A stretch of 64,000 nucleotides of DNA from an uncultured Acidimicrobiales bacterium (lineage in GTDB: Bacteria > Actinomycetota > Acidimicrobiia > Acidimicrobiales > SHLQ01): assembly GCA_937922235.1 (NCBI GenBank), contig CAKZVC010000047.1, positions 62,001 to 126,000 on the forward strand, read 5' to 3'. Every line of letters begins with the position of its first letter. The first letter of the stretch is position 1. The notes below the pieces were generated by a model, which was not told the DNA's origin, searched no databases, and saw only the letters and a list, made by a program, of their open reading frames with translations. The position numbers and the translations under genes were made by a program. This document shows positions 1-64,000 of this stretch, in pieces.

Positions 1-783
1 TCCTCGGGTCAAGTGTGGGCATGGGGTCGCAACAACCTGGGTCAGCTCGGTGACTCGACCACCGTCCAACGCCTCGCACCGATCCAGGTCGGGGTCCCGG
101 CTGCTATCGCCATTGGGTCGGGACGCGACTACGGCATGGCGGCAACAGCGAACGGCGCTGTCTTTGCGTGGGGTCGAAACGATGGCGGCGAACTCGGCGA
201 CGGAACGACGACAACCCGTACAACTCCTGTGGTCGTCGACACCGTCGACGATGTGGCCGAGCTCGTTGGCGGACGTGACTACATCGTTGCCCGAGAAGGT
301 GGAACCGTAGCGCCACCACCGCCTCCCCCACCGGCTGAGAACACCTGCACGGCAACCGTAATTGGCGACGATCTTCGTCTCGATTGGACCGACGGCCTTG
401 GCCGGGCCGTCATTCGACGAGGAGCCTCGTGGTTCTCGACCCCCGGCAACGTCACCACAACAACGATCACGAATGCGGCGAACGACCAAGCCACGTACCT
501 CGTTCGGGTACGCATCGACGGCGTCCGAACCGACATCACCTGCGAACGCGATGACACGCCGCCTCCGCCCCCAGCATCTCCATGCACGGCCACAGTTCAG
601 GGCAACGATGTTGTGCTCAACTGGGATCCCGCGTTTTCCCGAGTCAACGTTCGTCGCAACGGCAGCTGGCTGCTGACTGCGGGCGACGACACGTCTACGG
701 TCACCGTTGCTGGCAACCCTGGCGATGTGTTCGAGATCATCGTTCGACCGGGCGGAGTGAAGACCACCTACCCGTGTGTATAG
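1..783 (+). CDS. RCC1-repeat secreted-type protein, 5' truncated
   Basis: The frame is open from the first base, so the N-terminus lies outside the window. The visible 260 residues begin with two RCC1-type blades (WAWGRNNLGQLGD near residue 6 and FAWGRNDGGELGD near residue 55), the beta-propeller repeat used for protein contacts. A polyproline linker near residue 105 leads to two copies of a roughly 75-residue beta-rich module, each opening with CTATV, and separated by a second proline linker. The linkers, the paired cysteines and the module duplication suggest an extracellular protein. The ligand cannot be told from the sequence. It ends four bases before the convergent gene. Confidence 0.75.
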   Translation, partial: SSGQVWAWGRNNLGQLGDSTTVQRLAPIQVGVPAAIAIGSGRDYGMAATANGAVFAWGRNDGGELGDGTTTTRTTPVVVDTVDDVAELVGGRDYIVAREGGTVAPPPPPPPAENTCTATVIGDDLRLDWTDGLGRAVIRRGASWFSTPGNVTTTTITNAANDQATYLVRVRIDGVRTDITCERDDTPPPPPASPCTATVQGNDVVLNWDPAFSRVNVRRNGSWLLTAGDDTSTVTVAGNPGDVFEIIVRPGGVKTTYPCV

Positions 784-786
784 CGG

Positions 787-1188
787 TTAGTCGCGAGTAC
801 CGGCGACCCAGGTTTCATGAACCGTGACCCAACGAAGACCATTGGGTCCATCGGGGTCTTTGCGGAACGCGACGATGCTCCACCGATGGTTCGACCCGTT
901 GGTGAGCTCGTGATTCTCGACGTAACGAGCCACAACGACCTCATCTGACGCGATGAGCAGAGACGGTTCGGTAATCGTGATCTTCAAGCTCTTCGTGTGG
1001 TCGTGACCCTGTCGAATGGCGTGGATTGTCGCATCTCGGGTCGAGACTGATCCGTCGGGACTCAGAATGGTGAAGTCGTCAGCTAGAGCCGCTTCGAGCC
1101 GAACGAGGTCGTCCGCTGGCAGCGTGCCAAGGAAGTAGCCCTCGAAGAAGTCGTGAAGTTCGGTTACTTCTTTCAGCCATGTGTCCAT
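787..1188 (-). CDS. SnoaL/DUF4440-like NTF2-fold protein
   Basis: This 133-residue protein has the length and pattern of the SnoaL-like/DUF4440 NTF2 superfamily: an N-terminal helix pair, a middle LADDFTILSPDGS stretch with an RDATIHAI helix, then beta strands ending in WVTVHETWV. Members are small cone-shaped domains that bind or isomerise small ligands, and the substrate here is unknown. It lies 19 bp downstream of the MFS transporter gene on the same strand and could be the last gene of a three-gene unit (TauD-like, MFS, SnoaL). No signal peptide is visible, so it is probably cytoplasmic. Confidence 0.7.
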   Translation of the reverse strand: MDTWLKEVTELHDFFEGYFLGTLPADDLVRLEAALADDFTILSPDGSVSTRDATIHAIRQGHDHTKSLKITITEPSLLIASDEVVVARYVENHELTNGSNHRWSIVAFRKDPDGPNGLRWVTVHETWVAGTRD

Positions 1189-1207
1189 GGTCGACTATTG
1201 CGACTTT

Positions 1208-2440
1208 CTAGACGGCTGTCGAGTCCTCGATGAGGGGGTCGTCGTCACTCCGCACGAACGACACCACGCCATAGCTCAGCACCGCAATGGCCGCGATCGA
1301 CCCCATGATCACGAGCGTGGGACGCAGGCCGATCTGCTCGGCGAGCACACCAAGCGGAAGCGCGCTCATGCCAAACCCCGCGAAGCCAAGCTGCATGATC
1401 GACTGCACCCGCCCCTGGAATTCTGCGTTTGATTCTCGTAGTGCCAGCGTGTTCGACAGCGTCTGGAACGTTGTGGTGGCAGCACCTGCGATGACCGCGA
1501 CCACGACCGCGACAAGGAATTGCGGCGCCAGTCCGAGGCCCATGACCATGACGCCGAACAGCACACCCGCCATCGTCATCACGGCTTGGGCGCGCGGCGA
1601 ATCGGCCAACCCGGCAACCCAGAAGCCGGCGAGCAACGCCCCTACCGAGCTCGACGAGGTGAAGTAGCCAACGTGTTGTTCTTGCAGTCCGAACTCGCCC
1701 TCGACCAACGCAGGAATGAAGCTCACATAACTGAACGCGAACATCAGCACCGCGAACGCCGTCAGCACGATGTTGCGGATCGGAGGAGTGGCAAAGACAT
1801 AGCGAACGCCATCGGCAATGTCGGAGACTCGAGCTGCTCCGCTGAGCGCCGCTGGCGGGTTCGGCAGCCGGGCAGTCGTCAACCAACTGAGGACAGCCAA
1901 CACGGCGGCTACTACATACGTCGGGCCCAGCCCAAAGAACGACCAGCCAACCAGAGCCCCGGCGAGGCTCGGCGCAAACACTCGGGTGCCATTCATGGCG
2001 AGCGACTGAAGACTGATGGCGTTGCCGAGGTTTTCTCGTCCGACGAGCTCACTGGCCATGGCCACGCGTGCCGGGCCGAAGAATCCGAACGCGACACCTT
2101 GGAAGATTGAGGCGACCAAGAGCATCCAGAACTGGACGATGTCGGTGAGCACGGCGATGCCCATGCCTGCGGCCGAAGCAACAATGCCGAGCTGGCTTAC
2201 GAGCATGACCGTACGCTTCGGCAGTCGATCGCTTGCCACGCCACCGAGCGGCGTTGACACCAACAGCGCTATGCCGAAGATGAAGTACACCAGGCCGAGC
2301 GCATCTTTTCGCTCAGTGAGATCCCACGCCAAGATGCCGCGCAGAAAGAACTGCATCTGGACGCCCATGAAACTGAACAGTCCACCGATCCACAGGGTGC
2401 GGAACGCTCGGTTCGATAACGCTGCGAATCTGCCCGACAT
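1208..2440 (-). CDS. MFS transporter
   Basis: A 410-residue polytopic membrane protein of the major facilitator superfamily, closest in feel to the EntS/MFS_3 exporter group. It shows alternating hydrophobic segments (for example residues 18-40, 47-66 and 75-120), the conserved inter-helix loop GGVASDRLPKR near residue 65, and an LVGREN/NAISL motif near residue 130. Export of a small molecule by proton antiport is the family role; the substrate is not predictable. It is preceded on the same strand by the TauD-like gene (58 bp) and followed by the SnoaL-like gene. The C-terminus ends in a short acidic tail. Confidence 0.85.
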   Translation of the reverse strand: MSGRFAALSNRAFRTLWIGGLFSFMGVQMQFFLRGILAWDLTERKDALGLVYFIFGIALLVSTPLGGVASDRLPKRTVMLVSQLGIVASAAGMGIAVLTDIVQFWMLLVASIFQGVAFGFFGPARVAMASELVGRENLGNAISLQSLAMNGTRVFAPSLAGALVGWSFFGLGPTYVVAAVLAVLSWLTTARLPNPPAALSGAARVSDIADGVRYVFATPPIRNIVLTAFAVLMFAFSYVSFIPALVEGEFGLQEQHVGYFTSSSSVGALLAGFWVAGLADSPRAQAVMTMAGVLFGVMVMGLGLAPQFLVAVVVAVIAGAATTTFQTLSNTLALRESNAEFQGRVQSIMQLGFAGFGMSALPLGVLAEQIGLRPTLVIMGSIAAIAVLSYGVVSFVRSDDDPLIEDSTAV

Positions 2441-2498
2441 GTCCCTCCATCCAATCGAGTCCGAGTTGGTTTACCTCGTTTGGACGAAAGATGACGGT

Positions 2499-3629
2499 CT
2501 AGGCGAACAGTGATGACTCGTTGGCATTTCGTTCGGCCGCGTCGAGCTTGCGCGATGCGGCCTGCAGGTCACGGCGTTGTTGTTCGAACCAGTCTCGTTC
2601 GACGCTGCACTGCTGATGATGCTGGTGACACCCGAGCCCGACCGCGGCGTTGCCGGTCAGCACCCGGTGGTTGTCGATGACAAGAGCTTGACCAGGCTCC
2701 AGCCGCACCTGCACGGCGCGACCGGGGTCGTTCACATGGGTGCTGAAGATGATGAGGCCTCGGTAGTAGTCGTCTATCTGACGGGGTTCGATGTCGAGCG
2801 GGGCCAACGATGTTTCGTCGAAGCGAACCGCTGATACGCGATAGTTGCGGTCGACCGAGATGAGCGATGCTCGTGAGACGTGATGTGGGTCGTTCGCACA
2901 CGCGAAGTTGATCGACGTCTGGCTGAGCAAGTCAAAGGTGTCGGGGTCGTCGTCTTGGAGCTCGTTGGCGATAGCTATGCCATCGACCAAGACGAACTCG
3001 CCGCCGGTTTCTGCCGCAGCTTCACACATGACGATCACGATGCCATCGGGCTCGGAACGCCACGGAGCGAAGGTCCGTGGATCGTTCGCCAGACCCGCGC
3101 CATCAAGCCCATCACCGTCGAAATCGATGTCGGCGTAAAGATCGGCGATGGTGTCGCTGGTGCTGGCTCGAAGCGGACCGATGAGCGCAGCGACCTCATC
3201 GATGCCCATGCTTGGCACGTCGGTCAAGATGGCAGCGCCCCAGCGGTCGATCGAATCGAGCATCCGAGCGTGCTCGGTGCTGCGCTGCTCGGGAAGGGTG
3301 AACTCATCAAACCGATGCCCGGCACGAAACGGCTCGGATGTCGTTGCGACGATGAGCTCATGCGGTTCGTGCGAGTGGGCTTGCAGCCATTCGAACGAGA
3401 AGGCCGACTCGTGGCCATCGCTGAACTCGACGGCCAGATCTCCGTCGTCATTGCGTTCGGCGAACATGACGAATACGTCGGGGTTGAGCTCAGTCAGTGA
3501 GGCGATCGAGCTCGGGCAATTGTCGCGAAGCCACAACGAATGGAAGCGGCTGCGAGCACCGTCAGACCATCGAATGAGCACGCCAGTGTCGGTGACCTCG
3601 ATAGTTGAGGCAGCGGTATCGAGCTCCAT
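2499..3629 (-). CDS. TauD/gamma-butyrobetaine dioxygenase-like protein lacking metal ligands
   Basis: This 376-residue protein aligns with the gamma-butyrobetaine hydroxylase layout: an N-terminal DUF971-like domain (residues ~1-85, with WLRDNCPSS) and a C-terminal TauD jelly-roll. The start ATG at 3629 was chosen because the longer open frame would run over the divergent gene at 3776. Typical members bind Fe(II) through an HTD motif and a distal His in a DNWRLLHGR motif. Here the matching positions read LAND and DNHRVLTG, so both histidines appear replaced while Asp and the flanking GG and VDG landmarks are kept. It is therefore either a non-catalytic relative or uses another metal site. It may head an operon with the MFS and SnoaL genes. 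Confidence 0.75.
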   Translation of the reverse strand: MELDTAASTIEVTDTGVLIRWSDGARSRFHSLWLRDNCPSSIASLTELNPDVFVMFAERNDDGDLAVEFSDGHESAFSFEWLQAHSHEPHELIVATTSEPFRAGHRFDEFTLPEQRSTEHARMLDSIDRWGAAILTDVPSMGIDEVAALIGPLRASTSDTIADLYADIDFDGDGLDGAGLANDPRTFAPWRSEPDGIVIVMCEAAAETGGEFVLVDGIAIANELQDDDPDTFDLLSQTSINFACANDPHHVSRASLISVDRNYRVSAVRFDETSLAPLDIEPRQIDDYYRGLIIFSTHVNDPGRAVQVRLEPGQALVIDNHRVLTGNAAVGLGCHQHHQQCSVERDWFEQQRRDLQAASRKLDAAERNANESSLFA

Positions 3630-3729
3630 TTCTGCAGCGTACGCCGACTGCTCGGCAACAGCCTTGGCCAGGTTCTGACAAATTCGCGCTTCACGCGGAC
3701 GGCACCTTCCCGTAGGTTCAGAGTTGAAG

Positions 3730-3743
3730 TGACCATCGTCACA
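3730..3743. promoter_or_regulatory. Short inverted repeat in divergent promoter region
   Basis: GTGAC-CATC-GTCAC is a perfect 5-bp inverted repeat in the 146-bp gap between the divergent TauD-like and luciferase-like genes. It could be an operator for one or both, but five base pairs is weak evidence. Confidence 0.25.
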
Positions 3744-3775
3744 TCGGCGGTGGGTCGACCTAGGGGGTAACTGAA

Positions 3776-4942
3776 ATGCGTTTGCGATTCGGAACATTCA
3801 TGGCACCGTTCCACCCACCCGAACACAGCCCAACGCTGTCGCTCGAGAATGATCTGCAGCTGCTCGAACATATGGATCGGCTGGGCTTCGACGAAGCGTG
3901 GATCGGTGAACACCACTCGGCCGGAAGCGAGATCATTGCCTCGCCCGAGATCTTCATCGCCTCAGCGGCGGCGCGAACTCAGAACATCAAGCTCGGCACC
4001 GGTGTCGTGTCGCTGCCGTATCACAACCCACTGTGGACGGCTGAGCGGATGGTTCTGCTCGACCACCTGACCCGAGGGCGAGCAATGTTCGGTGTCGGGC
4101 CAGGCGCGCTTCCGACCGATGCGGCCATGCTTGGGCTTGAGCCGTCGCAGATGCGTCCGTTGCTCGAGGAGTATCTGGCGATCATCATGCAACTGCTGAC
4201 CACCGACGAGCCGGTCAACTACCAGTCTGATCGGTTGACCCTCAAGGATGCACGACTTCACCTTCGGCCGTATTCCGATCCGTTGTTCGACATGGCGATT
4301 GCCGCCGTGGCATCACCATCGGGCGCCAAACTCGCCGGCCAATACGGCCATGGTGTGCTTTCGCTCGGAGCGACCGTTGCGGTTGGCATGGACGTGCTTG
4401 CCCATCATTGGACTATCCAAGAAGAGACTGCTGCCCGATACGGCCAAGTGGCCGATCGGTCGAAATGGCGTCTCGTTGGTTTGATGCACCTCGCCGAAAG
4501 CGAGGAAGAGGCTCGCCGAGACGTGCAGTACGGCATGGAGCAATGGTTCCGCTATTTCCAGAACGTCGCGGCCTTCCCACAGATGGCAGTCGACGGCGGC
4601 AACCTCGACGAGATGATCGACTTCGTCAACGGCGGCCTTGGTGTTGTCGGCACGCCCGACATGGCCATTGCCCAAATCGAGGAGCTCCTCGAACAGTCAA
4701 ACGGTGGCTTCGGAGCGTTCATGACGTTGGCGCACAACTGGGCCAACCACGAGTCGACCATGAAGAGTTACGAGCTTTTCGCCCGTCACGTGATGCCACG
4801 GTTCCAAGGTCAGGTCGACTCGTTGATCGGCGCAGCCAACCGCGCCGAAGTAGCACGTCCCGGGCTGGCCGAGAAGCAGCTCATCGCCGTCGATGAAGCG
4901 ACCAACAAATACGAGAACGAGAAGGAGATCCTTCTCACCTAG
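3776..4942 (+). CDS. LLM class flavin-dependent monooxygenase
   Basis: A 388-residue bacterial-luciferase-like (LLM) monooxygenase, a TIM-barrel enzyme using reduced FMN and O2. Family hallmarks are the N-terminal LRFGTFMAPFHPP strand, EAWIGEHH near residue 44 (catalytic His region), LGTGVVSLPYHNPLW near residue 75 and GRAMFGVGPGALP near residue 100. The length fits the LuxA-like alkanal monooxygenase branch. ATG at 3776 follows a purine-rich AGGGGG stretch. It faces the GMC oxidoreductase gene convergently (17-bp gap). The natural substrate cannot be read from the sequence. Confidence 0.9.
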   Translation: MRLRFGTFMAPFHPPEHSPTLSLENDLQLLEHMDRLGFDEAWIGEHHSAGSEIIASPEIFIASAAARTQNIKLGTGVVSLPYHNPLWTAERMVLLDHLTRGRAMFGVGPGALPTDAAMLGLEPSQMRPLLEEYLAIIMQLLTTDEPVNYQSDRLTLKDARLHLRPYSDPLFDMAIAAVASPSGAKLAGQYGHGVLSLGATVAVGMDVLAHHWTIQEETAARYGQVADRSKWRLVGLMHLAESEEEARRDVQYGMEQWFRYFQNVAAFPQMAVDGGNLDEMIDFVNGGLGVVGTPDMAIAQIEELLEQSNGGFGAFMTLAHNWANHESTMKSYELFARHVMPRFQGQVDSLIGAANRAEVARPGLAEKQLIAVDEATNKYENEKEILLT

Positions 4943-4959
4943 CGGCTACTACGGGCTGA

Positions 4960-6522
4960 CTAGCCGGCGATGAAGTCGGCGCATCGTTTGCCAATGACCA
5001 TCGAGATCGCTTGCGTGTTTGCGTTGACGATGGACGGCATGATCGATGCGTCGGCGACTCGCAGGCCGTCGACACCATTCACTCGGAGCTCCGAGTCGAC
5101 CACGGCGTCGGTGGCCTGCCCCATCGCGCACGTTCCCACTGGGTGATAGAGCGACTCGCTCATCGTGCGGACATGTTCGACCCACTGGTCATCTGTGGTG
5201 CACTCGGTGCCGGGCTCGTATTCGGACTCGATGAACTTGGCAAGGGCGGGTTGAGCCGCGAACTCTCGAGCGAGCTTGCACCCCTCAACCAACAACCACA
5301 GATCGGCTGGGTCGGACAGATACCGCGGGTCGATGATCGGTTTGGCCATGGGATCGTTGCTAGCCAATCGGATCTCGCCACGGCTCTTCACGTCGACAAG
5401 AGTCGGCGCGATGCTGATGCCATCTTCCTCCGGCGACTCGAATCCGTGCGCAATGAAGTAGGCCGGAGCGAAGTGGTACTGCACATCGGGCATCGGCCCA
5501 TCGCCCAAGGTGACGAAGCCTCCGGCCTCGCCAACGTTCGAGCTCAGATGACCCGTCTTCTTCGTGACGTACTCGAGCAGCGGCTTCACCTCTTCGGCGT
5601 GAGCCAAGGTGATCGGCTCGCGAATCGCGTAGGCGTTGCCGCAGGCCAGATGGTCGATCAGGTTTTGCCCGACGTTCGGCGAATCATGCACAACATCGAC
5701 GTTGACCGACGCCAGATGCTCGGCTGGTCCGACTCCCGACAGCATCAATAGCTGGGGCGAGTTGATTGCGCCGCCCGACAGTATGACCTCTTGGGTTGCG
5801 GTGGTGACGTGAGTGCCCTTCTTATCGACCCACTCGACTCCGCTCGCTCGACCGTTGCTCATCACGACTTTCGTGGCATGAGCGCCAGTGATGACCGTGA
5901 GGTTTGACCGCTTCATCGCCGGCTTCAAGAACGCAGTCGCGGCGCTGCACCGAACGCCGTTGCGTTGGGTGACTTGGTACATGCCGAAACCCTCTTGGGT
6001 GTCATCGTTGAAGTCGGGGTTCAATGGGAAACCCGCTTCCTTTGCTGCCGCGACAAACGATGTCGACAACGGATTCGCGGTTCGGAGATCCGACACGGTT
6101 AACCCACCGCCGACCCCGTGAAAGTCGCTGGGTCCACGCTGTTGGTCTTCGAGCGACATGAACGCAGGCAAGAGGTCGCCATAGCTCCATCCGGCGTTGC
6201 CGTCAGCTGCCCACTGGTCGAACGTGTGGCGATGCCCGCGCTGGTAGATCATGGCGTTCATCGAGGTCGACCCGCCGAGGATCTTGCCCCGCGGCCAGTA
6301 CATCTCGCGGTTCTTCAACTCCGGCTGCGGGACCGTGTTGTAGTCCCAATCGTGCTTTGTCTTGAAAAGCTTGCTGAAGGCTGCAGGAATCTTGGCGTTC
6401 GGATTTCGGTCTCGCTGACCAGCCTCGAGCAACACGACAGTCGCTCCAGTTGCCGACAAGCGATCGGCCAACACACACCCAGCGGCTCCCGCACCAACAA
6501 TGACATAGTCCGCGTTTTGCAT
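4960..6522 (-). CDS. GMC family FAD-dependent oxidoreductase (choline dehydrogenase-like)
   Basis: A 520-residue flavoprotein with the GMC layout: Rossmann FAD motif VIVGAGAAGCVLADRL at residues 7-22, the PRGKILGGSTSMNAMIYQRG signature near residue 80, a second GMC signature around SGGAINSPQLLMLSGVG near residue 250, and the C-terminal active-site block HPVGTCAMG (His) with NANTQA (Asn) near residues 465-505. These enzymes oxidise alcohols such as choline or long-chain and aryl alcohols. It is complete, has no signal peptide, and its neighbours give no firm hint of the substrate. The downstream gene (6600-7433, same strand) lies upstream in transcription, 77 bp away. Confidence 0.92.
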   Translation of the reverse strand: MQNADYVIVGAGAAGCVLADRLSATGATVVLLEAGQRDRNPNAKIPAAFSKLFKTKHDWDYNTVPQPELKNREMYWPRGKILGGSTSMNAMIYQRGHRHTFDQWAADGNAGWSYGDLLPAFMSLEDQQRGPSDFHGVGGGLTVSDLRTANPLSTSFVAAAKEAGFPLNPDFNDDTQEGFGMYQVTQRNGVRCSAATAFLKPAMKRSNLTVITGAHATKVVMSNGRASGVEWVDKKGTHVTTATQEVILSGGAINSPQLLMLSGVGPAEHLASVNVDVVHDSPNVGQNLIDHLACGNAYAIREPITLAHAEEVKPLLEYVTKKTGHLSSNVGEAGGFVTLGDGPMPDVQYHFAPAYFIAHGFESPEEDGISIAPTLVDVKSRGEIRLASNDPMAKPIIDPRYLSDPADLWLLVEGCKLAREFAAQPALAKFIESEYEPGTECTTDDQWVEHVRTMSESLYHPVGTCAMGQATDAVVDSELRVNGVDGLRVADASIMPSIVNANTQAISMVIGKRCADFIAG

Positions 6523-6599
6523 GCGCTCTCCCCAAGTGGCGTGCCTGCAAAGCTAGGCGATCGTCAGGGTGGACTCGAACCGTCAATCGCCGACCGGCC

Positions 6600-7433
6600 T
6601 CACGAAATGACGGAGCCTGCTGCAGTCTGGCGGTCGATATTGGTGGTTTGGATGACTCGCCCGTCACGACCGACCGATACATCGGAATTGGAACAGCCGC
6701 CGTCCGCAACCGATTGATAAGAGACCGAGAAGCTGGTGATCGGGTGTGCACCGGTCGGGGTAATCGCCGTGGCGTTCGACCACGCAACCGTGAGCTTCGG
6801 TGCATCGCACGGCGCAAAGATCTCGCTCCACATCACGATGTGGTCGAGGTTCGTTCCGGGGCAGACGAGCTCGCGAACAACCACCGCCTCTCCGGTCGCA
6901 CGATCGATGACGACCCCTCGCCAAGTGCTGTTAGTTCTCGACACTCCCGGTCGAGATCCGTGCCCATCTACAGACGCCGAAGCCTCCGGTCGAGATCCCG
7001 ACTTCTCAATCCGGAGCCCGTACACCTGGCCCGGCGTCCACTGGTAGTTCCGGGTATTGACGTTGCCACGGGCGCTCGGCAGTGCCGACTCGGTTCCAGT
7101 CAGCTCGCCACCGCCGTTCCGGTATCCACCCCAGTTGACCGCAGTGTGGCCTGGATACCCGTCGATCCACTGCAAGCCAAGGTGTCCCGCCCCCTGGCTG
7201 GCAGCCCCATCAACAAACGATGCTTGCAGTGCCCAGAACCGAAGGTGTGGCGTTGGTGGCACACCCTCTACCGCGAGATCGACCTCAACCGCCTGCACAT
7301 CGGATGGCAGATCGAGCCAGCGCAAATGCATCGAAGACGCACCGTTCGATGACGTTGGCAGACCAGCCGTTCGAGTCGCCGGCACTGCAAGGTTTGCGCG
7401 AAACGCTGCTCGCAGGGTGTCGAGAAACGACAC
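6600..7433 (-). CDS. Conserved hypothetical protein, beta-rich
   Basis: A 277-residue protein of no family I can name with confidence. The centre has a distinctive, Gly- and Trp-rich stretch (HLGLQWIDGYPGHTAVNWGG near residue 103, followed by an ALPSARGN motif), and the C-terminus has MWSEIFAPCDAP and alternating strands, resembling a beta-sandwich binding domain. It starts only 5 bp after the panB stop, so the two are probably co-transcribed, though a role in pantothenate synthesis is not implied by its sequence. No clear signal peptide or membrane segment is seen. Confidence 0.7.
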   Translation of the reverse strand: MSFLDTLRAAFRANLAVPATRTAGLPTSSNGASSMHLRWLDLPSDVQAVEVDLAVEGVPPTPHLRFWALQASFVDGAASQGAGHLGLQWIDGYPGHTAVNWGGYRNGGGELTGTESALPSARGNVNTRNYQWTPGQVYGLRIEKSGSRPEASASVDGHGSRPGVSRTNSTWRGVVIDRATGEAVVVRELVCPGTNLDHIVMWSEIFAPCDAPKLTVAWSNATAITPTGAHPITSFSVSYQSVADGGCSNSDVSVGRDGRVIQTTNIDRQTAAGSVIS

Positions 7434-7438
7434 GGTCT

Positions 7439-8299
7439 CTACGCGTCAGGACCAGCGCTGCCGTACAGACCAAACGCTTCAGCCTGGTCGTCCTTGAGGT
7501 GATAGCTCTCTTCGTCGTTCGGGAACGCACCGCTTCGCACATCGTCGGCGTAGCTCGAAAGCGCATCGATCGTGGCGGTCTTCATGTCGGCGTAACGACG
7601 AACGAACTTCGGAATGAAACGATCTTCGATGCCGAGAACGTCGTGGTACACGAGTACCTGACCATCGCAGTGCGGACCAGCACCGATGCCGATCGTCGGG
7701 ATGTCGACCGCTTCCGTGATGGCCTGAGCGACCTTGACCGGGATGCCCTCGAGGACGAGTGCGAAACAACCAGCGTGCTGGAGCGCCTTCGCATCTTCGA
7801 TGAGCTCCATCGCGGCTTCGGCCTGACGGCCCTGCACCTTGAAGCCGCCCATTGCGTGAACCGACTGCGGGGTCAATCCAATGTGGCCCATCACGGGGAT
7901 CTCCGCGTCGAGCAGACCTTCGATCATCGGCAGACGCTTCCGTCCGCCTTCGAGCTTCACGCACTGTGCACCCGAGCGAATGAGCTCGGCGGCGTTGCGG
8001 ACGGTCTCTTCGACCGACACGTGGTAGCTCATCCACGGCAAGTCGCCGACGATGAGACAGTCGGGCTTCGCACGAGCAACCGCGCGGGTGTGATGCGCAA
8101 TGTCGTCCACAGTGACCTGCAACGTGTCGTCGTAACCAAGTACGACCATGGCGACGGAATCGCCCACGAGAATCATGTCGATGCCGGCATCGCTGGCAGC
8201 ACGAGCACCGGGTGCGTCGTATGCCGTAATCATCACGAGCGCGTCAGCACCCGCAGAAACCTTGCGTGCAGAAATCTTGGGAACGGTGACCTTCGCCAT
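7439..8299 (-). CDS. panB: 3-methyl-2-oxobutanoate hydroxymethyltransferase
   Basis: PanB (286 residues) transfers a hydroxymethyl group from 5,10-methylene-THF to alpha-ketoisovalerate to give ketopantoate, the first committed step to pantothenate and CoA. Family motifs are MITAYDAPGARAASDAGID near residue 22, ILVGDSVAMVVLGYDDT near residue 42 (metal and substrate site), VKLEGG near residue 117, GHIGLTPQSVH near residue 138 and GIGAGPHCDGQVLV near residue 203. The start has a purine-rich AGGAGAAA sequence just upstream. Expression is probably shared with the unknown gene 5 bp downstream. The usual decamer TIM-barrel enzyme, complete. Confidence 0.97.
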   Translation of the reverse strand: MAKVTVPKISARKVSAGADALVMITAYDAPGARAASDAGIDMILVGDSVAMVVLGYDDTLQVTVDDIAHHTRAVARAKPDCLIVGDLPWMSYHVSVEETVRNAAELIRSGAQCVKLEGGRKRLPMIEGLLDAEIPVMGHIGLTPQSVHAMGGFKVQGRQAEAAMELIEDAKALQHAGCFALVLEGIPVKVAQAITEAVDIPTIGIGAGPHCDGQVLVYHDVLGIEDRFIPKFVRRYADMKTATIDALSSYADDVRSGAFPNDEESYHLKDDQAEAFGLYGSAGPDA

Positions 8300-8404
8300 T
8301 CGTTTCTCCTTCCGTCCAGTGCACAGTGGCTACCGGCGGTATGGCCTCATACTAAAGACATCGGCCATTTCGCTCAAGATGGGATCCGTCACAGTCAATC
8401 CCGA

Positions 8405-8450
8405 GCGCTCAATCCCGCCAGGCCGGCGGCAAGGCCTGTTCGTAGGCGGC
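8405..8450 (+). repeat. 46-bp intergenic repeat, copy A1
   Basis: First of two identical 46-bp copies (the second starts 60 bp downstream). The unit begins GCGCTCAATCCC and ends TCGTAGGCGGC. Its reverse complement aligns without gaps to the two B copies at 8626-8671 and 10618-10663 at about 70% identity. The whole 432-bp gap between panB and the next gene (8300-8731) is filled mostly by this repeat family; I see no gene in it. Confidence 0.85.
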
Positions 8451-8464
8451 AGCTATCTTCCCAC

Positions 8465-8510
8465 GCGCTCAATCCCGCCAGGCCGGCGGCAAGGCCTGTT
8501 CGTAGGCGGC
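8465..8510 (+). repeat. 46-bp intergenic repeat, copy A2
   Basis: Identical in all 46 positions to the copy at 8405-8450, separated from it by 14 bp. Two copies with a single short spacer do not make a CRISPR array. The exact identity suggests a recent duplication or ongoing correction. Confidence 0.85.
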
Positions 8511-8529
8511 GTCTGCGCGTCAACCGGGA

Positions 8530-8687
8530 CCAAGAGGGTCAGACCCCAAAAGCCGCGCGAGCCAAAACGTGTGTGTCTATACGCATTGACGACAGGGGCC
8601 GGTAAGCGCCGCTGCGCGAGCACCGACCGCCCACAAACAGTCCTTACAACCGGCCCCGCAAGACCGAACGCACGGGAAAACCAGCAA
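8530..8687 (+). repeat. Structured intergenic repeat element, copy B1
   Basis: A roughly 158-bp element that matches 10532-10680 almost throughout. It opens with CCAAGAGGGTCAGACCCC, shares the internal block ACGCATTGACGACAGG, carries the 46-bp unit in inverted orientation (8626-8671), and ends AAAACCAGCAA. GGGGCCGGT (8595-8603) can pair with ACCGGCCCC (8649-8657) to form a long stem around the unit. Confidence 0.8.
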
Positions 8688-8731
8688 GCGCTCCCGTAGG
8701 CCGAGAGAAACCCAACCGGTCCCCGTCGTTC

Positions 8732-9430
8732 TTACAGCTCGCGGAATCTCAGCGTCGTGAATTCGTGGTGGAAGTCTTTGCGATCGCGTTCGCCCATGGC
8801 GTCGATATGGCTGCTGGCTGCGGTGACGTCGGGTCGTCCGCCGCGCACCATGCTCTCCATCTCGGTTGCCGAATTCCACATACTGAAGGTCGACAGCGTG
8901 TGATGGGGGCGACTCGCCGCCAACGCCATCGTCTGACCCGGATGGTCACGCACCAATCGTTCGACCGGCTTTCCCCACGTCAAGAACCGGAGCGACTCAG
9001 CAAGCTTCAACCGCGCCAACGTCACCGCGATGACCGGCAGATCAGGATCTCGCTTCTCGGCCCGAATCGGTAGGCCTTCGAGCTCAGAGATCGCGCCCCA
9101 GCGGCGAACAAAGGCCATGCGAACGTGCCACCCGCTTGCGCACTCAGCGCCAAGTCCCGGGCCGGACAGAAAGCGATCGATAGATGCTTCGTCATCCCAG
9201 CGGGCAAACATTGCGAGTCTCTTTGCTTGGTAGCGCCGCGGATCGTAGATCGGCTCGCCGAGCTTCATCGACATCATGCACTCGACGTGTCGCAGACCAA
9301 CCTGAGCTGGGGGTTTTGTGAGTGCACGCACAACTGTCGACGCGCGGGTCTCGACCAGGTGAAATGAGAACACCCCGAGGCTGCTGTCGACCGGCTCGGG
9401 TTCAGCCTCAGACGAGAACGCAGCACTCAT
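8732..9430 (-). CDS. CrtA-like (spheroidene monooxygenase-like) protein
   Basis: A 232-residue protein that resembles the spheroidene monooxygenase (CrtA)-like group, which has a duplicated dimeric alpha/beta-barrel-like fold. Supporting features are the N-terminal LGVFSFHLVE strand, LAMFARWDDEASIDRFL in the middle, a second LPVIAVTLARLK strand, and the C-terminal HHTLSTFSMWNSATEM segment typical of the family. In carotenoid producers CrtA oxidises spheroidene, but many homologues sit outside carotenoid clusters and there are no crt genes here, so the function is open. It is 9 bp downstream of the DUF5318 gene on the same strand. Confidence 0.55.
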   Translation of the reverse strand: MSAAFSSEAEPEPVDSSLGVFSFHLVETRASTVVRALTKPPAQVGLRHVECMMSMKLGEPIYDPRRYQAKRLAMFARWDDEASIDRFLSGPGLGAECASGWHVRMAFVRRWGAISELEGLPIRAEKRDPDLPVIAVTLARLKLAESLRFLTWGKPVERLVRDHPGQTMALAASRPHHTLSTFSMWNSATEMESMVRGGRPDVTAASSHIDAMGERDRKDFHHEFTTLRFREL

Positions 9431-9439
9431 CGACGTTCG

Positions 9440-9820
9440 CTAGACGACCGGGTTCGTCCGAAGGAGATGGTTCCACTTACACCGTGGACATACCTCGACG
9501 TCGTAGGCCGTGAAGTTGCCTTTGCGTCGACGGATCCTCTCCATGTCGCCCTCGGTGACGATGCAACGACCGGCAGCAGGAAGCCTCGGGCCAAACACGT
9601 ACAGCACTTCGACCACCTCACCCTCGTGACAGATGGGGCAACGAACGCCCGATGGTGTTCCGCACTCCCGAGCGTTGCGCATCAGTTCGCTTTGCGCGTC
9701 GCAGACTTCAGAGCGTGTGGCCTCTCCAGACTTGTACGCCATAATCGTGCGCTCGCGAGCCAACCGGTAGTTGATCGAACCACCGGCACTGTTGGCAGCA
9801 GCATGTAGCGAGGCGCTCAT
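9440..9820 (-). CDS. DUF5318 zinc-ribbon protein
   Basis: A 126-residue conserved actinobacterial protein matching DUF5318. Its N-terminal helix carries RLARERTIMAYKSGEATRSE, followed by VCDAQSELMRNARECG, and it has four metal-binding type cysteines in two CPxC pairs (CPICHEGE near residue 61 and CPRCKWNH near residue 113) that would make a zinc ribbon. The function of the family is unknown. Its start codon abuts the divergent methyltransferase region, so the two promoters must overlap. Confidence 0.8.
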   Translation of the reverse strand: MSASLHAAANSAGGSINYRLARERTIMAYKSGEATRSEVCDAQSELMRNARECGTPSGVRCPICHEGEVVEVLYVFGPRLPAAGRCIVTEGDMERIRRRKGNFTAYDVEVCPRCKWNHLLRTNPVV

Positions 9821-9847
9821 ATGGTCACCGTACCGGGAAGTAGTGTC

Positions 9848-10519
9848 ATGGACATGTCAACTTGGACTCGCTACACAACCGCCGGCGACTATGGACAGCG
9901 TCGCCCGACCACCAGCGTTGAGCTCGGACCAGGCGATGTGGACGGCCTTGACCGACGCCTTCTCGGCGATGTTTCTGACATGCGAGTGCTCGATCTTGGA
10001 TGCGGCGCTGGTCATTCCGCAGTGGCTCTCGCCAAGCAGGGGGCTCGCGTCGTCGCAATCGACGCTGACGAGTCACAAGTTGCGTTGACGAAAGAAGCCG
10101 CCGAGCGTGCCGAGGTTCATGTTGAGGTGCACCAGGCAGATCTTGCCGACCTTGCGTTCCTGAACGCCGACACGTTCGACGCGATCGTTGCGGTCCATTC
10201 GCTCGCCGCAGTCGCAGATGTTGGGCGAGTGTTCCGGCAAGGGCATCGCTTGCTGAAAACCGACCGTCCGATCGTGATGACGCTCCCCCATCCGGCTGCT
10301 CTCATGGTGACGACCGATAGCCCAAAGACGATCTCGAGCAACTACGCCGACACCGACACGCTGGGCGCTGGCCACTATCTGACCCATCGCCACGGCATCG
10401 GCCACATCTTCACCCAGCTCAATCGCGCCAACTATCGGATCGACACGCTCATCGAGCCAGCCAACAACGGCCCTCACCCAGCATCGGTAGTCTTCCGCGC
10501 CCGAAAGATCGGCACGTAG
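9848..10519 (+). CDS. Class I SAM-dependent methyltransferase
   Basis: A 223-residue Rossmann-fold methyltransferase. Motif I is MRVLDLGCGAGHSAVALAKQGA, followed by VVAIDADESQ (motif II acidic residue) and FDAIVAVHSLAAV (motif IV/post region), with a regulatory-looking FRQGHRLLKTDRPIVMTLPHPAA block. An upstream in-frame ATG exists at 9821, but ATG at 9848 has a GGGAAG ribosome site 7 bp ahead and leaves room for a divergent promoter, so it is preferred. The substrate is unknown. Downstream lies repeat element B2. Confidence 0.82.
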   Translation: MDMSTWTRYTTAGDYGQRRPTTSVELGPGDVDGLDRRLLGDVSDMRVLDLGCGAGHSAVALAKQGARVVAIDADESQVALTKEAAERAEVHVEVHQADLADLAFLNADTFDAIVAVHSLAAVADVGRVFRQGHRLLKTDRPIVMTLPHPAALMVTTDSPKTISSNYADTDTLGAGHYLTHRHGIGHIFTQLNRANYRIDTLIEPANNGPHPASVVFRARKIGT

Positions 10520-10531
10520 ACATTCACGCGG

Positions 10532-10680
10532 CCAAGAGGGTCTGACCCCAAAAGCCGCGCACGTGTGTCCATACGCATTGACGACAGGTGCCGGTAAACG
10601 TCGCTGCGCGAGCACCAGCCGCCCACAAACAGTCCTTGCCACCGGCCTGTACAAACCGGGCGCCTGGGAAAACCCAGCAA
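10532..10680 (+). repeat. Structured intergenic repeat element, copy B2
   Basis: Second copy of the B element, in the same orientation as 8530-8687. It opens CCAAGAGGGTCTGACCCC and ends directly against the pcnA stop codon. It contains the 46-bp unit at 10618-10663. The stem is kept by different bases: ACAG (10584-10587) with CTGT (10647-10650) and GCCGGT (10590-10595) with ACCGGC (10641-10646), so pairing is preserved although the sequence changed. Confidence 0.8.
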
Positions 10681-11958
10681 CTACCGCCGCTTGTAGGTCT
10701 GGAAGAGGTGGGCGATTTCGCCGTCTCGGTCGAGCGGGCCATCTTCGAAGCGCCTCTGCTGCAGCACGGACAATGCCGCTCCGACTTCGGGTCCAGGATC
10801 GATGCCGAGCAGCGCCATGATGTCGTCGCCGGTCAGCTCTGGGGTCAGATCGGACAGATCTTCTGATGCGTCGAGTTCGGCGAACCGTGCCGCCAGCTGA
10901 CGGTCAGGAACGTCAAGAACATCGATGAGCTCGAGCAGCGTCGACATTGCGCCGTACCCGACGCGCTTCACGAGCCGGCGAACGGTCGGAGGTTCGACGT
11001 CTTCTCTGCTGTCTTTGACGATGTCGAGCCCAGCCAAGATGAGGCGAAGCTCACGCGACTCGCTGTTCGAGTACTTCAGGTGCTCGAGCTGGTCGGCACG
11101 ATCGCCTGGCTTGCAGTGCGAATACACAACCGCACGGCGCAAGGTGTTGTCGACTCGAGACCGATCGAGCTGATGGCCGATCTCGTCGAGCGCGTCGACC
11201 GCAATAGCCGACGACACGAACGGCCAGGCTCCAACCTCGGCCAAGAATGCAAGTCCGCTCGACGGCGTCTTTGCAGCAAGCAGCTTGTCGAACTCGTCAC
11301 GGATTCGCTCTTCGGACACGATGGACATGCGGTCGATCAACGACACCGCCGCGTTCTTCACGTCCGGATCGACCGCCAGGTTGTAGCGGGAAATGAAACG
11401 AGCAGCCCGGAGAATTCGAAGCGGGTCATCGGAGAACGACACCTCCGGTTCGATCGGTGTCTTGAGCACTCGATCGGCGAGCGCGGTAGCGCCGTCGAAT
11501 GGATCCATCAGCTCCCCGTTGGCGACATCTAGCGCCATGGCATTCACCGTGAAGTCTCGACGAGACAAGTCGAGCTCGAGGTCGTCACCAAACTGCACCT
11601 CTGGCTTGCGGGTGTCGTCGGTGTAGCTCTCGGCCCGGAACGTGGTGATCTCGTACGGACGGTCGTCGATCTGACATCCGATCGTTCCGAACTTCTCCCC
11701 CTGCGTCCACACGGCAGTCGAAAGCGGTTGGACGAGTCGTTTGATCTCCTCGGGACGCGCCTCCGTCGTCAGATCGAAGTCGAGCGCCTCGAGCGGCATC
11801 CCCAAGTGCAAGTCACGGACGATGCCTCCAACGAGGTACAACGACCGACCCGCGTCAGCAAACGCCTTCGCAAGCGACGCCGCTTCGCGCAAAACCTGGT
11901 CTTGGGATTCGTTCACGAGCGTCGAGGTTAGAGCACCGCTACGGCCGAGGCGGGGCAT
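10681..11958 (-). CDS. pcnA: CCA tRNA nucleotidyltransferase
   Basis: A class II nucleotidyltransferase that adds or repairs the 3' CCA end of tRNA. The head domain shows YLVGGIVRDLHLG near residue 40 and the LDFDLTTEARPEEI active-site block (two Asp), then FRAESYTDD, LDLSRRDFTVNAMALD and the DPLRILRAARF region; the C-terminus is helical. At 425 residues it is a little under the usual actinobacterial length. The start is uncertain: ATG at 11958 or GTG at 11916 (beginning VNESQDQV), neither with a clear ribosome site. It is divergent to the GNAT gene, as pcnA is to the MurJ/sigM locus in mycobacteria. Confidence 0.95.
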   Translation of the reverse strand: MPRLGRSGALTSTLVNESQDQVLREAASLAKAFADAGRSLYLVGGIVRDLHLGMPLEALDFDLTTEARPEEIKRLVQPLSTAVWTQGEKFGTIGCQIDDRPYEITTFRAESYTDDTRKPEVQFGDDLELDLSRRDFTVNAMALDVANGELMDPFDGATALADRVLKTPIEPEVSFSDDPLRILRAARFISRYNLAVDPDVKNAAVSLIDRMSIVSEERIRDEFDKLLAAKTPSSGLAFLAEVGAWPFVSSAIAVDALDEIGHQLDRSRVDNTLRRAVVYSHCKPGDRADQLEHLKYSNSESRELRLILAGLDIVKDSREDVEPPTVRRLVKRVGYGAMSTLLELIDVLDVPDRQLAARFAELDASEDLSDLTPELTGDDIMALLGIDPGPEVGAALSVLQQRRFEDGPLDRDGEIAHLFQTYKRR

Positions 11959-12001
11959 GCGGCCGCGCAGTGTTCCAGGCCGAACCGCCTAGAGTCGTCC
12001 C

Positions 12002-12712
12002 ATGTTGCTCGAGCGCCTGCAACGCCCCATTCGCGGGGTACGGATCGTGCGTAAGCCGACCGATCCACACCGCCCCCAGGCAATTGGCGCGCAGATTGTT
12101 CCGTACCGGCCACTCACGAACGCCGACGTCGAACGGGTCCTCGAGCAACTCGCGGATGTGGACGCACCCGTCGTAACCAGCGCCCTGTCACCGATTGAGC
12201 AACCACCGTTTCGCGAAGCCGGATTCACCGACCGGGAATCGCTGTACCTGTTCACCCACTCGCTACAGGACCGCCCAGCCAAGTCTGACGGTCCTCATAG
12301 CCTGCGCGCTGGCCGTCGGACCGACATGGCCGCCGTGCTCGATATCGATCACCGTTCGTTCGACAACTTCTGGGCACTCGACCGGGATGCACTCACAGCG
12401 GCGCGCAAGGCCACTCCTGTCCATCGGTATCGGGTGGCCACGATCGATCGCAATGTCGTCGGGTATGCGGTCTCCGGGCGCTCGGGCCGTCACACGTTCC
12501 TCCAACGCCTCGGCGTCGACCCCGACGTGCGTGGTCAGGGCATTGGCACCGACCTGGTGCGCGATGCGCTCGACTGGGCCGTCCGTGAGGATGGCACTTC
12601 GATGCTGGTGAACACCCAAACCATCAACACCACCGCGAAGCGACTGTATGAATCGCTCGGCTTCGTGCTGTCCGATGACCAGCTTGTCGTGCTCGAATGG
12701 TCGAAACCATGA
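12002..12712 (+). CDS. GNAT family N-acetyltransferase
   Basis: A 236-residue acetyltransferase whose C-terminal half (residues ~100-235) is a GNAT domain. The acetyl-CoA binding motif A is LGVDPDVRGQGIGTDLVRDAL, followed by LVNTQTINTTAKRLYESLGF (motif B), both canonical. The N-terminal ~95 residues may hold a second, degenerate GNAT unit. The substrate is unknown. Its TGA overlaps the ATG of the DUF6049 gene (ATGA), so the two are translationally coupled and probably form the head of the transcript running to trxA. Confidence 0.85.
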   Translation: MLLERLQRPIRGVRIVRKPTDPHRPQAIGAQIVPYRPLTNADVERVLEQLADVDAPVVTSALSPIEQPPFREAGFTDRESLYLFTHSLQDRPAKSDGPHSLRAGRRTDMAAVLDIDHRSFDNFWALDRDALTAARKATPVHRYRVATIDRNVVGYAVSGRSGRHTFLQRLGVDPDVRGQGIGTDLVRDALDWAVREDGTSMLVNTQTINTTAKRLYESLGFVLSDDQLVVLEWSKP

Positions 12713-14790
12713 CGCTTCGTCGAATACTTACCATTGCGGTGCTCCTGTGCCTGGCGCTCGTGGGCCTCGGGGCTCCCGCGAATGCGCAGGCCGCCGGCTC
12801 GGTCGAACTCGTCGCCCAAAGCTCATGGGTCGACGATGGCGGCATCTTCGACATCCAAGTTCGTGTCGCCGGCGCCGACCCCGAGTCCTCGGTAGTTGTT
12901 CGAGTGCTCCCCGCCTGGACCGAACGCGACGACTTCCTCCGCAAAGACATCCCATCCGACAGCCAGCCACTCCTCGAACTCGCACCGGTGTTGCTCGGTG
13001 AAGTCCAAAACACGAGCAATGAGGTGCTCGGGTTTCAGATCGTCGTCGCGGGCCCGGACTCACCGATCGAAGAGACCGAAGGGGCACCGATCGCCGTCCT
13101 ACAGTCCGACGGCGGCTCCAACGTCTACCCGATCGAAGTATCGCTTTATCAGCCCGATGGCACTCTGGCCGATCAATTCCTCACGTCGCTGATCGAACTG
13201 CCACGAGGTCAACGGAACGCACCCCTGCAAACCGCCATCGTTCTCGAAGCGCACGTGCTGCCGACGACCACCCCAGAGGGAGAGACTGAGCTCGACCCTG
13301 ACGAGCTCGACTCGGTCGAGACACTTGTGTCGGCAATTGCCCAACACCCCGATGCCGACGTTGCTCTGTCGATCTCTCCCGAAGCCCTTGTCGGGCTGTC
13401 CAACAGCACTGAAGAGCAGCCCCAGCGCATCATCGAACAACTCCGCTCGATCATGGATCCACGCCAACTCCTCACAAACCCGTTCACCGAGGTCGAAGAG
13501 CAGGCCTGGGTAGACGTTGGCCTGACGCCCGAGCTGCGCGAGCTCTACCGACTGGGCTCGGCGGCAACGAACACGATCGTGGGAGTCGAACCCGACCCGT
13601 CGGTCATGCTTCTCGATCGCACGATCGATGAGACTGGCCTCGAAGCGATCACGTCCGGCGACAGCGCGAACTCGTTCGGCGTCGAAGCGGTCATCGTGCG
13701 ACCGGCACAGATCAGCCCGCTCTCAAAGGACCTGTTTCCGCAGGCGCTCACGACGCAGTTTGTGATTCCGACGAGCGAGCAGCGCACGGTGCCAGCCCTC
13801 GTCGCCGACGGCGGCCTCGCCAACCACTTCACCAACCCCGGCGGATCGGTCTACAACGCCAACCGCATCCTCGCCGACCTCACACTCCTGTCGCTGCAAA
13901 ACGGCGAAGTTCGCCAAGCCGTTGTCGTCAACCCGCCCGACGATTGGGTTCCCGACGCAACCCTTCTCAACGTGATGCTCACCGGACTTGAACGCATCCC
14001 AGCGATCCGCGGCGCATCACCAGCCAAGGCACTCGCCGACACGGCCTTCACTCCGGCGCGAGGCATCGGCACCCTGAGTCCACCACTTCGACGTGACCTC
14101 AATCCGCAGAGACAGCCCCAAGACCTTCGCTCGTTCCGAACCGAGTTCAGCCAAGCCCGCGCTGCGATCGACAGCTGGTCTGCCGTCATCTCCGGCGACC
14201 AGGCATCGACCGACCTTCTCGAGTCTCTCCTGCAGGTCAGCACCGACTACCGCCTCACCGATACACAGCGAAGTCAGTACATCGAATCGATCTACGGCCT
14301 CATCGACGAGCAAAAGGAATCGTCGATCACCACTCCGGAAAGCGACACGATCACCCTGACGGGTCGACTGTCCGACATCCCGATCATCGTCGACAACAAC
14401 TTGGGTGTCGACGCCAACGTGCTGCTCGTGCTCGACAGCGAGAAACTCGCCTTCCCCGAAGGACGAGCACTCGAGACAACGCTGCGCCCCGGCCCCAATC
14501 GCATCGAGATTCCCATCGAAGCCCGGGCATCTGGAGACTCACCAATTCGAGTGCAAGTCTTCACTCCTGATCGCTCCGTACTGCTCGGATCATCGCAGGT
14601 TCTTGTGCGGACCTTTGCCTTCTCTGGTGTCGGCATCATCATCGGAGCCATCTCGGTCGTTGTTTTGTTGCTGTGGTGGTTGAGGCATGCGCGATCGACC
14701 CGCGGTACCATCCGAGCGAATACCTCCGCATCTGCGCCCGAGGCTCCGCCAGCCGATGCACCCGCAACCACCGAACACATCGGAGTTTGA
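12709..14790 (+). CDS. DUF6049 family secreted membrane-anchored protein
   Basis: A 693-residue protein with a signal peptide (ILTIAVLLCLALVGLG, cleaved near ANA-QA at residue ~26), a long extracytoplasmic region, one C-terminal membrane segment (VGIIIGAISVVVLLLWWL) and a short cytoplasmic tail. Such proteins sit between pcnA and murJ in most Actinobacteria (DUF6049). The function is unknown, but the context points to the cell envelope. ATG at 12709 was chosen over 12697 because it gives a 4-bp ATGA overlap with the upstream stop and places the basic n-region MTLRR directly before the hydrophobic core. Confidence 0.85.
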   Translation: MTLRRILTIAVLLCLALVGLGAPANAQAAGSVELVAQSSWVDDGGIFDIQVRVAGADPESSVVVRVLPAWTERDDFLRKDIPSDSQPLLELAPVLLGEVQNTSNEVLGFQIVVAGPDSPIEETEGAPIAVLQSDGGSNVYPIEVSLYQPDGTLADQFLTSLIELPRGQRNAPLQTAIVLEAHVLPTTTPEGETELDPDELDSVETLVSAIAQHPDADVALSISPEALVGLSNSTEEQPQRIIEQLRSIMDPRQLLTNPFTEVEEQAWVDVGLTPELRELYRLGSAATNTIVGVEPDPSVMLLDRTIDETGLEAITSGDSANSFGVEAVIVRPAQISPLSKDLFPQALTTQFVIPTSEQRTVPALVADGGLANHFTNPGGSVYNANRILADLTLLSLQNGEVRQAVVVNPPDDWVPDATLLNVMLTGLERIPAIRGASPAKALADTAFTPARGIGTLSPPLRRDLNPQRQPQDLRSFRTEFSQARAAIDSWSAVISGDQASTDLLESLLQVSTDYRLTDTQRSQYIESIYGLIDEQKESSITTPESDTITLTGRLSDIPIIVDNNLGVDANVLLVLDSEKLAFPEGRALETTLRPGPNRIEIPIEARASGDSPIRVQVFTPDRSVLLGSSQVLVRTFAFSGVGIIIGAISVVVLLLWWLRHARSTRGTIRANTSASAPEAPPADAPATTEHIGV

Positions 14791-14791
14791 T

Positions 14792-15631
14792 ATGACCGTA
14801 CGAATCGTGACTGACAGCGCCTGCGACCTATCCGACGCTGAGCTCGACCAGTGGGGCATCGGCATGGTGCCGCTGTCTATCCGATTCGGCGACGACGAGT
14901 TCGTCGACCGCACCGAGCTGTCGACCGACGATTTCTACCGTCGCCTTGCCGCCTCGGAACATCTGCCGGAAACGTCTGCTCCCGCACCCGGAGCGTTCGC
15001 GGCAATGTTCAACAAGATGGCCGACGAAGGCGCGACCGCCGTCGTGTGCATCAACCTCTCCGAAGCACTGTCGGCCACGATTCAATCGGCCCGAACTGCA
15101 GCGAACTCCGACGATGTCACGATCGACACCCGCGTCGTCAACTCGAAGTCGGTCACCGGCGGGCTCGGGTCGATCGTGCTTGCGTGTGCGAAGGCAGGCC
15201 GCGACGGCGCATCTGCCGATGAGGTTGTCGCTCTGGCTGAAGAGATGAGTGGCCGCACCCGGGTGTACGCTACGCTCGACACGCTCGAGAACCTGAAGAA
15301 GGGCGGGCGAATCGGTGGAGCGCAGGCAGCGTTCGGAGCGATGCTCTCGATCAAGCCCCTCCTCGACCTCAGCTCGGGCGAAGTTGTCGCCGCAGGCAAG
15401 CAGCGCACGCGCAAACGCTCACTCGCCTGGGTGCGCGAACAACTCGAAACAGCAGGCGAAGTCGAAAATCTCGCAATCCTGCATTCGAACGCAGATGACA
15501 TCAACGAATTCCTCGACACGCTTTCTGACATTCCGAGCGTCGCGACTGCACGAATCAACATCATCGGAGCCGTCATCGGCACCCACGGCGGACCTGGAAT
15601 TATCGGCATCACCTACCAAGTTCCTGCCTGA
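14792..15631 (+). CDS. DegV family fatty-acid-binding protein
   Basis: A 279-residue DegV protein. The N-terminus VRIVTDSACDLSDAELDQWG and the ETSAPAPGAFAAMFNKM lipid-contact loop (conserved TSxPxP-type signature) identify the family, which delivers fatty acids to kinases such as FakA in other phyla. The C-terminal domain has the usual GGRIGGAQAAFGAMLSIKP motif and the closing THGGPGIIGI. ATG at 14792 is preceded by CGGAG that overlaps the previous stop, so translation is coupled. Its location between DUF6049 and the kinase is where murJ normally lies. Confidence 0.93.
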   Translation: MTVRIVTDSACDLSDAELDQWGIGMVPLSIRFGDDEFVDRTELSTDDFYRRLAASEHLPETSAPAPGAFAAMFNKMADEGATAVVCINLSEALSATIQSARTAANSDDVTIDTRVVNSKSVTGGLGSIVLACAKAGRDGASADEVVALAEEMSGRTRVYATLDTLENLKKGGRIGGAQAAFGAMLSIKPLLDLSSGEVVAAGKQRTRKRSLAWVREQLETAGEVENLAILHSNADDINEFLDTLSDIPSVATARINIIGAVIGTHGGPGIIGITYQVPA

Positions 15632-15681
15632 GTCCGGCGCGATGCCCATCGGCCACCTGCGCGCACTAGCGTTTTTTCGCT

Positions 15682-17586
15682 ATGTCGCCCCACACTCCAA
15701 CAGATAGTCGACCAATGACAGGTCGCCGTCTCGCGGATCGATATGAGCTTCTCGAACGCCGTGGCACCGGTGGCATGGCTGAGGTTTGGGAGGCCATCGA
15801 CCACAACCTCGGACGCCGCGTCGCCGTCAAGATGCTGCACAGCCATCTCGCAGCCGACGTCACGGTGCTCGAACGGTTCCGTAGCGAAGCTCAGGCAGCT
15901 GCTCGGTTGACCCACCCGGGGATCGTCGGCATTTACGACACGGTTGCAACCGACACGACCGACGCGATCATCATGGAACTGGTCGCCGGGCGCGACCTGC
16001 GAACGATCCTTGATGAACGTCCAACGCTGGCCGTTGTTGACGCGGTCGAAGTCGGCGTTCAGCTGGCCGCTGCTCTGGGCCACGCCCATCAGCACGGCAT
16101 CATTCACCGCGACATCAAGCCAGCAAACATTTTGGTTCGACCCGATCGGCGGGTGAAGCTCAGCGACTTCGGAATCGCAAAGGCGCTCGACCAGACGAGC
16201 CACACCGAATCGGGCTCGCTTGTCGGCACTGTGAAGTACCTGGCACCCGAACAGATCGAAGGCCACCCGGTCGATGGTCGTACCGATCTCTACGGCCTCA
16301 CCACCGTGCTCTACGAAATGTTGTGCGGGCAGGTTCCGTTCGCGGCGACCGACCTTATTGGCGCGATGAACCGCATTCGCAAGAACCCACCATCAGCACG
16401 CAAGCATCGACCTGACGTATCGCCAGCGCTCGATGCGTTCTTGCAAAAGGGGTTGGCCCGCAACCCCGTCGACCGGTTCCCCGACGCGGCGACCTGGTCG
16501 GCGCAACTAACCGAAGCCATGCGCGGCGACCAACCGTCAGCTGATCGGCACCCACCACATCGCAAACCCGAACGCGTCGACCCAACAGTTGTTGAAGCAC
16601 CGAAGTCGATCCCAATGCGTCCTGCTCCCGAGCTCGACGCGGTTCCGCAAGCTGGTCCCGGTCCGGGATTGGCTCGACCAGCAACGCCTCGTCGCGCTGC
16701 GGTCAAGAAGACGGCTCGTCCGCAAACACCTCGGAAGGGCCCGTTGCCCATCACTGAGGCACCCACCCCTCCCCCGCTGGCCAAGCACGTCAAGCCAAAG
16801 CGCCGTGTCGGCGCGTGGCTTGGTCCGCTTATCGCTCTCGGACTGATGGTCGCCGCTGTCGCAACCGTGTTCTTCCTGCTTCGCCCAGCGAGTACTGCCG
16901 TTACCGACAACTTTGGTGACGACACCGAGCAGTCCGACGACTCGAGCGAACCGGCCGAGGAAGAAACGTCTTCTGATGTCGTCGAAACCGACGAAGTGTC
17001 GAGCGAGGGCGAGGCGGCCGACGGTACCGATCCAAACGCCGCTCCCGAGGAATCCATCGAAGAGACCGACACCACAACTTCGACCACCACAACCACGACG
17101 ATCCCAGAATTCTCCGATGGAAAGCGAGCGATTTCGTTCGACCCGATCGGCGACGGCGAAGAGCATCCCGAGGCAGTATCGCGGCCCCTCGACGGCAACC
17201 CGGATACGTTCTGGTTGACCGAGAAGTACAAGACCCGATCGTTCGGGCAGCTCAAGGAGGGGGTGGGATTGATCGTGGAGTTCGAAACACCCCAACCACT
17301 CGATCAGTTGCGCATGCTCACCAACCGGGTCGACTGGTCGGTCGAGATCTATGAGGCTGACGAGCCCATGATCGCTCTCGCCGACTGGAACCTCATTGGC
17401 GAGTTCGACGCTCTAGGTCAAGATGAGACCGTCGACCTTCCCGACTCTTCGGTCACAGCAATGCTCGTGTGGATCACCGATCTTGGTCTTGCACCCGAGC
17501 AGACGATCGACGAGTACGACGCCCAGGTCGCTGCCGGCGGAATCGACCAGCAACTACAGATCTCCGAGCTCGAGCTCATCGGCTAA
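15682..17586 (+). CDS. Membrane Ser/Thr protein kinase with extracellular discoidin-like domain
   Basis: A 634-residue PASTA-less kinase. The kinase domain (residues ~18-285) is complete: glycine loop RRGTGGMAEV, Lys50 in VAVKML, HRDIKPANIL with catalytic Asp144, and the metal-binding motif DFGIAKA near residue 162. A Pro-rich juxtamembrane linker leads to one membrane segment (~378-398), then an acidic Ser/Thr/Glu-rich stalk with a TTTSTTTTTT run, and an external domain (~485-634) that looks like an F5/8C (discoidin) module. Mycobacterial Rv3910 carries a MurJ-pseudokinase-discoidin fusion at this locus; here the kinase stands alone and keeps its active-site residues. Confidence 0.9.
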   Translation: MSPHTPTDSRPMTGRRLADRYELLERRGTGGMAEVWEAIDHNLGRRVAVKMLHSHLAADVTVLERFRSEAQAAARLTHPGIVGIYDTVATDTTDAIIMELVAGRDLRTILDERPTLAVVDAVEVGVQLAAALGHAHQHGIIHRDIKPANILVRPDRRVKLSDFGIAKALDQTSHTESGSLVGTVKYLAPEQIEGHPVDGRTDLYGLTTVLYEMLCGQVPFAATDLIGAMNRIRKNPPSARKHRPDVSPALDAFLQKGLARNPVDRFPDAATWSAQLTEAMRGDQPSADRHPPHRKPERVDPTVVEAPKSIPMRPAPELDAVPQAGPGPGLARPATPRRAAVKKTARPQTPRKGPLPITEAPTPPPLAKHVKPKRRVGAWLGPLIALGLMVAAVATVFFLLRPASTAVTDNFGDDTEQSDDSSEPAEEETSSDVVETDEVSSEGEAADGTDPNAAPEESIEETDTTTSTTTTTTIPEFSDGKRAISFDPIGDGEEHPEAVSRPLDGNPDTFWLTEKYKTRSFGQLKEGVGLIVEFETPQPLDQLRMLTNRVDWSVEIYEADEPMIALADWNLIGEFDALGQDETVDLPDSSVTAMLVWITDLGLAPEQTIDEYDAQVAAGGIDQQLQISELELIG

Positions 17587-17588
17587 GC

Positions 17589-18185
17589 ATGCAGACCCTG
17601 GCGGACGACAACGATCTCATTCGAGCGGCGCAGAACGGCGATATGGCCTCGCTCGAGATCCTGCTCGACCGACACCACGATCGGCTTCGAGCCGTCTGCG
17701 CGAAGGTCGTTGGCCGAGGTGCCGACGCCGACGATGCCACCCAAATGGCATTGATCTCGATCGTGAAGAACCTCGAGAAATACGACGGACGGGCCAAGTT
17801 CACGACCTGGTCGTATCGCATTGCCACAAACGCCGCGATCGACGAACTGCGCCGCCGCAACCGGCGTCAGGCCGACTCGATTGATGACGAAGAAGGCCAC
17901 CTGCAGATCGCGTCGATCGGAAACATGAGTGAAGCGGTCACCGCCTCGATGGTGGTGAACGAGGCGCTCGAAAACCTGGCCGAAGAATTCCGACTTCCCG
18001 TCATTCTCCGGGACTTGTGCGGAATGGATTATGAACAGATCTCCGAGGTGTTGGAAATAGCGCCGGGAACCGTACGGTCGAGGATCGCTCGCGGTCGCGG
18101 CAAGCTCGCCGACATCATCGGTGATGTGACAAGTGGCGGGAACCAGGACACCGATTCGGGCGTACAAGGAACCGACGATGAGTAA
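17589..18185 (+). CDS. sigM: ECF sigma factor (SigM-like)
   Basis: A 198-residue extracytoplasmic-function sigma factor. Region 2 contains DADDATQMALISIVKNLEKYDGRAKF and the DNA-melting segment TWSYRIATNAAIDELRRRNRR; region 4 is LPVILRDLCGMDYEQISEVLEIAPGTVRSRIARGRGKL, a helix-turn-helix for the -35 element. The start ATG at 17589 lies 2 bp after the kinase stop. The downstream gene overlaps by 8 bp and encodes its membrane anti-sigma factor. The place ahead of trxB-trxA matches sigM of mycobacteria and streptomycetes, which answers to envelope and thiol stress. Confidence 0.9.
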   Translation: MQTLADDNDLIRAAQNGDMASLEILLDRHHDRLRAVCAKVVGRGADADDATQMALISIVKNLEKYDGRAKFTTWSYRIATNAAIDELRRRNRRQADSIDDEEGHLQIASIGNMSEAVTASMVVNEALENLAEEFRLPVILRDLCGMDYEQISEVLEIAPGTVRSRIARGRGKLADIIGDVTSGGNQDTDSGVQGTDDE

Positions 18186-19143
18186 CGAACGCTATGACGA
18201 CGAGGTTCTCTCGGCCATCATCGATGATGAGGCCGACGCAGAGCTTGTCGCGTCTGTTCGCAACGATTCCGACGCTTCCCTCCGGCTCGAGCACATGCGT
18301 CAGGCCGTCCAGCTTGTGGCCGAAGAGCCTGCGCCGGCAACCGCCGAGCGTCGATCTGCCTCCATCGCCGCTGCGCTCGCGGCAGCCACACCAGCACCTG
18401 AGGTCACTTCACTGGCCGCTGCCCGTCACGAGAAAAAGCAAGCTGAGAAGAAGCGCAACATCCCCACCTGGGCTGCTGCAGTAGCGGCTGCCGTTGCATT
18501 CGTTGTTGCCATTCCGATCGCCATCAGCTTGGGTCTTGGCGGCGGTGAATCGACTGATACGGCAACCGCGACCGACTCGGCGGGCGATTCAGCCAGCTTG
18601 GATGTAGGCGAGACGTCCGACTTCGGCGGCGCCGAAGCCATGGCCGATTCGGCGGACGACGTCGTAGAAGAGGCCATGGAAGAGGAAGCCATGGAGGAAT
18701 CCGACGAGGCCATGGAAGACGACGCCATGGAAGAGGAAGCCATGGAAGAACCCGCTGAGGCCATGGAAGAAGAAGGCGAAGGGGTTCGGTCGACCGTCGT
18801 CGAAGCCGAAGCGCCCGCCGCCATCGGCGATGAAGCGATCGCCCAGGCGCTCACCACCCGACAGCTCCGCAATCGGGCCAACCTCGTGTCGGTCAACAAC
18901 CTCGACAACCTCGAAAGCCTCATCGACCTCTCCATCCGACCGCGCTACAGCGCAGAGCAGATGGAATCGGCCAACGTCTCGCCCGAGTGTTTGCAGGCCA
19001 GTCAAGACGTCACAAGCGACACTCCGTACGACCTCGTCAACCTCACGCCATTCGGCGGCGAAGACCGACTCATCTTGGTGGAATTTGCCGATGATGGAAG
19101 CACACGTGTGCTCGACGCAGAGGACTGCGCTCCGCTTCGATAG
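18178..19143 (+). CDS. Membrane anti-sigma factor with acidic EAMEE repeats
   Basis: A 321-residue single-pass membrane protein and the likely antagonist of the sigma factor upstream, which it overlaps by 8 bp with an AAGGA ribosome site. Residues ~1-90 form a helical cytoplasmic sigma-binding part (opening with ERYDDEVLSAIIDDEADAE), followed by a membrane segment (~97-120, TWAAAVAAAVAFVVAIPIAI). It has no HxxxCxxC zinc motif. The external part has an exceptional acidic tract built on EAMEEE-type repeats (~163-200), then a compact C-terminal domain with two cysteines (SPECLQ, AEDCAPLR). The repeat tract is very unlike its neighbours. Confidence 0.8.
   Translation: MSNERYDDEVLSAIIDDEADAELVASVRNDSDASLRLEHMRQAVQLVAEEPAPATAERRSASIAAALAAATPAPEVTSLAAARHEKKQAEKKRNIPTWAAAVAAAVAFVVAIPIAISLGLGGGESTDTATATDSAGDSASLDVGETSDFGGAEAMADSADDVVEEAMEEEAMEESDEAMEDDAMEEEAMEEPAEAMEEEGEGVRSTVVEAEAPAAIGDEAIAQALTTRQLRNRANLVSVNNLDNLESLIDLSIRPRYSAEQMESANVSPECLQASQDVTSDTPYDLVNLTPFGGEDRLILVEFADDGSTRVLDAEDCAPLR
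18666..18777 (+). repeat. Coding tandem repeat (GCCATGGAAGA units)
   Basis: The core GCCATGGA recurs seven times within about 110 bp at 12- to 24-bp intervals, coding for Glu-Ala-Met-Glu units in the external part of the anti-sigma factor. Such tracts can change length by slippage. Confidence 0.8.
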
Positions 19144-19152
19144 GCTCTCGGC

Positions 19153-19461
19153 ATGACTTCGCCAACCGACTCGACGCCTGACTGGCCTCAGCAAGCAACC
19201 GAAACCATCGTCGGCCTCGTCGACAACGTGAAGTACAAGACCACGCAGCCGGCAACAAAAGCCGCCCGAGGTCTCGTTTATGGAATGGTGATCGTCATTC
19301 TTGGTGTTCCTGCTGTGATCATGCTTCTCGTGGGCATCGTCCACCTGCTCAACATGGCCAGCAACGATCTTCTCGGACTGGGTGTGTGGTTGGTGTACCT
19401 CGTCCTCGGGTTGATCTTCACCATTGCTGGTTGGGTTCTGTGGCGTAAACGCGTCGCATAA
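19153..19461 (+). CDS. Small two-helix membrane protein
   Basis: A 102-residue protein with two membrane segments (~45-68 and ~77-97) separated by NMASNDLLGLG and ending in RKR. It resembles phage-holin-III-like/DUF1469 small membrane proteins and holds the slot between the anti-sigma gene and trxB that is often filled in Actinobacteria by short hydrophobic proteins. The N-terminal 35 residues are hydrophilic and probably cytoplasmic. The function is unknown. It starts 9 bp after the anti-sigma stop and is likely in the same transcript. Confidence 0.7.
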   Translation: MTSPTDSTPDWPQQATETIVGLVDNVKYKTTQPATKAARGLVYGMVIVILGVPAVIMLLVGIVHLLNMASNDLLGLGVWLVYLVLGLIFTIAGWVLWRKRVA

Positions 19462-19503
19462 GTCAACTACACACCGGCTCACCGCCACATCGAAGGAACC
19501 ACC

Positions 19504-20469
19504 ATGGCTGATACCCCTGTCCGCGAAGTCGTCATCATTGGCTCGGGCCCCGCTGGCCTGACCGCAGCGATCTACACCGCCCGTGCTGGCCTCGAACCGC
19601 TTGTGCTCGAAGGTGAACCGTCCTCCACGAGCGATCAGCCCGGAGGACAGCTCATGCTCACCACCGAGGTCGAGAACTACCCCGGCTTTCCCGAAGGTGT
19701 GATGGGCCCCGAACTCATGATGCACTTCAAGGCCCAAGCCGAGCGCTTTGGTGCCGAGGTCAAGACCGTCAAGGCGTCGAAAGTCGACCTGTCCGAGCGT
19801 CCGTTCAAGGTATGGGTCGGCAAAGATGTCGACGCCGAGCCGACGTATCTCGCGAAGTCGGTCATCGTATCGACCGGCGCACAATCGCTCATGCTCGGTC
19901 TCGATCGTGAAGTCGAACTCATTGGCCACGGACTCTCAACGTGTGCAACCTGCGACGGCTTCTTCTTCCGCGATCAAGAAATCGCCGTTGTCGGTGGCGG
20001 CGACTCGGCACTCGAAGAGGCCATGTTCCTCAGCCGATTCGCCTCAAAGATCTACCTACTCGTCCGTCGCGACGAGCTCCGCGCCTCGAAGATCATGCAA
20101 GACCGCGCCATGGCCAACGAGAAAATCGAAATCATGTGGAACACCTCGCTCGTCGAATACGTGGGCGACACCAAGATCGAGAAGGTCAAGATCCAAAACA
20201 ACGTCGACGAGTCGATCTCCGACCTTGACGTCACCGGCGTGTTCATCGCCATTGGCCACAAGCCCAGCACCGCGCTGTTCGAAGGCCAGCTCGACATGAA
20301 AGACAACGGCTACCTGAAGACCGTGCCTGGTCGAACCGCAACAAACATCGAAGGTGTCTTTGCGTCAGGCGACGTCCAGGACGACTACTACCGCCAAGCA
20401 ATCACCGCCGCAGGATCGGGCTGCCAAGCAGCACTCGAAGCCGAGCGCTGGCTCGAAGAGCAAGAGTAG
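19504..20469 (+). CDS. trxB: Thioredoxin-disulfide reductase
   Basis: A 321-residue FAD/NADPH enzyme that reduces thioredoxin. It has the FAD motif IIGSGPAGLTAAIYTARAGL at the N-terminus, the redox-active CATC disulfide at residues 147-150 (STCATCDG), the NADPH motif VVGGGDSALEEA (~168), and the second FAD motif VFASGDVQDDYYRQA near residue 285. The length is normal. A GAAGGAA ribosome site precedes the ATG. It lies directly upstream of trxA, and the SigM context suggests control by thiol or envelope stress. Confidence 0.98.
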   Translation: MADTPVREVVIIGSGPAGLTAAIYTARAGLEPLVLEGEPSSTSDQPGGQLMLTTEVENYPGFPEGVMGPELMMHFKAQAERFGAEVKTVKASKVDLSERPFKVWVGKDVDAEPTYLAKSVIVSTGAQSLMLGLDREVELIGHGLSTCATCDGFFFRDQEIAVVGGGDSALEEAMFLSRFASKIYLLVRRDELRASKIMQDRAMANEKIEIMWNTSLVEYVGDTKIEKVKIQNNVDESISDLDVTGVFIAIGHKPSTALFEGQLDMKDNGYLKTVPGRTATNIEGVFASGDVQDDYYRQAITAAGSGCQAALEAERWLEEQE

Positions 20470-20547
20470 ACTCGATCCCCGCCAGGGAATCTCGCGGCAT
20501 CAACGCGTGTTCCCTCCATACCCCTTCGCACGACAGAAAGACCTCTC

Positions 20548-20877
20548 ATGGCTGATGCAGACATCCTCACACTGACCGACGACAACTTCGAAATGTCACT
20601 CGGTATGGAAGAAACGCCTGTGCTCGTCGACTTCTGGGCCGACTGGTGCGGACCATGTAAGGGTCTGGCTGTCGTGCTTGAAGAGATCGCCGAAGAACAG
20701 GCCGGCAACATCAAGATCGCCAAGGTCAACGTTGACGACGCACCATCGACCACGATCCAGCACGAAGTACTCTCGCTGCCAACCATGATCGTGTTCAAGC
20801 ATGGCGAGCCCGTCGCCAAGATCCCTGGAGCTCAGGGCAAGGACACCATCTTGGAGATCCTCTCCGAATTTATGTAG
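20548..20877 (+). CDS. trxA: Thioredoxin
   Basis: A 109-residue thioredoxin with the active site WCGPCK at residues 33-38 and the cis-proline loop SLPTMIVFKHG near residue 73. It is the electron carrier for ribonucleotide reductase and disulfide repair, reduced by the TrxB encoded 78 bp upstream. One difference from most members is that the residue after the active site helix reads GLAVVLEE rather than the usual APxLEE. A hairpin follows the stop codon. Confidence 0.97.
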   Translation: MADADILTLTDDNFEMSLGMEETPVLVDFWADWCGPCKGLAVVLEEIAEEQAGNIKIAKVNVDDAPSTTIQHEVLSLPTMIVFKHGEPVAKIPGAQGKDTILEILSEFM

Positions 20878-20881
20878 GTAT

Positions 20882-20907
20882 CAAGTCAGCCCTGACGGGC
20901 TTCCTTG
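20882..20907 (+). terminator. Hairpin after trxA
   Basis: CAAG-tc-AGCCC-TGAC-GGGCT-tc-CTTG forms a stem of 5 plus 4 pairs with one internal mismatch, 4 bp after the trxA stop. There is no T-run, so it may be a weak or Rho-aided terminator. Confidence 0.45.
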
Positions 20908-21040
20908 AACCCGAGTTTCTCGCCTGGGGGCTCGAAACATCGATGGATAGAACCGCGCGCTCTGTTGGTCAGCCCTGGCGAGCGGATCTCGTATGGGTGG
21001 CTCCGACCATCTTCTTTGGTTAGCGCATACAGTCGGCCGT

Positions 21041-22030
21041 ATGGAAGAAACCCCCCGACCGCCGCGCCTTGCGCGTGGTGATGTTGGCGAAGCCGTCGTC
21101 GACCTTCACCGCCAGCTCACGCTTGCCGGCTACCTCGTCGAGACCGTGCATCTCGACCGCTTCGACGTATCCACGCACAATGCCGTCGAGGCCTTCCAAA
21201 AACGACGCGGCCTCGAACCAACCGGCATTGTCGGAGGCGAGACCTGGAAGTCACTTGCCGAGGCCGCACACAACTTCGGCGAACGGTTGCTGTGTCGCCG
21301 AACACCCATGATGCGCGGCGACGACGTTGCCGAACTTCAGCTGCTCTTAGGAAGCCTCGGGTTCGACAGCGGATGGATCGACGGCATCTTCGGTCCTGAA
21401 ACCGAGAGTGCCGTTGCAGACTTCCAACGCAACGCAGGGCTCCCCGTCGACGGCGTTGCCGGACCGACGACCGTAGACACCCTCACACGCCTCAGGCTCT
21501 CGGCTAACGCTGCGCGACCGGTCGCAGCGATCCGTGAGCAAGAGCGTCTCCGCAACGGCCCTAAGGGCCTTGTCGGGCGCCGCATGGTCGTTGGTGACTT
21601 CGGCTTCTCCCCAAGCGTTGCCGGCGAATTGGGCGTAACGCTCCGCAAAGCCGGCGCCCGAGTGCTCTTGCTGAACCACAATGACGGTTCAACCCATGCC
21701 CGAGCATCAAACCAATTCGATGCCGAGCTCTACATCGGGCTCATGGCTGTGCACGAAGAAACCCTCACAGCGTCGTATTACGAGACAGACTCGTTCTCGT
21801 CCTACGGCGGCAAGGATCTGGCCAACTTCGCCGTCGACTCGTTGTCGCTCGCCATGCGTATGCCAGGCAACGTTGAGGGCACGCGAACGCCTGTGCTTCG
21901 AGAGACGCGGATGCCAGCGGTGGTGTTCCGTCTTGGACCCCGCGATGAAATCGCGACCCAGAAGACCGCGATCGCCGCAGCGATTCATGAGGCCTTGACG
22001 AAGTGGGTACTCGTACCAGCTGATGCCTAA
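21041..22030 (+). CDS. cwlM: CwlM-like peptidoglycan-binding protein with degenerate amidase domain
   Basis: A 329-residue protein of the CwlM type: two PG_binding_1 domains (residues ~10-75, AVEAFQKRRGLEPTGIVG; ~92-155, AVADFQRNAGLPVDGVAG) and a C-terminal amidase_3-like domain. The zinc-ligand motifs of active amidases are not visible: the first His region reads RMVVGDFGFS and the SIHAN region reads YIGLMAV. In Mycobacterium, CwlM at the same locus acts as a regulator of MurA rather than as an amidase, and a similar role is inferred here. ATG at 21041 is chosen over GTG/ATG codons near 20993 since the PG-binding fold begins right after it. Confidence 0.82.
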   Translation: MEETPRPPRLARGDVGEAVVDLHRQLTLAGYLVETVHLDRFDVSTHNAVEAFQKRRGLEPTGIVGGETWKSLAEAAHNFGERLLCRRTPMMRGDDVAELQLLLGSLGFDSGWIDGIFGPETESAVADFQRNAGLPVDGVAGPTTVDTLTRLRLSANAARPVAAIREQERLRNGPKGLVGRRMVVGDFGFSPSVAGELGVTLRKAGARVLLLNHNDGSTHARASNQFDAELYIGLMAVHEETLTASYYETDSFSSYGGKDLANFAVDSLSLAMRMPGNVEGTRTPVLRETRMPAVVFRLGPRDEIATQKTAIAAAIHEALTKWVLVPADA

Positions 22031-22049
22031 TCGAACAGGTGTTCGATTA
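22028..22049. terminator. Bidirectional hairpin between cwlM and parB
   Basis: TAATCGAAC-AGGT-GTTCGATTA is a perfect 9-bp stem with a 4-nt loop that starts at the cwlM stop codon and lies 14 bp from the convergent parB stop. It can serve both strands. Confidence 0.65.
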
Positions 22050-22063
22050 ATGGTATCTTTGGA

Positions 22064-22966
22064 TCAGGTCGCGATAATGCGGTAGATCCGTTCAAGATCG
22101 TCGAGATCGGCGTAGTCGATGACGATCTTGCCCTTCTTCGCGCCAAGGCTTACTCCGACTGACGTATCAAGGCGTTCAGAGAGCATGCGCTCGAGCTCAA
22201 GAACCGCGGGGGCACGCGTTGTACCTGGTGAGGGCTTCGCCTTTGGCGTAGGTGCATCTTCGGTAGCTGCCTCTTCGCCGCTAGGAGTTAGCACGTCAGA
22301 TGCAAGTGGCTCGCCCTTGATGAGACGCTCCACATCACGCACGGTCAGGTCTTCAGCAACGACGCGCTCAGCAAGAGCAACCTGCTCGGCTTCAGCCTCA
22401 ACACCGAGAAGCGCCCGCGCGTGACCCGCGCTCAAACGGCCGTCAGCCACGAACCCTTGCACTGATGACGGCAACGCCAGTAGCCGCATGATGTTGGCCA
22501 CTGCCGAGCGAGACTTGCCGACACGCTTGGCGATCTTGGCCTGAGTGAAGTCGAAGTCGTCGACGAGCTGCTGGTACGCCGCCGCTTCTTCTAGCGCGTT
22601 CAGATCCTGGCGGTGGAGGTTCTCAACCAGAGCGTGTTCAAGCGAGGTTGTGTCGTCGGCATCTCGAACGATGACGGGGACATCTTGCAGGCCAGCGCGC
22701 TTTGCTGCTCGCCAACGTCGCTCCCCCGCAATCAGCTCATACCGATCGCCGTCTTTGCGAACCAGCAGCGGCTGAAGGACACCGAGCTCACGTACCGAGT
22801 TCGTCAACGCATCGAGTGTCTCTTCGTCGAAGTGCTCACGTGGCTGGTACTGGTTGGCGTGGATAGACGAGACGGCGACAGTTTGGAATGTCGCGTCGGA
22901 GTCGTCAGTAACGTCCGACGGGATGAGCGCGCCGAGGCCGCGACCTAGACCACCTTGTCGAGTCAT
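22064..22966 (-). CDS. parB: Chromosome partition protein ParB
   Basis: A 300-residue ParB. The N-terminal CTP-binding domain has NQYQPREHFDEETLDAL and the box II motif IAGERRWRAAKRAGL; the centre has the helix-turn-helix KIAKRVGKSRSAVANIMRLL that reads parS; the C-terminus (LEKIVIDYADLDDLERIYRII-like) dimerises. It opens with the typical RQGGLGRGLGALIP. It loads as a sliding clamp at the parS sites at 23974-24154. Its ATG overlaps the parA stop by 4 bp, so the pair is translationally coupled. Confidence 0.97.
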   Translation of the reverse strand: MTRQGGLGRGLGALIPSDVTDDSDATFQTVAVSSIHANQYQPREHFDEETLDALTNSVRELGVLQPLLVRKDGDRYELIAGERRWRAAKRAGLQDVPVIVRDADDTTSLEHALVENLHRQDLNALEEAAAYQQLVDDFDFTQAKIAKRVGKSRSAVANIMRLLALPSSVQGFVADGRLSAGHARALLGVEAEAEQVALAERVVAEDLTVRDVERLIKGEPLASDVLTPSGEEAATEDAPTPKAKPSPGTTRAPAVLELERMLSERLDTSVGVSLGAKKGKIVIDYADLDDLERIYRIIAT

Positions 22967-23922
22967 TCTTCTTCCTTTGCATCAGCCGCCGCTTCATCGA
23001 TTCCAGCTTGTGCTTCGTTCGACGACTCAGCCGGTGCATCGTCGTCGGCAGATGTCTCCGTAAGTGTTTCAGGTGCGATTCCGACGCCTGGAGCCGGTGG
23101 AGCCACCGCTGGAGCACTTTCGAGGTCAAGTTCGTTGCCAAGTACTTCGTTCGCTAAATCTCGGTATGCCTGGGCTCCACGGTTGTCCGGGTCAAATACA
23201 GTAATCGGTTGTCCATATGATGGCGCCTCAGAGAGTCGGACGACTCGAGGGATAACGATCTTGCAGACCTTGTCACCAAAGTGATTGCGAACTTCGTCGA
23301 CAACCTGTCCGGCGAGCTTCGTACGTGCGTCGTACATCACGAGGACGATCGTCGAGATTTCGAGTGCCTGGTTCAGGCTCTTGCGAACGAGGTCGACGTT
23401 GCGAACCAGCTGACCGACACCTTCCAGCGCGTAGTACTCGCACTGAATTGGCACAAGTACTTCAGTTGCCGCGACAAGCGCGTTGATCGTTAGAAGACCA
23501 AGTGACGGTGGGCAGTCAATAAAGACGAAGTCGTAGTCATCAACAATTGGTGCGAGGGCATCGATAAGGCGCCGCTCTCGATTGAAGCCGGGGACCAACT
23601 CGATCTCTGCACCAGCGAGATCCAAACTCGAAGGTGCAACAAAGAGGCCTTCGACATCAGCAGCTGGCTCGAGCGTGTCCTCTAGGGGAGTGTCCCCGAG
23701 AAGCACGTCGTACATGTTCTTCTCGATCGCTCGAGGGTTGATACCAAGACCAGTGCTTGCGTTCGCCTGCGGATCGAGATCGATCAGGAGAACTCGCTGA
23801 CCGAGCTCAGCAAGTGCTGCTCCCAGGTTGACTGTAGTCGTGGTCTTTCCGACGCCGCCCTTTTGGTTGGCGATGGCGATGACACGCGTCTTTGACGCAG
23901 TGATCTGTTCCATAGAGTCCAT
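22963..23922 (-). CDS. parA: Chromosome partition ATPase ParA
   Basis: A 319-residue Walker-type ATPase that moves ParB-parS complexes. The deviant Walker A motif is KGGVGKTTTT at residues 21-30, followed by LLIDLDPQANASTGLG (A') and VFIDCPPSLGLLT (Walker B). The first ATG (23922) or the second (23913, MEQITAS) could start translation. After residue ~265 there is an unusual acidic, low-complexity tail (TETSADDDAPAESSN region) not present in most ParA proteins, which may act in membrane or partner binding. Upstream lie the parS sites. Confidence 0.96.
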   Translation of the reverse strand: MDSMEQITASKTRVIAIANQKGGVGKTTTTVNLGAALAELGQRVLLIDLDPQANASTGLGINPRAIEKNMYDVLLGDTPLEDTLEPAADVEGLFVAPSSLDLAGAEIELVPGFNRERRLIDALAPIVDDYDFVFIDCPPSLGLLTINALVAATEVLVPIQCEYYALEGVGQLVRNVDLVRKSLNQALEISTIVLVMYDARTKLAGQVVDEVRNHFGDKVCKIVIPRVVRLSEAPSYGQPITVFDPDNRGAQAYRDLANEVLGNELDLESAPAVAPPAPGVGIAPETLTETSADDDAPAESSNEAQAGIDEAAADAKEEE

Positions 23923-23973
23923 ATGTCACCAACCGTAATACACCAACAACCACAGGTGGTGGCAGGCAAGCGA

Positions 23974-23989
23974 TGTTTCACGTGAAACA
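23974..23989. promoter_or_regulatory. parS site 1
   Basis: Perfect match to the bacterial parS consensus TGTTTCACGTGAAACA, in the 288-bp gap between parA and rsmG. Confidence 0.97.
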
Positions 23990-24026
23990 GGGGATTGTTG
24001 AGAATTCAACGATTGGCGCTGCTGAG

Positions 24027-24042
24027 TGTTTCACGTGAAACA
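24027..24042. promoter_or_regulatory. parS site 2
   Basis: Second perfect copy of TGTTTCACGTGAAACA, 53 bp from the first, start to start. Confidence 0.97.
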
Positions 24043-24082
24043 CCCAAACCCCTGATATCTCAACAAATCACGTCATCACCAC

Positions 24083-24099
24083 ATGGGGTCTGACCCCAT
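24083..24099. repeat. GGGGTCTGACCCC palindrome in the parS region
   Basis: ATGGGGTCTGACCCCAT is a near-perfect 17-bp palindrome between parS sites 2 and 3. The same GGGTCTGACCCC core occurs in at least six other places in this window (see findings). Confidence 0.7.
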
Positions 24100-24138
24100 C
24101 GGGCTAACCGACAAGATCGGGGCTGACTCAGGCGGGGG

Positions 24139-24154
24139 TGTTTCACGTGAAACA
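24139..24154. promoter_or_regulatory. parS site 3
   Basis: Third perfect copy of TGTTTCACGTGAAACA, 56 bp before the rsmG stop codon. The three sites together mark the centromere-like region about 4 kb from dnaA. Confidence 0.97.
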
Positions 24155-24210
24155 GCTCAGTTCAGTTGGGAACCTTCGATGCTGTAAGGCAAGCGGCGTG
24201 GGGATGAGTG

Positions 24211-24822
24211 TTAGAACAGGGGCTTCTTCCGAGCGCCCTTGCGGGGGATACCGTCAATTGGCTGCTCGGTGCGCGTGAACCGCACATAGCGACCTGCTTC
24301 AGTTTCCCACTCACCCGTGAACTCGAGACCAACCAGATCGAGTCCCTTGATAGGCCAGCGTTCCTCAAGCACGGAATCGTACGGTTCACTCACCAAGAGT
24401 TGGCCTCCGGCACGAAGAAACGGCGCTGCGCACTCTGCCGTGTCACCTGGAGGACCAAACGATCGTGAGGTCACCCAGTCCGCGGTGCCACGAAGTTCTC
24501 CGTGTCCGACTACTGCTGCGTCATCAGCGACGACGTGCACGCGGTCGGAGAGCTCCAAGCGGTGAATAGCCCGGCGTAACAGGTCTGTGCGTCCACCACG
24601 GCGCTCGATGAGCGTCCACTCCGTGGTGGGGTAGGCATCAGCCAATATCAAGGCTGGCAACCCCGCACCGCTACCGATATCGACGATGTGGCCGGTGAAG
24701 GCGGTAATCGGATCGTCGGAAAAAGCAACAAACCCCATGGCGTGATCGCCATGGGGTTTGCTTTCACCACCGAATTGTCCTGCTTGAATCCCCTCGCGCA
24801 AGATGTCTTCGGTAGAACGCAT
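24211..24822 (-). CDS. rsmG: 16S rRNA (guanine-N7) methyltransferase
   Basis: RsmG (GidB), 203 residues, methylates G527 of 16S rRNA with SAM; loss gives low-level streptomycin resistance in many bacteria. SAM motif I is VDIGSGAGLPALILADAYP at ~47, followed by WTLIERRGGRTDLLRRAI and the VTSRSFGPP motif. The usual ~20 extra N-terminal residues with the WNRxxNLT signature are missing: the protein instead opens with a Gly/His-rich stretch that contains a perfect DNA palindrome (24729-24760). The start could thus differ from 24822. It lies in the order rsmG, jag, yidC as in most Actinobacteria. Confidence 0.92.
   Translation of the reverse strand: MRSTEDILREGIQAGQFGGESKPHGDHAMGFVAFSDDPITAFTGHIVDIGSGAGLPALILADAYPTTEWTLIERRGGRTDLLRRAIHRLELSDRVHVVADDAAVVGHGELRGTADWVTSRSFGPPGDTAECAAPFLRAGGQLLVSEPYDSVLEERWPIKGLDLVGLEFTGEWETEAGRYVRFTRTEQPIDGIPRKGARKKPLF
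24729..24760. repeat. 14-bp perfect inverted repeat inside rsmG 5' end
   Basis: CAAACCCCATGGCG and its exact reverse complement are separated by TGAT. The hairpin lies in codons ~21-31 of rsmG as annotated, just ahead of the SAM motif. Confidence 0.85.
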
Positions 24823-24858
24823 CAGCTAGTTCTACCAGCTGACGTCCTTATGCGGGCA

Positions 24859-25908
24859 TCACGCTGGGCGGATTACCACCCGGCGGCGAGGCTCTTCGCC
24901 TTCGGAACCGGTCTCAACACCATCGATATCGTTGACCGTGTCGTGGACAACCTTGCGATCAGCAGGTCCCATTGGCTCCATAAGCTTCTCGGTGCCCGAC
25001 TCGAGGACGTCTGCGGCAATCTTGCGGGAGAAGTCCTGGAGCGCAGCGGTACGACGTGCACGATAACCAGCCACGTCGACACGAAGACGGCTGGTCTTTG
25101 CGCCGTCAGCCTTGCGCTGAACCACGGTGCGGGTGAGCTCCTGCAGTGCGTTGAGCGTTACACCCTTCTGACCAACGAGCAGTCCGAGTTCTTCACCCGT
25201 GACGGTCATCTCGATTGCATCATCGTCAGCTGGTTCTTCAGCAAGGGCAACGCTGCCGGTCATTCCGAAAGCGCCAAGGACGCCCTCAAGGAACTCATGA
25301 GCGGTCTGCTCTTGATCTTCTCGGTTCATCTCGATGGTTTCCACAGTGTCCTTCTTCTTCTGGTTAGAGGCCGCTGCTGCGCCCGCACCGGCTCCAGCTG
25401 CCGCGGCACTTGCGCCACGTCCGCCGTTTCCGGAGTTCATGTTGTCAGAACGGTTGTTACGACCGTTGTTGTTTCCGTTGTTCTTGTTTTCGGACCGGTC
25501 AGAACGGTTGTTTCCACCGTTGCTTGACTTGCCACCACCATTGTTCTGGCCCTGACCTTTGGAGTTGCCTCCATTGTCGTTGCCGCCCGAACGGTTGTTC
25601 CCGCGGGTGTTCTGGCCTCCGCCGTTCCCGCCCTTGTTGCCATTGCCACCCTTGCCACGGCCACGGTTTCGGTTCCCACCGCCGCCACCGGAGCGACGAC
25701 GCCCGTTTCCACGCTCGTCCTTCGCTGTTGGCTGCTTTGGTCGAACACGTGCGCGAATCTTGGCCTCGCTCTTGATGCGGCCAAACAAGCCCTTCTCAAC
25801 GTCGCTTACGACGTCGAATTCGGCTTCGTCGGCAACGATGCCGAGCTGATCGAGCGCGTGGCTCTTTGCTTCGTCGAGACTCTTGCCCGACGTGGTAATC
25901 CAGTCCAT
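24859..25908 (-). CDS. jag: Jag/KhpB RNA-binding protein with Asn/Gly-rich linker
   Basis: A 349-residue SpoIIIJ-associated (Jag, KhpB) protein. Residues ~1-52 form the Jag-N domain (GKSLDEAKSHALDQLG, KGLFGRIKSEAKIRAR), ~205-285 a KH domain with LLVGQKGVTLNALQELT, and ~290-345 an R3H domain (ADRKVVHDTVND). Between them lies ~125 residues made almost only of Asn, Gly, Ser, Arg and Lys, then an Ala/Gly run: a disordered, basic linker far longer than in most homologues. It binds RNA and links it to envelope growth in firmicutes. The gene ends 36 bp before rsmG and is 3 bp from yidC. Confidence 0.93.
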   Translation of the reverse strand: MDWITTSGKSLDEAKSHALDQLGIVADEAEFDVVSDVEKGLFGRIKSEAKIRARVRPKQPTAKDERGNGRRRSGGGGGNRNRGRGKGGNGNKGGNGGGQNTRGNNRSGGNDNGGNSKGQGQNNGGGKSSNGGNNRSDRSENKNNGNNNGRNNRSDNMNSGNGGRGASAAAAGAGAGAAAASNQKKKDTVETIEMNREDQEQTAHEFLEGVLGAFGMTGSVALAEEPADDDAIEMTVTGEELGLLVGQKGVTLNALQELTRTVVQRKADGAKTSRLRVDVAGYRARRTAALQDFSRKIAADVLESGTEKLMEPMGPADRKVVHDTVNDIDGVETGSEGEEPRRRVVIRPA

Positions 25909-25911
25909 GTG

Positions 25912-27105
25912 CTACCTCTTTTTCTTGCGCGCCTTAGGCTGGACATTTGCGCGTGCGCTCGCTTCCCGGCCGCTGTTGTTGCGACCTGGGGAGCTTGTCT
26001 TTCGCGCTGCCGATGACGATGTTGTCGATTTTGTTGATTTTGTTGATTTTCCGGCGGATGCAGACTTGCTAGACCCTGACGTGCCGTTCGAGCTTGCGGC
26101 CTTGTGGCGGCCACTCTTTCCGCCGTTCTTGCCAGCACCCTGGTGGCGCTGGCCGGCGTTCTTCTTCTTTGCAGCAGCGTTGTTTGCTGCCTTCTTCTTG
26201 TCTTGTGTGGCCTTCTTGCCGCCGTCGCCGTCTTGGGGCGATTCGCGCTGCTCGCGGAGCTGAGCACCAAGAGAATCTTCGCCGTGGTACATCGAGCGGG
26301 TGATGTAGTACTGCTGCGCGATGCGGTAGAGGTTCGAAATCAAGAAGTAGAAGACGATCGCAGCAGGCAGCGTGAATGCGAAGACCGGCAAGAAGAATGG
26401 CATGAACTTCATGATCATCTCTTGCGTTGGGTTCACTGGTGCACCGGTTTGGCGCTTGCGGATCATCTGGTGCTGGTACCAACCGCTCACGAAAACTACG
26501 AGAATCAGGAGCAAGTAGGGGGCTGCTGGCACAATGCCATCGCCCAATACTTGACTTGCCGAGCGGGCAAGATCGAAGCCAAAGCTGTCCATGGTGTTGA
26601 CCAGTTGGCCGTCCTCGCCCACCTTGGTCAAGTCGGCATACATGGCGCTGTCTGTGCTGATATAGGCCGGGTTGAATGGCTGCAACTGGCTGCCATCGAC
26701 GTTCTCCGGGATGTTGCCGCTGCTGAACCCGCCGACAACTTGACCGACGAAGGAGCCCGTCTCAGTTGCTCGGCGGGTGACGCCAAGAATGACGCGGTAC
26801 AACACCAGGAAGACTGGGATCTGAAAGAACATCGGGAGACAACCGCCGACGGGGTTGATGTTGTTCTCCTGGTAGAACGCCATCATCTCAGCGTTCATCT
26901 CTTCACGCTGGTCTTTGTCGTACTTCGCCTGAATCTCTTTGAGCTGCGGCTGCATGAGCTGCATCTTCAGCATCGACCGTGTGCCGGCCAGGGTCAGCGG
27001 TGTCGAGATCACCAGCACGACCAACGTGAGCAACACGATGGCTACGACGTAGGAGCTGTTGATGTCGTAGAAGAAGGACAACAAGTTAGCGATAAGATCG
27101 AACAT
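25912..27105 (-). CDS. yidC: Membrane protein insertase YidC
   Basis: A 397-residue Oxa1-type insertase. Core segments are FDLIANLLSFFYDINSSYVVAIV at the N-terminus (start ATG 27105 overlapping the yidD stop by one base), LVLVISTPLTLAGTRSMLKMQ, GGCLPMFFQIPVFLVLYRVI, and the C-terminal pair near KFMPFFLPVFAFTLPAAIVFYFLISNL. The cytoplasmic tail after residue ~300 is a roughly 95-residue Lys/Ser/Thr/Ala-rich stretch (KKKAANNAAAKKKNAG region), suited to bind ribosomes. It inserts membrane proteins with or after SecYEG. Confidence 0.97.
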   Translation of the reverse strand: MFDLIANLLSFFYDINSSYVVAIVLLTLVVLVISTPLTLAGTRSMLKMQLMQPQLKEIQAKYDKDQREEMNAEMMAFYQENNINPVGGCLPMFFQIPVFLVLYRVILGVTRRATETGSFVGQVVGGFSSGNIPENVDGSQLQPFNPAYISTDSAMYADLTKVGEDGQLVNTMDSFGFDLARSASQVLGDGIVPAAPYLLLILVVFVSGWYQHQMIRKRQTGAPVNPTQEMIMKFMPFFLPVFAFTLPAAIVFYFLISNLYRIAQQYYITRSMYHGEDSLGAQLREQRESPQDGDGGKKATQDKKKAANNAAAKKKNAGQRHQGAGKNGGKSGRHKAASSNGTSGSSKSASAGKSTKSTKSTTSSSAARKTSSPGRNNSGREASARANVQPKARKKKR

Positions 27106-27326
27106 CAGTTCGCCTTTCGTACAGGGACGGGGTCGACGCCATGGCCGCCCCAGGGATGGCACCGACAAATACGCTTAAGACCAAGCCACGAGCCATACAT
27201 CAGCCCGTGCTCTTCAATGGCCTCATCGGTGTAGTGCGAACAGGTTGGAGAGAAGCGACATGATGGCGGCCTCGTCGACGACCACGCCTGATAGACGTGA
27301 ATGGCGCCACGAGCTGCACGCTTCAT
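27105..27326 (-). CDS. yidD: Membrane protein insertion efficiency factor YidD
   Basis: A 73-residue YidD with the typical [19 protein letters not shown] motif (three conserved Cys/Tyr) and the [20 protein letters not shown] block. It supports YidC-dependent insertion. It overlaps rnpA upstream (ATGA) and yidC downstream (TGATG), so the rpmH-rnpA-yidD-yidC set is coupled. It is normal in length and complete. Confidence 0.95.
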
Positions 27327-27679
27327 GAGCGATCCGCCGCCAGTGATGATTTTTCAACCTTTTTCATGAGTTCACGCACTTGGTCGTTCAGTTCGGCATA
27401 CGAACGATCGCTTGCACCTGGCAAGACGATGAGGACCGCTGCTCGCAGTGGAGCAACCTCGAAACGCCCGAAATGTTCCCCGAGCGACGCGCGGAGGCGC
27501 CGCCGGATCCGGTTGCGGGTGACCGCATTTCCGACCTTGCGCGAAATTGCGTACGCAACCTGCGGTTCGGTGCCGAGTTCTCCCGGCAAGTATCGCAAGC
27601 GAAGGTCGGCCGATCGGACGTGGTGACCGGCAGTCCGGATCTCGGCAAAAACCGAACGATCCGAGATGCCTGCAATCAA
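27323..27679 (-). CDS. rnpA: Ribonuclease P protein component
   Basis: A 118-residue RnpA, the protein subunit of the ribozyme that trims tRNA 5' ends. The RNA-binding signature is present as [22 protein letters not shown] near residues 42-63. The N-terminus ([21 protein letters not shown]) fits the family, and the C-terminus has a Lys-rich end. It overlaps rpmH by 4 bp and yidD by 4 bp. Confidence 0.95.
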
Positions 27680-27810
27680 GCAGCCAGCTTGTGACGGCCC
27701 TTGCGACGGCGGTTCTTCAGAACCTCGCGCCCGGCGCGGGTTGACATACGTGAACGAAAGCCATGCTTCTTGGCACGCTTACGGACATTTGGTTGGTAGG
27801 TACGCTTCAT
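27676..27810 (-). CDS. rpmH: Ribosomal protein L34
   Basis: A 44-residue, strongly basic protein starting [19 protein letters not shown] and ending [11 protein letters not shown], the full L34. The internal ATG at 27810 is the start; a longer frame upstream to 27888 is not conserved. It is transcribed away from dnaA, as in most bacteria, and forms the boundary of oriC. Confidence 0.98.
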
Positions 27811-27981
27811 CTCATCTCCGAAATCGTCTGAGCGAATTGCGGTGCATACCCGGGGGAAGTTGGCCCGGGCCGTCGAGAGTGGACGCACACATCTATCGCG
27901 ATAGAGAACCCGTCAATGCTACGGGCGCGCGTCGACGCGCGACAACCAATGCGGAAATTGTTGTGTTCATCGGTGGATAAA

Positions 27982-27990
27982 TGTGGATAA
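27982..27990 (-). promoter_or_regulatory. DnaA box
   Basis: Exact TTATCCACA on the minus strand, next to a one-mismatch box at 27972-27980 in the same orientation. Confidence 0.85.
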
Positions 27991-28086
27991 ATCAGCGTTC
28001 CGCGCGATTCGGCATCGGTCGCATTTTCGCGCGAGGGTCGCAGTGTGGTGGTCTTGCAACGCGCGCTAAATCAACGAAATCAGCGG

Positions 28087-28095
28087 TTATCCACA
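28087..28095 (+). promoter_or_regulatory. DnaA box
   Basis: Exact TTATCCACA on the plus strand, 104 bp before the preferred dnaA start. Confidence 0.85.
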
Positions 28096-28190
28096 CCCAA
28101 TTGGCGCGCGATCAGAACCCGCGCGAGTGTGAGTAGCTGTCGCTGTCCACATCTGTGGAGTTAGCTGTGGATACGAGTGGAGTAAACAAC

Positions 28191-29612
28191 GTGGAAAACG
28201 CAGGTCAGCTGTGGGAAACCTGTTCGGAGTTGATCCGAGCCCAGGTTTCCGATGTTGTGTGGAACACGACCTTCCGAGAACTCGAAGCCATCGACCTGAC
28301 CGGTAATGAGATTGTTGTGTCGGTTCCGTCTCGGGTCGTCAAAGACCGCATCGAAGCCCGCTACTTGGGAATTGTTCGAGATGCGCTCGCTGAGTGTCAT
28401 GCAGCCCCACTTGTTGTTGACATGCAAGTTCGCGTCGATGAACAGACGCTGCTTGGGCTCGACTCCACCGTCCTCGATATCACCAGCGATACCCCTCGTG
28501 TCGATGTGAATCTCGCTGATGTTCCACCCGAAGTACTCGCACCAGACCCCGCAGTAGCGCCAGCCACCCCGGTTCCAGGTGAGAACAGCGAAGCTGCCCG
28601 CTACACCTTCGACGACTTTGTTACTGGTACGGGTAACCGATTCGCTCACGCAGCAGCTCTTGCCGTGGCCGAAACCCCGGCCAAGTCGTACAACCCACTT
28701 TTTATCTATGGTGATGCCGGCCTCGGCAAGACGCACTTGCTTCGTGCGATCGAAAGCTACGTCAACACGCACTACCCACATTTCTCGGTGCGCTACGTCT
28801 CGACCGAAACGTTCCTGAACGAGTTTGTCGACGCCATTCGTCAGAACACGACCATTCAGTTCAAGCGTCGGTATCGAGAGATCGACGTGCTTCTTGTCGA
28901 TGACATCCAGTTCGTCGAGGGCAAAGAAGGCCTGCAGGAAGAGTTCTTCCACACCTTTAACACTCTCCATCAGGCAAACCGCCAGATCGTCCTGACATCA
29001 GATCGTCCGCCAGACAGCATTCCCACCCTCGAGGATCGCCTGCGCAGTCGATTCAAGATGGGGCTAATCACCGATATCCAGCCTCCTGACATCGAAACCC
29101 GACTCGCCATCCTCCAGAAGAAGGCCGAGATTGCTAAGGGCGACATTCCGCATGAGACGCTCATGTTCATTGCCGAGCGAGTCACCGACAACATCCGTGA
29201 GCTTGAAGGTGCCCTCATTCGTGTCACCGCATACGCAAACCTGACAGGCGAGACACTGAGTGTCGATCTGTGCCAGCGAGTACTCGGCGACTTGCTCACA
29301 ACAAAGCAGCCACGCCAGATCACCCCACAGATGATCCTCGACGAAACCTCGGACATGTTCGGGTTTCCAGTTGAGGAGATCATCGGTGCCAGCCGCCGCC
29401 GCCCACTTGTGACCGCACGCCAGGTCGCGATGTATGTCTTCCGTGAAGCGACCGATCTGTCGTACCCGGCAATCGCTCGCGAGTTCGGTGGACGCGATCA
29501 CACGACCGTGATTCATGCAGTCGACAAGATCGGCAATCTGATGGCCGAACGCCGCCAGATTTACGACCAGGTCACCGAGCTCACCAACCGAATCAAGAAC
29601 AGCAACCGGTGA
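28191..29612 (+). CDS. dnaA: Chromosomal replication initiator DnaA
   Basis: DnaA, 473 residues. Domain I is LWETCSELIRAQVSDVVW; a short Pro/Val-rich domain II follows (residues ~95-130); domain III has Walker A GDAGLGKTHLL (~174), Walker B VLLVDDIQF (~231) and the sensor regions; domain IV carries the box-binding helix-turn-helix with GRDHTTVIHAVDKI (~433). GTG at 28191 is preferred because GGAG (28179-28182) lies 8 bp ahead; an in-frame GTG at 28155 would overlap the DnaA-box region. It opens duplex DNA at oriC and represses itself through the boxes upstream. Confidence 0.97.
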   Translation: MENAGQLWETCSELIRAQVSDVVWNTTFRELEAIDLTGNEIVVSVPSRVVKDRIEARYLGIVRDALAECHAAPLVVDMQVRVDEQTLLGLDSTVLDITSDTPRVDVNLADVPPEVLAPDPAVAPATPVPGENSEAARYTFDDFVTGTGNRFAHAAALAVAETPAKSYNPLFIYGDAGLGKTHLLRAIESYVNTHYPHFSVRYVSTETFLNEFVDAIRQNTTIQFKRRYREIDVLLVDDIQFVEGKEGLQEEFFHTFNTLHQANRQIVLTSDRPPDSIPTLEDRLRSRFKMGLITDIQPPDIETRLAILQKKAEIAKGDIPHETLMFIAERVTDNIRELEGALIRVTAYANLTGETLSVDLCQRVLGDLLTTKQPRQITPQMILDETSDMFGFPVEEIIGASRRRPLVTARQVAMYVFREATDLSYPAIAREFGGRDHTTVIHAVDKIGNLMAERRQIYDQVTELTNRIKNSNR

Positions 29613-29892
29613 CGACATTCGCGCGCCCAGTGTTCACAGGTGGGGAGAACTTGTGGAAAACCTCGCTCCGCGCGAGGGATACCTATGTGTGTCATGAGCT
29701 CCACGCTGTGGGTAGCGCGAGAGTTATCCATCGCGCGAACGTTCGGTCTAGAGCGTTCTGTGGACGTTGGTGGATAACGGGTGGACGGAAGATCGTTCAG
29801 AACACAGCGAAGTTCGACTATCGTCCACAATCCACACGCCTACTTCCTCCTATTACCGAATCCAAGCCAACCAGATAAAGAGATGTGGAACG
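29613..29892. other. dnaA-dnaN intergenic DnaA-box region
   Basis: A 280-bp gap with no gene. It carries TTATCCATC (29724-29732), TTATCCACC on the minus strand (29769-29777), a TGTGGAAAA variant near 29652, and CGCGCGA at 29669 and 29732. With 27811-28190 it makes a two-part origin around dnaA. Confidence 0.75.
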
Positions 29893-30984
29893 ATGAAATT
29901 TCGATGTGAACGAGATGTGCTACTCGACGCACTAAGCGCAACTGGTCGAGCTGTCGGTGGACGAACTGGCACCATTGCACTCTCCGGTCTGCACCTTGAG
30001 CTCACTGGTGATTCCCTTCGGGTGACCGGTTCTGATCTCGACCTGACGATCTCGCAGACGTTGACAGTTGCGGGCGACACCGATGGTGTTGTGCTGATTC
30101 CGTCGAAGTTGATCGCTGACATTGTTCGGGCACTTGGCCCAGGTGCGGTCGATGTTGTGGTCGACGGCGAAGAGGTGCAGATCACCGCTGGTCGCTCAGA
30201 GTTCTCGATGCGGACGATCCCCGCTGATGACTTCCCACGCTTGGGTCAGCCTGAGGGCGATGAGGTCACGCTGAATGCCGCTGACTTGTCGGCAGCGTTG
30301 AAGCAGGTCGTGAAGGCAGCGTCGGGCGATGACTCTCGTCCGATCCTTACTGGTGTGTTGCTTGCCGCTGAAGGAGAAGGCCTTCGCCTGGTCTCGACCG
30401 ACTCGTACCGACTGGCTGTTCGTGACCTTCCTGGCACGTCGGTACTTTCGGGCGATCAGTCTGTGTTGGTTCCGTCTCGAGCACTTGCCGAGCTCAACCG
30501 TGTCTTTGGTGATCATGAAACGGTTGCGCTTCGTCTCGGCGAACGCGATGCAAGCTTCGAAGTTGGTGGGACTCAGGTGGTAACCCGTCTGATCGAAGGC
30601 GAGTTCCCGAACTACCGAGGGCTCATCCCAGACACGTACCCGAACGAGCTCACGGTGAACCGGGCCGAGCTGATGGATGCGGTTCGCCGTGTTCGGTTGA
30701 TGGCGCAAGAAGCCACGCCGATTCGGTTGAACATGCGTCCTGATGGGCTCGAGCTTGTTGCGGTCACCCAAGACGTTGGTCAGGCACAGGAAGTGCTCGA
30801 TGCGAACTACAACGGCGACGAGCTCACTGTTGCGTTCAACCCCGACTACCTGATCGATGGCATCGAAGTCACTTCTGGCGAAGAGATCACCTTGCAGACG
30901 GTTGATCCGTTGAAGCCCGCTGTCATGCGCGGCGCCGATTCGGCAGATTTCCTCTACCTGCTCATGCCAGTCCGCGTCTCCTAG
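29893..30984 (+). CDS. dnaN: DNA polymerase III sliding clamp
   Basis: The beta clamp, 363 residues in three similar domains. The start MKFRCERDVLLDALSATGRAV at 29893 fits the conserved N-terminus; upstream in-frame codons are not conserved. Signatures are FSMRTIPADDFPRL (domain 1/2 boundary), DSYRLAVRDLPG (~180), LIEGEFPNYRGLIP (~230) and the C-terminal PAVMRGADSADFLYLLMPVRV. It tethers the replicase and repair factors to DNA. recF and gyrB, the common followers, are not next to it here. Confidence 0.97.
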   Translation: MKFRCERDVLLDALSATGRAVGGRTGTIALSGLHLELTGDSLRVTGSDLDLTISQTLTVAGDTDGVVLIPSKLIADIVRALGPGAVDVVVDGEEVQITAGRSEFSMRTIPADDFPRLGQPEGDEVTLNAADLSAALKQVVKAASGDDSRPILTGVLLAAEGEGLRLVSTDSYRLAVRDLPGTSVLSGDQSVLVPSRALAELNRVFGDHETVALRLGERDASFEVGGTQVVTRLIEGEFPNYRGLIPDTYPNELTVNRAELMDAVRRVRLMAQEATPIRLNMRPDGLELVAVTQDVGQAQEVLDANYNGDELTVAFNPDYLIDGIEVTSGEEITLQTVDPLKPAVMRGADSADFLYLLMPVRVS

Positions 30985-31024
30985 GTTTTGTACAGAAAAA
31001 CCGACCACTACGGTCAGAAAATCG

Positions 31025-31324
31025 TTACAAATCTTTCGTGAGTTGGTCGATTTTGGTGGCCAGGTCGAGATCGAGCTCGGTGATGCCGTCCGCGTCGTGC
31101 GTGACGAGGTCGATGACCACGCGGTTATAGACGTTGCTCCACTCCGGGTGGTGGTCGGCCTTCTCGGCATAGATCGCAACCGACGTCATGAACGCGAAGG
31201 CGTCGATGAAGTTGGCAAACTTCAGTTCGCGATGGAGTTTGCCCGAGACCAGGTCCCAGTCGGCATGGAGATTGGACATCGCCGCAGCGACATCGCCAGT
31301 GGACATTGCTTGTGGTCGAGCCAT
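31025..31324 (-). CDS. 4a-hydroxytetrahydrobiopterin dehydratase (PCD/DCoH)
   Basis: A 99-residue pterin-4a-carbinolamine dehydratase. The active-site signature EKADHHPEWSNVYNRVVIDLVTHD (His pair and Trp) is intact near residues 54-77. It recycles the pterin made by aromatic amino acid hydroxylases, but none is encoded nearby, and free-standing copies are common. It is convergent with dnaN (40 bp) and divergent to gpmI. Confidence 0.93.
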   Translation of the reverse strand: MARPQAMSTGDVAAAMSNLHADWDLVSGKLHRELKFANFIDAFAFMTSVAIYAEKADHHPEWSNVYNRVVIDLVTHDADGITELDLDLATKIDQLTKDL

Positions 31325-31377
31325 ACCGAATTGGTACTACACACCTAGAGCCGGTGTTGCTCTTCTAGGGTTGAATC

Positions 31378-33003
31378 ATGGATCTTTCGCTCGCTCCGCT
31401 TTCCTCGCCGCCAGAACGGTCTGGCCCCCTGCTGCTTGTTATCGCTGACGGGTTCGGCTGCGCTGACGCTGGCCCAAGTAATGCGATTGCTGAGGCCGAT
31501 AGCCCGCGCATCGACGAGCTGGTGTCCGGTGACTATGCCACCGAGTTGCTCGCTCACGGCAAGGCCGTTGGTCTTCCGACCGATGGCGACATGGGAAACA
31601 GCGAGGTGGGTCACAACGCGCTTGGCGCCGGCCGCATCTTCGCGCAAGGCGCGAAGCTCGTGAACAAGGCGATCGACGACGGATCGATGTTCGAGGGCAA
31701 GGCCTGGAACGAGGTCATCGAGGCTGGCCGCTCGCATCGTCTGCACTTTCTTGGCCTGCACTCCGATGGCAACGTGCACAGCCACACCGATCACCTGTAC
31801 GCGATGCTTCGCGCCGCTGCCGAGGCTGGAGTGACCGACTGCGCAGTGCACATCTTGCTCGATGGTCGTGATGTCGCCATTCGGTCAGCGCTTACGTACA
31901 TCGAGGCCACCGAAGCTGTGCTCACCGAAATCAACAGCGCCAACCCAGGCGCGAACTTCCGTATTGCTTCGGGTGGCGGCCGCATGACGATTACGATGGA
32001 TCGTTACAACGCCGATTGGCCAATGGTCGAGCGTGGCTACAACGCCCACACCCATGGGGTCGGTCGACAGTTCGCGTCGGCAACTGAAGCCGTCGAAACG
32101 ATGTACGGCGAATCTGACACCGGCGATCAGAACCTTGAAGCCTTCGTCATCGCCGAAGGGGGAGAGCCCGTCGGCACGATGTCCGATGGAGACGGCGTGG
32201 TGTTCTTCAACTTCCGTGGCGACCGAGCAATCGAGATCAGCCAGGCGTACGAAGACACCGACTTTGCTCAGTTCGATCGAGGATCGAACCCGAAGGTCAA
32301 CTATGTCGGCCTCTTGCAATACGACGGCGATGCGCTCGTACCGAAGACCTACCTGGTCGACCCACCGTCGATCGATCAAACCGTGAGCGAATACCTGTGT
32401 GCAGAAGGGCTGCGCAGCTTCGCCATCAGCGAGACCCAGAAGTTCGGGCACGTCACCTACTTCTGGAACGGCAACCGCTCGGGCTTCATCAATGAAGACC
32501 TCGAAACGTATGTCGAGATTCCATCGGACAACGTCGAGTTCAACAAGACGCCGGCGATGAAGGTGCGCGAGATCACCGAGCAGACGATCGAGCTGCTCCG
32601 CAGCGGCGACTTTGACTGGGGTCGCTTGAACTTCCCGAGCCCAGACATGGTCGGTCACACCGGCGACCTCTCCGCGACGATCGAAGCGATTCGTGTGCTC
32701 GAGGATTGCATGGGGCAACTGCTCGACGTGATCGAAGAACTCGGTGGGGTGTTGGTGTTCACTGCCGACCATGGCAACGCCGACATCATGTACACCGAGA
32801 AAAACGGCGTGAAGACCCCGTTGACCAGCCACACGTTGTCGCCGGTTCCGTTCGCGATCTTCGATCCGTCGAACAACGGCGCATACACCCTCGATGCCCC
32901 AGAGAATGCTGGGCTTAGCAATGTGGCGGCGACAGTTGTCAACCTGTTGGGCTTCGAAGCTCCAAGCAACTACGACGCGAGCCTGATCACGGTCGCGGCA
33001 TGA
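31378..33003 (+). CDS. gpmI: 2,3-bisphosphoglycerate-independent phosphoglycerate mutase
   Basis: A 541-residue Mn-dependent iPGM interconverting 3- and 2-phosphoglycerate. The alkaline-phosphatase-like metal site is at VIADGFGCADAG (first Asp) and the phosphoserine site at GDMGNSEVGHNALGAGRI near residue 70. Further motifs are LLDGRDV (~160), NFRGDRAIEIS (~280) and FTADHGNADIMY (~460), as in the family. The length is slightly above the ~510 norm. Its stop overlaps the start of the unknown gene that follows (ATGA), suggesting the two proteins are made together. Confidence 0.96.
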   Translation: MDLSLAPLSSPPERSGPLLLVIADGFGCADAGPSNAIAEADSPRIDELVSGDYATELLAHGKAVGLPTDGDMGNSEVGHNALGAGRIFAQGAKLVNKAIDDGSMFEGKAWNEVIEAGRSHRLHFLGLHSDGNVHSHTDHLYAMLRAAAEAGVTDCAVHILLDGRDVAIRSALTYIEATEAVLTEINSANPGANFRIASGGGRMTITMDRYNADWPMVERGYNAHTHGVGRQFASATEAVETMYGESDTGDQNLEAFVIAEGGEPVGTMSDGDGVVFFNFRGDRAIEISQAYEDTDFAQFDRGSNPKVNYVGLLQYDGDALVPKTYLVDPPSIDQTVSEYLCAEGLRSFAISETQKFGHVTYFWNGNRSGFINEDLETYVEIPSDNVEFNKTPAMKVREITEQTIELLRSGDFDWGRLNFPSPDMVGHTGDLSATIEAIRVLEDCMGQLLDVIEELGGVLVFTADHGNADIMYTEKNGVKTPLTSHTLSPVPFAIFDPSNNGAYTLDAPENAGLSNVAATVVNLLGFEAPSNYDASLITVAA

Positions 33004-34040
33004 CCCAGAGTTTTGTCCAGCGGGTGCAGACCTTTTGGGCCTGGTATCCAACGGTCGCACCGAAGTTCTACGCCGCGATCGAAGACGGTACCTTTCCCGA
33101 CATCACCGACGAGATCATCGTCTTCATGGAAACGAACTTGCCGGGTCTCGCCTGGGTGTTCGGCCCTGGAGAAGACGGCGGCCACAGCTTCACCCTCAGC
33201 GGCGAAGGCATCGTGCCGCTGCAGATCTTGGCTGACTACTGGCTGTCGAAACAGGTGCCCATCGAAGGCTGGACCTTCTACGGGTCACGACAGGCATCAT
33301 CAAATCTCGACGACTTCGCCATCCAGATCGGCGAGCTCGGCCAGGTGAACGTCAACGACTTTGTCATTCGCACCGAGGTCGATCACGAAGAACAGAAGCT
33401 GAACCTCGCGATCTGGAACGAACGCTTCGACGAGGTGCCCGAGGATCTCCACGGCCAGCTCGTGTTTCTCTTCCTCGACGAGACGCTCGGTGAGTTCGGC
33501 GTCGAGAGCTCGCTTGGCGCCATCGATATCGAGCCGCTCGAAATCGACGACATGATCGGCCGTCTGTCCGAGCTCCCGCAGCGCCTGAGCGAAGTGCAGC
33601 AAATTCACGACTGGGAAGTGCTCTCGCCATTCGACAACTACACTGCCTACCAAGCCCAGCATGTGTCTGATGATCTGCGCGGCGACACGCGCCTCGGCAT
33701 CACGTGCATCACGAACGAGCTGTTCTCGTTCTTCGAACAGAACGGCAAGTTGGACGAAGACCCGCTCGCCGGCACGGGCGCATCGTTGCTCTTCATCCAG
33801 GTTGACGGTTCAGAGTTTGTTGATGGCCAGCAGGTCGACGAACGCGAACGCATCGAGATGGCGATCGCCAAAGAACTTTCGATGCACCAGCTTGGACGTA
33901 CCCTTGGCGGTGGTTCAGCCGACGTGAACTGCTACATCGACATGATCTTGTTCGACGATGCTGAAGGTCGGCGCGTCGTCGACGGCGTTCTCGCCAGCCT
34001 CGATCGAGTGGCTGGTCACAGCTGGCACTCCTTCGCCTAG
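33000..34040 (+). CDS. Conserved hypothetical protein coupled to gpmI
   Basis: A 346-residue soluble protein I cannot assign. The N-terminus FWAWYPTVAPKFYAAIEDG and the ending NCYIDMILFDDAEGRRVV are distinctive, and the sequence has no signal peptide, membrane segment or recognisable catalytic motif. It is acidic and rich in aromatic residues, with alternating strands and helices that suggest a two-domain fold. Its ATG overlaps the gpmI TGA by 4 bp, so it is translated with the glycolytic mutase; whether it acts with it is unknown. Confidence 0.75.
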   Translation: MTQSFVQRVQTFWAWYPTVAPKFYAAIEDGTFPDITDEIIVFMETNLPGLAWVFGPGEDGGHSFTLSGEGIVPLQILADYWLSKQVPIEGWTFYGSRQASSNLDDFAIQIGELGQVNVNDFVIRTEVDHEEQKLNLAIWNERFDEVPEDLHGQLVFLFLDETLGEFGVESSLGAIDIEPLEIDDMIGRLSELPQRLSEVQQIHDWEVLSPFDNYTAYQAQHVSDDLRGDTRLGITCITNELFSFFEQNGKLDEDPLAGTGASLLFIQVDGSEFVDGQQVDERERIEMAIAKELSMHQLGRTLGGGSADVNCYIDMILFDDAEGRRVVDGVLASLDRVAGHSWHSFA

Positions 34041-34119
34041 CGCTCCAGCCCGACATCTAGGAACGGCAAAGCACGTTCCACGTGCTCCGTAGCCCCTAAA
34101 TCGCCAGCGCGCCAAAAAG

Positions 34120-34165
34120 TTATCCACTAAATCCACAGGCCCCTGTGGATCGAACACCCGCGCGA
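34120..34165. promoter_or_regulatory. DnaA-box-like cluster outside oriC
   Basis: Within 46 bp lie TTATCCACT (34120-34128), the perfect 9-bp inverted repeat ATCCACAGG-CC-CCTGTGGAT (34131-34150) that holds two DnaA-like half sites, and CGCGCGA (34159-34165), the same heptamer that is repeated in oriC. This fills the 208-bp gap (34041-34248) before the PhyH gene. The inverted repeat may also end transcription of the preceding gene. Confidence 0.55.
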
Positions 34166-34248
34166 TGGTCGCCGCCTGGTGATAGCGGCCAAATGGCCTA
34201 GGAGCTCCCGGTTACTCTTGAAAAAAGCCTGTCGCGATGAGGTGATCA

Positions 34249-35220
34249 ATGGCAAAGCACGTGAACGATGCGGGCGGATCAACGTCCGCCAACCCACTTG
34301 GTTGGGTAGGCGTCGCGCCCGACGATCCCGCGGTTGTTGAGCTGCGCGAACAGCTCTTGCAACACAATGGACTCGACGGACTTGAGATCCTTGAACCGCA
34401 TGAAGTTGAGCGTGCTGCACAGAACTTTTACCGAGATGGATTCGTCGTTGTTCAGAACGTGCTTGATGCAGATCAGACGGAGCGTCTCCGGGTGGCGACC
34501 GAGCGGGAGATGGCCAACATCGTTGCGCTTGACCCCGAGCGGCTCGGCAACCGGGGGAGTCATCGATATTCATTCGGTTCGGCAAGCCTGACTCGTTCGC
34601 TCACGCACCTTCCTGAATGGCGGATGTTGATCGATCTCCCGACCGTCACTCCGATCATCACCGAGATCTTCCAGTCGGAGCTGTTCTCTGTTCGTGGCGC
34701 CGGGGGTGATTTCTGCCTACCGGGCGCCGTTGGTTACCAGCCGCTGCATACCGACACCGGCGGTGGGCACTTCACTGACCCTGTGGGCAAGGTCAGCTAC
34801 CGAGACCTTCCGGCCTTTCACGTGTGCTGCAACTTCGCGCCGGTGCCGTTTACTCCACTCAATGGAGCAACTCGCCAAATCCCTGGCACACAACATTCTC
34901 GCCTCGCGATTCCAACCTTGGATGAAGAGCCACTGTGGATGAAGCGAAGCGTTGTATGCCCGGCACCAGCTGGCAGTGTCTTGATTCGCGACGTTCGAGC
35001 GTGGCACGGCGGAACCCCAAACGTCAGCGATCACGCTCGCGCAATACCAAACGTTGAATACTTGGCCCCGTGGTTTCGCGAACCGCGTCAGCGTCATCTC
35101 GACCCGGCCCACCTCGATGACATGTCGGACTTCGCTCGTGAGCTCGTGAAAGACATCACCCTCGTCAACGGCGAGAAACGCACGTACGGCTACCGGTCAG
35201 ACGTAGGCCGCGGCAACTGA
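34249..35220 (+). CDS. Phytanoyl-CoA dioxygenase (PhyH) family protein
   Basis: A 323-residue Fe(II)/2-oxoglutarate dioxygenase of the PhyH family. After an N-terminal ~60-residue part, FYRDGFVVVQNVLD is the typical PhyH start. The iron ligands are HTDTGGGHF (His-x-Asp near residue 167) and the distal His in RDVRAWHGGTPNVSDHARAI (~250), where Arg would bind 2-oxoglutarate. It is therefore expected to be active, in contrast to the TauD-like protein at 2499-3629. The substrate (alcohol, lipid or secondary metabolite) is unknown. Confidence 0.88.
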   Translation: MAKHVNDAGGSTSANPLGWVGVAPDDPAVVELREQLLQHNGLDGLEILEPHEVERAAQNFYRDGFVVVQNVLDADQTERLRVATEREMANIVALDPERLGNRGSHRYSFGSASLTRSLTHLPEWRMLIDLPTVTPIITEIFQSELFSVRGAGGDFCLPGAVGYQPLHTDTGGGHFTDPVGKVSYRDLPAFHVCCNFAPVPFTPLNGATRQIPGTQHSRLAIPTLDEEPLWMKRSVVCPAPAGSVLIRDVRAWHGGTPNVSDHARAIPNVEYLAPWFREPRQRHLDPAHLDDMSDFARELVKDITLVNGEKRTYGYRSDVGRGN

Positions 35221-35324
35221 CTCGATACCCGTTCAGCAACGGTTGGAACCGACCGCCGTTGCTCACCACAGATGGACCATGAGATTTTCTTCTGGTTCGT
35301 GGGAATAGAACTCCTGGGGCGAAA

Positions 35325-35345
35325 GTTGAGTGCATTCGACTAAGG
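35325..35345. promoter_or_regulatory. HAIR-like HspR operator 1 (weak)
   Basis: GTTGAGT-N7-ACTAAGG matches the HspR inverted repeat CTTGAGT-N7-ACTCAAG at 11 of 14 positions with the exact 7-bp spacing, 149 bp before dnaK. Confidence 0.5.
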
Positions 35346-35417
35346 ATTCGGTCGAGTATTTGGACCGATTCAAATTTGGGCTGCTGAAGGCGGCCCGAGG
35401 GCGAATCGACTCCTACA

Positions 35418-35438
35418 CTTGAGCGCTGTCCACGCAAG
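35418..35438. promoter_or_regulatory. HAIR HspR operator 2
   Basis: CTTGAGC-N7-ACGCAAG matches the HAIR consensus at 12 of 14 positions, 56 bp before the dnaK ATG. With the hspR gene at the end of the operon it implies autoregulation by HspR. The gap 35221-35493 holds no gene. Confidence 0.8.
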
Positions 35439-35493
35439 TCTTCCCCCTTTCTCCCAGCGCAACCGCGCAACGTAACTCAGGAGTGACAACCCC

Positions 35494-37347
35494 ATGTCCA
35501 AAGCAGTAGGCATCGACCTCGGAACCACCAACTCAGTAGTCAGCGTTCTCGAGGGCGGCGATCCCGTTGTGATCGCGAACTCAGAAGGCTCACGCACGAC
35601 CCCGTCGGTCGTTGCCTTCGCAAAGGACGGCGAAGTGCTCGTCGGCGAGGTGGCAAAGCGCCAGGCCATCACCAACCCCGACCGCACGATCCGATCGGTC
35701 AAGCGCCACATGGGCACTAGCTGGAAGATCGACATCGACGGCAAGAACTACACCTCACAAGAAATCAGCGCTCGCACGCTGATGAAGCTGAAGCGTGACG
35801 CTGAGGCCTATCTCGGCGAGTCAGTCACCCAGGCTGTCATCACCGTTCCCGCCTACTTCGACGACGCACAGCGCACCGCAACGCAAGAAGCCGGCACGGT
35901 TGCTGGCCTCGAAGTACTCCGCATCATCAACGAGCCAACCGCAGCTGCCTTGGCCTACGGCCTCGACAAGGGCGACGAAGATCAGACCATCCTCGTCTTC
36001 GACCTCGGTGGCGGCACGTTCGACGTGTCAGTCCTCGAGATTGGCGACGGTGTGTTCGAAGTTCGTTCGACGCACGGTGACACCAAGCTCGGCGGCGACG
36101 ACTGGGACGAAGCGATCATCGAATGGCTCGTCACCAGCTTCAAGAACGACCACGGCGTCGACCTCGGTGCTGACTCGATGGCTGGACAGCGTCTGAAGGA
36201 AGCTGCCGAGAAGGCCAAGATCGAACTCAGCCAGGTCCAGCAGACCCAGATCAACCTGCCGTTCATCACCGCAACCGATGCTGGCCCACTTCACCTCGAC
36301 TACAGCCTCAGCCGCTCGAAGTTCGAAGAACTCACGTCCGAGCTTCTCCAGCGCACCCGCGTTCCGTTCGAGCAGGCGATCAAGGATGCAGGTCTCACCA
36401 AGGGCGAAGTTGACCATGTCATCCTCGTCGGCGGTTCGACCCGCATGCCTGCAGTTGCCGAGCTCGTCCAAGAGCTCACCGGCAACGAGCCAAACAAGAC
36501 CGTGAACCCAGACGAGGTTGTCGCTATCGGCGCAGCTGTTCAGGCTGGTGTTCTCAAGGGCGAGGTCAAGGACGTTCTTCTCCTCGATGTAACGCCACTG
36601 TCGCTCGGTATCGAGACCAAGGGCGGCGTGATGAACAAGCTCATCGAGCGCAACACCACGATTCCAACAAAGCGCACCGAGGTCTACACCACGGCCGACG
36701 ACAACCAGTCGCAGGTCGAGATCCACGTCCTTCAGGGCGAGCGCGATATGGCGAGCTACAACAAGACGCTCGGCAAGTTCCAGCTTGTCGATCTGCCGCC
36801 TGCACCTCGTGGCGTCCCGCAGATCGAGGTCACCTTCGATATCGACGCCAACGGCATCGTGCACGTCAGCGCAAAGGATCGCTCCACCAACAAGGAGCAG
36901 TCGATGACGATCACCGGTCAGAGCTCGCTCGACAACGACGTCATCGACCAGATGGTTCGCGACGCCGAAGCACACGCCGAGGAAGACGCTCGCCGTCGTG
37001 AAGAAGCCGAGACTCGCAACAACGCCGACTCGCTCGTCTACCAGACCGAAAAGCTTCTCCGTGACCAGGGCGAGAGCTTCGAGGGTGACGAGAAGGCCGA
37101 CGTCGAAGGCAAGATCGCCGATGTGAAGGCGGCCCTTGATGGCGACGACATCGAAGACATCAAGAACAAGACCGAGTCACTTATGACTGCGTCGCAGGCA
37201 CTTTCGCAGCGCCTGTACGAAGAGGCTGCTGCGCAGAACGTCGAGGACAACCCCGACTTCTCCGAGCCAACGCCCGACGATGTTGTTGACGCCGAGATCA
37301 TCGAGGACGACGATCCCGACGCTCCTGGCAACGACGACGACGCATGA
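35494..37347 (+). CDS. dnaK: Molecular chaperone DnaK
   Basis: Hsp70, 617 residues. The ATPase part begins [20 protein letters not shown], with [49 protein letters not shown] and [16 protein letters not shown] as signatures; the substrate domain and helical lid follow, and the C-terminus is acidic ([17 protein letters not shown]). It folds and refolds proteins with GrpE and DnaJ. It is the first gene of dnaK-grpE-dnaJ-hspR, ahead of which lie two HAIR sites. A GGAG ribosome site precedes the ATG. Confidence 0.99.
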
Positions 37348-37976
37348 GCGAGGTCGAAGACTCGGCGATCGACGCAATGGTCGACGAAGTGATGGAAGGT
37401 CGCGAGGCCAAAGAAGCTGCGGCTGCACCACAGCCGTCGACCCCTGCCCCTGAGGTAGAGGTCGACGATGTGGCTGAGGCCGATGCAGCCGACCCAGTAA
37501 CGATCGGCTTTGCCGATGGCGCTGAAGAAGCTGCACCTGCCGATGACGTCGAGACCCTTCGCGCTGAGCGCGATGGGTTCTTGGCCGACTCGCAACGCCT
37601 TGCTGCCGACTTTGCGAACTATCGCAAGCAATCCGACAAGCGAGTTGCCGACGCGGCAGCTGCGCAGTCGGCGGGCTTGGTTCGCGATCTGATCCTTGTG
37701 CTCGACGCGTGCGATGCAGCGCTGGTGCAAGACACCGAATCCGCTGTTGGCCCGATTCGCAGCCAGCTCATCACCGAGCTCACAAAGAACGGTCTCGAGC
37801 TGCTTGCCCCAACCGCCGATGAAGCGTTTGACCCCGAACAGCACGAAGCGGTCATGCACGAACCTGCACCCGACGATTCCGAACACGATGGCCCGGTCAT
37901 CGGTGAGGTTCTTCGCGCCGGGTACACCTGGAAGGGTCGAGTCGTTCGGCCTGCAATGGTTAAGGTCGTGGGCTGA
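37344..37976 (+). CDS. grpE: Nucleotide exchange factor GrpE
   Basis: GrpE, 210 residues. A long acidic N-terminal tail (residues ~1-70) precedes the coiled-coil ([25 protein letters not shown]) and the compact beta domain with [18 protein letters not shown] and the [30 protein letters not shown]-type closing motif. It swaps ADP on DnaK and acts as a thermosensor. Its ATG overlaps the dnaK stop by 4 bp. The start is followed by another in-frame Met at residue 14, but the overlap supports the first. Confidence 0.97.
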
Positions 37977-38045
37977 GCAACGCTCGGTCAGCTTCCTGAC
38001 AACACGTCAATCCTGAAGACAACAGAACCACGCTGGAGGTGAGGT

Positions 38046-38972
38046 ATGGAACCGCAACGCGATTGGCTCGAGAAGGACTATTACCGCATCCTCGAGGTTG
38101 AGAAGACGGCGTCTGCGAAGGAGCTGTCAAAGGCGTATCGCACGCTTGCTCGCAAGTACCATCCCGACACGAATCCGGGTGACAGCGCAGCCGAAGAACG
38201 TTTCAAAGAGATCTCTTCGGCATACGAAGTCGTTGGTGACGAAGCAACGCGCAAGAAGTACGACGAGTTTCGACGTCTCGGTGGAGCTGGCGGAGGTGCC
38301 TATGGCGGCTTCCCTCGTGGCGGTCGAGCTGACCCCGGCGACCTCGGTGATCTCTCCGACCTCCTTGGCGGTCTCTTCGGCAACGCCCGAGGCGGCGGTT
38401 CGGGTCGCAGTGGCTTTGGTGGCTTTGGCCCGATGCCAGGTACCGATCTTCAGGCACAGCTTTCGTTGTCGTTTGAGGAAGCGGTTCGTGGTGTCACAAA
38501 ATCCGTGCGGCTGAATTCTGAAGTGCTCGCAGCACCAATGGAAGTGAACGTCCGCATTCCTGCCGGCGTGAAGAGCGGTCAACGCATTCGCGTTCCTGGC
38601 AAGGGAGCCCCATCACGTGATGGCGGCGACGCGGGTGACTTGTTGGTTTCGATTTCGATCAAGCCACACGAGCGGTTCGAACGCGAAGGCATGAACCTGT
38701 TGGTCGATGTTCCTGTGACCTACCCCGAAGCTGCGCTCGGAGCCGACGTCAAGGTGCCGACACTTAGCGGTACAACGGTCACGGTTCGTCTTCCTGCTGG
38801 AACGCAGTCGGGAAAAGTCTTTCGAGTCAAGGGCAAGGGCGTGAAGAGCTCAGCACAGACCGGCGATCTTCTCGCCACGGTCATCGTGCATGTGCCGGAG
38901 GAACTCAGTGCAGAGGAACGCAAGCTGATCGAGAAGCTGGGAAAGGTCACCGAACCAGCGCCGAGGGACTGA
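38046..38972 (+). CDS. dnaJ: DnaJ/CbpA-type co-chaperone without zinc domain
   Basis: A 308-residue J-protein. Residues ~9-75 are the J domain (YRILEVEKTASAKELSKAYRTLARKYHPD with the HPD motif), then a Gly/Arg-rich linker (GGGAYGGFPRGGRADPG) and two beta-barrel client domains. The CxxCxGxG zinc fingers of classical DnaJ are absent, which makes it a class B (CbpA-like) protein; Actinobacteria often carry the zinc type in this operon. The gene starts 69 bp after grpE with a GGAGGTGAGGT ribosome site. Confidence 0.95.
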   Translation: MEPQRDWLEKDYYRILEVEKTASAKELSKAYRTLARKYHPDTNPGDSAAEERFKEISSAYEVVGDEATRKKYDEFRRLGGAGGGAYGGFPRGGRADPGDLGDLSDLLGGLFGNARGGGSGRSGFGGFGPMPGTDLQAQLSLSFEEAVRGVTKSVRLNSEVLAAPMEVNVRIPAGVKSGQRIRVPGKGAPSRDGGDAGDLLVSISIKPHERFEREGMNLLVDVPVTYPEAALGADVKVPTLSGTTVTVRLPAGTQSGKVFRVKGKGVKSSAQTGDLLATVIVHVPEELSAEERKLIEKLGKVTEPAPRD

Positions 38973-38973
38973 C

Positions 38974-39324
38974 ATGGCTCGCTCGACCAAGGTGTATGTG
39001 ATCTCGGTTGCCGCTGAGCTTTCGGGCATGCACCCGCAGACACTTCGCATTTATGAACGCAAAGGGTTGGTTCATCCCGCTCGGACGTCAGGTGGCAGCC
39101 GTCGTTACACCGATGCCGACATTGCGCTGTTGCAGCGCATCTCCGAGCTCACCTCCGAGGGCATGAACCTGGTTGGTGTGAAGAAGGTGCTTGAGCTCGA
39201 GCGCCGGGTAGCTGACCTTGAGGCCAAGCTCATCGACCAGCGAAGCTCACTGCGCGAGAAGGCCCAGTCGCACGAGCTGGTGCCAGTTCGCCAAACCGTC
39301 ACCGTGTACGAGCGGCGCCACTAG
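38974..39324 (+). CDS. hspR: Heat-shock repressor HspR (MerR family)
   Basis: A 116-residue MerR-type regulator. The winged helix motif VISVAAELSGMHPQTLRIYERKGLV is near residues 9-33, followed by RTSGGSRRYTDADIALLQRI and a C-terminal coiled coil (VLELERRVADLEAKL). HspR binds HAIR sequences and represses dnaK and clpB until denatured clients draw DnaK away. It starts 1 bp after dnaJ. HAIR matches are seen upstream of dnaK (35418-35438) and clpB (44795-44815), consistent with this role. Confidence 0.96.
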   Translation: MARSTKVYVISVAAELSGMHPQTLRIYERKGLVHPARTSGGSRRYTDADIALLQRISELTSEGMNLVGVKKVLELERRVADLEAKLIDQRSSLREKAQSHELVPVRQTVTVYERRH

Positions 39325-39396
39325 CTCAGACACGCCCGGCATTATCGAGCTGGTCGACTCGTGACTAGAATTTCTCCTTCACGGCTCGGGAGCGCA

Positions 39397-39885
39397 ATGA
39401 GCAACATCGAAATTGGCATCATCATGGGAAGTCAGTCCGACTGGCCCACGATGAAGGAAGCCGCCGACATTCTTGACGAGCTCGGAGTCGCGTATGAGAC
39501 CCGCATCGTTTCGGCGCACCGCACGCCCGATCGGTTGTGGGAGTACGGCACGACTGCTGTCGACCGTGGCTTGAAGGCGATCATCGCCGGCGCCGGGGGA
39601 GCGGCACATCTTCCCGGAATGATGGCGTCGAAGACCCGAGTGCCGGTCATTGGTGTTCCGGTACAGACCAGGGCACTTTCGGGTGTCGACAGCCTGTATT
39701 CGATCGTGCAGATGCCCAAGGGCTACCCCGTGGCCACGATGGCGATTGGAGCTGCCGGCGCAGCGAACGCCGGGTTGATGGCCGCAGGCATTCTCGCCAC
39801 CTCCGACCCCGAACTGGGCGAGCGACTCGATCAGTGGCGGGCTGCACTATCAGCATCGATTGCTGAACAACCATCTGATGACTGA
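39397..39885 (+). CDS. purE: N5-carboxyaminoimidazole ribonucleotide mutase
   Basis: PurE class I, 162 residues, converts N5-CAIR to CAIR in purine synthesis. Motifs are [32 protein letters not shown] (catalytic His), [17 protein letters not shown] and [22 protein letters not shown] at 39397 follows CGGGAG (39387-39392), which fixes the start; codons upstream to 39361 are not conserved. Its end overlaps purK by 8 bp. Confidence 0.97.
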
Positions 39886-40948
39886 AGCACTCGCGCCTGG
39901 CGCGACGATCGGAATCCTGGGCGGGGGGCAGCTCGGCCGCATGTTGAGTGTGGCCGCGTCTCGCCTTGGCTTGCGATGCCACATCTTCGAGCCGGGCGCT
40001 GAGCCGCCGGCTGGCCATGTGGCTGAGACCGTGACAACAGCCTCCTATGACGACGAAGCCGCGCTGCGGGCTTTCGGCGAATCGGTGGACGTCATCACCT
40101 ACGAGTTCGAGAACGTTCCCACCTCGGCACTTGACCTGCTCGAGTCGTTGGCACCGATCCGACCCGGTCGCAACGCGCTCGCGACCAGCCAAGACCGATT
40201 GGTCGAGAAGGAGTACCTCCAATCGATCGGCCTCGAGGTTGCACCCTTCGCCACCGTCGATTCGCTCGATGATCTCCACGCGGCAACCGAGACGATCGGA
40301 ACACCGTCGATTCTCAAGACTCGCCGGTTTGGCTACGACGGCAAGGGACAAGCTCGCCTGAGCTCAGCCGAAGATGCCACCGCCGCGATTGCGGCGGTCG
40401 CTGATGCACCGGCAGTGCTCGAAGGGTTTGTCGACTTCGATCTAGAGATCTCGGTGATTGCCGCCCGCTCGACTTCGGGCCAGGTTGCATGCTTTGACCC
40501 CGGCCACAACGTGCACGTCGATGGCATCTTGCGGACGACGACCATCCCGGCCCCAGTTGACGAGTCGGTGGCGAGCCAAGCCATGCAGGTGGCGACCACG
40601 ATCCTGAACGAGCTCGACTACGTCGGCGTGCTTGGAGTCGAGCTGTTTGTAACTGCCGATGGATTGATCGTCAATGAGATCGCACCGCGCGTACACAACT
40701 CGGGGCATTGGACCCAGAACGGATGCGTTGTCGACCAGTTTGAACAGCACATCCGGGCCGTGGCCGGGTGGGAGCTCGGCGACCCAGCACGCCAGCACGA
40801 TGTTGTCATGGAGAATCTCATCGGTGACGAGATTGACTCGATCGCAACGCGGGCACAAGAACCGAACGTTGCAGTTCATGCCTATGGCAAGGCTGAAACC
40901 AAGCCGGGACGCAAGATGGGCCACATCAACCGGGTGATTCGTTCGTAG
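39878..40948 (+). CDS. purK: N5-carboxyaminoimidazole ribonucleotide synthase
   Basis: PurK, 356 residues, an ATP-grasp enzyme making N5-CAIR from AIR, bicarbonate and ATP. The N-terminus has [22 protein letters not shown], the middle [17 protein letters not shown], and the ATP-grasp end [21 protein letters not shown] at 39878 is preferred to an upstream TTG as it gives the conserved start and a short overlap with purE. The pair purE-purK forms one unit after hspR. Confidence 0.97.
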
Positions 40949-40984
40949 CTGACGCCGAACTCGCAATGGGCAATGATGTAGATC

Positions 40985-41821
40985 ATGACCAAAGCGCACC
41001 GTACGTTTGTGAGCTACATCGACAAGTCGCGCGAGTACTACGCGGCGCAGGGGTATGACGCTCCGTACAAGTGGGCCACCCATACCGATGCTCCGTTTAC
41101 CGCGCTGACGAAACCCTTGTCCGAGTGCCGCGTCGCGGTGATCACGACAGCATCGCGAACACCTAATGATCCTCTCGAGCCATACACGGCACCGTCGCAA
41201 CCAGCTCCAGCTTCGATGGCAACCAACCATCTGTCGTGGCACAAGGAAGCAACAACCACAGACGACCTGGGGGCCTTCCTACCGCTCGATCACCTACAGG
41301 CGTTTGCCGACGAGGGCATCGTCGGATCACTTGCGCCACGCTTCGCAGGTATACCCACGATTTACAGCCAGCGACGGACGAACAGGTGGGCCGAGAGCAT
41401 TCGTGAGTGGTTTGCCGAAGATGGTGTCGACCTTGCGGTGCTGACACCGCTTTGACCGGTGTGTCATCAGACCGTGAGTCTGACCGCCCGTTACCTCGAA
41501 GCGAACGGCATTCCAACGCTCATCATCGGTTCGGCCCGAGACATCGTCGATGAAGTGGGCGTCCCGCGCTTTGCCTTTACCGACCTGCCGCTCGGCAACC
41601 CGGTGGGCCCATCGGGTGATGTCGAACAACAGCGCCGGCTGCTGAAGGCCGCGCTCGAGTTTGCCCATGCCACGGTGCTCCCGCAGTCGAGCGTGGTGCT
41701 TCCCGTCGAATGGACTGGCGCCGAAGACTGGCGAGAGAGCTACATGTCGCTTGCTGATCCAGAAGCACTTGCAGCTGCCGGTGAAGCTCGTCGAGCAGAA
41801 CAGGCGGCGAGGAAGACGTAG
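40985..41821 (+). CDS. GrdB-related selenoprotein (selenocysteine at residue 157, UGA recoded)
   Basis: One 278-residue frame if TGA at 41453-41455 is read as selenocysteine; otherwise two short open frames in the same phase. The joined protein matches the glycine/sarcosine/betaine-reductase selenoprotein B-like family: DGVDLAVLTPL-U-PVCHQTVSLTARYLEANG, that is a UxxC redox motif followed by the usual TVxLxARxLExxGI helix. Homology continues without a break on both sides (SLAPRFAGIP before, FTDLPLGNPVGPSGD after). A hairpin with GT in its loop lies 12 bp after the TGA. The family reduces or binds carbonyl or thiol substrates by analogy with GrdB; the reaction here is unknown. selA/B/C/D are not in this window. 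Confidence 0.85.
41453..41483 (+). promoter_or_regulatory. Candidate bacterial SECIS element
   Basis: The TGA (41453-41455) is followed by TCAGAC-CGTGA-GTCTGA (41467-41483), a perfect 6-bp stem with a 5-nt loop that contains GT. The loop G lies about 19 nt after the TGA, in the range reported for bacterial SECIS elements. Confidence 0.6.
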
Positions 41822-41824
41822 CCG

Positions 41825-42664
41825 TTAGCGGGTGATGATCGCTTCGAGGTCAATGATGTCGACATCCTGATTGGATGTCGGGGTCGCAACTCCGAACGGT
41901 TCCCAAACCGCAGCGCCATCGGGAAGCCAACTGAAGGTCCAGTGGGCGAGCACGAACAGGTCGTAGCTCCCACTGGGCGGTTCGACGAGGTATGTGTGGC
42001 TGCATAGCGGGTCGCTCGCACCAGGTGTCCATTCGGAGTATTCGTCGCACGTGAACGCGGTGCCATCGCCCATGTCAAAGGAGAGATAGTCAAGGTCTGC
42101 TTTCATACCGACGGTAAGCGGTCCGGCGCTTGCGGTTTGAGGTGGGATGGCGGTCGGACCACCCGGCCAAAGCCATGTCTCGACTCCCGTGATTTGTTCG
42201 ATCTCGGGGCTGTAGGCCGCCGGTACCGGTGGCGGCGTCAACTGAGCTCGCATCCAGTCGCGGATCTCGATCTCGGAGATGCCAAGCCCATCGTCGGGGT
42301 CTGCAGGGTCCCACACGATTGCTCGGAAGGAGTTGTTTGCTGCGTTCCCGATCTCGTTGCACAGTTGGTAGTACGTCTCGCCAACAACGAGCGTCGACCA
42401 GTCATTGATGTACGTGTACCAATCGCCGTAGGGTCCAGTCTGCAGCGAGCACAGCCACCGCGGAGCCGAGGGGTTGGTGCTTGGCCCCCACCCGATCGTG
42501 GTGACACCCCATGCGACTTGGATGGTGCCCGTTCCATTGACGACCGTTGGTGGTGGGTCGTCTTCCATCGCTGCTGCGGGCGCGGTGTAGCTTTCGGTCG
42601 CCAACGCCGCCGCCACGAGTGCGAATGCGAGGACCACCACCATCGAGAAGCGCCTGTACATCAC
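41825..42664 (-). CDS. Secreted hypothetical protein
   Basis: A 279-residue protein with a signal peptide (RRFSMVVVLAFALVAAALA, cleavage near residue 23-32). The mature part is Trp-, Pro- and Tyr-rich, with several WGP and DWYTYINDW type segments and two Cys pairs (LCSLQ, QLCNEI, FTCDEY, PLCSHTY) that may form disulfides. The C-terminal half resembles exported actinobacterial proteins with a TadE-like/PKD-like beta layout, but no family can be named. It is convergent with the selenoprotein gene (3-bp gap). Confidence 0.65.
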   Translation of the reverse strand: MMYRRFSMVVVLAFALVAAALATESYTAPAAAMEDDPPPTVVNGTGTIQVAWGVTTIGWGPSTNPSAPRWLCSLQTGPYGDWYTYINDWSTLVVGETYYQLCNEIGNAANNSFRAIVWDPADPDDGLGISEIEIRDWMRAQLTPPPVPAAYSPEIEQITGVETWLWPGGPTAIPPQTASAGPLTVGMKADLDYLSFDMGDGTAFTCDEYSEWTPGASDPLCSHTYLVEPPSGSYDLFVLAHWTFSWLPDGAAVWEPFGVATPTSNQDVDIIDLEAIITR

Positions 42665-42732
42665 TACGTGTAGTTTGCCACGCGCGATATACCCACGGAA
42701 AGTGGGAGATTCGGCCCATGGATGGTGTTCGA

Positions 42733-43395
42733 CTATTTAGCGGAAGTTCCGTTCAGGTCGGCAACCGCGGCAGGCACCTCCGGTGTTCCGCGAAGGTCGG
42801 CTGCGCTCACTGCTTCACCCCAGGTGCTGGTGAGTGGCACGACTCCAGCCCAATGTGGGCCGTCCATGTCGATGTCTTCATCAATAGGGTCTTCGCCGCG
42901 GACCTTGGCCGAGACCTCGTCGAGGGGAACCGCGAGCACAAGCGTCTTCTTGAAGTCAGACTCGCTTGGAGCTCGGGCGGTGTCCCAGATCGGGGCGATG
43001 TGATCGTTGATGACTTTCAGCGCGGCCATCTTGTCGGCTGGGTCGTCGATCGCCGTCGCAACCCCGCGCACAACAACTGAGCGGTAGTTCATCGAGTTAT
43101 GGAACGGCGTTCTCGCTACGACGAGCCCGTCGATGATCGTGACCGTGATGCACACGTCGAGGCTTCGTCCCGCCTTCATCATGGCGTTGGCGACAGCGCC
43201 GTGGATCAGAATCTCGTCGTTGCGAACGCCGTAGGCCATCGGCAGCACAATCGGTCCGTCGTCGGTGGTTACTCCGACGTGAGCGACCACACCAGCCGCC
43301 AAGATCGCGTGGACCTGATCGGTGTCATGCACGGCTCGGTTTTTGCCGCGCCGAACAGTGGTGCGAGGGGATGGTCCCGTTACGTCGGCTGCCAT
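42733..43395 (-). CDS. Pyridoxamine 5'-phosphate oxidase family protein
   Basis: A 220-residue split-barrel flavin-binding protein. The N-terminal half carries the PPOX-like fold: GVVAHVGVTTDDGPIVLPMAYG, ILIHGAVANAMMKAG and VARTPFHNSMNYRSVVVRG, the last two lining FMN. The C-terminus (VPLDEVSAKVRGEDP, WAGVVPL) matches the group often annotated as PPOX-family proteins with unknown substrate. It is transcribed divergently from a MocR-type regulator with 52 bp between, and that arrangement suggests regulation by it. Confidence 0.85.
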   Translation of the reverse strand: MAADVTGPSPRTTVRRGKNRAVHDTDQVHAILAAGVVAHVGVTTDDGPIVLPMAYGVRNDEILIHGAVANAMMKAGRSLDVCITVTIIDGLVVARTPFHNSMNYRSVVVRGVATAIDDPADKMAALKVINDHIAPIWDTARAPSESDFKKTLVLAVPLDEVSAKVRGEDPIDEDIDMDGPHWAGVVPLTSTWGEAVSAADLRGTPEVPAAVADLNGTSAK

Positions 43396-43405
43396 GGTTC
43401 TCCAG

Positions 43406-43442
43406 ATTGTATTAGTACAATAGAATTATCTTCTGATACAAT
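43406..43442. promoter_or_regulatory. Repeated ATTGTAY operator-like heptamers
   Basis: ATTGTATTAGTACAAT (43406-43421) is a near palindrome, and the RTACAAT heptamer recurs directly at 43415-43421 and 43436-43442, 21 bp apart (two helical turns). MocR regulators often bind direct repeats of this spacing. TACAAT at 43437-43442 may also be a -10 box. Confidence 0.5.
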
Positions 43443-43447
43443 GATAC

Positions 43448-44755
43448 GTGATGGGACACAGCGCCACAAGCATCCGAGTCATGGTCGAAGCCGAAGTTGC
43501 GGCAGGCGACCGCGTTGCCGGCGATCGTCTGCCGACGGTTCGTGCGCTGGCCGCCCAGCTGGGCGTGTCACCAAACACCGTTGCCGCCGCGTATAAGCAG
43601 CTTCGTGATCGAGGCGTAGTGATCGGTCGCGGGCGGCAGGGCACGGTTATTGCGCCGCGAACAAGGCCAACGGTGAGTCAGCTCGCAACCGTTCCCGCTG
43701 GAGCGGTCGACGCGTTGCGCGGCTCACCAGATCCTGCGTTGTTGCCAGACCTCGGGGCAGCATTCGCTGCGGCAACCGCAGGCGGCCACGTGCAATACGG
43801 AGATCAACTTGTTGATGACCATTTCGCTGCCGCCGCGCGAGCGGTGTTTCGTGCCGATGGAGTTGACGCCACACACCTGACTGTCACGTCAGGGGCGATG
43901 GATGCCATTGAAAAGCTCTTGGTCGCGAACGATCTTCGACCGGGAGATCGCGTTGGTGTGGAAGATCCCGGGCATGTACCTGTTCATCAGATAGTTCGTG
44001 CTGCGGGCCTCGAGCTGGTTCCCCTCACGGTCGACGAGCACGGCATCACACCTGAGGCGCTCGACGATGCACTTCACCTGAAGCTCGCCGCCCTCATCGT
44101 TACTCCCCGAGCACAGAACCCAACCGGTGCGGCATTCACGAAAGAACGCGCTCGCGACCTCTCCGACTTGCTTGCGAACCACGGCGACGTGTTCCTGGTT
44201 CAAGACGATCACGCCGGGGCGATCAGTGGAGCTGACTGGTTCCCGATCAGACCGCCGGGGCCGCGACAGGCGATCATCCGATCGGTTGGCAAATCACTTG
44301 GCCCAGACCTTCGCCTATCGGCGGTCGTGGGTGACGAGCTCACGATCGATCGCGTGTCGATGGCGGTGAGCAATGGGCCAGGTTGGGTAAGTCATATGTT
44401 GCAGCGCGCAGCGGCGCATCTCCTGAGCGATGCTTCGACGCAGGCGCTTGTACTGGAAGCTGCTGCGTCGTATTCGGCTCGACGCCACCGGTTGATCTCG
44501 GCACTTTCTGACCGAGGTGTGACTGCCACCGGAGCGTCGGGCATCAACGTATGGATTCCAACGGGCGATGAACAGGCAACTGTTGCGAACGCGTTAGCGG
44601 CGGGTTTCGCTATCCGAGGTGCTGACAACTATCGCGTGCACTCCGGGCCCGCGGTTCGAGTCACCATCAGCGCTCTTTCTGACGAGCAGATCGATGCTCT
44701 TGCTGATGCTCTTGCGAAGCCAACATCGCCCCAGCACCACTCGCCATCGATCTAA
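43448..44755 (+). CDS. MocR-type GntR/aminotransferase regulator
   Basis: A 435-residue fusion of an N-terminal GntR winged helix (residues ~1-65, GDRLPTVRALAAQLGVSPNTVAAAYKQL) with a class I aminotransferase domain (~95-430). The PLP-binding region reads IRSVGKSLGPDLRLSAVVG, with the Lys in the expected place, and PRAQNPTGAAF and VQDDHAGAIS are family signatures. MocR proteins such as PdxR sense PLP. GTG at 43448 or ATG at 43451 could start translation. It is divergent to the PPOX-family gene and probably controls it. Confidence 0.9.
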   Translation: MMGHSATSIRVMVEAEVAAGDRVAGDRLPTVRALAAQLGVSPNTVAAAYKQLRDRGVVIGRGRQGTVIAPRTRPTVSQLATVPAGAVDALRGSPDPALLPDLGAAFAAATAGGHVQYGDQLVDDHFAAAARAVFRADGVDATHLTVTSGAMDAIEKLLVANDLRPGDRVGVEDPGHVPVHQIVRAAGLELVPLTVDEHGITPEALDDALHLKLAALIVTPRAQNPTGAAFTKERARDLSDLLANHGDVFLVQDDHAGAISGADWFPIRPPGPRQAIIRSVGKSLGPDLRLSAVVGDELTIDRVSMAVSNGPGWVSHMLQRAAAHLLSDASTQALVLEAAASYSARRHRLISALSDRGVTATGASGINVWIPTGDEQATVANALAAGFAIRGADNYRVHSGPAVRVTISALSDEQIDALADALAKPTSPQHHSPSI

Positions 44756-44794
44756 CAGTGCCCCCGTGATTGGGAATAATCTCTCCTCAAAGAA

Positions 44795-44815
44795 GTTGAG
44801 TTACCTGTACTCAAG
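44795..44815. promoter_or_regulatory. HAIR HspR operator upstream of clpB
   Basis: GTTGAGT-N7-ACTCAAG matches the HAIR consensus at 13 of 14 positions with exact spacing, 61 bp before the clpB start. Confidence 0.88.
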
Positions 44816-44876
44816 TTTGGGTGACGTTTCCTGAAGAATCGTGAAGCGACACCGACGGACCGTGTAGGAGAGTGGC

Positions 44877-47363
44877 ATGGCAATCGATCCAAACCAATGG
44901 ACGCAGAAGACCAGCGAGGCGTTCAACAGCGCCCAAGATCTAGCGAAGAGCGATTCAAACCCTGAGGTAACCCCCGAGCACTTACTGCTCGCCCTCGTTG
45001 GCCAGGCCGACGGCATCGTCTTGCCGATCCTGCAACGCATGGGCCAAGAGCCCCTCGCCGTTCGCAACCGATTGACCGAGAAGCTCGACACCCTACCGAG
45101 TGCGTACGGTGGCGATCTTCGTCAGTCGCGTTCTCTCATCGAAGCCTTTGAGAACGCTGACAAAGTACGTGTCGACCTCGGCGACGACTACTTGTCAACC
45201 GAGCATCTCCTGTTGGCTATGGCCGATCGTCTCGATCTCGACCCCGCTGATGTGATGGAGGCGTTGCGCGAAGTTCGCGGTTCGCACCGGGTCACGTCAC
45301 AGAATCCCGAAGCCCAATACCAATCGCTCGAGAAGTACGCCCGCGATCTCACTGCGGCTGCCCGAGCCCAGAAGCTCGATCCGGTCATTGGCCGAGACGA
45401 CGAGATCCGCCGCGTCATCCAGGTGCTCAGCCGACGGACCAAGAACAACCCCGTGCTCATCGGCGAGCCAGGCGTCGGCAAGACCGCCATCGTCGAAGGG
45501 CTCGCGAACCGCATCGTGGAGGGCGACGTTCCCGAGTCGCTCAAGAACAAGGTCATCATGTCGCTCGACCTGAGCTCGATGGTTGCCGGCGCAAAGTACC
45601 GCGGTGAATTTGAAGAGCGGCTCAAAGCCGTGCTCAAAGAGATCGACGACGCCGACGGCGAGATCATCACGTTTATCGACGAGCTCCACACCGTGGTCGG
45701 TGCCGGTGCTGGCGGCGACAGCGCCATGGACGCCGGCAACATGTTGAAGCCCATGCTCGCTCGTGGCGAACTTCGCATGGTTGGTGCCACCACTATCGAC
45801 GAGTTCAGAAAGCACATCGAGAAAGACCCAGCGCTCGAGCGTCGATTCCAGCAGGTACTCGTCGAACCACCATCGGTCGAAGACACCATCGCGATTCTGC
45901 GCGGTCTTGCCGAACGCTACGAGGTCCATCACGGTGTTCGCATCCAGGACGCGGCACTCGTGAGTGCAGCAGTGCTGTCCGATCGCTACCTCACCGGGCG
46001 GTTCCTCCCGGATAAGGCCATCGATCTCGTCGACGAGGCTGCGTCGAAACTTCGTATGGAGATCGACTCGGTGCCGGTCGAAATCGACATTGTCGATCGA
46101 CGACTTCGCCAGCTCGAAATGGAACGCCTCGCGCTCGAGAAAGAGAGCGACCGCGGTTCGAAGGACCGGCTCAAAGACATCGAAAGCGAAGCTGCCGACC
46201 TCACTGAGCAGCTCAGCGCAATGAAGGTGCATTGGCAGAGTGAGAAAGATGCCATCGATGAGATCCGATCCCGCAAGGAGCAACTCGAGCAGCTCCGTCT
46301 CGACGCCGAACGTGAAGAAGACCTCAACAAGGCAGCGGAGATTCGCTACGGCCTCATCCCTGCACTCGAAGCCGAAATCGAAGACTCGACCAAATTCCTC
46401 AACGACCTTCAGAGCAATGGCGACAACGTCATGCTCAAGGAAGAGGTCGACGCCGAAGATGTGGCCGAGGTGGTTAGCGCGTGGACCGGCGTTCCTATCA
46501 GCCGACTGATGGAAGGCGAGATCGAAAAGCTGATTCGTCTCGAAGACGTTCTGCAAGAACGGGTTATCGGACAAGACGCAGCCGTTGAGGTTGTGGCTAA
46601 CGCGATCCGTCGAAGCCGAGCCGGCCTGAGCGACCCGAATCGCCCGATCGGCAGCTTCTTGTTTCTCGGCCCGACTGGTGTCGGCAAGACCGAGCTCGCC
46701 CGTTCGCTTGCCGACTTTATGTTCGACGACGAGCGCGCCATGATCCGCATCGATATGAGCGAGTACATGGAGAAGCACTCGGTGTCTCGCCTGATCGGAG
46801 CTCCTCCCGGTTATGTCGGGTATGACGCCGGTGGCCAGCTCACCGAAGCTGTTCGCCGCCGTCCCTATGCCGTTGTCTTGCTCGATGAAGTCGAGAAGGC
46901 ACACAGCGATGTGTTCAACGTGCTGTTGCAGCTGTTGGACGATGGTCGTCTGACCGACGGTCAAGGCCGAACGGTCGACTTCAGCAACATCGTGCTGATC
47001 ATGACATCCAACCTGCCCGGAGACCCGCTCGAGTTCTTCCGTCCCGAGTTCATCAACCGCATCGACGACATGGTGCGATTCCGAGAGCTCACCGAGGAAG
47101 ACCTACGCAGCATTGCCGACATTCAGCTCGAGATCTTCCGGAAGCGTCTGACCGACCGACACATCGAGCTCGTCATCACCGATGACGCTCGTGCGTGGCT
47201 CGCTAAGGAAGGCTACGACCCCGCCTTCGGTGCTCGTCCGCTCAAGCGTGTCGTGCAGCGTGAAGTCGCAGACAAGCTCGCCGTGAAGTTGCTCGATGGC
47301 TCGTTCGGTGAGGACTCCGTCATCACTGTCGATGTTGCCGACGACAAGTTGGTCTTCAGCTAG
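44877..47363 (+). CDS. clpB: ATP-dependent chaperone ClpB
   Basis: ClpB, 828 residues, an AAA+ disaggregase that works with DnaK. The N domain ([18 protein letters not shown]) is followed by NBD1 with Walker [19 protein letters not shown] (~199) and [12 protein letters not shown], the coiled-coil middle domain ([17 protein letters not shown]) and NBD2 with Walker [19 protein letters not shown] (~600). It is short of the usual ~850-870: between IMTSN and [11 protein letters not shown] only a few residues (LPGDPLEF) are present. A HAIR site lies upstream, so HspR control is expected. Confidence 0.97.
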
Positions 47364-47746
47364 AGGTCGGCGTACTGCGCGATGCCGTTGCCGAGCGACC
47401 AGTCTTCCTTTGACACTTCAACCAGGTTTATGACGATGTCTTCAGGCCGGACGTTGAGATCGGTGTCTAGCCGCCTTGCGATGGCTGCGTACAGCGCCTT
47501 CTTTTGGTCGACAGTTCGGCCCGCGTTCAGCGTGATCTGAATGAAGACGATGTTGTTCGATCGTTCGATGCCGGCGTAGTTGCCGCTGTTGTTGACGTTG
47601 TCGGGTTCTAGCTCGGTGATGGTGGCGAAGCGGTCGTCCTCAGGGATGCTGATCGACTCGCGCATCGCAAGGTAGATCTGCTCCATCAAGGCCGTACGAA
47701 ACTCGGGCGTTGTTCCCTTGGTGATGGAGATCTGGGTGAACGGCAT
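47360..47746 (-). CDS. Tautomerase-family protein
   Basis: A 128-residue protein of the 4-oxalocrotonate tautomerase superfamily, with the catalytic Pro right after Met ([11 protein letters not shown]) and the usual beta-alpha-beta pair in each half ([26 protein letters not shown]). The length fits the fused, two-copy form rather than the short single one. The substrate is unknown. Its stop overlaps the clpB stop by 4 bp in convergent orientation. Confidence 0.85.
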
Positions 47747-47797
47747 CTTGTAGCTCCTTGTGTGTTGGGTGTCTGAATCAAGGTGGTGGCAGTTGGG

Positions 47798-48532
47798 TCA
47801 TCGTTGGTTCATGCCTTGGCTATCGAGGTAGCTGCGCATGTGTGGGCGACTCTCTTTGCCAAGGAGTGCAGACATGTCCGCGCTCCAGGTGCGGTCGACC
47901 TTTCCCTTTGTGCGTTCGAGGTAGTACTCGCGCATGTGGGCGTCGTAGGCGGCAATGCCCTCGCGCTCTGATGTGGTGTCGTAGGTTTCTTCCTTCAACG
48001 TCACCGATATGGGAAGACGGGGCTTGAGCGCGGGATCTTGGTCAGGCCAACCAATGCACAATCCGAACAACGGAACGACCTGTTCGGGGAGATCGAGAAG
48101 CTCGGTCATTTGTGCCGGGTCGTTGCGGATTCCTCCGATGTAACAAATGCCTAGGCCGACAGATTCAGCGGCGACGACTGCGTTTTGCGCGGCGATCGCG
48201 CAGTCGGTTGTTGCGATGATGAAGTGTTCGGTCATGCCTCCGTGAAATTCTCCGCCGGCCATTTCACACGCGACAGCTGAACGGTGAAGGTCAGCGCACC
48301 ACACGAAAAACGCACCCGCGGTTTCGACGTAGGTCTGCCCGCCAGCGAGCTCAGCAATCGCTGCTCGGGTGTTGGGATTACAAACCCGGATCACTGTTGT
48401 GCCTTGCAGGTTTGATGATGTGGCCGCTGAAAGCCCCGCAGTAATGATCGACTCTGCGAGGTCATCGTCGACTGGCTGCTCGGTGAATTTGCGAATCGAT
48501 CGGTGGCTTCGAAGCAGATCAATGGTGTTCAT
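47798..48532 (-). CDS. NfsA/FRP-like nitroreductase
   Basis: A 244-residue FMN-dependent NADPH oxidoreductase of the NfsA/FRP group. SHRSIRKFTEQPV near residue 9 binds FMN phosphate, TSSNLQGTTVIRV and AAQNAVVAAESVGLGICYIGG carry the usual flavin and dimer contacts, and VPLFGLCIGWPDQ is typical of the group. It reduces nitro compounds, quinones or flavins. An 18-bp palindrome (48542-48559) lies 10 bp before the start and suggests control by a TetR-type repressor. Confidence 0.9.
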   Translation of the reverse strand: MNTIDLLRSHRSIRKFTEQPVDDDLAESIITAGLSAATSSNLQGTTVIRVCNPNTRAAIAELAGGQTYVETAGAFFVWCADLHRSAVACEMAGGEFHGGMTEHFIIATTDCAIAAQNAVVAAESVGLGICYIGGIRNDPAQMTELLDLPEQVVPLFGLCIGWPDQDPALKPRLPISVTLKEETYDTTSEREGIAAYDAHMREYYLERTKGKVDRTWSADMSALLGKESRPHMRSYLDSQGMNQR

Positions 48533-48541
48533 CGAGGCACT

Positions 48542-48559
48542 GTACCGAACGTTCGGTAC
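48542..48559. promoter_or_regulatory. 18-bp palindrome, TetR-type operator candidate
   Basis: GTACCGAACGTTCGGTAC is perfectly palindromic and overlaps the region just upstream of the nitroreductase start. The ACCGAACGTTCGGT core is common in TetR-family operators. No TetR gene is adjacent. The rest of the gap 48560-48827 shows no gene. Confidence 0.7.
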
Positions 48560-48827
48560 CTAAGCAAGTGGTGTGTGCGTGATCGGTCGCGCAGCAGCTT
48601 GATGGGCCATTTGGAGGCACGTGGTCTGTGCGGAAGGAGTACGCCGAAGGCTCACGATGCCTGTATTTACAACCAAAGGTTGACGCATCGCTGTATTCGA
48701 GTGGGTCGTACGGCCTTCGAAATCAGTCCGTTTGGCTTTTGGAGCAAACAAAACACTGGATCTACTCTCGCGGAGTGGCGGCCACCATCAATCCTTGATG
48801 ACTGGCCCGAACTTCAAGGAGTTCGAG

Positions 48828-49871
48828 ATGAATGCACATACCTCAAAGCAGAAGGCGGGCGTCGCGGCTCTCGTCATGTGCCTGGTGCTCGGCGTGGCAA
48901 CTGTTGTGGCCGCACAATCAGGTCCAACATCGGAGTGCTCGGGCGACTCGGTCACGACATTCGGTACCGACCTCTTCGGTCTTGCCGATGGTGGTAACCG
49001 TTTGATGTCAACAACGCCCGCAATGCGTGAGTTCCCGCTCGCCACGCCATTGCCGGCTGGCGAATACTCCATCAACGCCGTCTCCTACGATGGCTACGAA
49101 GAACGTGATCTCACCATTCCGCAGATGCAGGAGCAATGGCTTGCGGAGTTTGTCGGGTCTGATGGATCCGTCCTTGCAACCACGGGCGTGACCGGCGATC
49201 TTGCAGACAGCATCACCGAAGCAACCTGGGCTGGCTCGCTTGGTGGCATCGTGCTCTCTGCACCAGCAACTGCGATTCGCGTCCAGCACGCGGCGCCTGG
49301 ATCAATCAGCGTGAACTCGGTTCGGGCTGTATGCGTTGGCATCACGGCAGTCGTTGTTGAAACAACGACCGTGCCCGTCGAAACACCGACGACAGAAGCC
49401 CCGGTCGCTCCGGCAAGCGAGGTCACTGTCAACTTCTTGTCGACGGCGGACCAGGCTTCGACGGTCTCGCTTACCTGTGGCGACCTGACCGAGTCTGCTC
49501 TCGGAACCGAGGTCAGCCTTACGCTCAGCGACGTCCCCGCAGCGACCGGTTGTGTTGTTGAGTACCCAGCCAACCTCGACTGCACTGTCGCCGTTGATCC
49601 GAAGTCAGTCACTGGCGCCTCGGCTGCCGGCATTCAGAACATCGTGATCCCGGTTGTTGGCGATGCGAACGTTACGGCGACCATCGACTGTGTTGAAGCA
49701 CAGGTCGCTGGTGTTGTTGAGACGACGACCACCACCGTTGCTCCCGCAGCAGCTCCGGCAACCACCGCTCCCACCACCAAGAAGGCCGCAGTTGAGCCTG
49801 AGGTGAAGAGCCAGGTTGAGCAGGCAAAGACCGCACAGGCACAGACTGGACAGCCAGCCTTCACCGGCTAA
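48828..49871 (+). CDS. Secreted Thr/Ala/Val-rich protein ending in an FTG motif
   Basis: A 347-residue exported protein with a signal peptide (VAALVMCLVLGVATVVAAQS, cut near residue 29). AAGGA at 48816-48820 fixes the ATG at 48828. The mature part has two beta-rich modules, the second after a VETTTVPVETPTTEAPVAP linker, and a Thr/Ala/Pro-rich, low-complexity C-terminal tail that ends in QPAFTG. This resembles the sortase-type LPxTG-like motifs of Acidimicrobiia (AFTG) but without the following membrane anchor. The function is unknown; surface display or secretion is inferred. Confidence 0.7.
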   Translation: MNAHTSKQKAGVAALVMCLVLGVATVVAAQSGPTSECSGDSVTTFGTDLFGLADGGNRLMSTTPAMREFPLATPLPAGEYSINAVSYDGYEERDLTIPQMQEQWLAEFVGSDGSVLATTGVTGDLADSITEATWAGSLGGIVLSAPATAIRVQHAAPGSISVNSVRAVCVGITAVVVETTTVPVETPTTEAPVAPASEVTVNFLSTADQASTVSLTCGDLTESALGTEVSLTLSDVPAATGCVVEYPANLDCTVAVDPKSVTGASAAGIQNIVIPVVGDANVTATIDCVEAQVAGVVETTTTTVAPAAAPATTAPTTKKAAVEPEVKSQVEQAKTAQAQTGQPAFTG

Positions 49872-49892
49872 CTCCATCACGCACCTGAACTT

Positions 49893-49917
49893 GGCCCGGC
49901 CCCTTTGGGGTCGGGCC
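49893..49917 (+). terminator. Strong GC hairpin terminator
   Basis: GGCCCGGCCCC-TTT-GGGGTCGGGCC is an 11-bp stem (one G-U pair) with a 3-nt loop, 22 bp after the stop of the secreted protein; TTTT follows at 49924-49927. Confidence 0.75.
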
Positions 49918-49963
49918 GCATGCGTTTTCAGGAAGGCGCCGAGTCACGATTACAGTGACGCAA

Positions 49964-50636
49964 ATGACCAACGGCTCTGTTTCCTGGAGACACCGGATCG
50001 ACCTTCCAGGTGAAGGCAAGACCGATGGGTTCAAAGACCCCGAGGTCGATCTCGATCTGGTTCGTGTGCCGAACAGCTTGGCCGGCGAGCGTTTGCTCGA
50101 TATTGGATGTTCCGATGGCGGTCATTCGTTTGCCTGCGAGAAGCGCGGTGCTTCCGTCACTGGTCTCGACGATCAGTCGTCGCCACGCAACGAAGGTCGG
50201 AACAACTTTGAACTCGCTCGAGCCACCCTTGGTAGTTCGGCAACGTATGTGCACGGCAACACTGTCGACTTCGCTGCGAGTACGCCCGAACCATTCGACC
50301 GAGTGCTGCATTTCAACGTGCTGTACCACGTCATCAGTCCCACCGGAGGCTCAGGCGCTTCGGTCGCTGCTCAAACCGGGCGGCACCCTTCACTTGAAGA
50401 CGCGAGTGAGTTCACCGCTTCCGACCCGCGCAAACCACTTGCTTCCCCTCTCGATGTGGAGTCGGTTGCCAGCGACGCTTGAGGTTGTGGAGCACGGCCT
50501 CGAGGGCGATCCCACGTGCTATTACGTACCGTCGGTTTCAGGTGTCGTAAGCCTCCTTCGCCAAGGCGGCTTCGCCGATGTTGAGTGCGTTGCGGTCAAA
50601 CTCGATCGGGCGTGGTACGTCGCAAAAGCTCTGTAG
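49964..50636 (+). pseudogene. Class I methyltransferase interrupted by a +1 frameshift
   Basis: The first part, in frame with ATG 49964, gives LAGERLLDIGCSDGGHSFACEKRGA (SAM motif I) up to FDRVLHFNVLYHVISP. After CCC at 50339-50341 the homology continues one base over, as PEAQALRSLLKPGGTLHLKT to SVSGVVSLLRQGGFADVECVAVKLDRAWYVAKAL at 50636. Dropping one C joins both parts into a ~224-residue methyltransferase. Read as it stands the gene is broken and would stop at 50482. A sequencing error at this C-run cannot be excluded, nor can a programmed shift. Confidence 0.75.
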
Positions 50637-50679
50637 CGATTCTCGGAGTACTCATGCACCAGGGCCGTAGAGTCGAGCT

Positions 50680-51873
50680 GTGGTGCATACCGAGCGGGTT
50701 TACTTTCAAAACGGGCTTGCTCGACGCGCTGCTCTTGGCGCGTTCTGGCCGTTGTTCTTTGTTCGTCTCGTAACCGACGTTGGACTCTCACCGCTTCAAC
50801 TTGTGCTGCTCGGCACGGTGATGGAACTGTCAATCCTCATCGCCGAAGTGCCGACCGGAATCGTTGCCGATCTGTACAGCCGCAAATGGTCGGTCATTAT
50901 TGCGTTTCTCTTGGGCGGGCCCGCGATCATCGCCAGCGCGTTCGCTGAGAACTATGTGCTTCTCGTGATCGTCCAGGCGATTATCGGCGTGGCGGCCACG
51001 TTCGAGTCGGGAGCGGAGACCGCATGGATTAGCGACGAGCTCGGTTCGTCCGAACGAGCAGAGCCACTGATCTTGCGTCGTGCGCAATGGCAATTGGGTG
51101 CGGCGGTTGCGGGCATTGCGTTCTTCTCGGGTCTTGCAGCGGTGACCACGTTGTCGACGGCGCTCGCAGTGCTCGGTGGATTCTTCTTCGTGTACGGCTG
51201 CTCGCTGGTCGCGAGGATGCCCGAGACCGCGTTCGCTCCTGATGAGAACGGCGGTTGGTCAGGTTTCACGAACATGTTGCGACGTGGCTGGGAGGTGTCG
51301 AGTGGAGCTCGCCCACTGCGGATCCTGTTGGTCGTGATTTTGCTTTCCGGTCTGGCCAAGGAAGCGATCGATCGGCTCGACGTGCAACGGTTGGTGGATG
51401 TCGGGCTTCCAGACTCGGCAGATGATGCATTGGTGATCGGCGCGATCGTCGCCGCCCGCTCAGCCTTTGCTGCCTTAGCGCTTTGGGTAGCTCGCAAGCG
51501 CGGCCACGGTCGGGGAGTCGTCGTAGCGATGTCGCTGTTGTTCGGTGGCGTCGCTATCGGTGTCGCGGTGCTGGCACACGTCGACATCCTCGTCATCGCG
51601 GCCATCGGCCTTGTCGTGCAGGGCGGGTTGCATCTCGCCACTGTTCCGCTCACCACAACATGGACGAACAACTTCGCTCCCTCCCAGGCACGAGCAACCG
51701 TGCACTCGTTCATTGGCCAAGCCGAAGCGTTCGGCGAGATCCTTGGAGGCATCGCCCTGGGCGTCGTAGCCGAGGTTCTGACAGTTCCGACTGCGATGAC
51801 GTTGTCGGTCATCTTGTTCTCAATTGCTGGTCTAGTAGCGCTAACCGCCAAGCGATCGTGGACGACGGCGTAG
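50680..51873 (+). CDS. MFS transporter
   Basis: A 397-residue major facilitator with about 12 membrane segments, beginning VYFQNGLARRAALGAFWPLFF. The family loop between helices 2 and 3 reads VPTGIVADLYSRKWSVI, and the second half repeats the pattern (WVARKRGHGRGVVVAMSLLFGG). It resembles the tetracycline/drug-export-like branch but the cargo is unknown. GTG at 50680 is the most likely start. It follows the broken methyltransferase by 43 bp and precedes the AraC-GyrI gene by 67 bp. Confidence 0.86.
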   Translation: MVHTERVYFQNGLARRAALGAFWPLFFVRLVTDVGLSPLQLVLLGTVMELSILIAEVPTGIVADLYSRKWSVIIAFLLGGPAIIASAFAENYVLLVIVQAIIGVAATFESGAETAWISDELGSSERAEPLILRRAQWQLGAAVAGIAFFSGLAAVTTLSTALAVLGGFFFVYGCSLVARMPETAFAPDENGGWSGFTNMLRRGWEVSSGARPLRILLVVILLSGLAKEAIDRLDVQRLVDVGLPDSADDALVIGAIVAARSAFAALALWVARKRGHGRGVVVAMSLLFGGVAIGVAVLAHVDILVIAAIGLVVQGGLHLATVPLTTTWTNNFAPSQARATVHSFIGQAEAFGEILGGIALGVVAEVLTVPTAMTLSVILFSIAGLVALTAKRSWTTA

Positions 51874-51940
51874 TTCTCCAGCCGAACCAACGACAAGAAA
51901 CGTCAAGACAGCCGATGACTCACCGGCGTACTGTTTCGAG

Positions 51941-52840
51941 ATGGCCACCGAGTTTGTCGATCTACTGCCCGCAATTGCGGCACTCGCCGACCCGACTCGA
52001 CAAGCCGACCTGGGTGAAGTCGCTGCACTCATTGGACTCTCGCCATCGCGAGCTCAGCGGGTCGTCTCGGCAGCGATTGGGGAAAGCCCGAAGCACTATC
52101 GACAGCGCACCCGCGTCGAACTCGGTGCAGTCTTGCTGCTTTCGACCGACTGTCGAATCGTCGACGCGGCATTCGCAACTGGCTTTGAGAACCACGAAAC
52201 ATTTACTCGGGCCTTTGTTGCGCACTTCGGCGAAACACCGTCGGCGTGGCGCAAGGCGAGAGGACGAATCCTCTCCAGTGAACATGCCCGCATCGCCGTC
52301 AGCACGAGCCGCTGCCTGACGCTCTACAACCGACCAACAACCCACAACCACATAGCGAGGAACCTCATGACGTACGACATCTCGACCCAAACCATCGACG
52401 CAACACCAATCGTCTATCAATCTCGCAGGGTCGACCGGGCTGAGGTCGGCGCGGTTCTGGCTGAGTGTTTGCCAGCGGTCTTTGGCTACGTCATGGGACA
52501 AGGGCTCGCACCTGCTGGCCACCCGTTCGTGCGGTACACGTCGATGAGCTCAGCGTTCGTCGAGCTCGATGCCGGGGTGCCGCTCGTGGAAGCCGCGAGC
52601 GAGGATCCGCCAGCCGACACGGGGATGGCACGAGGCGAACTGGTCGGCGGCCTCGTTGCTACAACAATCCACAAAGGTCCATACGACCAGCTCGGGCAGG
52701 CATATGAGGCAATGGAGCGATGGATCGATGCCTCCGAGCATTCGGTGACTGGCTCACCGTGGGAGATCTATCTGACCGATCCCGGCGAAGTTCCAAACCC
52801 CGCTGACTGGCTGACCGAGGTGTTCTTCCCGATCGCGTAA
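51941..52840 (+). CDS. AraC-family regulator with GyrI-like ligand domain
   Basis: A 299-residue regulator. The N-terminal AraC helix-turn-helix pair (residues ~20-115) is recognisable in PSRAQRVVSAAIGESPKHYRQRTRVE and IVDAAFATGFENHETFTRAFVAHFGETPSAWRK, followed by a linker and a C-terminal GyrI/effector-binding domain (~145-299) with AGHPFVRYTS, THKGPYDQLGQAYEAM and WEIYLTDPGEVPNPADW. This layout binds drugs or other hydrophobic ligands and often controls efflux, so the MFS gene upstream is a plausible target. Confidence 0.9.
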   Translation: MATEFVDLLPAIAALADPTRQADLGEVAALIGLSPSRAQRVVSAAIGESPKHYRQRTRVELGAVLLLSTDCRIVDAAFATGFENHETFTRAFVAHFGETPSAWRKARGRILSSEHARIAVSTSRCLTLYNRPTTHNHIARNLMTYDISTQTIDATPIVYQSRRVDRAEVGAVLAECLPAVFGYVMGQGLAPAGHPFVRYTSMSSAFVELDAGVPLVEAASEDPPADTGMARGELVGGLVATTIHKGPYDQLGQAYEAMERWIDASEHSVTGSPWEIYLTDPGEVPNPADWLTEVFFPIA

Positions 52841-52887
52841 GCCCTGCCGCGGCCCTCAGCTGCGATTTATGCGTCATACTGACAATT

Positions 52888-53724
52888 ATGAGTCGCGGGG
52901 AACGAAAGCAAGTAGCCGAGGAAACCGTCTCGATCATTGGACGTGGCGGGTACACGGCGCCTGACGGAGCCGACATCGACCTTGCCGACGCCATCGCCAA
53001 CACTCGTGAGCACACCGAGCTCATTCGGCCCGACGAGTTTGAGCCGATCTTTAGGGCCGCGTCCACCGCACCCGACCAACCGTCGATGACGATCGACGTG
53101 TTCAACGAGACGACGTTCACTGGAGCAAAGGCTCTCCTCGACGCGGGAGCACCGACGGTCTGTTCCCTCAACTTCGCGTCCGCCAAGAACCCCGGCGGCG
53201 GTTGGCTCAGCGGAAGCCAAGCACAAGAAGAAGCCTTGGCTCGAGCGTCCGGGCTGCACGTCAGTCTCGAAACGCAGATGGAGTACTACGAGTTCCATCG
53301 CAATGGAGGCAACGCGCTCTACTCACATCACATGATCTACTCACCTGATGTCGTGGTCTTTCGAGATGATGCTGAGGAGCTAATTAGCGAGCCATGGTCG
53401 ACATCGATCATCACGTCGCCGGCCGCAAACGCTGGTGCGCTCGCAAAGAACGCGCCAGAGCTCGTGCCACAGGTCGAGACGGTGATGCGCGAGCGAATCG
53501 ACCGAGTGCTCGCCGTCGCGGCATCACACGGCCACCAACATCTCGTTCTCGGGGCCTGGGGTTGTGGCGTCTTCGGAAACGACCCCACAGATGTCGCACG
53601 ATGGTTCGGCGATCAGCTTGCGCACGGTGCTGCCGGAGGCACGTTCGCGAGCGTGCGATTCTCGGTCCTCGACCTCAGCCCAAGCACGGCTACCTACAGC
53701 GCGTTCTTCGAGCACTTCGCGTAA
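52888..53724 (+). CDS. TIGR02452/microbial PARG-like protein
   Basis: A 278-residue protein of the TIGR02452 (DUF2263) family, a macrodomain-type poly(ADP-ribose) glycohydrolase. The catalytic signature GGG-x7-QEE is complete at residues 103-115 (GGGWLSGSQAQEE), after the SLNFASAKNP strand. The C-terminus has the expected HLVLGAWGCGVFGNDP loop. It would release ADP-ribose from modified proteins or act on toxin-linked ADP-ribosylation. No ADP-ribosyltransferase is adjacent. The gene starts 47 bp after the AraC-GyrI gene. Confidence 0.93.
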   Translation: MSRGERKQVAEETVSIIGRGGYTAPDGADIDLADAIANTREHTELIRPDEFEPIFRAASTAPDQPSMTIDVFNETTFTGAKALLDAGAPTVCSLNFASAKNPGGGWLSGSQAQEEALARASGLHVSLETQMEYYEFHRNGGNALYSHHMIYSPDVVVFRDDAEELISEPWSTSIITSPAANAGALAKNAPELVPQVETVMRERIDRVLAVAASHGHQHLVLGAWGCGVFGNDPTDVARWFGDQLAHGAAGGTFASVRFSVLDLSPSTATYSAFFEHFA

Positions 53725-53802
53725 CACCAAACACACCGACAGATTGGGACGTGCGCCGATAGGGTTGACCAGTCGGATTTTCGACTGGAAGGACAGCGCA
53801 AA

Positions 53803-55083
53803 ATGGGCGCAACTGTCATTGTTGGTACCCAGTGGGGTGACGAGGGCAAGGGGAAGTTCACCGACCTCCTCGCTCGCGATATGTCCACTGTTGTTCGGTT
53901 CCAAGGCGGCCACAACGCCGGCCACACGATCGTGGTTGAAGGCGAGAGCTTTGCATTGCAGCTCGTGCCATCGGGCGTTCTGTACGACCACATCACCCCG
54001 GTTATTGGTAACGGTGTTGTCGTCGACCCGGGCGTGCTCATCAAAGAGATGGAGATGCTCGAGTCGAAGGGCGTCGATACCTCTCGTCTCCGTGTGAGCG
54101 GCAACGCCCACATGATTTTCCCGTACCACCAGAGCCTTGATGCGCTCCAGGAACGTCATCTTGGTAAGAACAAGCTCGGTACGACCAAGCGCGGCATCGG
54201 TCCGGCGTACGCCGACAAGTCGATGCGTACGGGTCTTCGCGTCCAAGACATCCTCGACGAGAAGATCTTCCGCGAGAAGCTCGAAGTCGTCCTGGCGCAG
54301 CTCAACCCAATGATGAGCCGGGTGTACAACAAGCTCGGCTTCGACATCGAAGAGATCGCCGACACCTTCCTCAACGAATACAAGCCAAAGCTAGAGCCAC
54401 TCGTCACCGACGCCATCTCGCTCGTGCACGAACGCCTCGAAGCCGGCGACGATGTACTGCTCGAAGGTGCACAGGCCACCTTCCTTGATCTCGATCACGG
54501 CACCTACCCGTACGTGACTTCATCGAACCCAACCGCAGGCGGTGCGTCCGTTGGGTCGGGCGTTGGTCCGATGTACATCGACCGTGTTGTCGGTGTTGCC
54601 AAGGCCTACATCACCCGCGTTGGCGCGGGCCCGTTCCCAACCGAGCTCTTCGACGAGATCGGCGAGCACATCGTCGATGTTGGTCACGAGTACGGCACGA
54701 ACACCGGTCGTCGTCGCCGCCCTGGCTACTTCGACTGCGTGATGATGCGCTACGCCCGTCGGGTGAACTCGCTTTCTGAGCTGGCCATCGTCAAGCTCGA
54801 CGTGCTCGATCAGCTCGACGAGATCAAGGTCTGCGTTGCCTACGAGCACGAGGGCGAACGTCTCAACGACTTCCCGTATCACCAGACCGTGCTTCACAAC
54901 GTGACGCCCGTGTACGAGACACTCCCGGGTTGGAAGACCGACCTCACGGGTGTCACCGATCGCTCCGAGCTGCCGAAGGCTGCCGAGGAATATCTCACCT
55001 TCATCGAAGAGCAGTGCGGCATGCCGGTTTCGATGGTGGGCGTTGGTCCAGGACGTAAGCAAGTTCTCAACTTCACCTCCTAA
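53803..55083 (+). CDS. purA: Adenylosuccinate synthetase
   Basis: PurA, 426 residues, makes adenylosuccinate from IMP, aspartate and GTP. The P-loop is [17 protein letters not shown] at residues 8-24, with [10 protein letters not shown] (~40), [15 protein letters not shown] (~130), [19 protein letters not shown] (~225) and the aspartate loop [10 protein letters not shown] (~303) all intact. GGAAGG precedes the ATG. It is followed by purD after 15 bp. Confidence 0.98.
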
Positions 55084-55098
55084 CTCGGAAGGCTCGCT

Positions 55099-56325
55099 AT
55101 GACTCGAGTTGTCGTTGTTGGATCCGGAGGTCGCGAGCACGCTCTTGCCGACGTTCTTGGACGGACGGCCAGCGAGGTCATCGTGACACCGGGTAATCCG
55201 GGGATCCCAGGGTCGGTTGCGACACCAGCAACCGAGCTTGATGCCGACTTGTTCGTCATCGGCCCCGAGGTGCCGCTGGTCGACGGTTTGGCCGACGAGC
55301 TCCGAGCGCAGGGCAAGTTGGTGTTCGGACCAGGCGCCGATGGCGCTCAGCTTGAAGGCAGCAAGGCCTACATGAAGGACTTGCTGGTTGCGGCTGGCGT
55401 GCCAACAGCAGCTCATGGGTCGTTCACCGAGGCTGCGCTGGCTCGCGAGTTCCTCGCGACCATGGAGCAACCGTTCGTCATCAAGACCGACGGACTCGCA
55501 GCAGGCAAGGGGGTGTTGGTCACGAACGACCGCTCCGAGGCCGAAGCGGCGATCGACGAATATCTGTCGGGCGATGCCTTTGGCGACGCCGGCTCGACCG
55601 TCGTGATCGAAGAAGGCTTGGTCGGACCCGAGATCTCGATCTTCGCCATCTGCGACGGCGCCAAGGCCGTTGCGCTCGCACCCGCCCAAGACCACAAGCG
55701 CATCTTCGACGGCGACGAAGGACCAAACACCGGGGGCATGGGTGCGTACACCCCGTTGCCATGGGCCGACCCGAACCTGGTCGACCAGATCATGACCACC
55801 TGCATCGAGCCAACGTTGGCCGAGCTTCAACGGCGCGGCATCGACTATCGGGGCACCTTGTTCGCTGGGCTGATGCTCACGCCGAACGGGCCGAAGATGC
55901 TCGAGTACAACGTGCGCTTCGGCGACCCGGAAACTCAGGTAGTTCTGCCGCGAATCGATTCTGACCTGGTCCAACTGCTATCAGAGGCAGCGGCAGGCAA
56001 TATCGAGAGCTCGCCCGCCTTCTCTGACGACTCGTTGGTGACAGTGGTGTGCGCCAGCGAGGGATATCCCGCATCTGCTCGCACTGGCGACGTCATCGAT
56101 GGTCTCGACGATGCTCGAGCGCTCGAGAGTGTGTCGGTGTATGCGGCTGGGGTGAAGACGAACGCCGACGGGCAGCTCATCACTGGAGGCGGTCGGGTGC
56201 TGAACGTCATTGGCCGAGGGGCCACGATGGACGAGGCGGTCGAGCGAGCGTATGCAGGTGTCGCGGCGATCAGCTGGCCGGGGATGCAGCACCGCACCGA
56301 CATTGCCCACCAAGCCAGAGGCTGA
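55099..56325 (+). CDS. purD: Phosphoribosylamine-glycine ligase
   Basis: PurD, 408 residues, an ATP-grasp ligase making GAR. Signatures are VVGSGGREHALADVLGRTA at the start, VFGPGADGAQLEGSKAYMKDLL (~75), VIKTDGLAAGKGVLVT (~130) and the ATP-grasp end LEYNVRFGDPETQVVLPR (~270). The start has GGAAGG 10 bp ahead. It is the second gene of purA-purD, with the next gene starting 3 bp after its stop. Confidence 0.98.
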   Translation: MTRVVVVGSGGREHALADVLGRTASEVIVTPGNPGIPGSVATPATELDADLFVIGPEVPLVDGLADELRAQGKLVFGPGADGAQLEGSKAYMKDLLVAAGVPTAAHGSFTEAALAREFLATMEQPFVIKTDGLAAGKGVLVTNDRSEAEAAIDEYLSGDAFGDAGSTVVIEEGLVGPEISIFAICDGAKAVALAPAQDHKRIFDGDEGPNTGGMGAYTPLPWADPNLVDQIMTTCIEPTLAELQRRGIDYRGTLFAGLMLTPNGPKMLEYNVRFGDPETQVVLPRIDSDLVQLLSEAAAGNIESSPAFSDDSLVTVVCASEGYPASARTGDVIDGLDDARALESVSVYAAGVKTNADGQLITGGGRVLNVIGRGATMDEAVERAYAGVAAISWPGMQHRTDIAHQARG

Positions 56326-56328
56326 CCA

Positions 56329-57141
56329 ATGACGGCGGAGTCACCTCAGGTTGATGCAAGTGTCCTCGACCTTGAGAGCTACGACCTGCCGGGCCTGCGC
56401 GCCGACATCCAACAGATTCTCGACCTTCCAACCGCGATCGAAGCGGTCGTCAAGAAAAGTGCCATCGCCATCTTCTTGGGAGCGGCATTGGTGTGGATTG
56501 TCTTTCGTCCACGCATGCCGCTGTGGGCGCTCGTTCCGTATGTCGCACTAGCGACTGTGGCGCTCGTGCTCGCGGCAGGGGCGATCAGCGCCTTCTTGGT
56601 GTTGAAGTCTCGGATCGAAGCAACCGACCGAGCCGCAGATCGAACCCTCTTCACTGTTGCAGCCATGCACGGCGATCTTCTTCAGGTGCAGGGGAGTGGC
56701 GCCGAACTGCCGTTGCGTGCGGTCGCCACCTTCCTCGCACAAACCGTCGTGTTCCCGATACTGATTGGCTCAGCCGGGTCGATGCTCGAAACAGCGGCCA
56801 CGACGGCTACTCCGCTCGGGTGGTTTTCGCGCACACTTCTCAACCGAGCGTTTGGTGAGGTAGAGAAACGCTTGCTGGTTGCGCTCGAAGCGGTCAATGA
56901 AGAGCAAATCGAATCGGGCCTTCCCGAACCACAAGACGGCGTGGCCGTCGATTCGTGGACAGAGCTTCCGGTACAAGATCTTCCGAACCAGATTCGTGGT
57001 TGGTACGAAGCCATTCACCGTCATCTCTCGCGAGTGGTCGATGGCCTCGAAGTGCTCACCGTCGGTGGAGCCGGAGCGACGACGGCGTTGGCCGTGTTTC
57101 CGTTCGCGTTACTTGTTGGCCTTGGCTTCTTGCTGACGTAG
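56329..57141 (+). CDS. Hypothetical membrane protein
   Basis: A 270-residue protein with two membrane segments near residues 42-64 and 66-94, a long cytoplasmic or external middle, and a third hydrophobic segment at the C-terminus (~246-270, LAVFPFALLVGLGFLL). It has no known domain. It is 3 bp after purD and overlaps the convergent small gene by 33 bp, so it is likely the end of the purA-purD transcript. The role is unknown; the family link is not clear. Confidence 0.65.
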   Translation: MTAESPQVDASVLDLESYDLPGLRADIQQILDLPTAIEAVVKKSAIAIFLGAALVWIVFRPRMPLWALVPYVALATVALVLAAGAISAFLVLKSRIEATDRAADRTLFTVAAMHGDLLQVQGSGAELPLRAVATFLAQTVVFPILIGSAGSMLETAATTATPLGWFSRTLLNRAFGEVEKRLLVALEAVNEEQIESGLPEPQDGVAVDSWTELPVQDLPNQIRGWYEAIHRHLSRVVDGLEVLTVGGAGATTALAVFPFALLVGLGFLLT

Positions 57142-57348
57142 GGCGGCGTACGTTCCGGGCGATCGCGGGTCCTCCACAAATTCAAGCCGGTCGATAAGTC
57201 GGCGAACCTGCGCCTGATGTGCGGGCTCGTGCAGCCACCCCGGAAGCCGCATCTCGAACAGCCAGCTGCCGTCCGAGATGATGAGATCTTTGCCGTCTAT
57301 CTCGAGTCGGGAGATGTCTTGATAGGTGATTTCTTGCTCGAGCTTCAT
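57109..57348 (-). CDS. Small hypothetical protein
   Basis: A 79-residue soluble protein without family match. It has a two-strand start (EQEITYQDISRLEIDGKDLIISDG), an EMRLPGWLHEPAHQAQV segment and a helical C-terminus. Its start overlaps the stop of the upstream gene (57345-57728) as ATGA, which supports it as a real partner; its 3' end overlaps the convergent membrane gene. Confidence 0.6.
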   Translation of the reverse strand: MKLEQEITYQDISRLEIDGKDLIISDGSWLFEMRLPGWLHEPAHQAQVRRLIDRLEFVEDPRSPGTYAALRQQEAKANK

Positions 57349-57728
57349 CTCGTAGGGAGTCTGTACGAAGTCCTGAGCGTGCCACCGCCGCCAAGACGGC
57401 CAACGCGCATGTCGCGGCCATCGACAGGGGAAAAGTCGAGCGAACTACGAACTTGGTCAACCGGCCCGCGGCGTGGAGCGGCCTCGTGCATCGTCTTAGT
57501 TACTTCTCGCCGAATCACCCGCACGAGTATCAAGAAGGCAAGGACACAGAAGACGAATCCGGCACCGAGCCCGAGGATCGGGTCACCCTCAGACAATGCG
57601 ACTATCGACAAGATCGTCAAGGCAACGCCGCAGGAGCCGACGAGCCAAGGCGAAACCCCGAGTCCGGGCAGGTCGAGTTCTTCTTCGACCGCAACGGTTG
57701 AGGAACCCGGATCGAGGATGGCACCCAT
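57345..57728 (-). CDS. Small two-helix membrane protein
   Basis: A 127-residue protein with two membrane segments (~30-48, WLVGSCGVALTILSIVALSE; ~52-72, GAGFVFCVLAFLILVRVI) followed by a Gly/Arg-rich cytoplasmic tail. It has no known family. It is coupled by a 4-bp overlap to the 79-residue protein downstream, so the two probably form one small operon. Confidence 0.6.
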   Translation of the reverse strand: MGAILDPGSSTVAVEEELDLPGLGVSPWLVGSCGVALTILSIVALSEGDPILGLGAGFVFCVLAFLILVRVIRREVTKTMHEAAPRRGPVDQVRSSLDFSPVDGRDMRVGRLGGGGTLRTSYRLPTR

Positions 57729-57780
57729 CCTTCAGAGATCGGAGTTCTCCGGACCGAGCTTTAGTTGGCTGCACCGAAGC

Positions 57781-57820
57781 AGGGGCCTGACCCCTAATTC
57801 CGAATAGGGGTCAGGCCCCT
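57781..57820. repeat. Hairpin of the GGGTCTGACCCC family
   Basis: AGGGGCCTGACCCCT and its near-exact reverse complement flank a short AT loop, giving about 18 pairs with one bulge. It sits in the gap upstream of purB. Confidence 0.8.
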
Positions 57821-57870
57821 CCGCGGCAGGTGGCGCTGAAATCGTTGATATTTGGCGAATGCGGGCGGAC

Positions 57871-57907
57871 GGGTCTGACCCCGCCTCCAAAAAGGGGGTC
57901 AGACCCC
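57871..57907. repeat. Second hairpin of the GGGTCTGACCCC family
   Basis: GGGTCTGACCCC (57871-57882) and GGGGTCAGACCCC (57895-57907) form a 12-bp stem over a short loop, 69 bp before purB. The 247-bp gap 57729-57975 holds no gene other than these hairpins. Confidence 0.8.
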
Positions 57908-57975
57908 GGTTCGGGAGATGGATCGCTGGTTGGGGTGAGTACGATCCGAATCGCACGACTTTTCGGAGGACATCG

Positions 57976-59391
57976 ATGATCACAAACGTCTTGGCTGGGC
58001 GATACGCCAGTGCGGACATGGTGGCTATCTGGTCGCCGGAAGCGAAGATCGTGCTTGAGCGCGAGCTTTGGATTGCGGTGATGAAAGCGCAGGCCGAGCT
58101 CGGTGTCGATGTGCCCGACGGTGTTGTTGCCGCGTATGAAGCGGTGATCGACACGGTCGATCTGGCATCGATTGCCGATCGTGAACGCGTAACTCGCCAC
58201 GACGTGAAGGCACGCATCGAAGAGTTCAATGCCCTGGCAGGTCACGAGCACATCCACAAGGGGATGACCTCGCGTGACCTCACCGAGAATGTCGAGCAGC
58301 TGCAGATCCGCCGAAGCCTCGAGCTCGTCCGCTCACGAATCGTGACGACACTCGCTCGGCTCAGCGAGCGCGCGGTCGAATACTCCGATACCGCTATGGC
58401 TGGCCGTAGCCACAACGTTGCTGCCCAGGTCACGACGCTCGGCAAGCGGTTCGCCTCGGCTGCTGAAGAACTCCTGCAGGCTCATGCTCGCGTCGACGAA
58501 CTCATCGCCCGATATCCGCTTCGCGGCATCAAGGGCCCAATGGGAACTCAGCAAGACCTTCTCGACCTGCTTGGCGACGCGGCGACGGTCGATCAGCTCG
58601 AACGAAAGGTCGCCGAACATCTGGGCTTCGACTCGACACTCGACAGTGTTGGTCAGGTCTATCCCCGGTCGCTTGACTTCGATGCCGTGTCGGCCTTGCT
58701 GCAGGTGGCCGCTGGACCGGCGAACTTCTGCAACACGCTTCGGCTGATGGCTGGGCAAGAGCTCGTCACCGAAGGCTTCAAGGAAGGCCAGGTTGGCTCG
58801 TCGGCAATGCCGCACAAGATGAACGCTCGTTCGTCCGAACGCATCGTTGGTTTCCAAGCGATCCTTCGTGGGCATGTCACCATGGTCAGCTCACTTTCAG
58901 GCGACCAATGGAACGAAGGTGATGTCAGCTGTTCGGTGGTCCGCCGCGTTGCTTTGCCCGATGCCTTCCTGGCCATTGACGGATTGTTCGAGACGTTCCT
59001 CACGATCCTCGACGAGTTCGGTGCGTTCCCGGCAGTCATCGATCGTGAGCTCGAGCGCTATCTTCCGTTCCTCTCGACCACGAAGCTGCTGATGGCGGCG
59101 GTCAAGGTCGGAGCCGGCCGCGAAGAATCGCACGAGGCCATCAAGGAACATGCGGTTGCGGTCGCGCTCGACATGCGAAGTAGTGGCCGGACCGACAACG
59201 ACCTGCTCGATCGGCTTGCGGCCGACGAACGGTTCCCCGTTGACCCGAACGAACTTGACGCGGCAGTCTCCGAACCGATCAGCCTCGCGGGTCTGGCTCG
59301 TGAACAGGTAGCGGCAGTCGAGCATCGCGTGAAGGCCTTGGTCGATGCCGACCCTGAGGCCGGTTCGTACCGTCCGGGTTCGATTTTGTAG
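57976..59391 (+). CDS. purB: Adenylosuccinate lyase
   Basis: PurB, 471 residues, cleaves adenylosuccinate to AMP and SAICAR to AICAR. The fumarase-superfamily signature SSAMPHKMNARSSERIVG is intact (~275), and HEHIHKGMTSRDLTENVEQLQ (~92) and AGRSHNVAAQVTTLGKRFA (~140) carry the other catalytic residues. CGGAGGA (57964-57970) fixes the ATG at 57976; longer upstream frames run into the hairpins. The gene is close to, but not co-transcribed in an obvious way with, purA-purD. Confidence 0.97.
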   Translation: MITNVLAGRYASADMVAIWSPEAKIVLERELWIAVMKAQAELGVDVPDGVVAAYEAVIDTVDLASIADRERVTRHDVKARIEEFNALAGHEHIHKGMTSRDLTENVEQLQIRRSLELVRSRIVTTLARLSERAVEYSDTAMAGRSHNVAAQVTTLGKRFASAAEELLQAHARVDELIARYPLRGIKGPMGTQQDLLDLLGDAATVDQLERKVAEHLGFDSTLDSVGQVYPRSLDFDAVSALLQVAAGPANFCNTLRLMAGQELVTEGFKEGQVGSSAMPHKMNARSSERIVGFQAILRGHVTMVSSLSGDQWNEGDVSCSVVRRVALPDAFLAIDGLFETFLTILDEFGAFPAVIDRELERYLPFLSTTKLLMAAVKVGAGREESHEAIKEHAVAVALDMRSSGRTDNDLLDRLAADERFPVDPNELDAAVSEPISLAGLAREQVAAVEHRVKALVDADPEAGSYRPGSIL

Positions 59392-59493
59392 CTTCCGAGT
59401 AGGTCAAAAGACCCTAGTGAAATAGGTAGGGGCCGACAGCCCCAATTCTGGCCATCTTCGTTGACATTGCATGGGCCGTGTCGATTGACATAT

Positions 59494-62400
59494 ATGAATC
59501 CATCACCGTCTCGCGTGAAGTTCGTTCCCAAGCGTCTGTCGCGCACGCTTGTTGCATTGACCCTGGCGGTGTCGATGGTTGCTCTTCAGCTGGTTGTATT
59601 GCCGGTGTCCCAGGTCTCAGCTGACACTCCGTTCACGCCCGTGTTCTCTACCAACGCGCCCGGCGACATCGTCTACGTTGCCAACACATTGGTGACGTGT
59701 CGCGCTGGGTCGAACAACTGCGCTAACGCACAAGCTGGCGGCAACTTTGCGAACAATCAGTTCGGCGGCAACAACGTTGAAGTAGACACCGATGGTGTTG
59801 GTGCGACGTCAAACTCGAGCCAGGCAACGTACGCGCTGCCAGCGGGGGGTCAGGTGTTGTGGGCCGGTTTGTACTGGATGGGTTACTACCAGGGTTCAGC
59901 TGCTGACAAGGACGACGTGCTCTTTCAGACGCCCGCAACAGGTGGCTATGTGCCAGTCGCGGCGAGCTTCTTCGATGATTGGAACAACAACGACGACTTT
60001 TACATGGGCCATGCCGACGTCACCGCGCTTGTGCAGGCTGGTGGCTCTGGAACGTACGGCGTTGGTGATGTAGCGATTACGCCAAACACTGGAAACACCC
60101 ACGGTGGTTGGTCACTGGTCATTATTCAGGAAGATCCCAACGCGACGTGGAAGAACCTCACGGTGAACCAGGGGTTTCAAGGCGTTACGCGCAACAACCC
60201 GCAGGTCGACATCACCGTTTCGGGTTTCAACGCGCCTCCAGTGGGACCGGTTGTGGCAGAGATCGGCATGATCGCAAGCGAGGGCGACGCTCCGTACCAG
60301 GGTGACTATGTCGAATTCAACGGCCAGCGCTTGACCAATGGGTTGAATCCAACCAACAACTTCTTCAACTCGACGATCTCCACCAACGGCGTGCTCGCGA
60401 ACAACGGCACCCCTGGTCTCTCGGCGAACACGCTCGGATTCGATGCCGACATCATCGACACCAACGGACTTGTTCCACCAGGGGCGACCTCAGCGAACAT
60501 TCGTCTCGGCACCGGCGGCGAGTGGTTCTATCCAGCTGTGGTCACGACGGCTATCGAGATCTACGTTCCCAACCTCAGCACAAACCTGCGAAAGACCGGC
60601 GTTGACCTCGACGGCGAGGAGCTGCACCCCGGCGACGAGATCGAGTACACGATCGTGTTCGACAACACGGGACAGGATCCCGCCATTCAGACAACGATGT
60701 CTGACAACATCCCTGCTGGTACGACGTACGTCCCCGGCAGTCTCGAAGTGGTTTCCGACGACAGCGGGGCAGGACCGCGTACCGACGCGGCCGGAGATGA
60801 CACCGCGTGGTTCGACGGAACCGCGGTCAACTTCAACATCGGCGCTGGTGCTACGCCGACTAGTGGTGGCCAGGTTGACCCGGTAAGCCAGGGCGGCGGG
60901 GTGTACGAGGTGAAGTTCCGCGTCACTGTTGACCCAGGAACTGAAACCACCGACATCACCAACGTTGCCTCGATCGACTACGTGGGGCAGTTCATCGGTG
61001 ACAGCTACACCGCGACCACGCCGCCGGTCGACATCCCGGTTGAACCGCTAGTCGATCTCTCTGTCGCGAAGACCGACAACGTTGATCCCGTTATCGCAGG
61101 CAACGACGTGGCCTACACCGTGTCGGTCAGCAACGCCGGCCCTTCTGATGCGGTGAACGCGACGGTTACCGACACACTGCCAACAGGTCTCACGTTTACC
61201 CCTTCGGGGTCTGACCCCAGGTGTTCTGCCGCTGGCCAAGTCGTCACGTGTGTGATTCCGACGCTTGGTATCGCCACTGAAGACGTAGTGATCAACTCGA
61301 CCGTCGATGGCGAGGTAGTGGCTGCGTCGGTAACTAACAGTGCAACCGTTACCTCTGACACGCATGAGCACGACGTCACGAACAACACGACGAACGAGCC
61401 CACAGCCATCATCCGTGAAGTTGATACGTCCGTAACCAAGTCGGCCGCGCCAACCGTGACCGCTGGTGGTCAGCTCACATACACGATCGATGTTGCTAAC
61501 GCTGGGCCATCCACCGCGCTCAACACCACGGTCGTTGATGCTCTGCCGGCTGGCGTTGTGCTCGTGTCAGCCACACCAACTGGCGCAGGCACTTGCGCTG
61601 GCACCACCTGTACCTGGCCCACGATTGCAGCTGCTGGCTCCGAGAGCGTCACGATTATCGTCGACGTTCCCGGCGACACCGCAGACGCCACCGTGCTGAC
61701 GAACTCTGTCGAGGTAAGCAGCGACGACCCAGATGCGGACTCGTCCGACAACACCGCGTCGGTGAACACCACCGTTGGTGTTGCCGCCGACCTTGCACTC
61801 ACCAAGACACTCGCCGGTCCGATCGTTCCCGGCGAACAGGCGATCTACACCCTGACCGTCGAGAACCTTGGCCCATCGGATGCAAACGCTGTTGAGGTAA
61901 CTGATGCAGTTCCAGCAGGGATGACATTCAGCGCGGCCGCTCCAACGTCACCGGACTGCAACGAAGCCGCGGGTGTTGTGACCTGTGATGGCGGCACGCT
62001 CGCATCGGGTGATACCGCAACGTTCCTCGTCGTCTTCGATGTTGATCCCTCGATGGCTGACGGAACACCCGTGACGAACAACGCATCAACATCGAGCAGC
62101 ACTCCCGACCCAAACGCTGCGAACGACACCGCATCGGTAACGGAGAGCGCAGCTCGCGCCGCTGACGTGTTTGTCGTGAAAGACGACAACACCACCACCG
62201 TCTCGGCTGGTGGACAGATCACCTACACCTTCGACTACGGCAACAACGGACCATCGGACGCAACCGGCGTAACCATCTCGGACACGCTACCTGCGGGCGT
62301 TACCTTCGCGTCGTCAACAGACTGCACCGAAGCTGGCGGCGTCGTGACGTGCAACATCGGCACGCTCGCTCCGGGAGCGACCGGCACCGCAACGTTCGTT

Positions 62401-64000
62401 GTCGATGTCGACCCTGGTCTCTCCGACCCGACCGTGCTCGCAAACGCTGCGACCATCTCGGCAGCTGAGGCCGACCCGACCCCAACCAACAACGACTCGG
62501 ACGTCACTACCGACGTCAACCGCAACACCACGCTCAACGTCGAGAAGGACGACTTCGCTGACCCGGTTACCGCCGGTCTCGACGTTACCTACACCCTTAC
62601 GGTCACGAACCTTGGTCCATCGACTGAAACCAACGCGACACTCACCGACCCGTTGCCAACGGGCCTGACCCTCGTGTCGGTGAGCAACCCGGCATGCACG
62701 CCATCGGGCAACACGGTCAACTGCAACATCGGCACGATGGCACCAGGAGCCGTCTTCACGACCAACGTGACCGCATCGGTCGACCCGGCACTTCCTGACG
62801 GAACCATCTTGCGGAACCAGGTCATCGCTGACGGAGACGTGAGCGCTCCCGTTGACGACACCGAAGAGACCACGGCGAGCGCTCGAGCCGATCTATCAGT
62901 CGCCAAGACCGCCCCGGCAACCGTGCTCGCCGGAACGGCGTTGACGTACACCATCGATGTCGCAAACGCTGGCCCATCGGACGCCAAAGACACGATGATC
63001 ACCGACGTGTTGCCGAACGGTATGACGTTCGCTTCGGCCGCCGTTACTGCGGGTTCCGGAACCTGTGCCGAGGCCGGCGGTGTGGTCACCTGTGACCTGG
63101 GTGATGTCGGTCCATCGACCACCACCACCATCGAAATCACCGTCGATGTCGACCCGTCAGTTGCTGACTCGACCACGCTGACCAACAGCGCAACGGCCAG
63201 CACCACGACGATCGATACGGATCCGTCGAACGACACCGGAAGTGCCCCCGTTCTTGTGAACGCTGAAGCTGATCTCGCCACCACCAAGACCACCCTCACA
63301 CCAAACGTGATCGCCGGCGAACAAGCATCGTTCGAGGTCACGGTGACGAACAACGGACCATCGACCGCAACCAACGTGACGGCAACCGACACGCTCCCTG
63401 CAGAGTTTGTCTTCGACGCGACCGCGAGCACCGCTGGCTGTGTCGCCGGAGTGACCTGCACGGCCGGCACCTTGCTCCCTGGACAGAGCGCCACGTTCAC
63501 GATCGTGGTCGACGTCGTCGGAACTGCACCAGCGAACACCTACACGAACTCGGTGACAGCTGCGAGTGACCAGCTCGACCCGACCCCGGGCAACAACGAC
63601 GCGACGTCCACGATCGATGTTGAACAGCAGGCCGACCTACAGGTCGTGAAGATCGCAGACGCTGCAACGTTTGTGCCTGGCACGACGCAGAGCTACACGA
63701 TCACCGTCACGAACAACGGTCCGTCGACGGCGGCCAACGTTGAGGTAACCGACCTGCTCCCCGCGGGGCTCACCTTCAACGGGACGAGCTCGTCAGAGTG
63801 TGTTTCTGGCGTGACCTGTTCGGTCGTGTCACTTGCGTCGGGCGCCGACGCTGTGTTCACGCTTGTCGTGGATGTGGCCGAAGACCTCACCGGCTCTGTT
63901 ACCAACACCGCCGATGTTTCGTCGACGACGCCTGATCCAACCCCGGGCAACAACAGCTCGACCGACGTGACACCGCTGCTTCCAATGGCCGATCTCAGCA
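59494..64000 (+). CDS. Giant secreted DUF11-repeat surface protein, 3' truncated by window end
   Basis: The frame opens at ATG 59494 and is still open at the last base (over 1,500 residues visible). A signal peptide (TLVALTLAVSMVALQLVVLP) is followed by a DUF3344-type domain with the QVLWAGLYWMGYYQG motif (residues ~120-350) and then a run of about 120-residue DUF11 (CARDB-like) modules at roughly 61.05, 61.42, 61.79, 62.16, 62.52, 62.88, 63.27 and 63.63 kb, each with the pattern ADLSVAKT...YTITVTNNGPS...DTLPAG. A ninth begins at the end. Surface attachment or adhesion is likely, and the C-terminal anchor is outside the window. The 102 bp before it (59392-59493) hold only small hairpins. Confidence 0.92.
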   Translation, partial: MNPSPSRVKFVPKRLSRTLVALTLAVSMVALQLVVLPVSQVSADTPFTPVFSTNAPGDIVYVANTLVTCRAGSNNCANAQAGGNFANNQFGGNNVEVDTDGVGATSNSSQATYALPAGGQVLWAGLYWMGYYQGSAADKDDVLFQTPATGGYVPVAASFFDDWNNNDDFYMGHADVTALVQAGGSGTYGVGDVAITPNTGNTHGGWSLVIIQEDPNATWKNLTVNQGFQGVTRNNPQVDITVSGFNAPPVGPVVAEIGMIASEGDAPYQGDYVEFNGQRLTNGLNPTNNFFNSTISTNGVLANNGTPGLSANTLGFDADIIDTNGLVPPGATSANIRLGTGGEWFYPAVVTTAIEIYVPNLSTNLRKTGVDLDGEELHPGDEIEYTIVFDNTGQDPAIQTTMSDNIPAGTTYVPGSLEVVSDDSGAGPRTDAAGDDTAWFDGTAVNFNIGAGATPTSGGQVDPVSQGGGVYEVKFRVTVDPGTETTDITNVASIDYVGQFIGDSYTATTPPVDIPVEPLVDLSVAKTDNVDPVIAGNDVAYTVSVSNAGPSDAVNATVTDTLPTGLTFTPSGSDPRCSAAGQVVTCVIPTLGIATEDVVINSTVDGEVVAASVTNSATVTSDTHEHDVTNNTTNEPTAIIREVDTSVTKSAAPTVTAGGQLTYTIDVANAGPSTALNTTVVDALPAGVVLVSATPTGAGTCAGTTCTWPTIAAAGSESVTIIVDVPGDTADATVLTNSVEVSSDDPDADSSDNTASVNTTVGVAADLALTKTLAGPIVPGEQAIYTLTVENLGPSDANAVEVTDAVPAGMTFSAAAPTSPDCNEAAGVVTCDGGTLASGDTATFLVVFDVDPSMADGTPVTNNASTSSSTPDPNAANDTASVTESAARAADVFVVKDDNTTTVSAGGQITYTFDYGNNGPSDATGVTISDTLPAGVTFASSTDCTEAGGVVTCNIGTLAPGATGTATFVVDVDPGLSDPTVLANAATISAAEADPTPTNNDSDVTTDVNRNTTLNVEKDDFADPVTAGLDVTYTLTVTNLGPSTETNATLTDPLPTGLTLVSVSNPACTPSGNTVNCNIGTMAPGAVFTTNVTASVDPALPDGTILRNQVIADGDVSAPVDDTEETTASARADLSVAKTAPATVLAGTALTYTIDVANAGPSDAKDTMITDVLPNGMTFASAAVTAGSGTCAEAGGVVTCDLGDVGPSTTTTIEITVDVDPSVADSTTLTNSATASTTTIDTDPSNDTGSAPVLVNAEADLATTKTTLTPNVIAGEQASFEVTVTNNGPSTATNVTATDTLPAEFVFDATASTAGCVAGVTCTAGTLLPGQSATFTIVVDVVGTAPANTYTNSVTAASDQLDPTPGNNDATSTIDVEQQADLQVVKIADAATFVPGTTQSYTITVTNNGPSTAANVEVTDLLPAGLTFNGTSSSECVSGVTCSVVSLASGADAVFTLVVDVAEDLTGSVTNTADVSSTTPDPTPGNNSSTDVTPLLPMADLS

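Follow-up and report, generated by a model that had tools for sequence, protein, structure and literature searches.

Selenoprotein lists, in the parts available, hold both GrdB (PF07355, UxxC) and PrdB (TIGR04483, UxxC) as families (PMC13188914, PMC9312934). GrdB, GrdF and GrdH are component B of the glycine, sarcosine and betaine reductases (PF07355, TIGR01918). Selenoproteins named 'proline reductase PrdB' number 42 in the Sargasso Sea, with Sec/Cys forms at 42/1 (PMC1088965), and 'PrdB' selenoproteins number 235 in GOS, with Sec/Cys forms at 235/110 (PMC2398784), according to the available portions of those surveys. No open-licence paper was found that joins 'selenoprotein', 'acidimicrobi' and 'selenocysteine', or that joins 'selenoprotein B family' with 'reductase' and 'selenoprotein'.

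We analyzed a window of 64,000 nucleotides from an uncultured Acidimicrobiales bacterium, the window being the whole stretch of DNA under analysis. One reading frame on the forward strand runs from an ATG at 40985 to a TAG at 41821, with a TGA at 41453–41455 as its sole interruption. When this TGA is translated as selenocysteine (Sec), the gene (40985–41821, +) yields 278 residues with U157 in the motif LTPL-UPVCHQTV; the frame, its coordinates, the place of the TGA and the motif all agree with the original prediction. The translation and the alignment described below place a predicted active-site UxxC motif, U157-P-V-C160, at 41453–41464 (+). Of the protein, 156 residues precede the TGA and 121 follow it, and both parts are conserved among relatives. 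Two truncated genes had been expected from automatic calling, and a plain ORF listing indeed splits the gene into pieces of 156 aa and 120 aa, the latter from a GTG at 41459.

The frame, its profile matches and its homologues mark the gene as of PrdB/GrdB type. The best NCBIfam profile is PrdB (TIGR04483), with residues 36–243 aligned onto model positions 18–234 of 238 at 82.3 bits, where the equivalog cut-off is 300. Every one of the 39 members of alignment A2 matches this model. The GrdB-type NCBIfam models score 25–34 bits, all under cut-off (TIGR01918, 29.6 versus 65.45; TIGR01917, 25.3 versus 602.2). Pfam GRDB (PF07355) is reached just over its gathering score, 22.1 versus 22, on residues 78–154 only. 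'GrdB-like', as the gene had been called, is thus only a loose description: it holds barely by the Pfam model and gives way to PrdB by the NCBIfam models. For the predicted structure (pLDDT 95.3), no PDB entry is matched at E ≤ 0.001, the best having an E of 1.3e-3 and a TM of 0.31. Searching solved structures by sequence returned nothing better than E 0.02.

The protein could be a true subunit of a D-proline, glycine, betaine or sarcosine reductase, with its pyruvoyl partner encoded in sequence that was not assembled. PrdB homology over nearly the whole model and the UxxC motif speak for this, and the assembly may lack about an eighth of the genome. A GrdE/PrdA-type proprotein (PF09338, which covers PrdA) was not found in the own genome, whose assembly is 87.5% complete. 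Of 396 genomes sampled across the phylum, 15 match PF09338, so the model works in this phylum. Among the 64 of these genomes that have the family, one matches it (G658) and 63 do not; the 64 are defined by a protein near the window protein (E ≤ 1e-12), and the count may therefore miss true PrdB or GrdB genes. The GrdA profile (PF04723), run on the own genome only, had no match there, and the same model matched no control. A missing PF09338 or GrdA is no proof of absence in a genome only 87.5% complete. The genome does contain a gene for cytochrome oxidase subunit I, so the organism probably respires oxygen. With 63 of 64 family genomes lacking PF09338, no shared operon partner, an oxidase gene present and a PrdB score of 82 against 300, we consider an amino-acid reductase subunit improbable. 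The profile scores, the lack of a detected PF09338 match and the cytochrome oxidase gene together argue instead for a redox enzyme that works alone, probably a selenol/thiol oxidoreductase rather than an amino-acid reductase of the Stickland type.

Gene neighborhoods were compared at 15 loci. The window locus shares neighbors only with the same-genus genome, where, as in the window, the gene lies between a dnaK-grpE-dnaJ group (the three named by eye) and clpB; outside the genus, none of its neighbors was seen again at the remaining 13 loci. Three loci (L019, L020 and L056) share two other neighbors, one with a TRAM domain, and neighbors are common within L057/L058 and within L061/L062, each pair being from one genus. 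Among the paralogous groups (14 loci), enoyl-CoA hydratases recur near L065, L069/L070, L082 and L083 in varied positions. In a pair of MAGs, two selenoprotein genes stand side by side, as a Sec glutathione peroxidase gene (NVASAUGLTPQY) is directly upstream of the family gene (L019:4466-4966, L020:4401-4958).

A link of the gene to HspR was considered and rejected. HAIR-like HspR operators were seen before dnaK (35418–35438, 2 mismatches) and before clpB (44795–44815, 1 mismatch) and none before 40985, in a search with the HAIR consensus that allowed up to 3 mismatches and had no chance estimate. Weaker matches with 3 mismatches are at 35325 and 57759, and the window has an HspR-like MerR gene at 38974–39321.

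The window protein is matched at 1e-15 in 116 of 395 genomes of the class, and most of the listed matches have one internal TGA. For alignment, 70 loci were taken (L021–L090, L021 being the window gene and several being one gene covered twice) together with two MAG loci. Dropping identical cores left 55 members, the window gene counted, which were picked from the best and some odd matches rather than at random. At the Sec column, 51 of these have TGA, two have Cys (L032 and L033, HCPVCHQSA) and two have Ala (L080 and L081), which is the comparison of Sec and Cys forms at residue 157 that had been called for. The phylum search added one further Cys member outside the 55 (L095), and its five other matches without TGA (G736, G433, G405, G418 and one of G444) stand outside the Cys and Ala counts; a motif search in one of the five, L096, gave no match. 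In a tree of 56 rows, the Cys label takes two changes; the Cys rows are nested within larger Sec groups, and the two Ala rows form a single clade.

Homology on both sides of the TGA, as claimed, is borne out by 14 near-full-length relatives, to which the window protein is 44–55% identical upstream and 45–64% identical downstream. These relatives have TGA at the Sec position in 12 cases and a Cys codon in two, and coding continues conserved past the TGA rather than ending there. Because both sides are conserved and the TGA is common to 51 of 55 members, a sequencing error or chance stop is very unlikely. Second and third TGAs in some relatives were tried as extra Sec codons and rejected, since by eye each seems to be the natural stop of its gene, with non-gene sequence after it. 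The genome of the window has a second TGA-bearing member of the family, 37% identical to the window protein (L063, G000:C12:111586-112365). At L082:2950-3840 (-), the Sec codon is kept and Asp replaces the motif Cys (UPLDHQTV).

A SECIS-type hairpin is predicted by folding and covariation at 41467–41483 (+), where the original prediction had put it. Its 6-bp stem (41467–41472 with 41478–41483) follows the TGA after an 11-nt spacer and closes the loop CGUGA with its GU (41473–41477). The case for this hairpin is carried by the alignment, its single sequence being weak alone: the window fold has a z of −1.07, and 24 of 200 shuffles fold equally well. On 26 chosen TGA rows, 92.9% of cells are paired, versus at most 41.7% with the partner slid. 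Two-sided changes fill 19 cells versus 5.3 in shuffles and occur in four of six pairs, a number of pairs that, taken alone, is matched by 48 of 500 shuffles. Left to itself, RNAalifold recovers these six pairs. Across the full set of 51 TGA rows, the paired cells amount to 94.1% versus at most 47.7% slid, and 41 rows form all six pairs. The loop has GU in 48 of the 51 rows, but this conservation alone is no proof because the GU lies within a conserved Val codon.

The hairpin energy is only slightly lower than that of synonymous-codon draws (mean z −0.88 over the 51 TGA rows), versus z from +0.10 to +1.36 in four non-TGA rows, and in several TGA rows the hairpin is not the minimum-energy fold. 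The weakest TGA rows are the same-genus L022 with three of six pairs and six rows, including the own paralogue L063, with only four. Among non-TGA rows, the Cys rows keep five and four pairs and the Ala rows three, and L095 retains a similar stretch. Therefore, the hairpin is only partially lost along with Sec.

The Sec machinery was found in the own genome (G000), as had been proposed. tRNA-Sec scores over cut-off twice on contig C41, selA and selB are adjacent on contig C64, and selD is on C64 within a 736-aa open frame; selB and selC, whose absence had been named as a ground for rejection, are thus both present. The two tRNA-Sec genes (L001, C41:73-164 (+), and L002, C41:2063-2154 (-)) lie 2 kb apart in opposite orientation and are nearly identical, with 138 bases common at 99%; since one copy is at the contig edge, the duplicate may be an assembly effect. 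selD (L018, G000:C64:55552-56442) is the C-terminal part of its frame, the N-terminal part being NADH-dehydrogenase-like by eye; such fusions are known. A candidate second SelB at C41:8640-9530 was rejected, as by eye it is EF-Tu-like and without the SelB C-terminal part.

Examined for membership of the UGA-decoded bacterial selenoproteins, the gene shows conserved coding before and after its in-frame UGA, and some homologues have Cys in that position; directly downstream is a hairpin with a covarying stem and GU in its loop; and the genome has selA, selB, selC and selD. Because of the homology on both sides, the TGA column, the covarying hairpin and the genes for tRNA-Sec, SelA, SelB and SelD, the TGA at 41453–41455 (+) is very probably decoded as Sec, as the original prediction had it. 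If the UGA were an ordinary stop, the product would be a 156-residue protein, and what follows would be either a pseudogene or a separate gene starting at GTG 41459; these are exactly the two pieces of the ORF listing. With TGA in 51 of 55 members and Cys in others, a downstream half conserved as well as the upstream half, a covarying hairpin and the Sec machinery, this is very improbable. That a near-cognate or suppressor tRNA reads the UGA as another amino acid is scarcely credible, given tRNA-Sec, SelA, SelB and SelD, a hairpin at SECIS distance and identified substitutes that are Cys (three) and Ala (two), with five other non-TGA matches outside this count.

Sec decoding had been thought uncommon in this group, but it is not: of the genomes sampled, 247 of 395 in the class and 206 of 396 in the phylum had a detected tRNA-Sec, the two samples overlapping. 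tRNA-Sec is thus widespread among genomes of this phylum. In the class, it was found in 99 of 116 family genomes versus 148 of 279 others (Fisher 2.9e-10), and in the phylum in 55 of 64 versus 151 of 332 (6.7e-10), both values being uncorrected for kinship. Symbiobacterium has since been moved out of the Actinobacteria, which in 2006 were called a selenoprotein-rich phylum with 12 families, Symbiobacterium counted in. The latter description is that of the available part of PMC1794560. Family genomes without detected tRNA-Sec number 17 of 116 in the class and 9 of 64 in the phylum, and most are less than 90% complete (14 of the 17 in the class); those that are not are G020, G232, G252, G504, G524 and G563. 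No tRNA-Sec was detected in the two Ala-bearing genomes, which belong to the class's 17 and are only 80% and 64% complete.

With good confidence, the gene is predicted to encode a stand-alone selenoprotein with Sec at residue 157. The hairpin 11 nt past the UGA at 41453–41455 would recruit SelB with Sec-tRNA, so that Sec would be inserted as residue 157. The protein, related to the Sec-bearing subunit of D-proline and glycine reductases, would act without a pyruvoyl proprotein partner. We infer redox chemistry at the U157/C160 pair from the UxxC motif and from the MAG pair with a Sec glutathione peroxidase gene just upstream, and hold this to be an evenly balanced call. Most likely, the U157 selenol and the C160 thiol pair as a selenenylsulfide, and this pair would turn over a substrate that is a small molecule or a thiol and would be re-reduced by a cellular thiol system. 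A redox protein of unassigned substrate, as originally proposed, would fit this scheme.

It is also possible, as a tentative proposal, that a large stand-alone Sec enzyme family in oxygen-respiring Actinobacteria reuses the Sec-bearing part of Stickland reductases, dispensing with the pyruvoyl subunit, to carry out another kind of reduction, for example on a small-molecule thiol, peroxide or electrophile. Many environmental 'proline reductase' sequences would then not be reducing proline. The analysis restores as one gene what a plain ORF caller cuts in two. It also finds that a group of environmental selenoproteins named 'proline reductase' has relatives mostly without the partner required for proline reduction, and their real substrate is therefore still a testable question.

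Compared with the known systems, the window protein is like PrdB (TIGR04483) in that nearly the whole model is aligned and that UxxC is listed for PrdB in the available part of PMC13188914. It is unlike PrdB in its low score, in its first 35 residues, which lie outside the matched stretch, and in its genome, with an oxidase gene and without a detected PF09338 proprotein. With GrdB, GrdF and GrdH it shares an alignment to the C-terminal third of the models, but only to that third, and the NCBIfam scores are all under cut-off. GrdB is given as UxxCxxC in the same available part (PMC13188914), whereas in the window protein HQT follows UPVC, so the second Cys is absent. The 'PrdB' selenoproteins from the two marine surveys, Sargasso Sea and GOS, resemble it in UxxC and, in GOS, are placed in pfam07355, as far as the available parts of the surveys describe them, and these parts make no mention of a missing partner (PMC1088965, PMC2398784); judging from these descriptions, they and the window gene probably belong to the same broad group. 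The only unusual point is a probably oxygen-respiring host in which the reductase partner subunit was not found. Because the GrdB and PrdB families and the 'PrdB' counts already stand in selenoprotein lists and surveys, the window gene is a divergent new member of a large recorded selenoprotein family, probably the pfam07355 'PrdB' of marine metagenomes.
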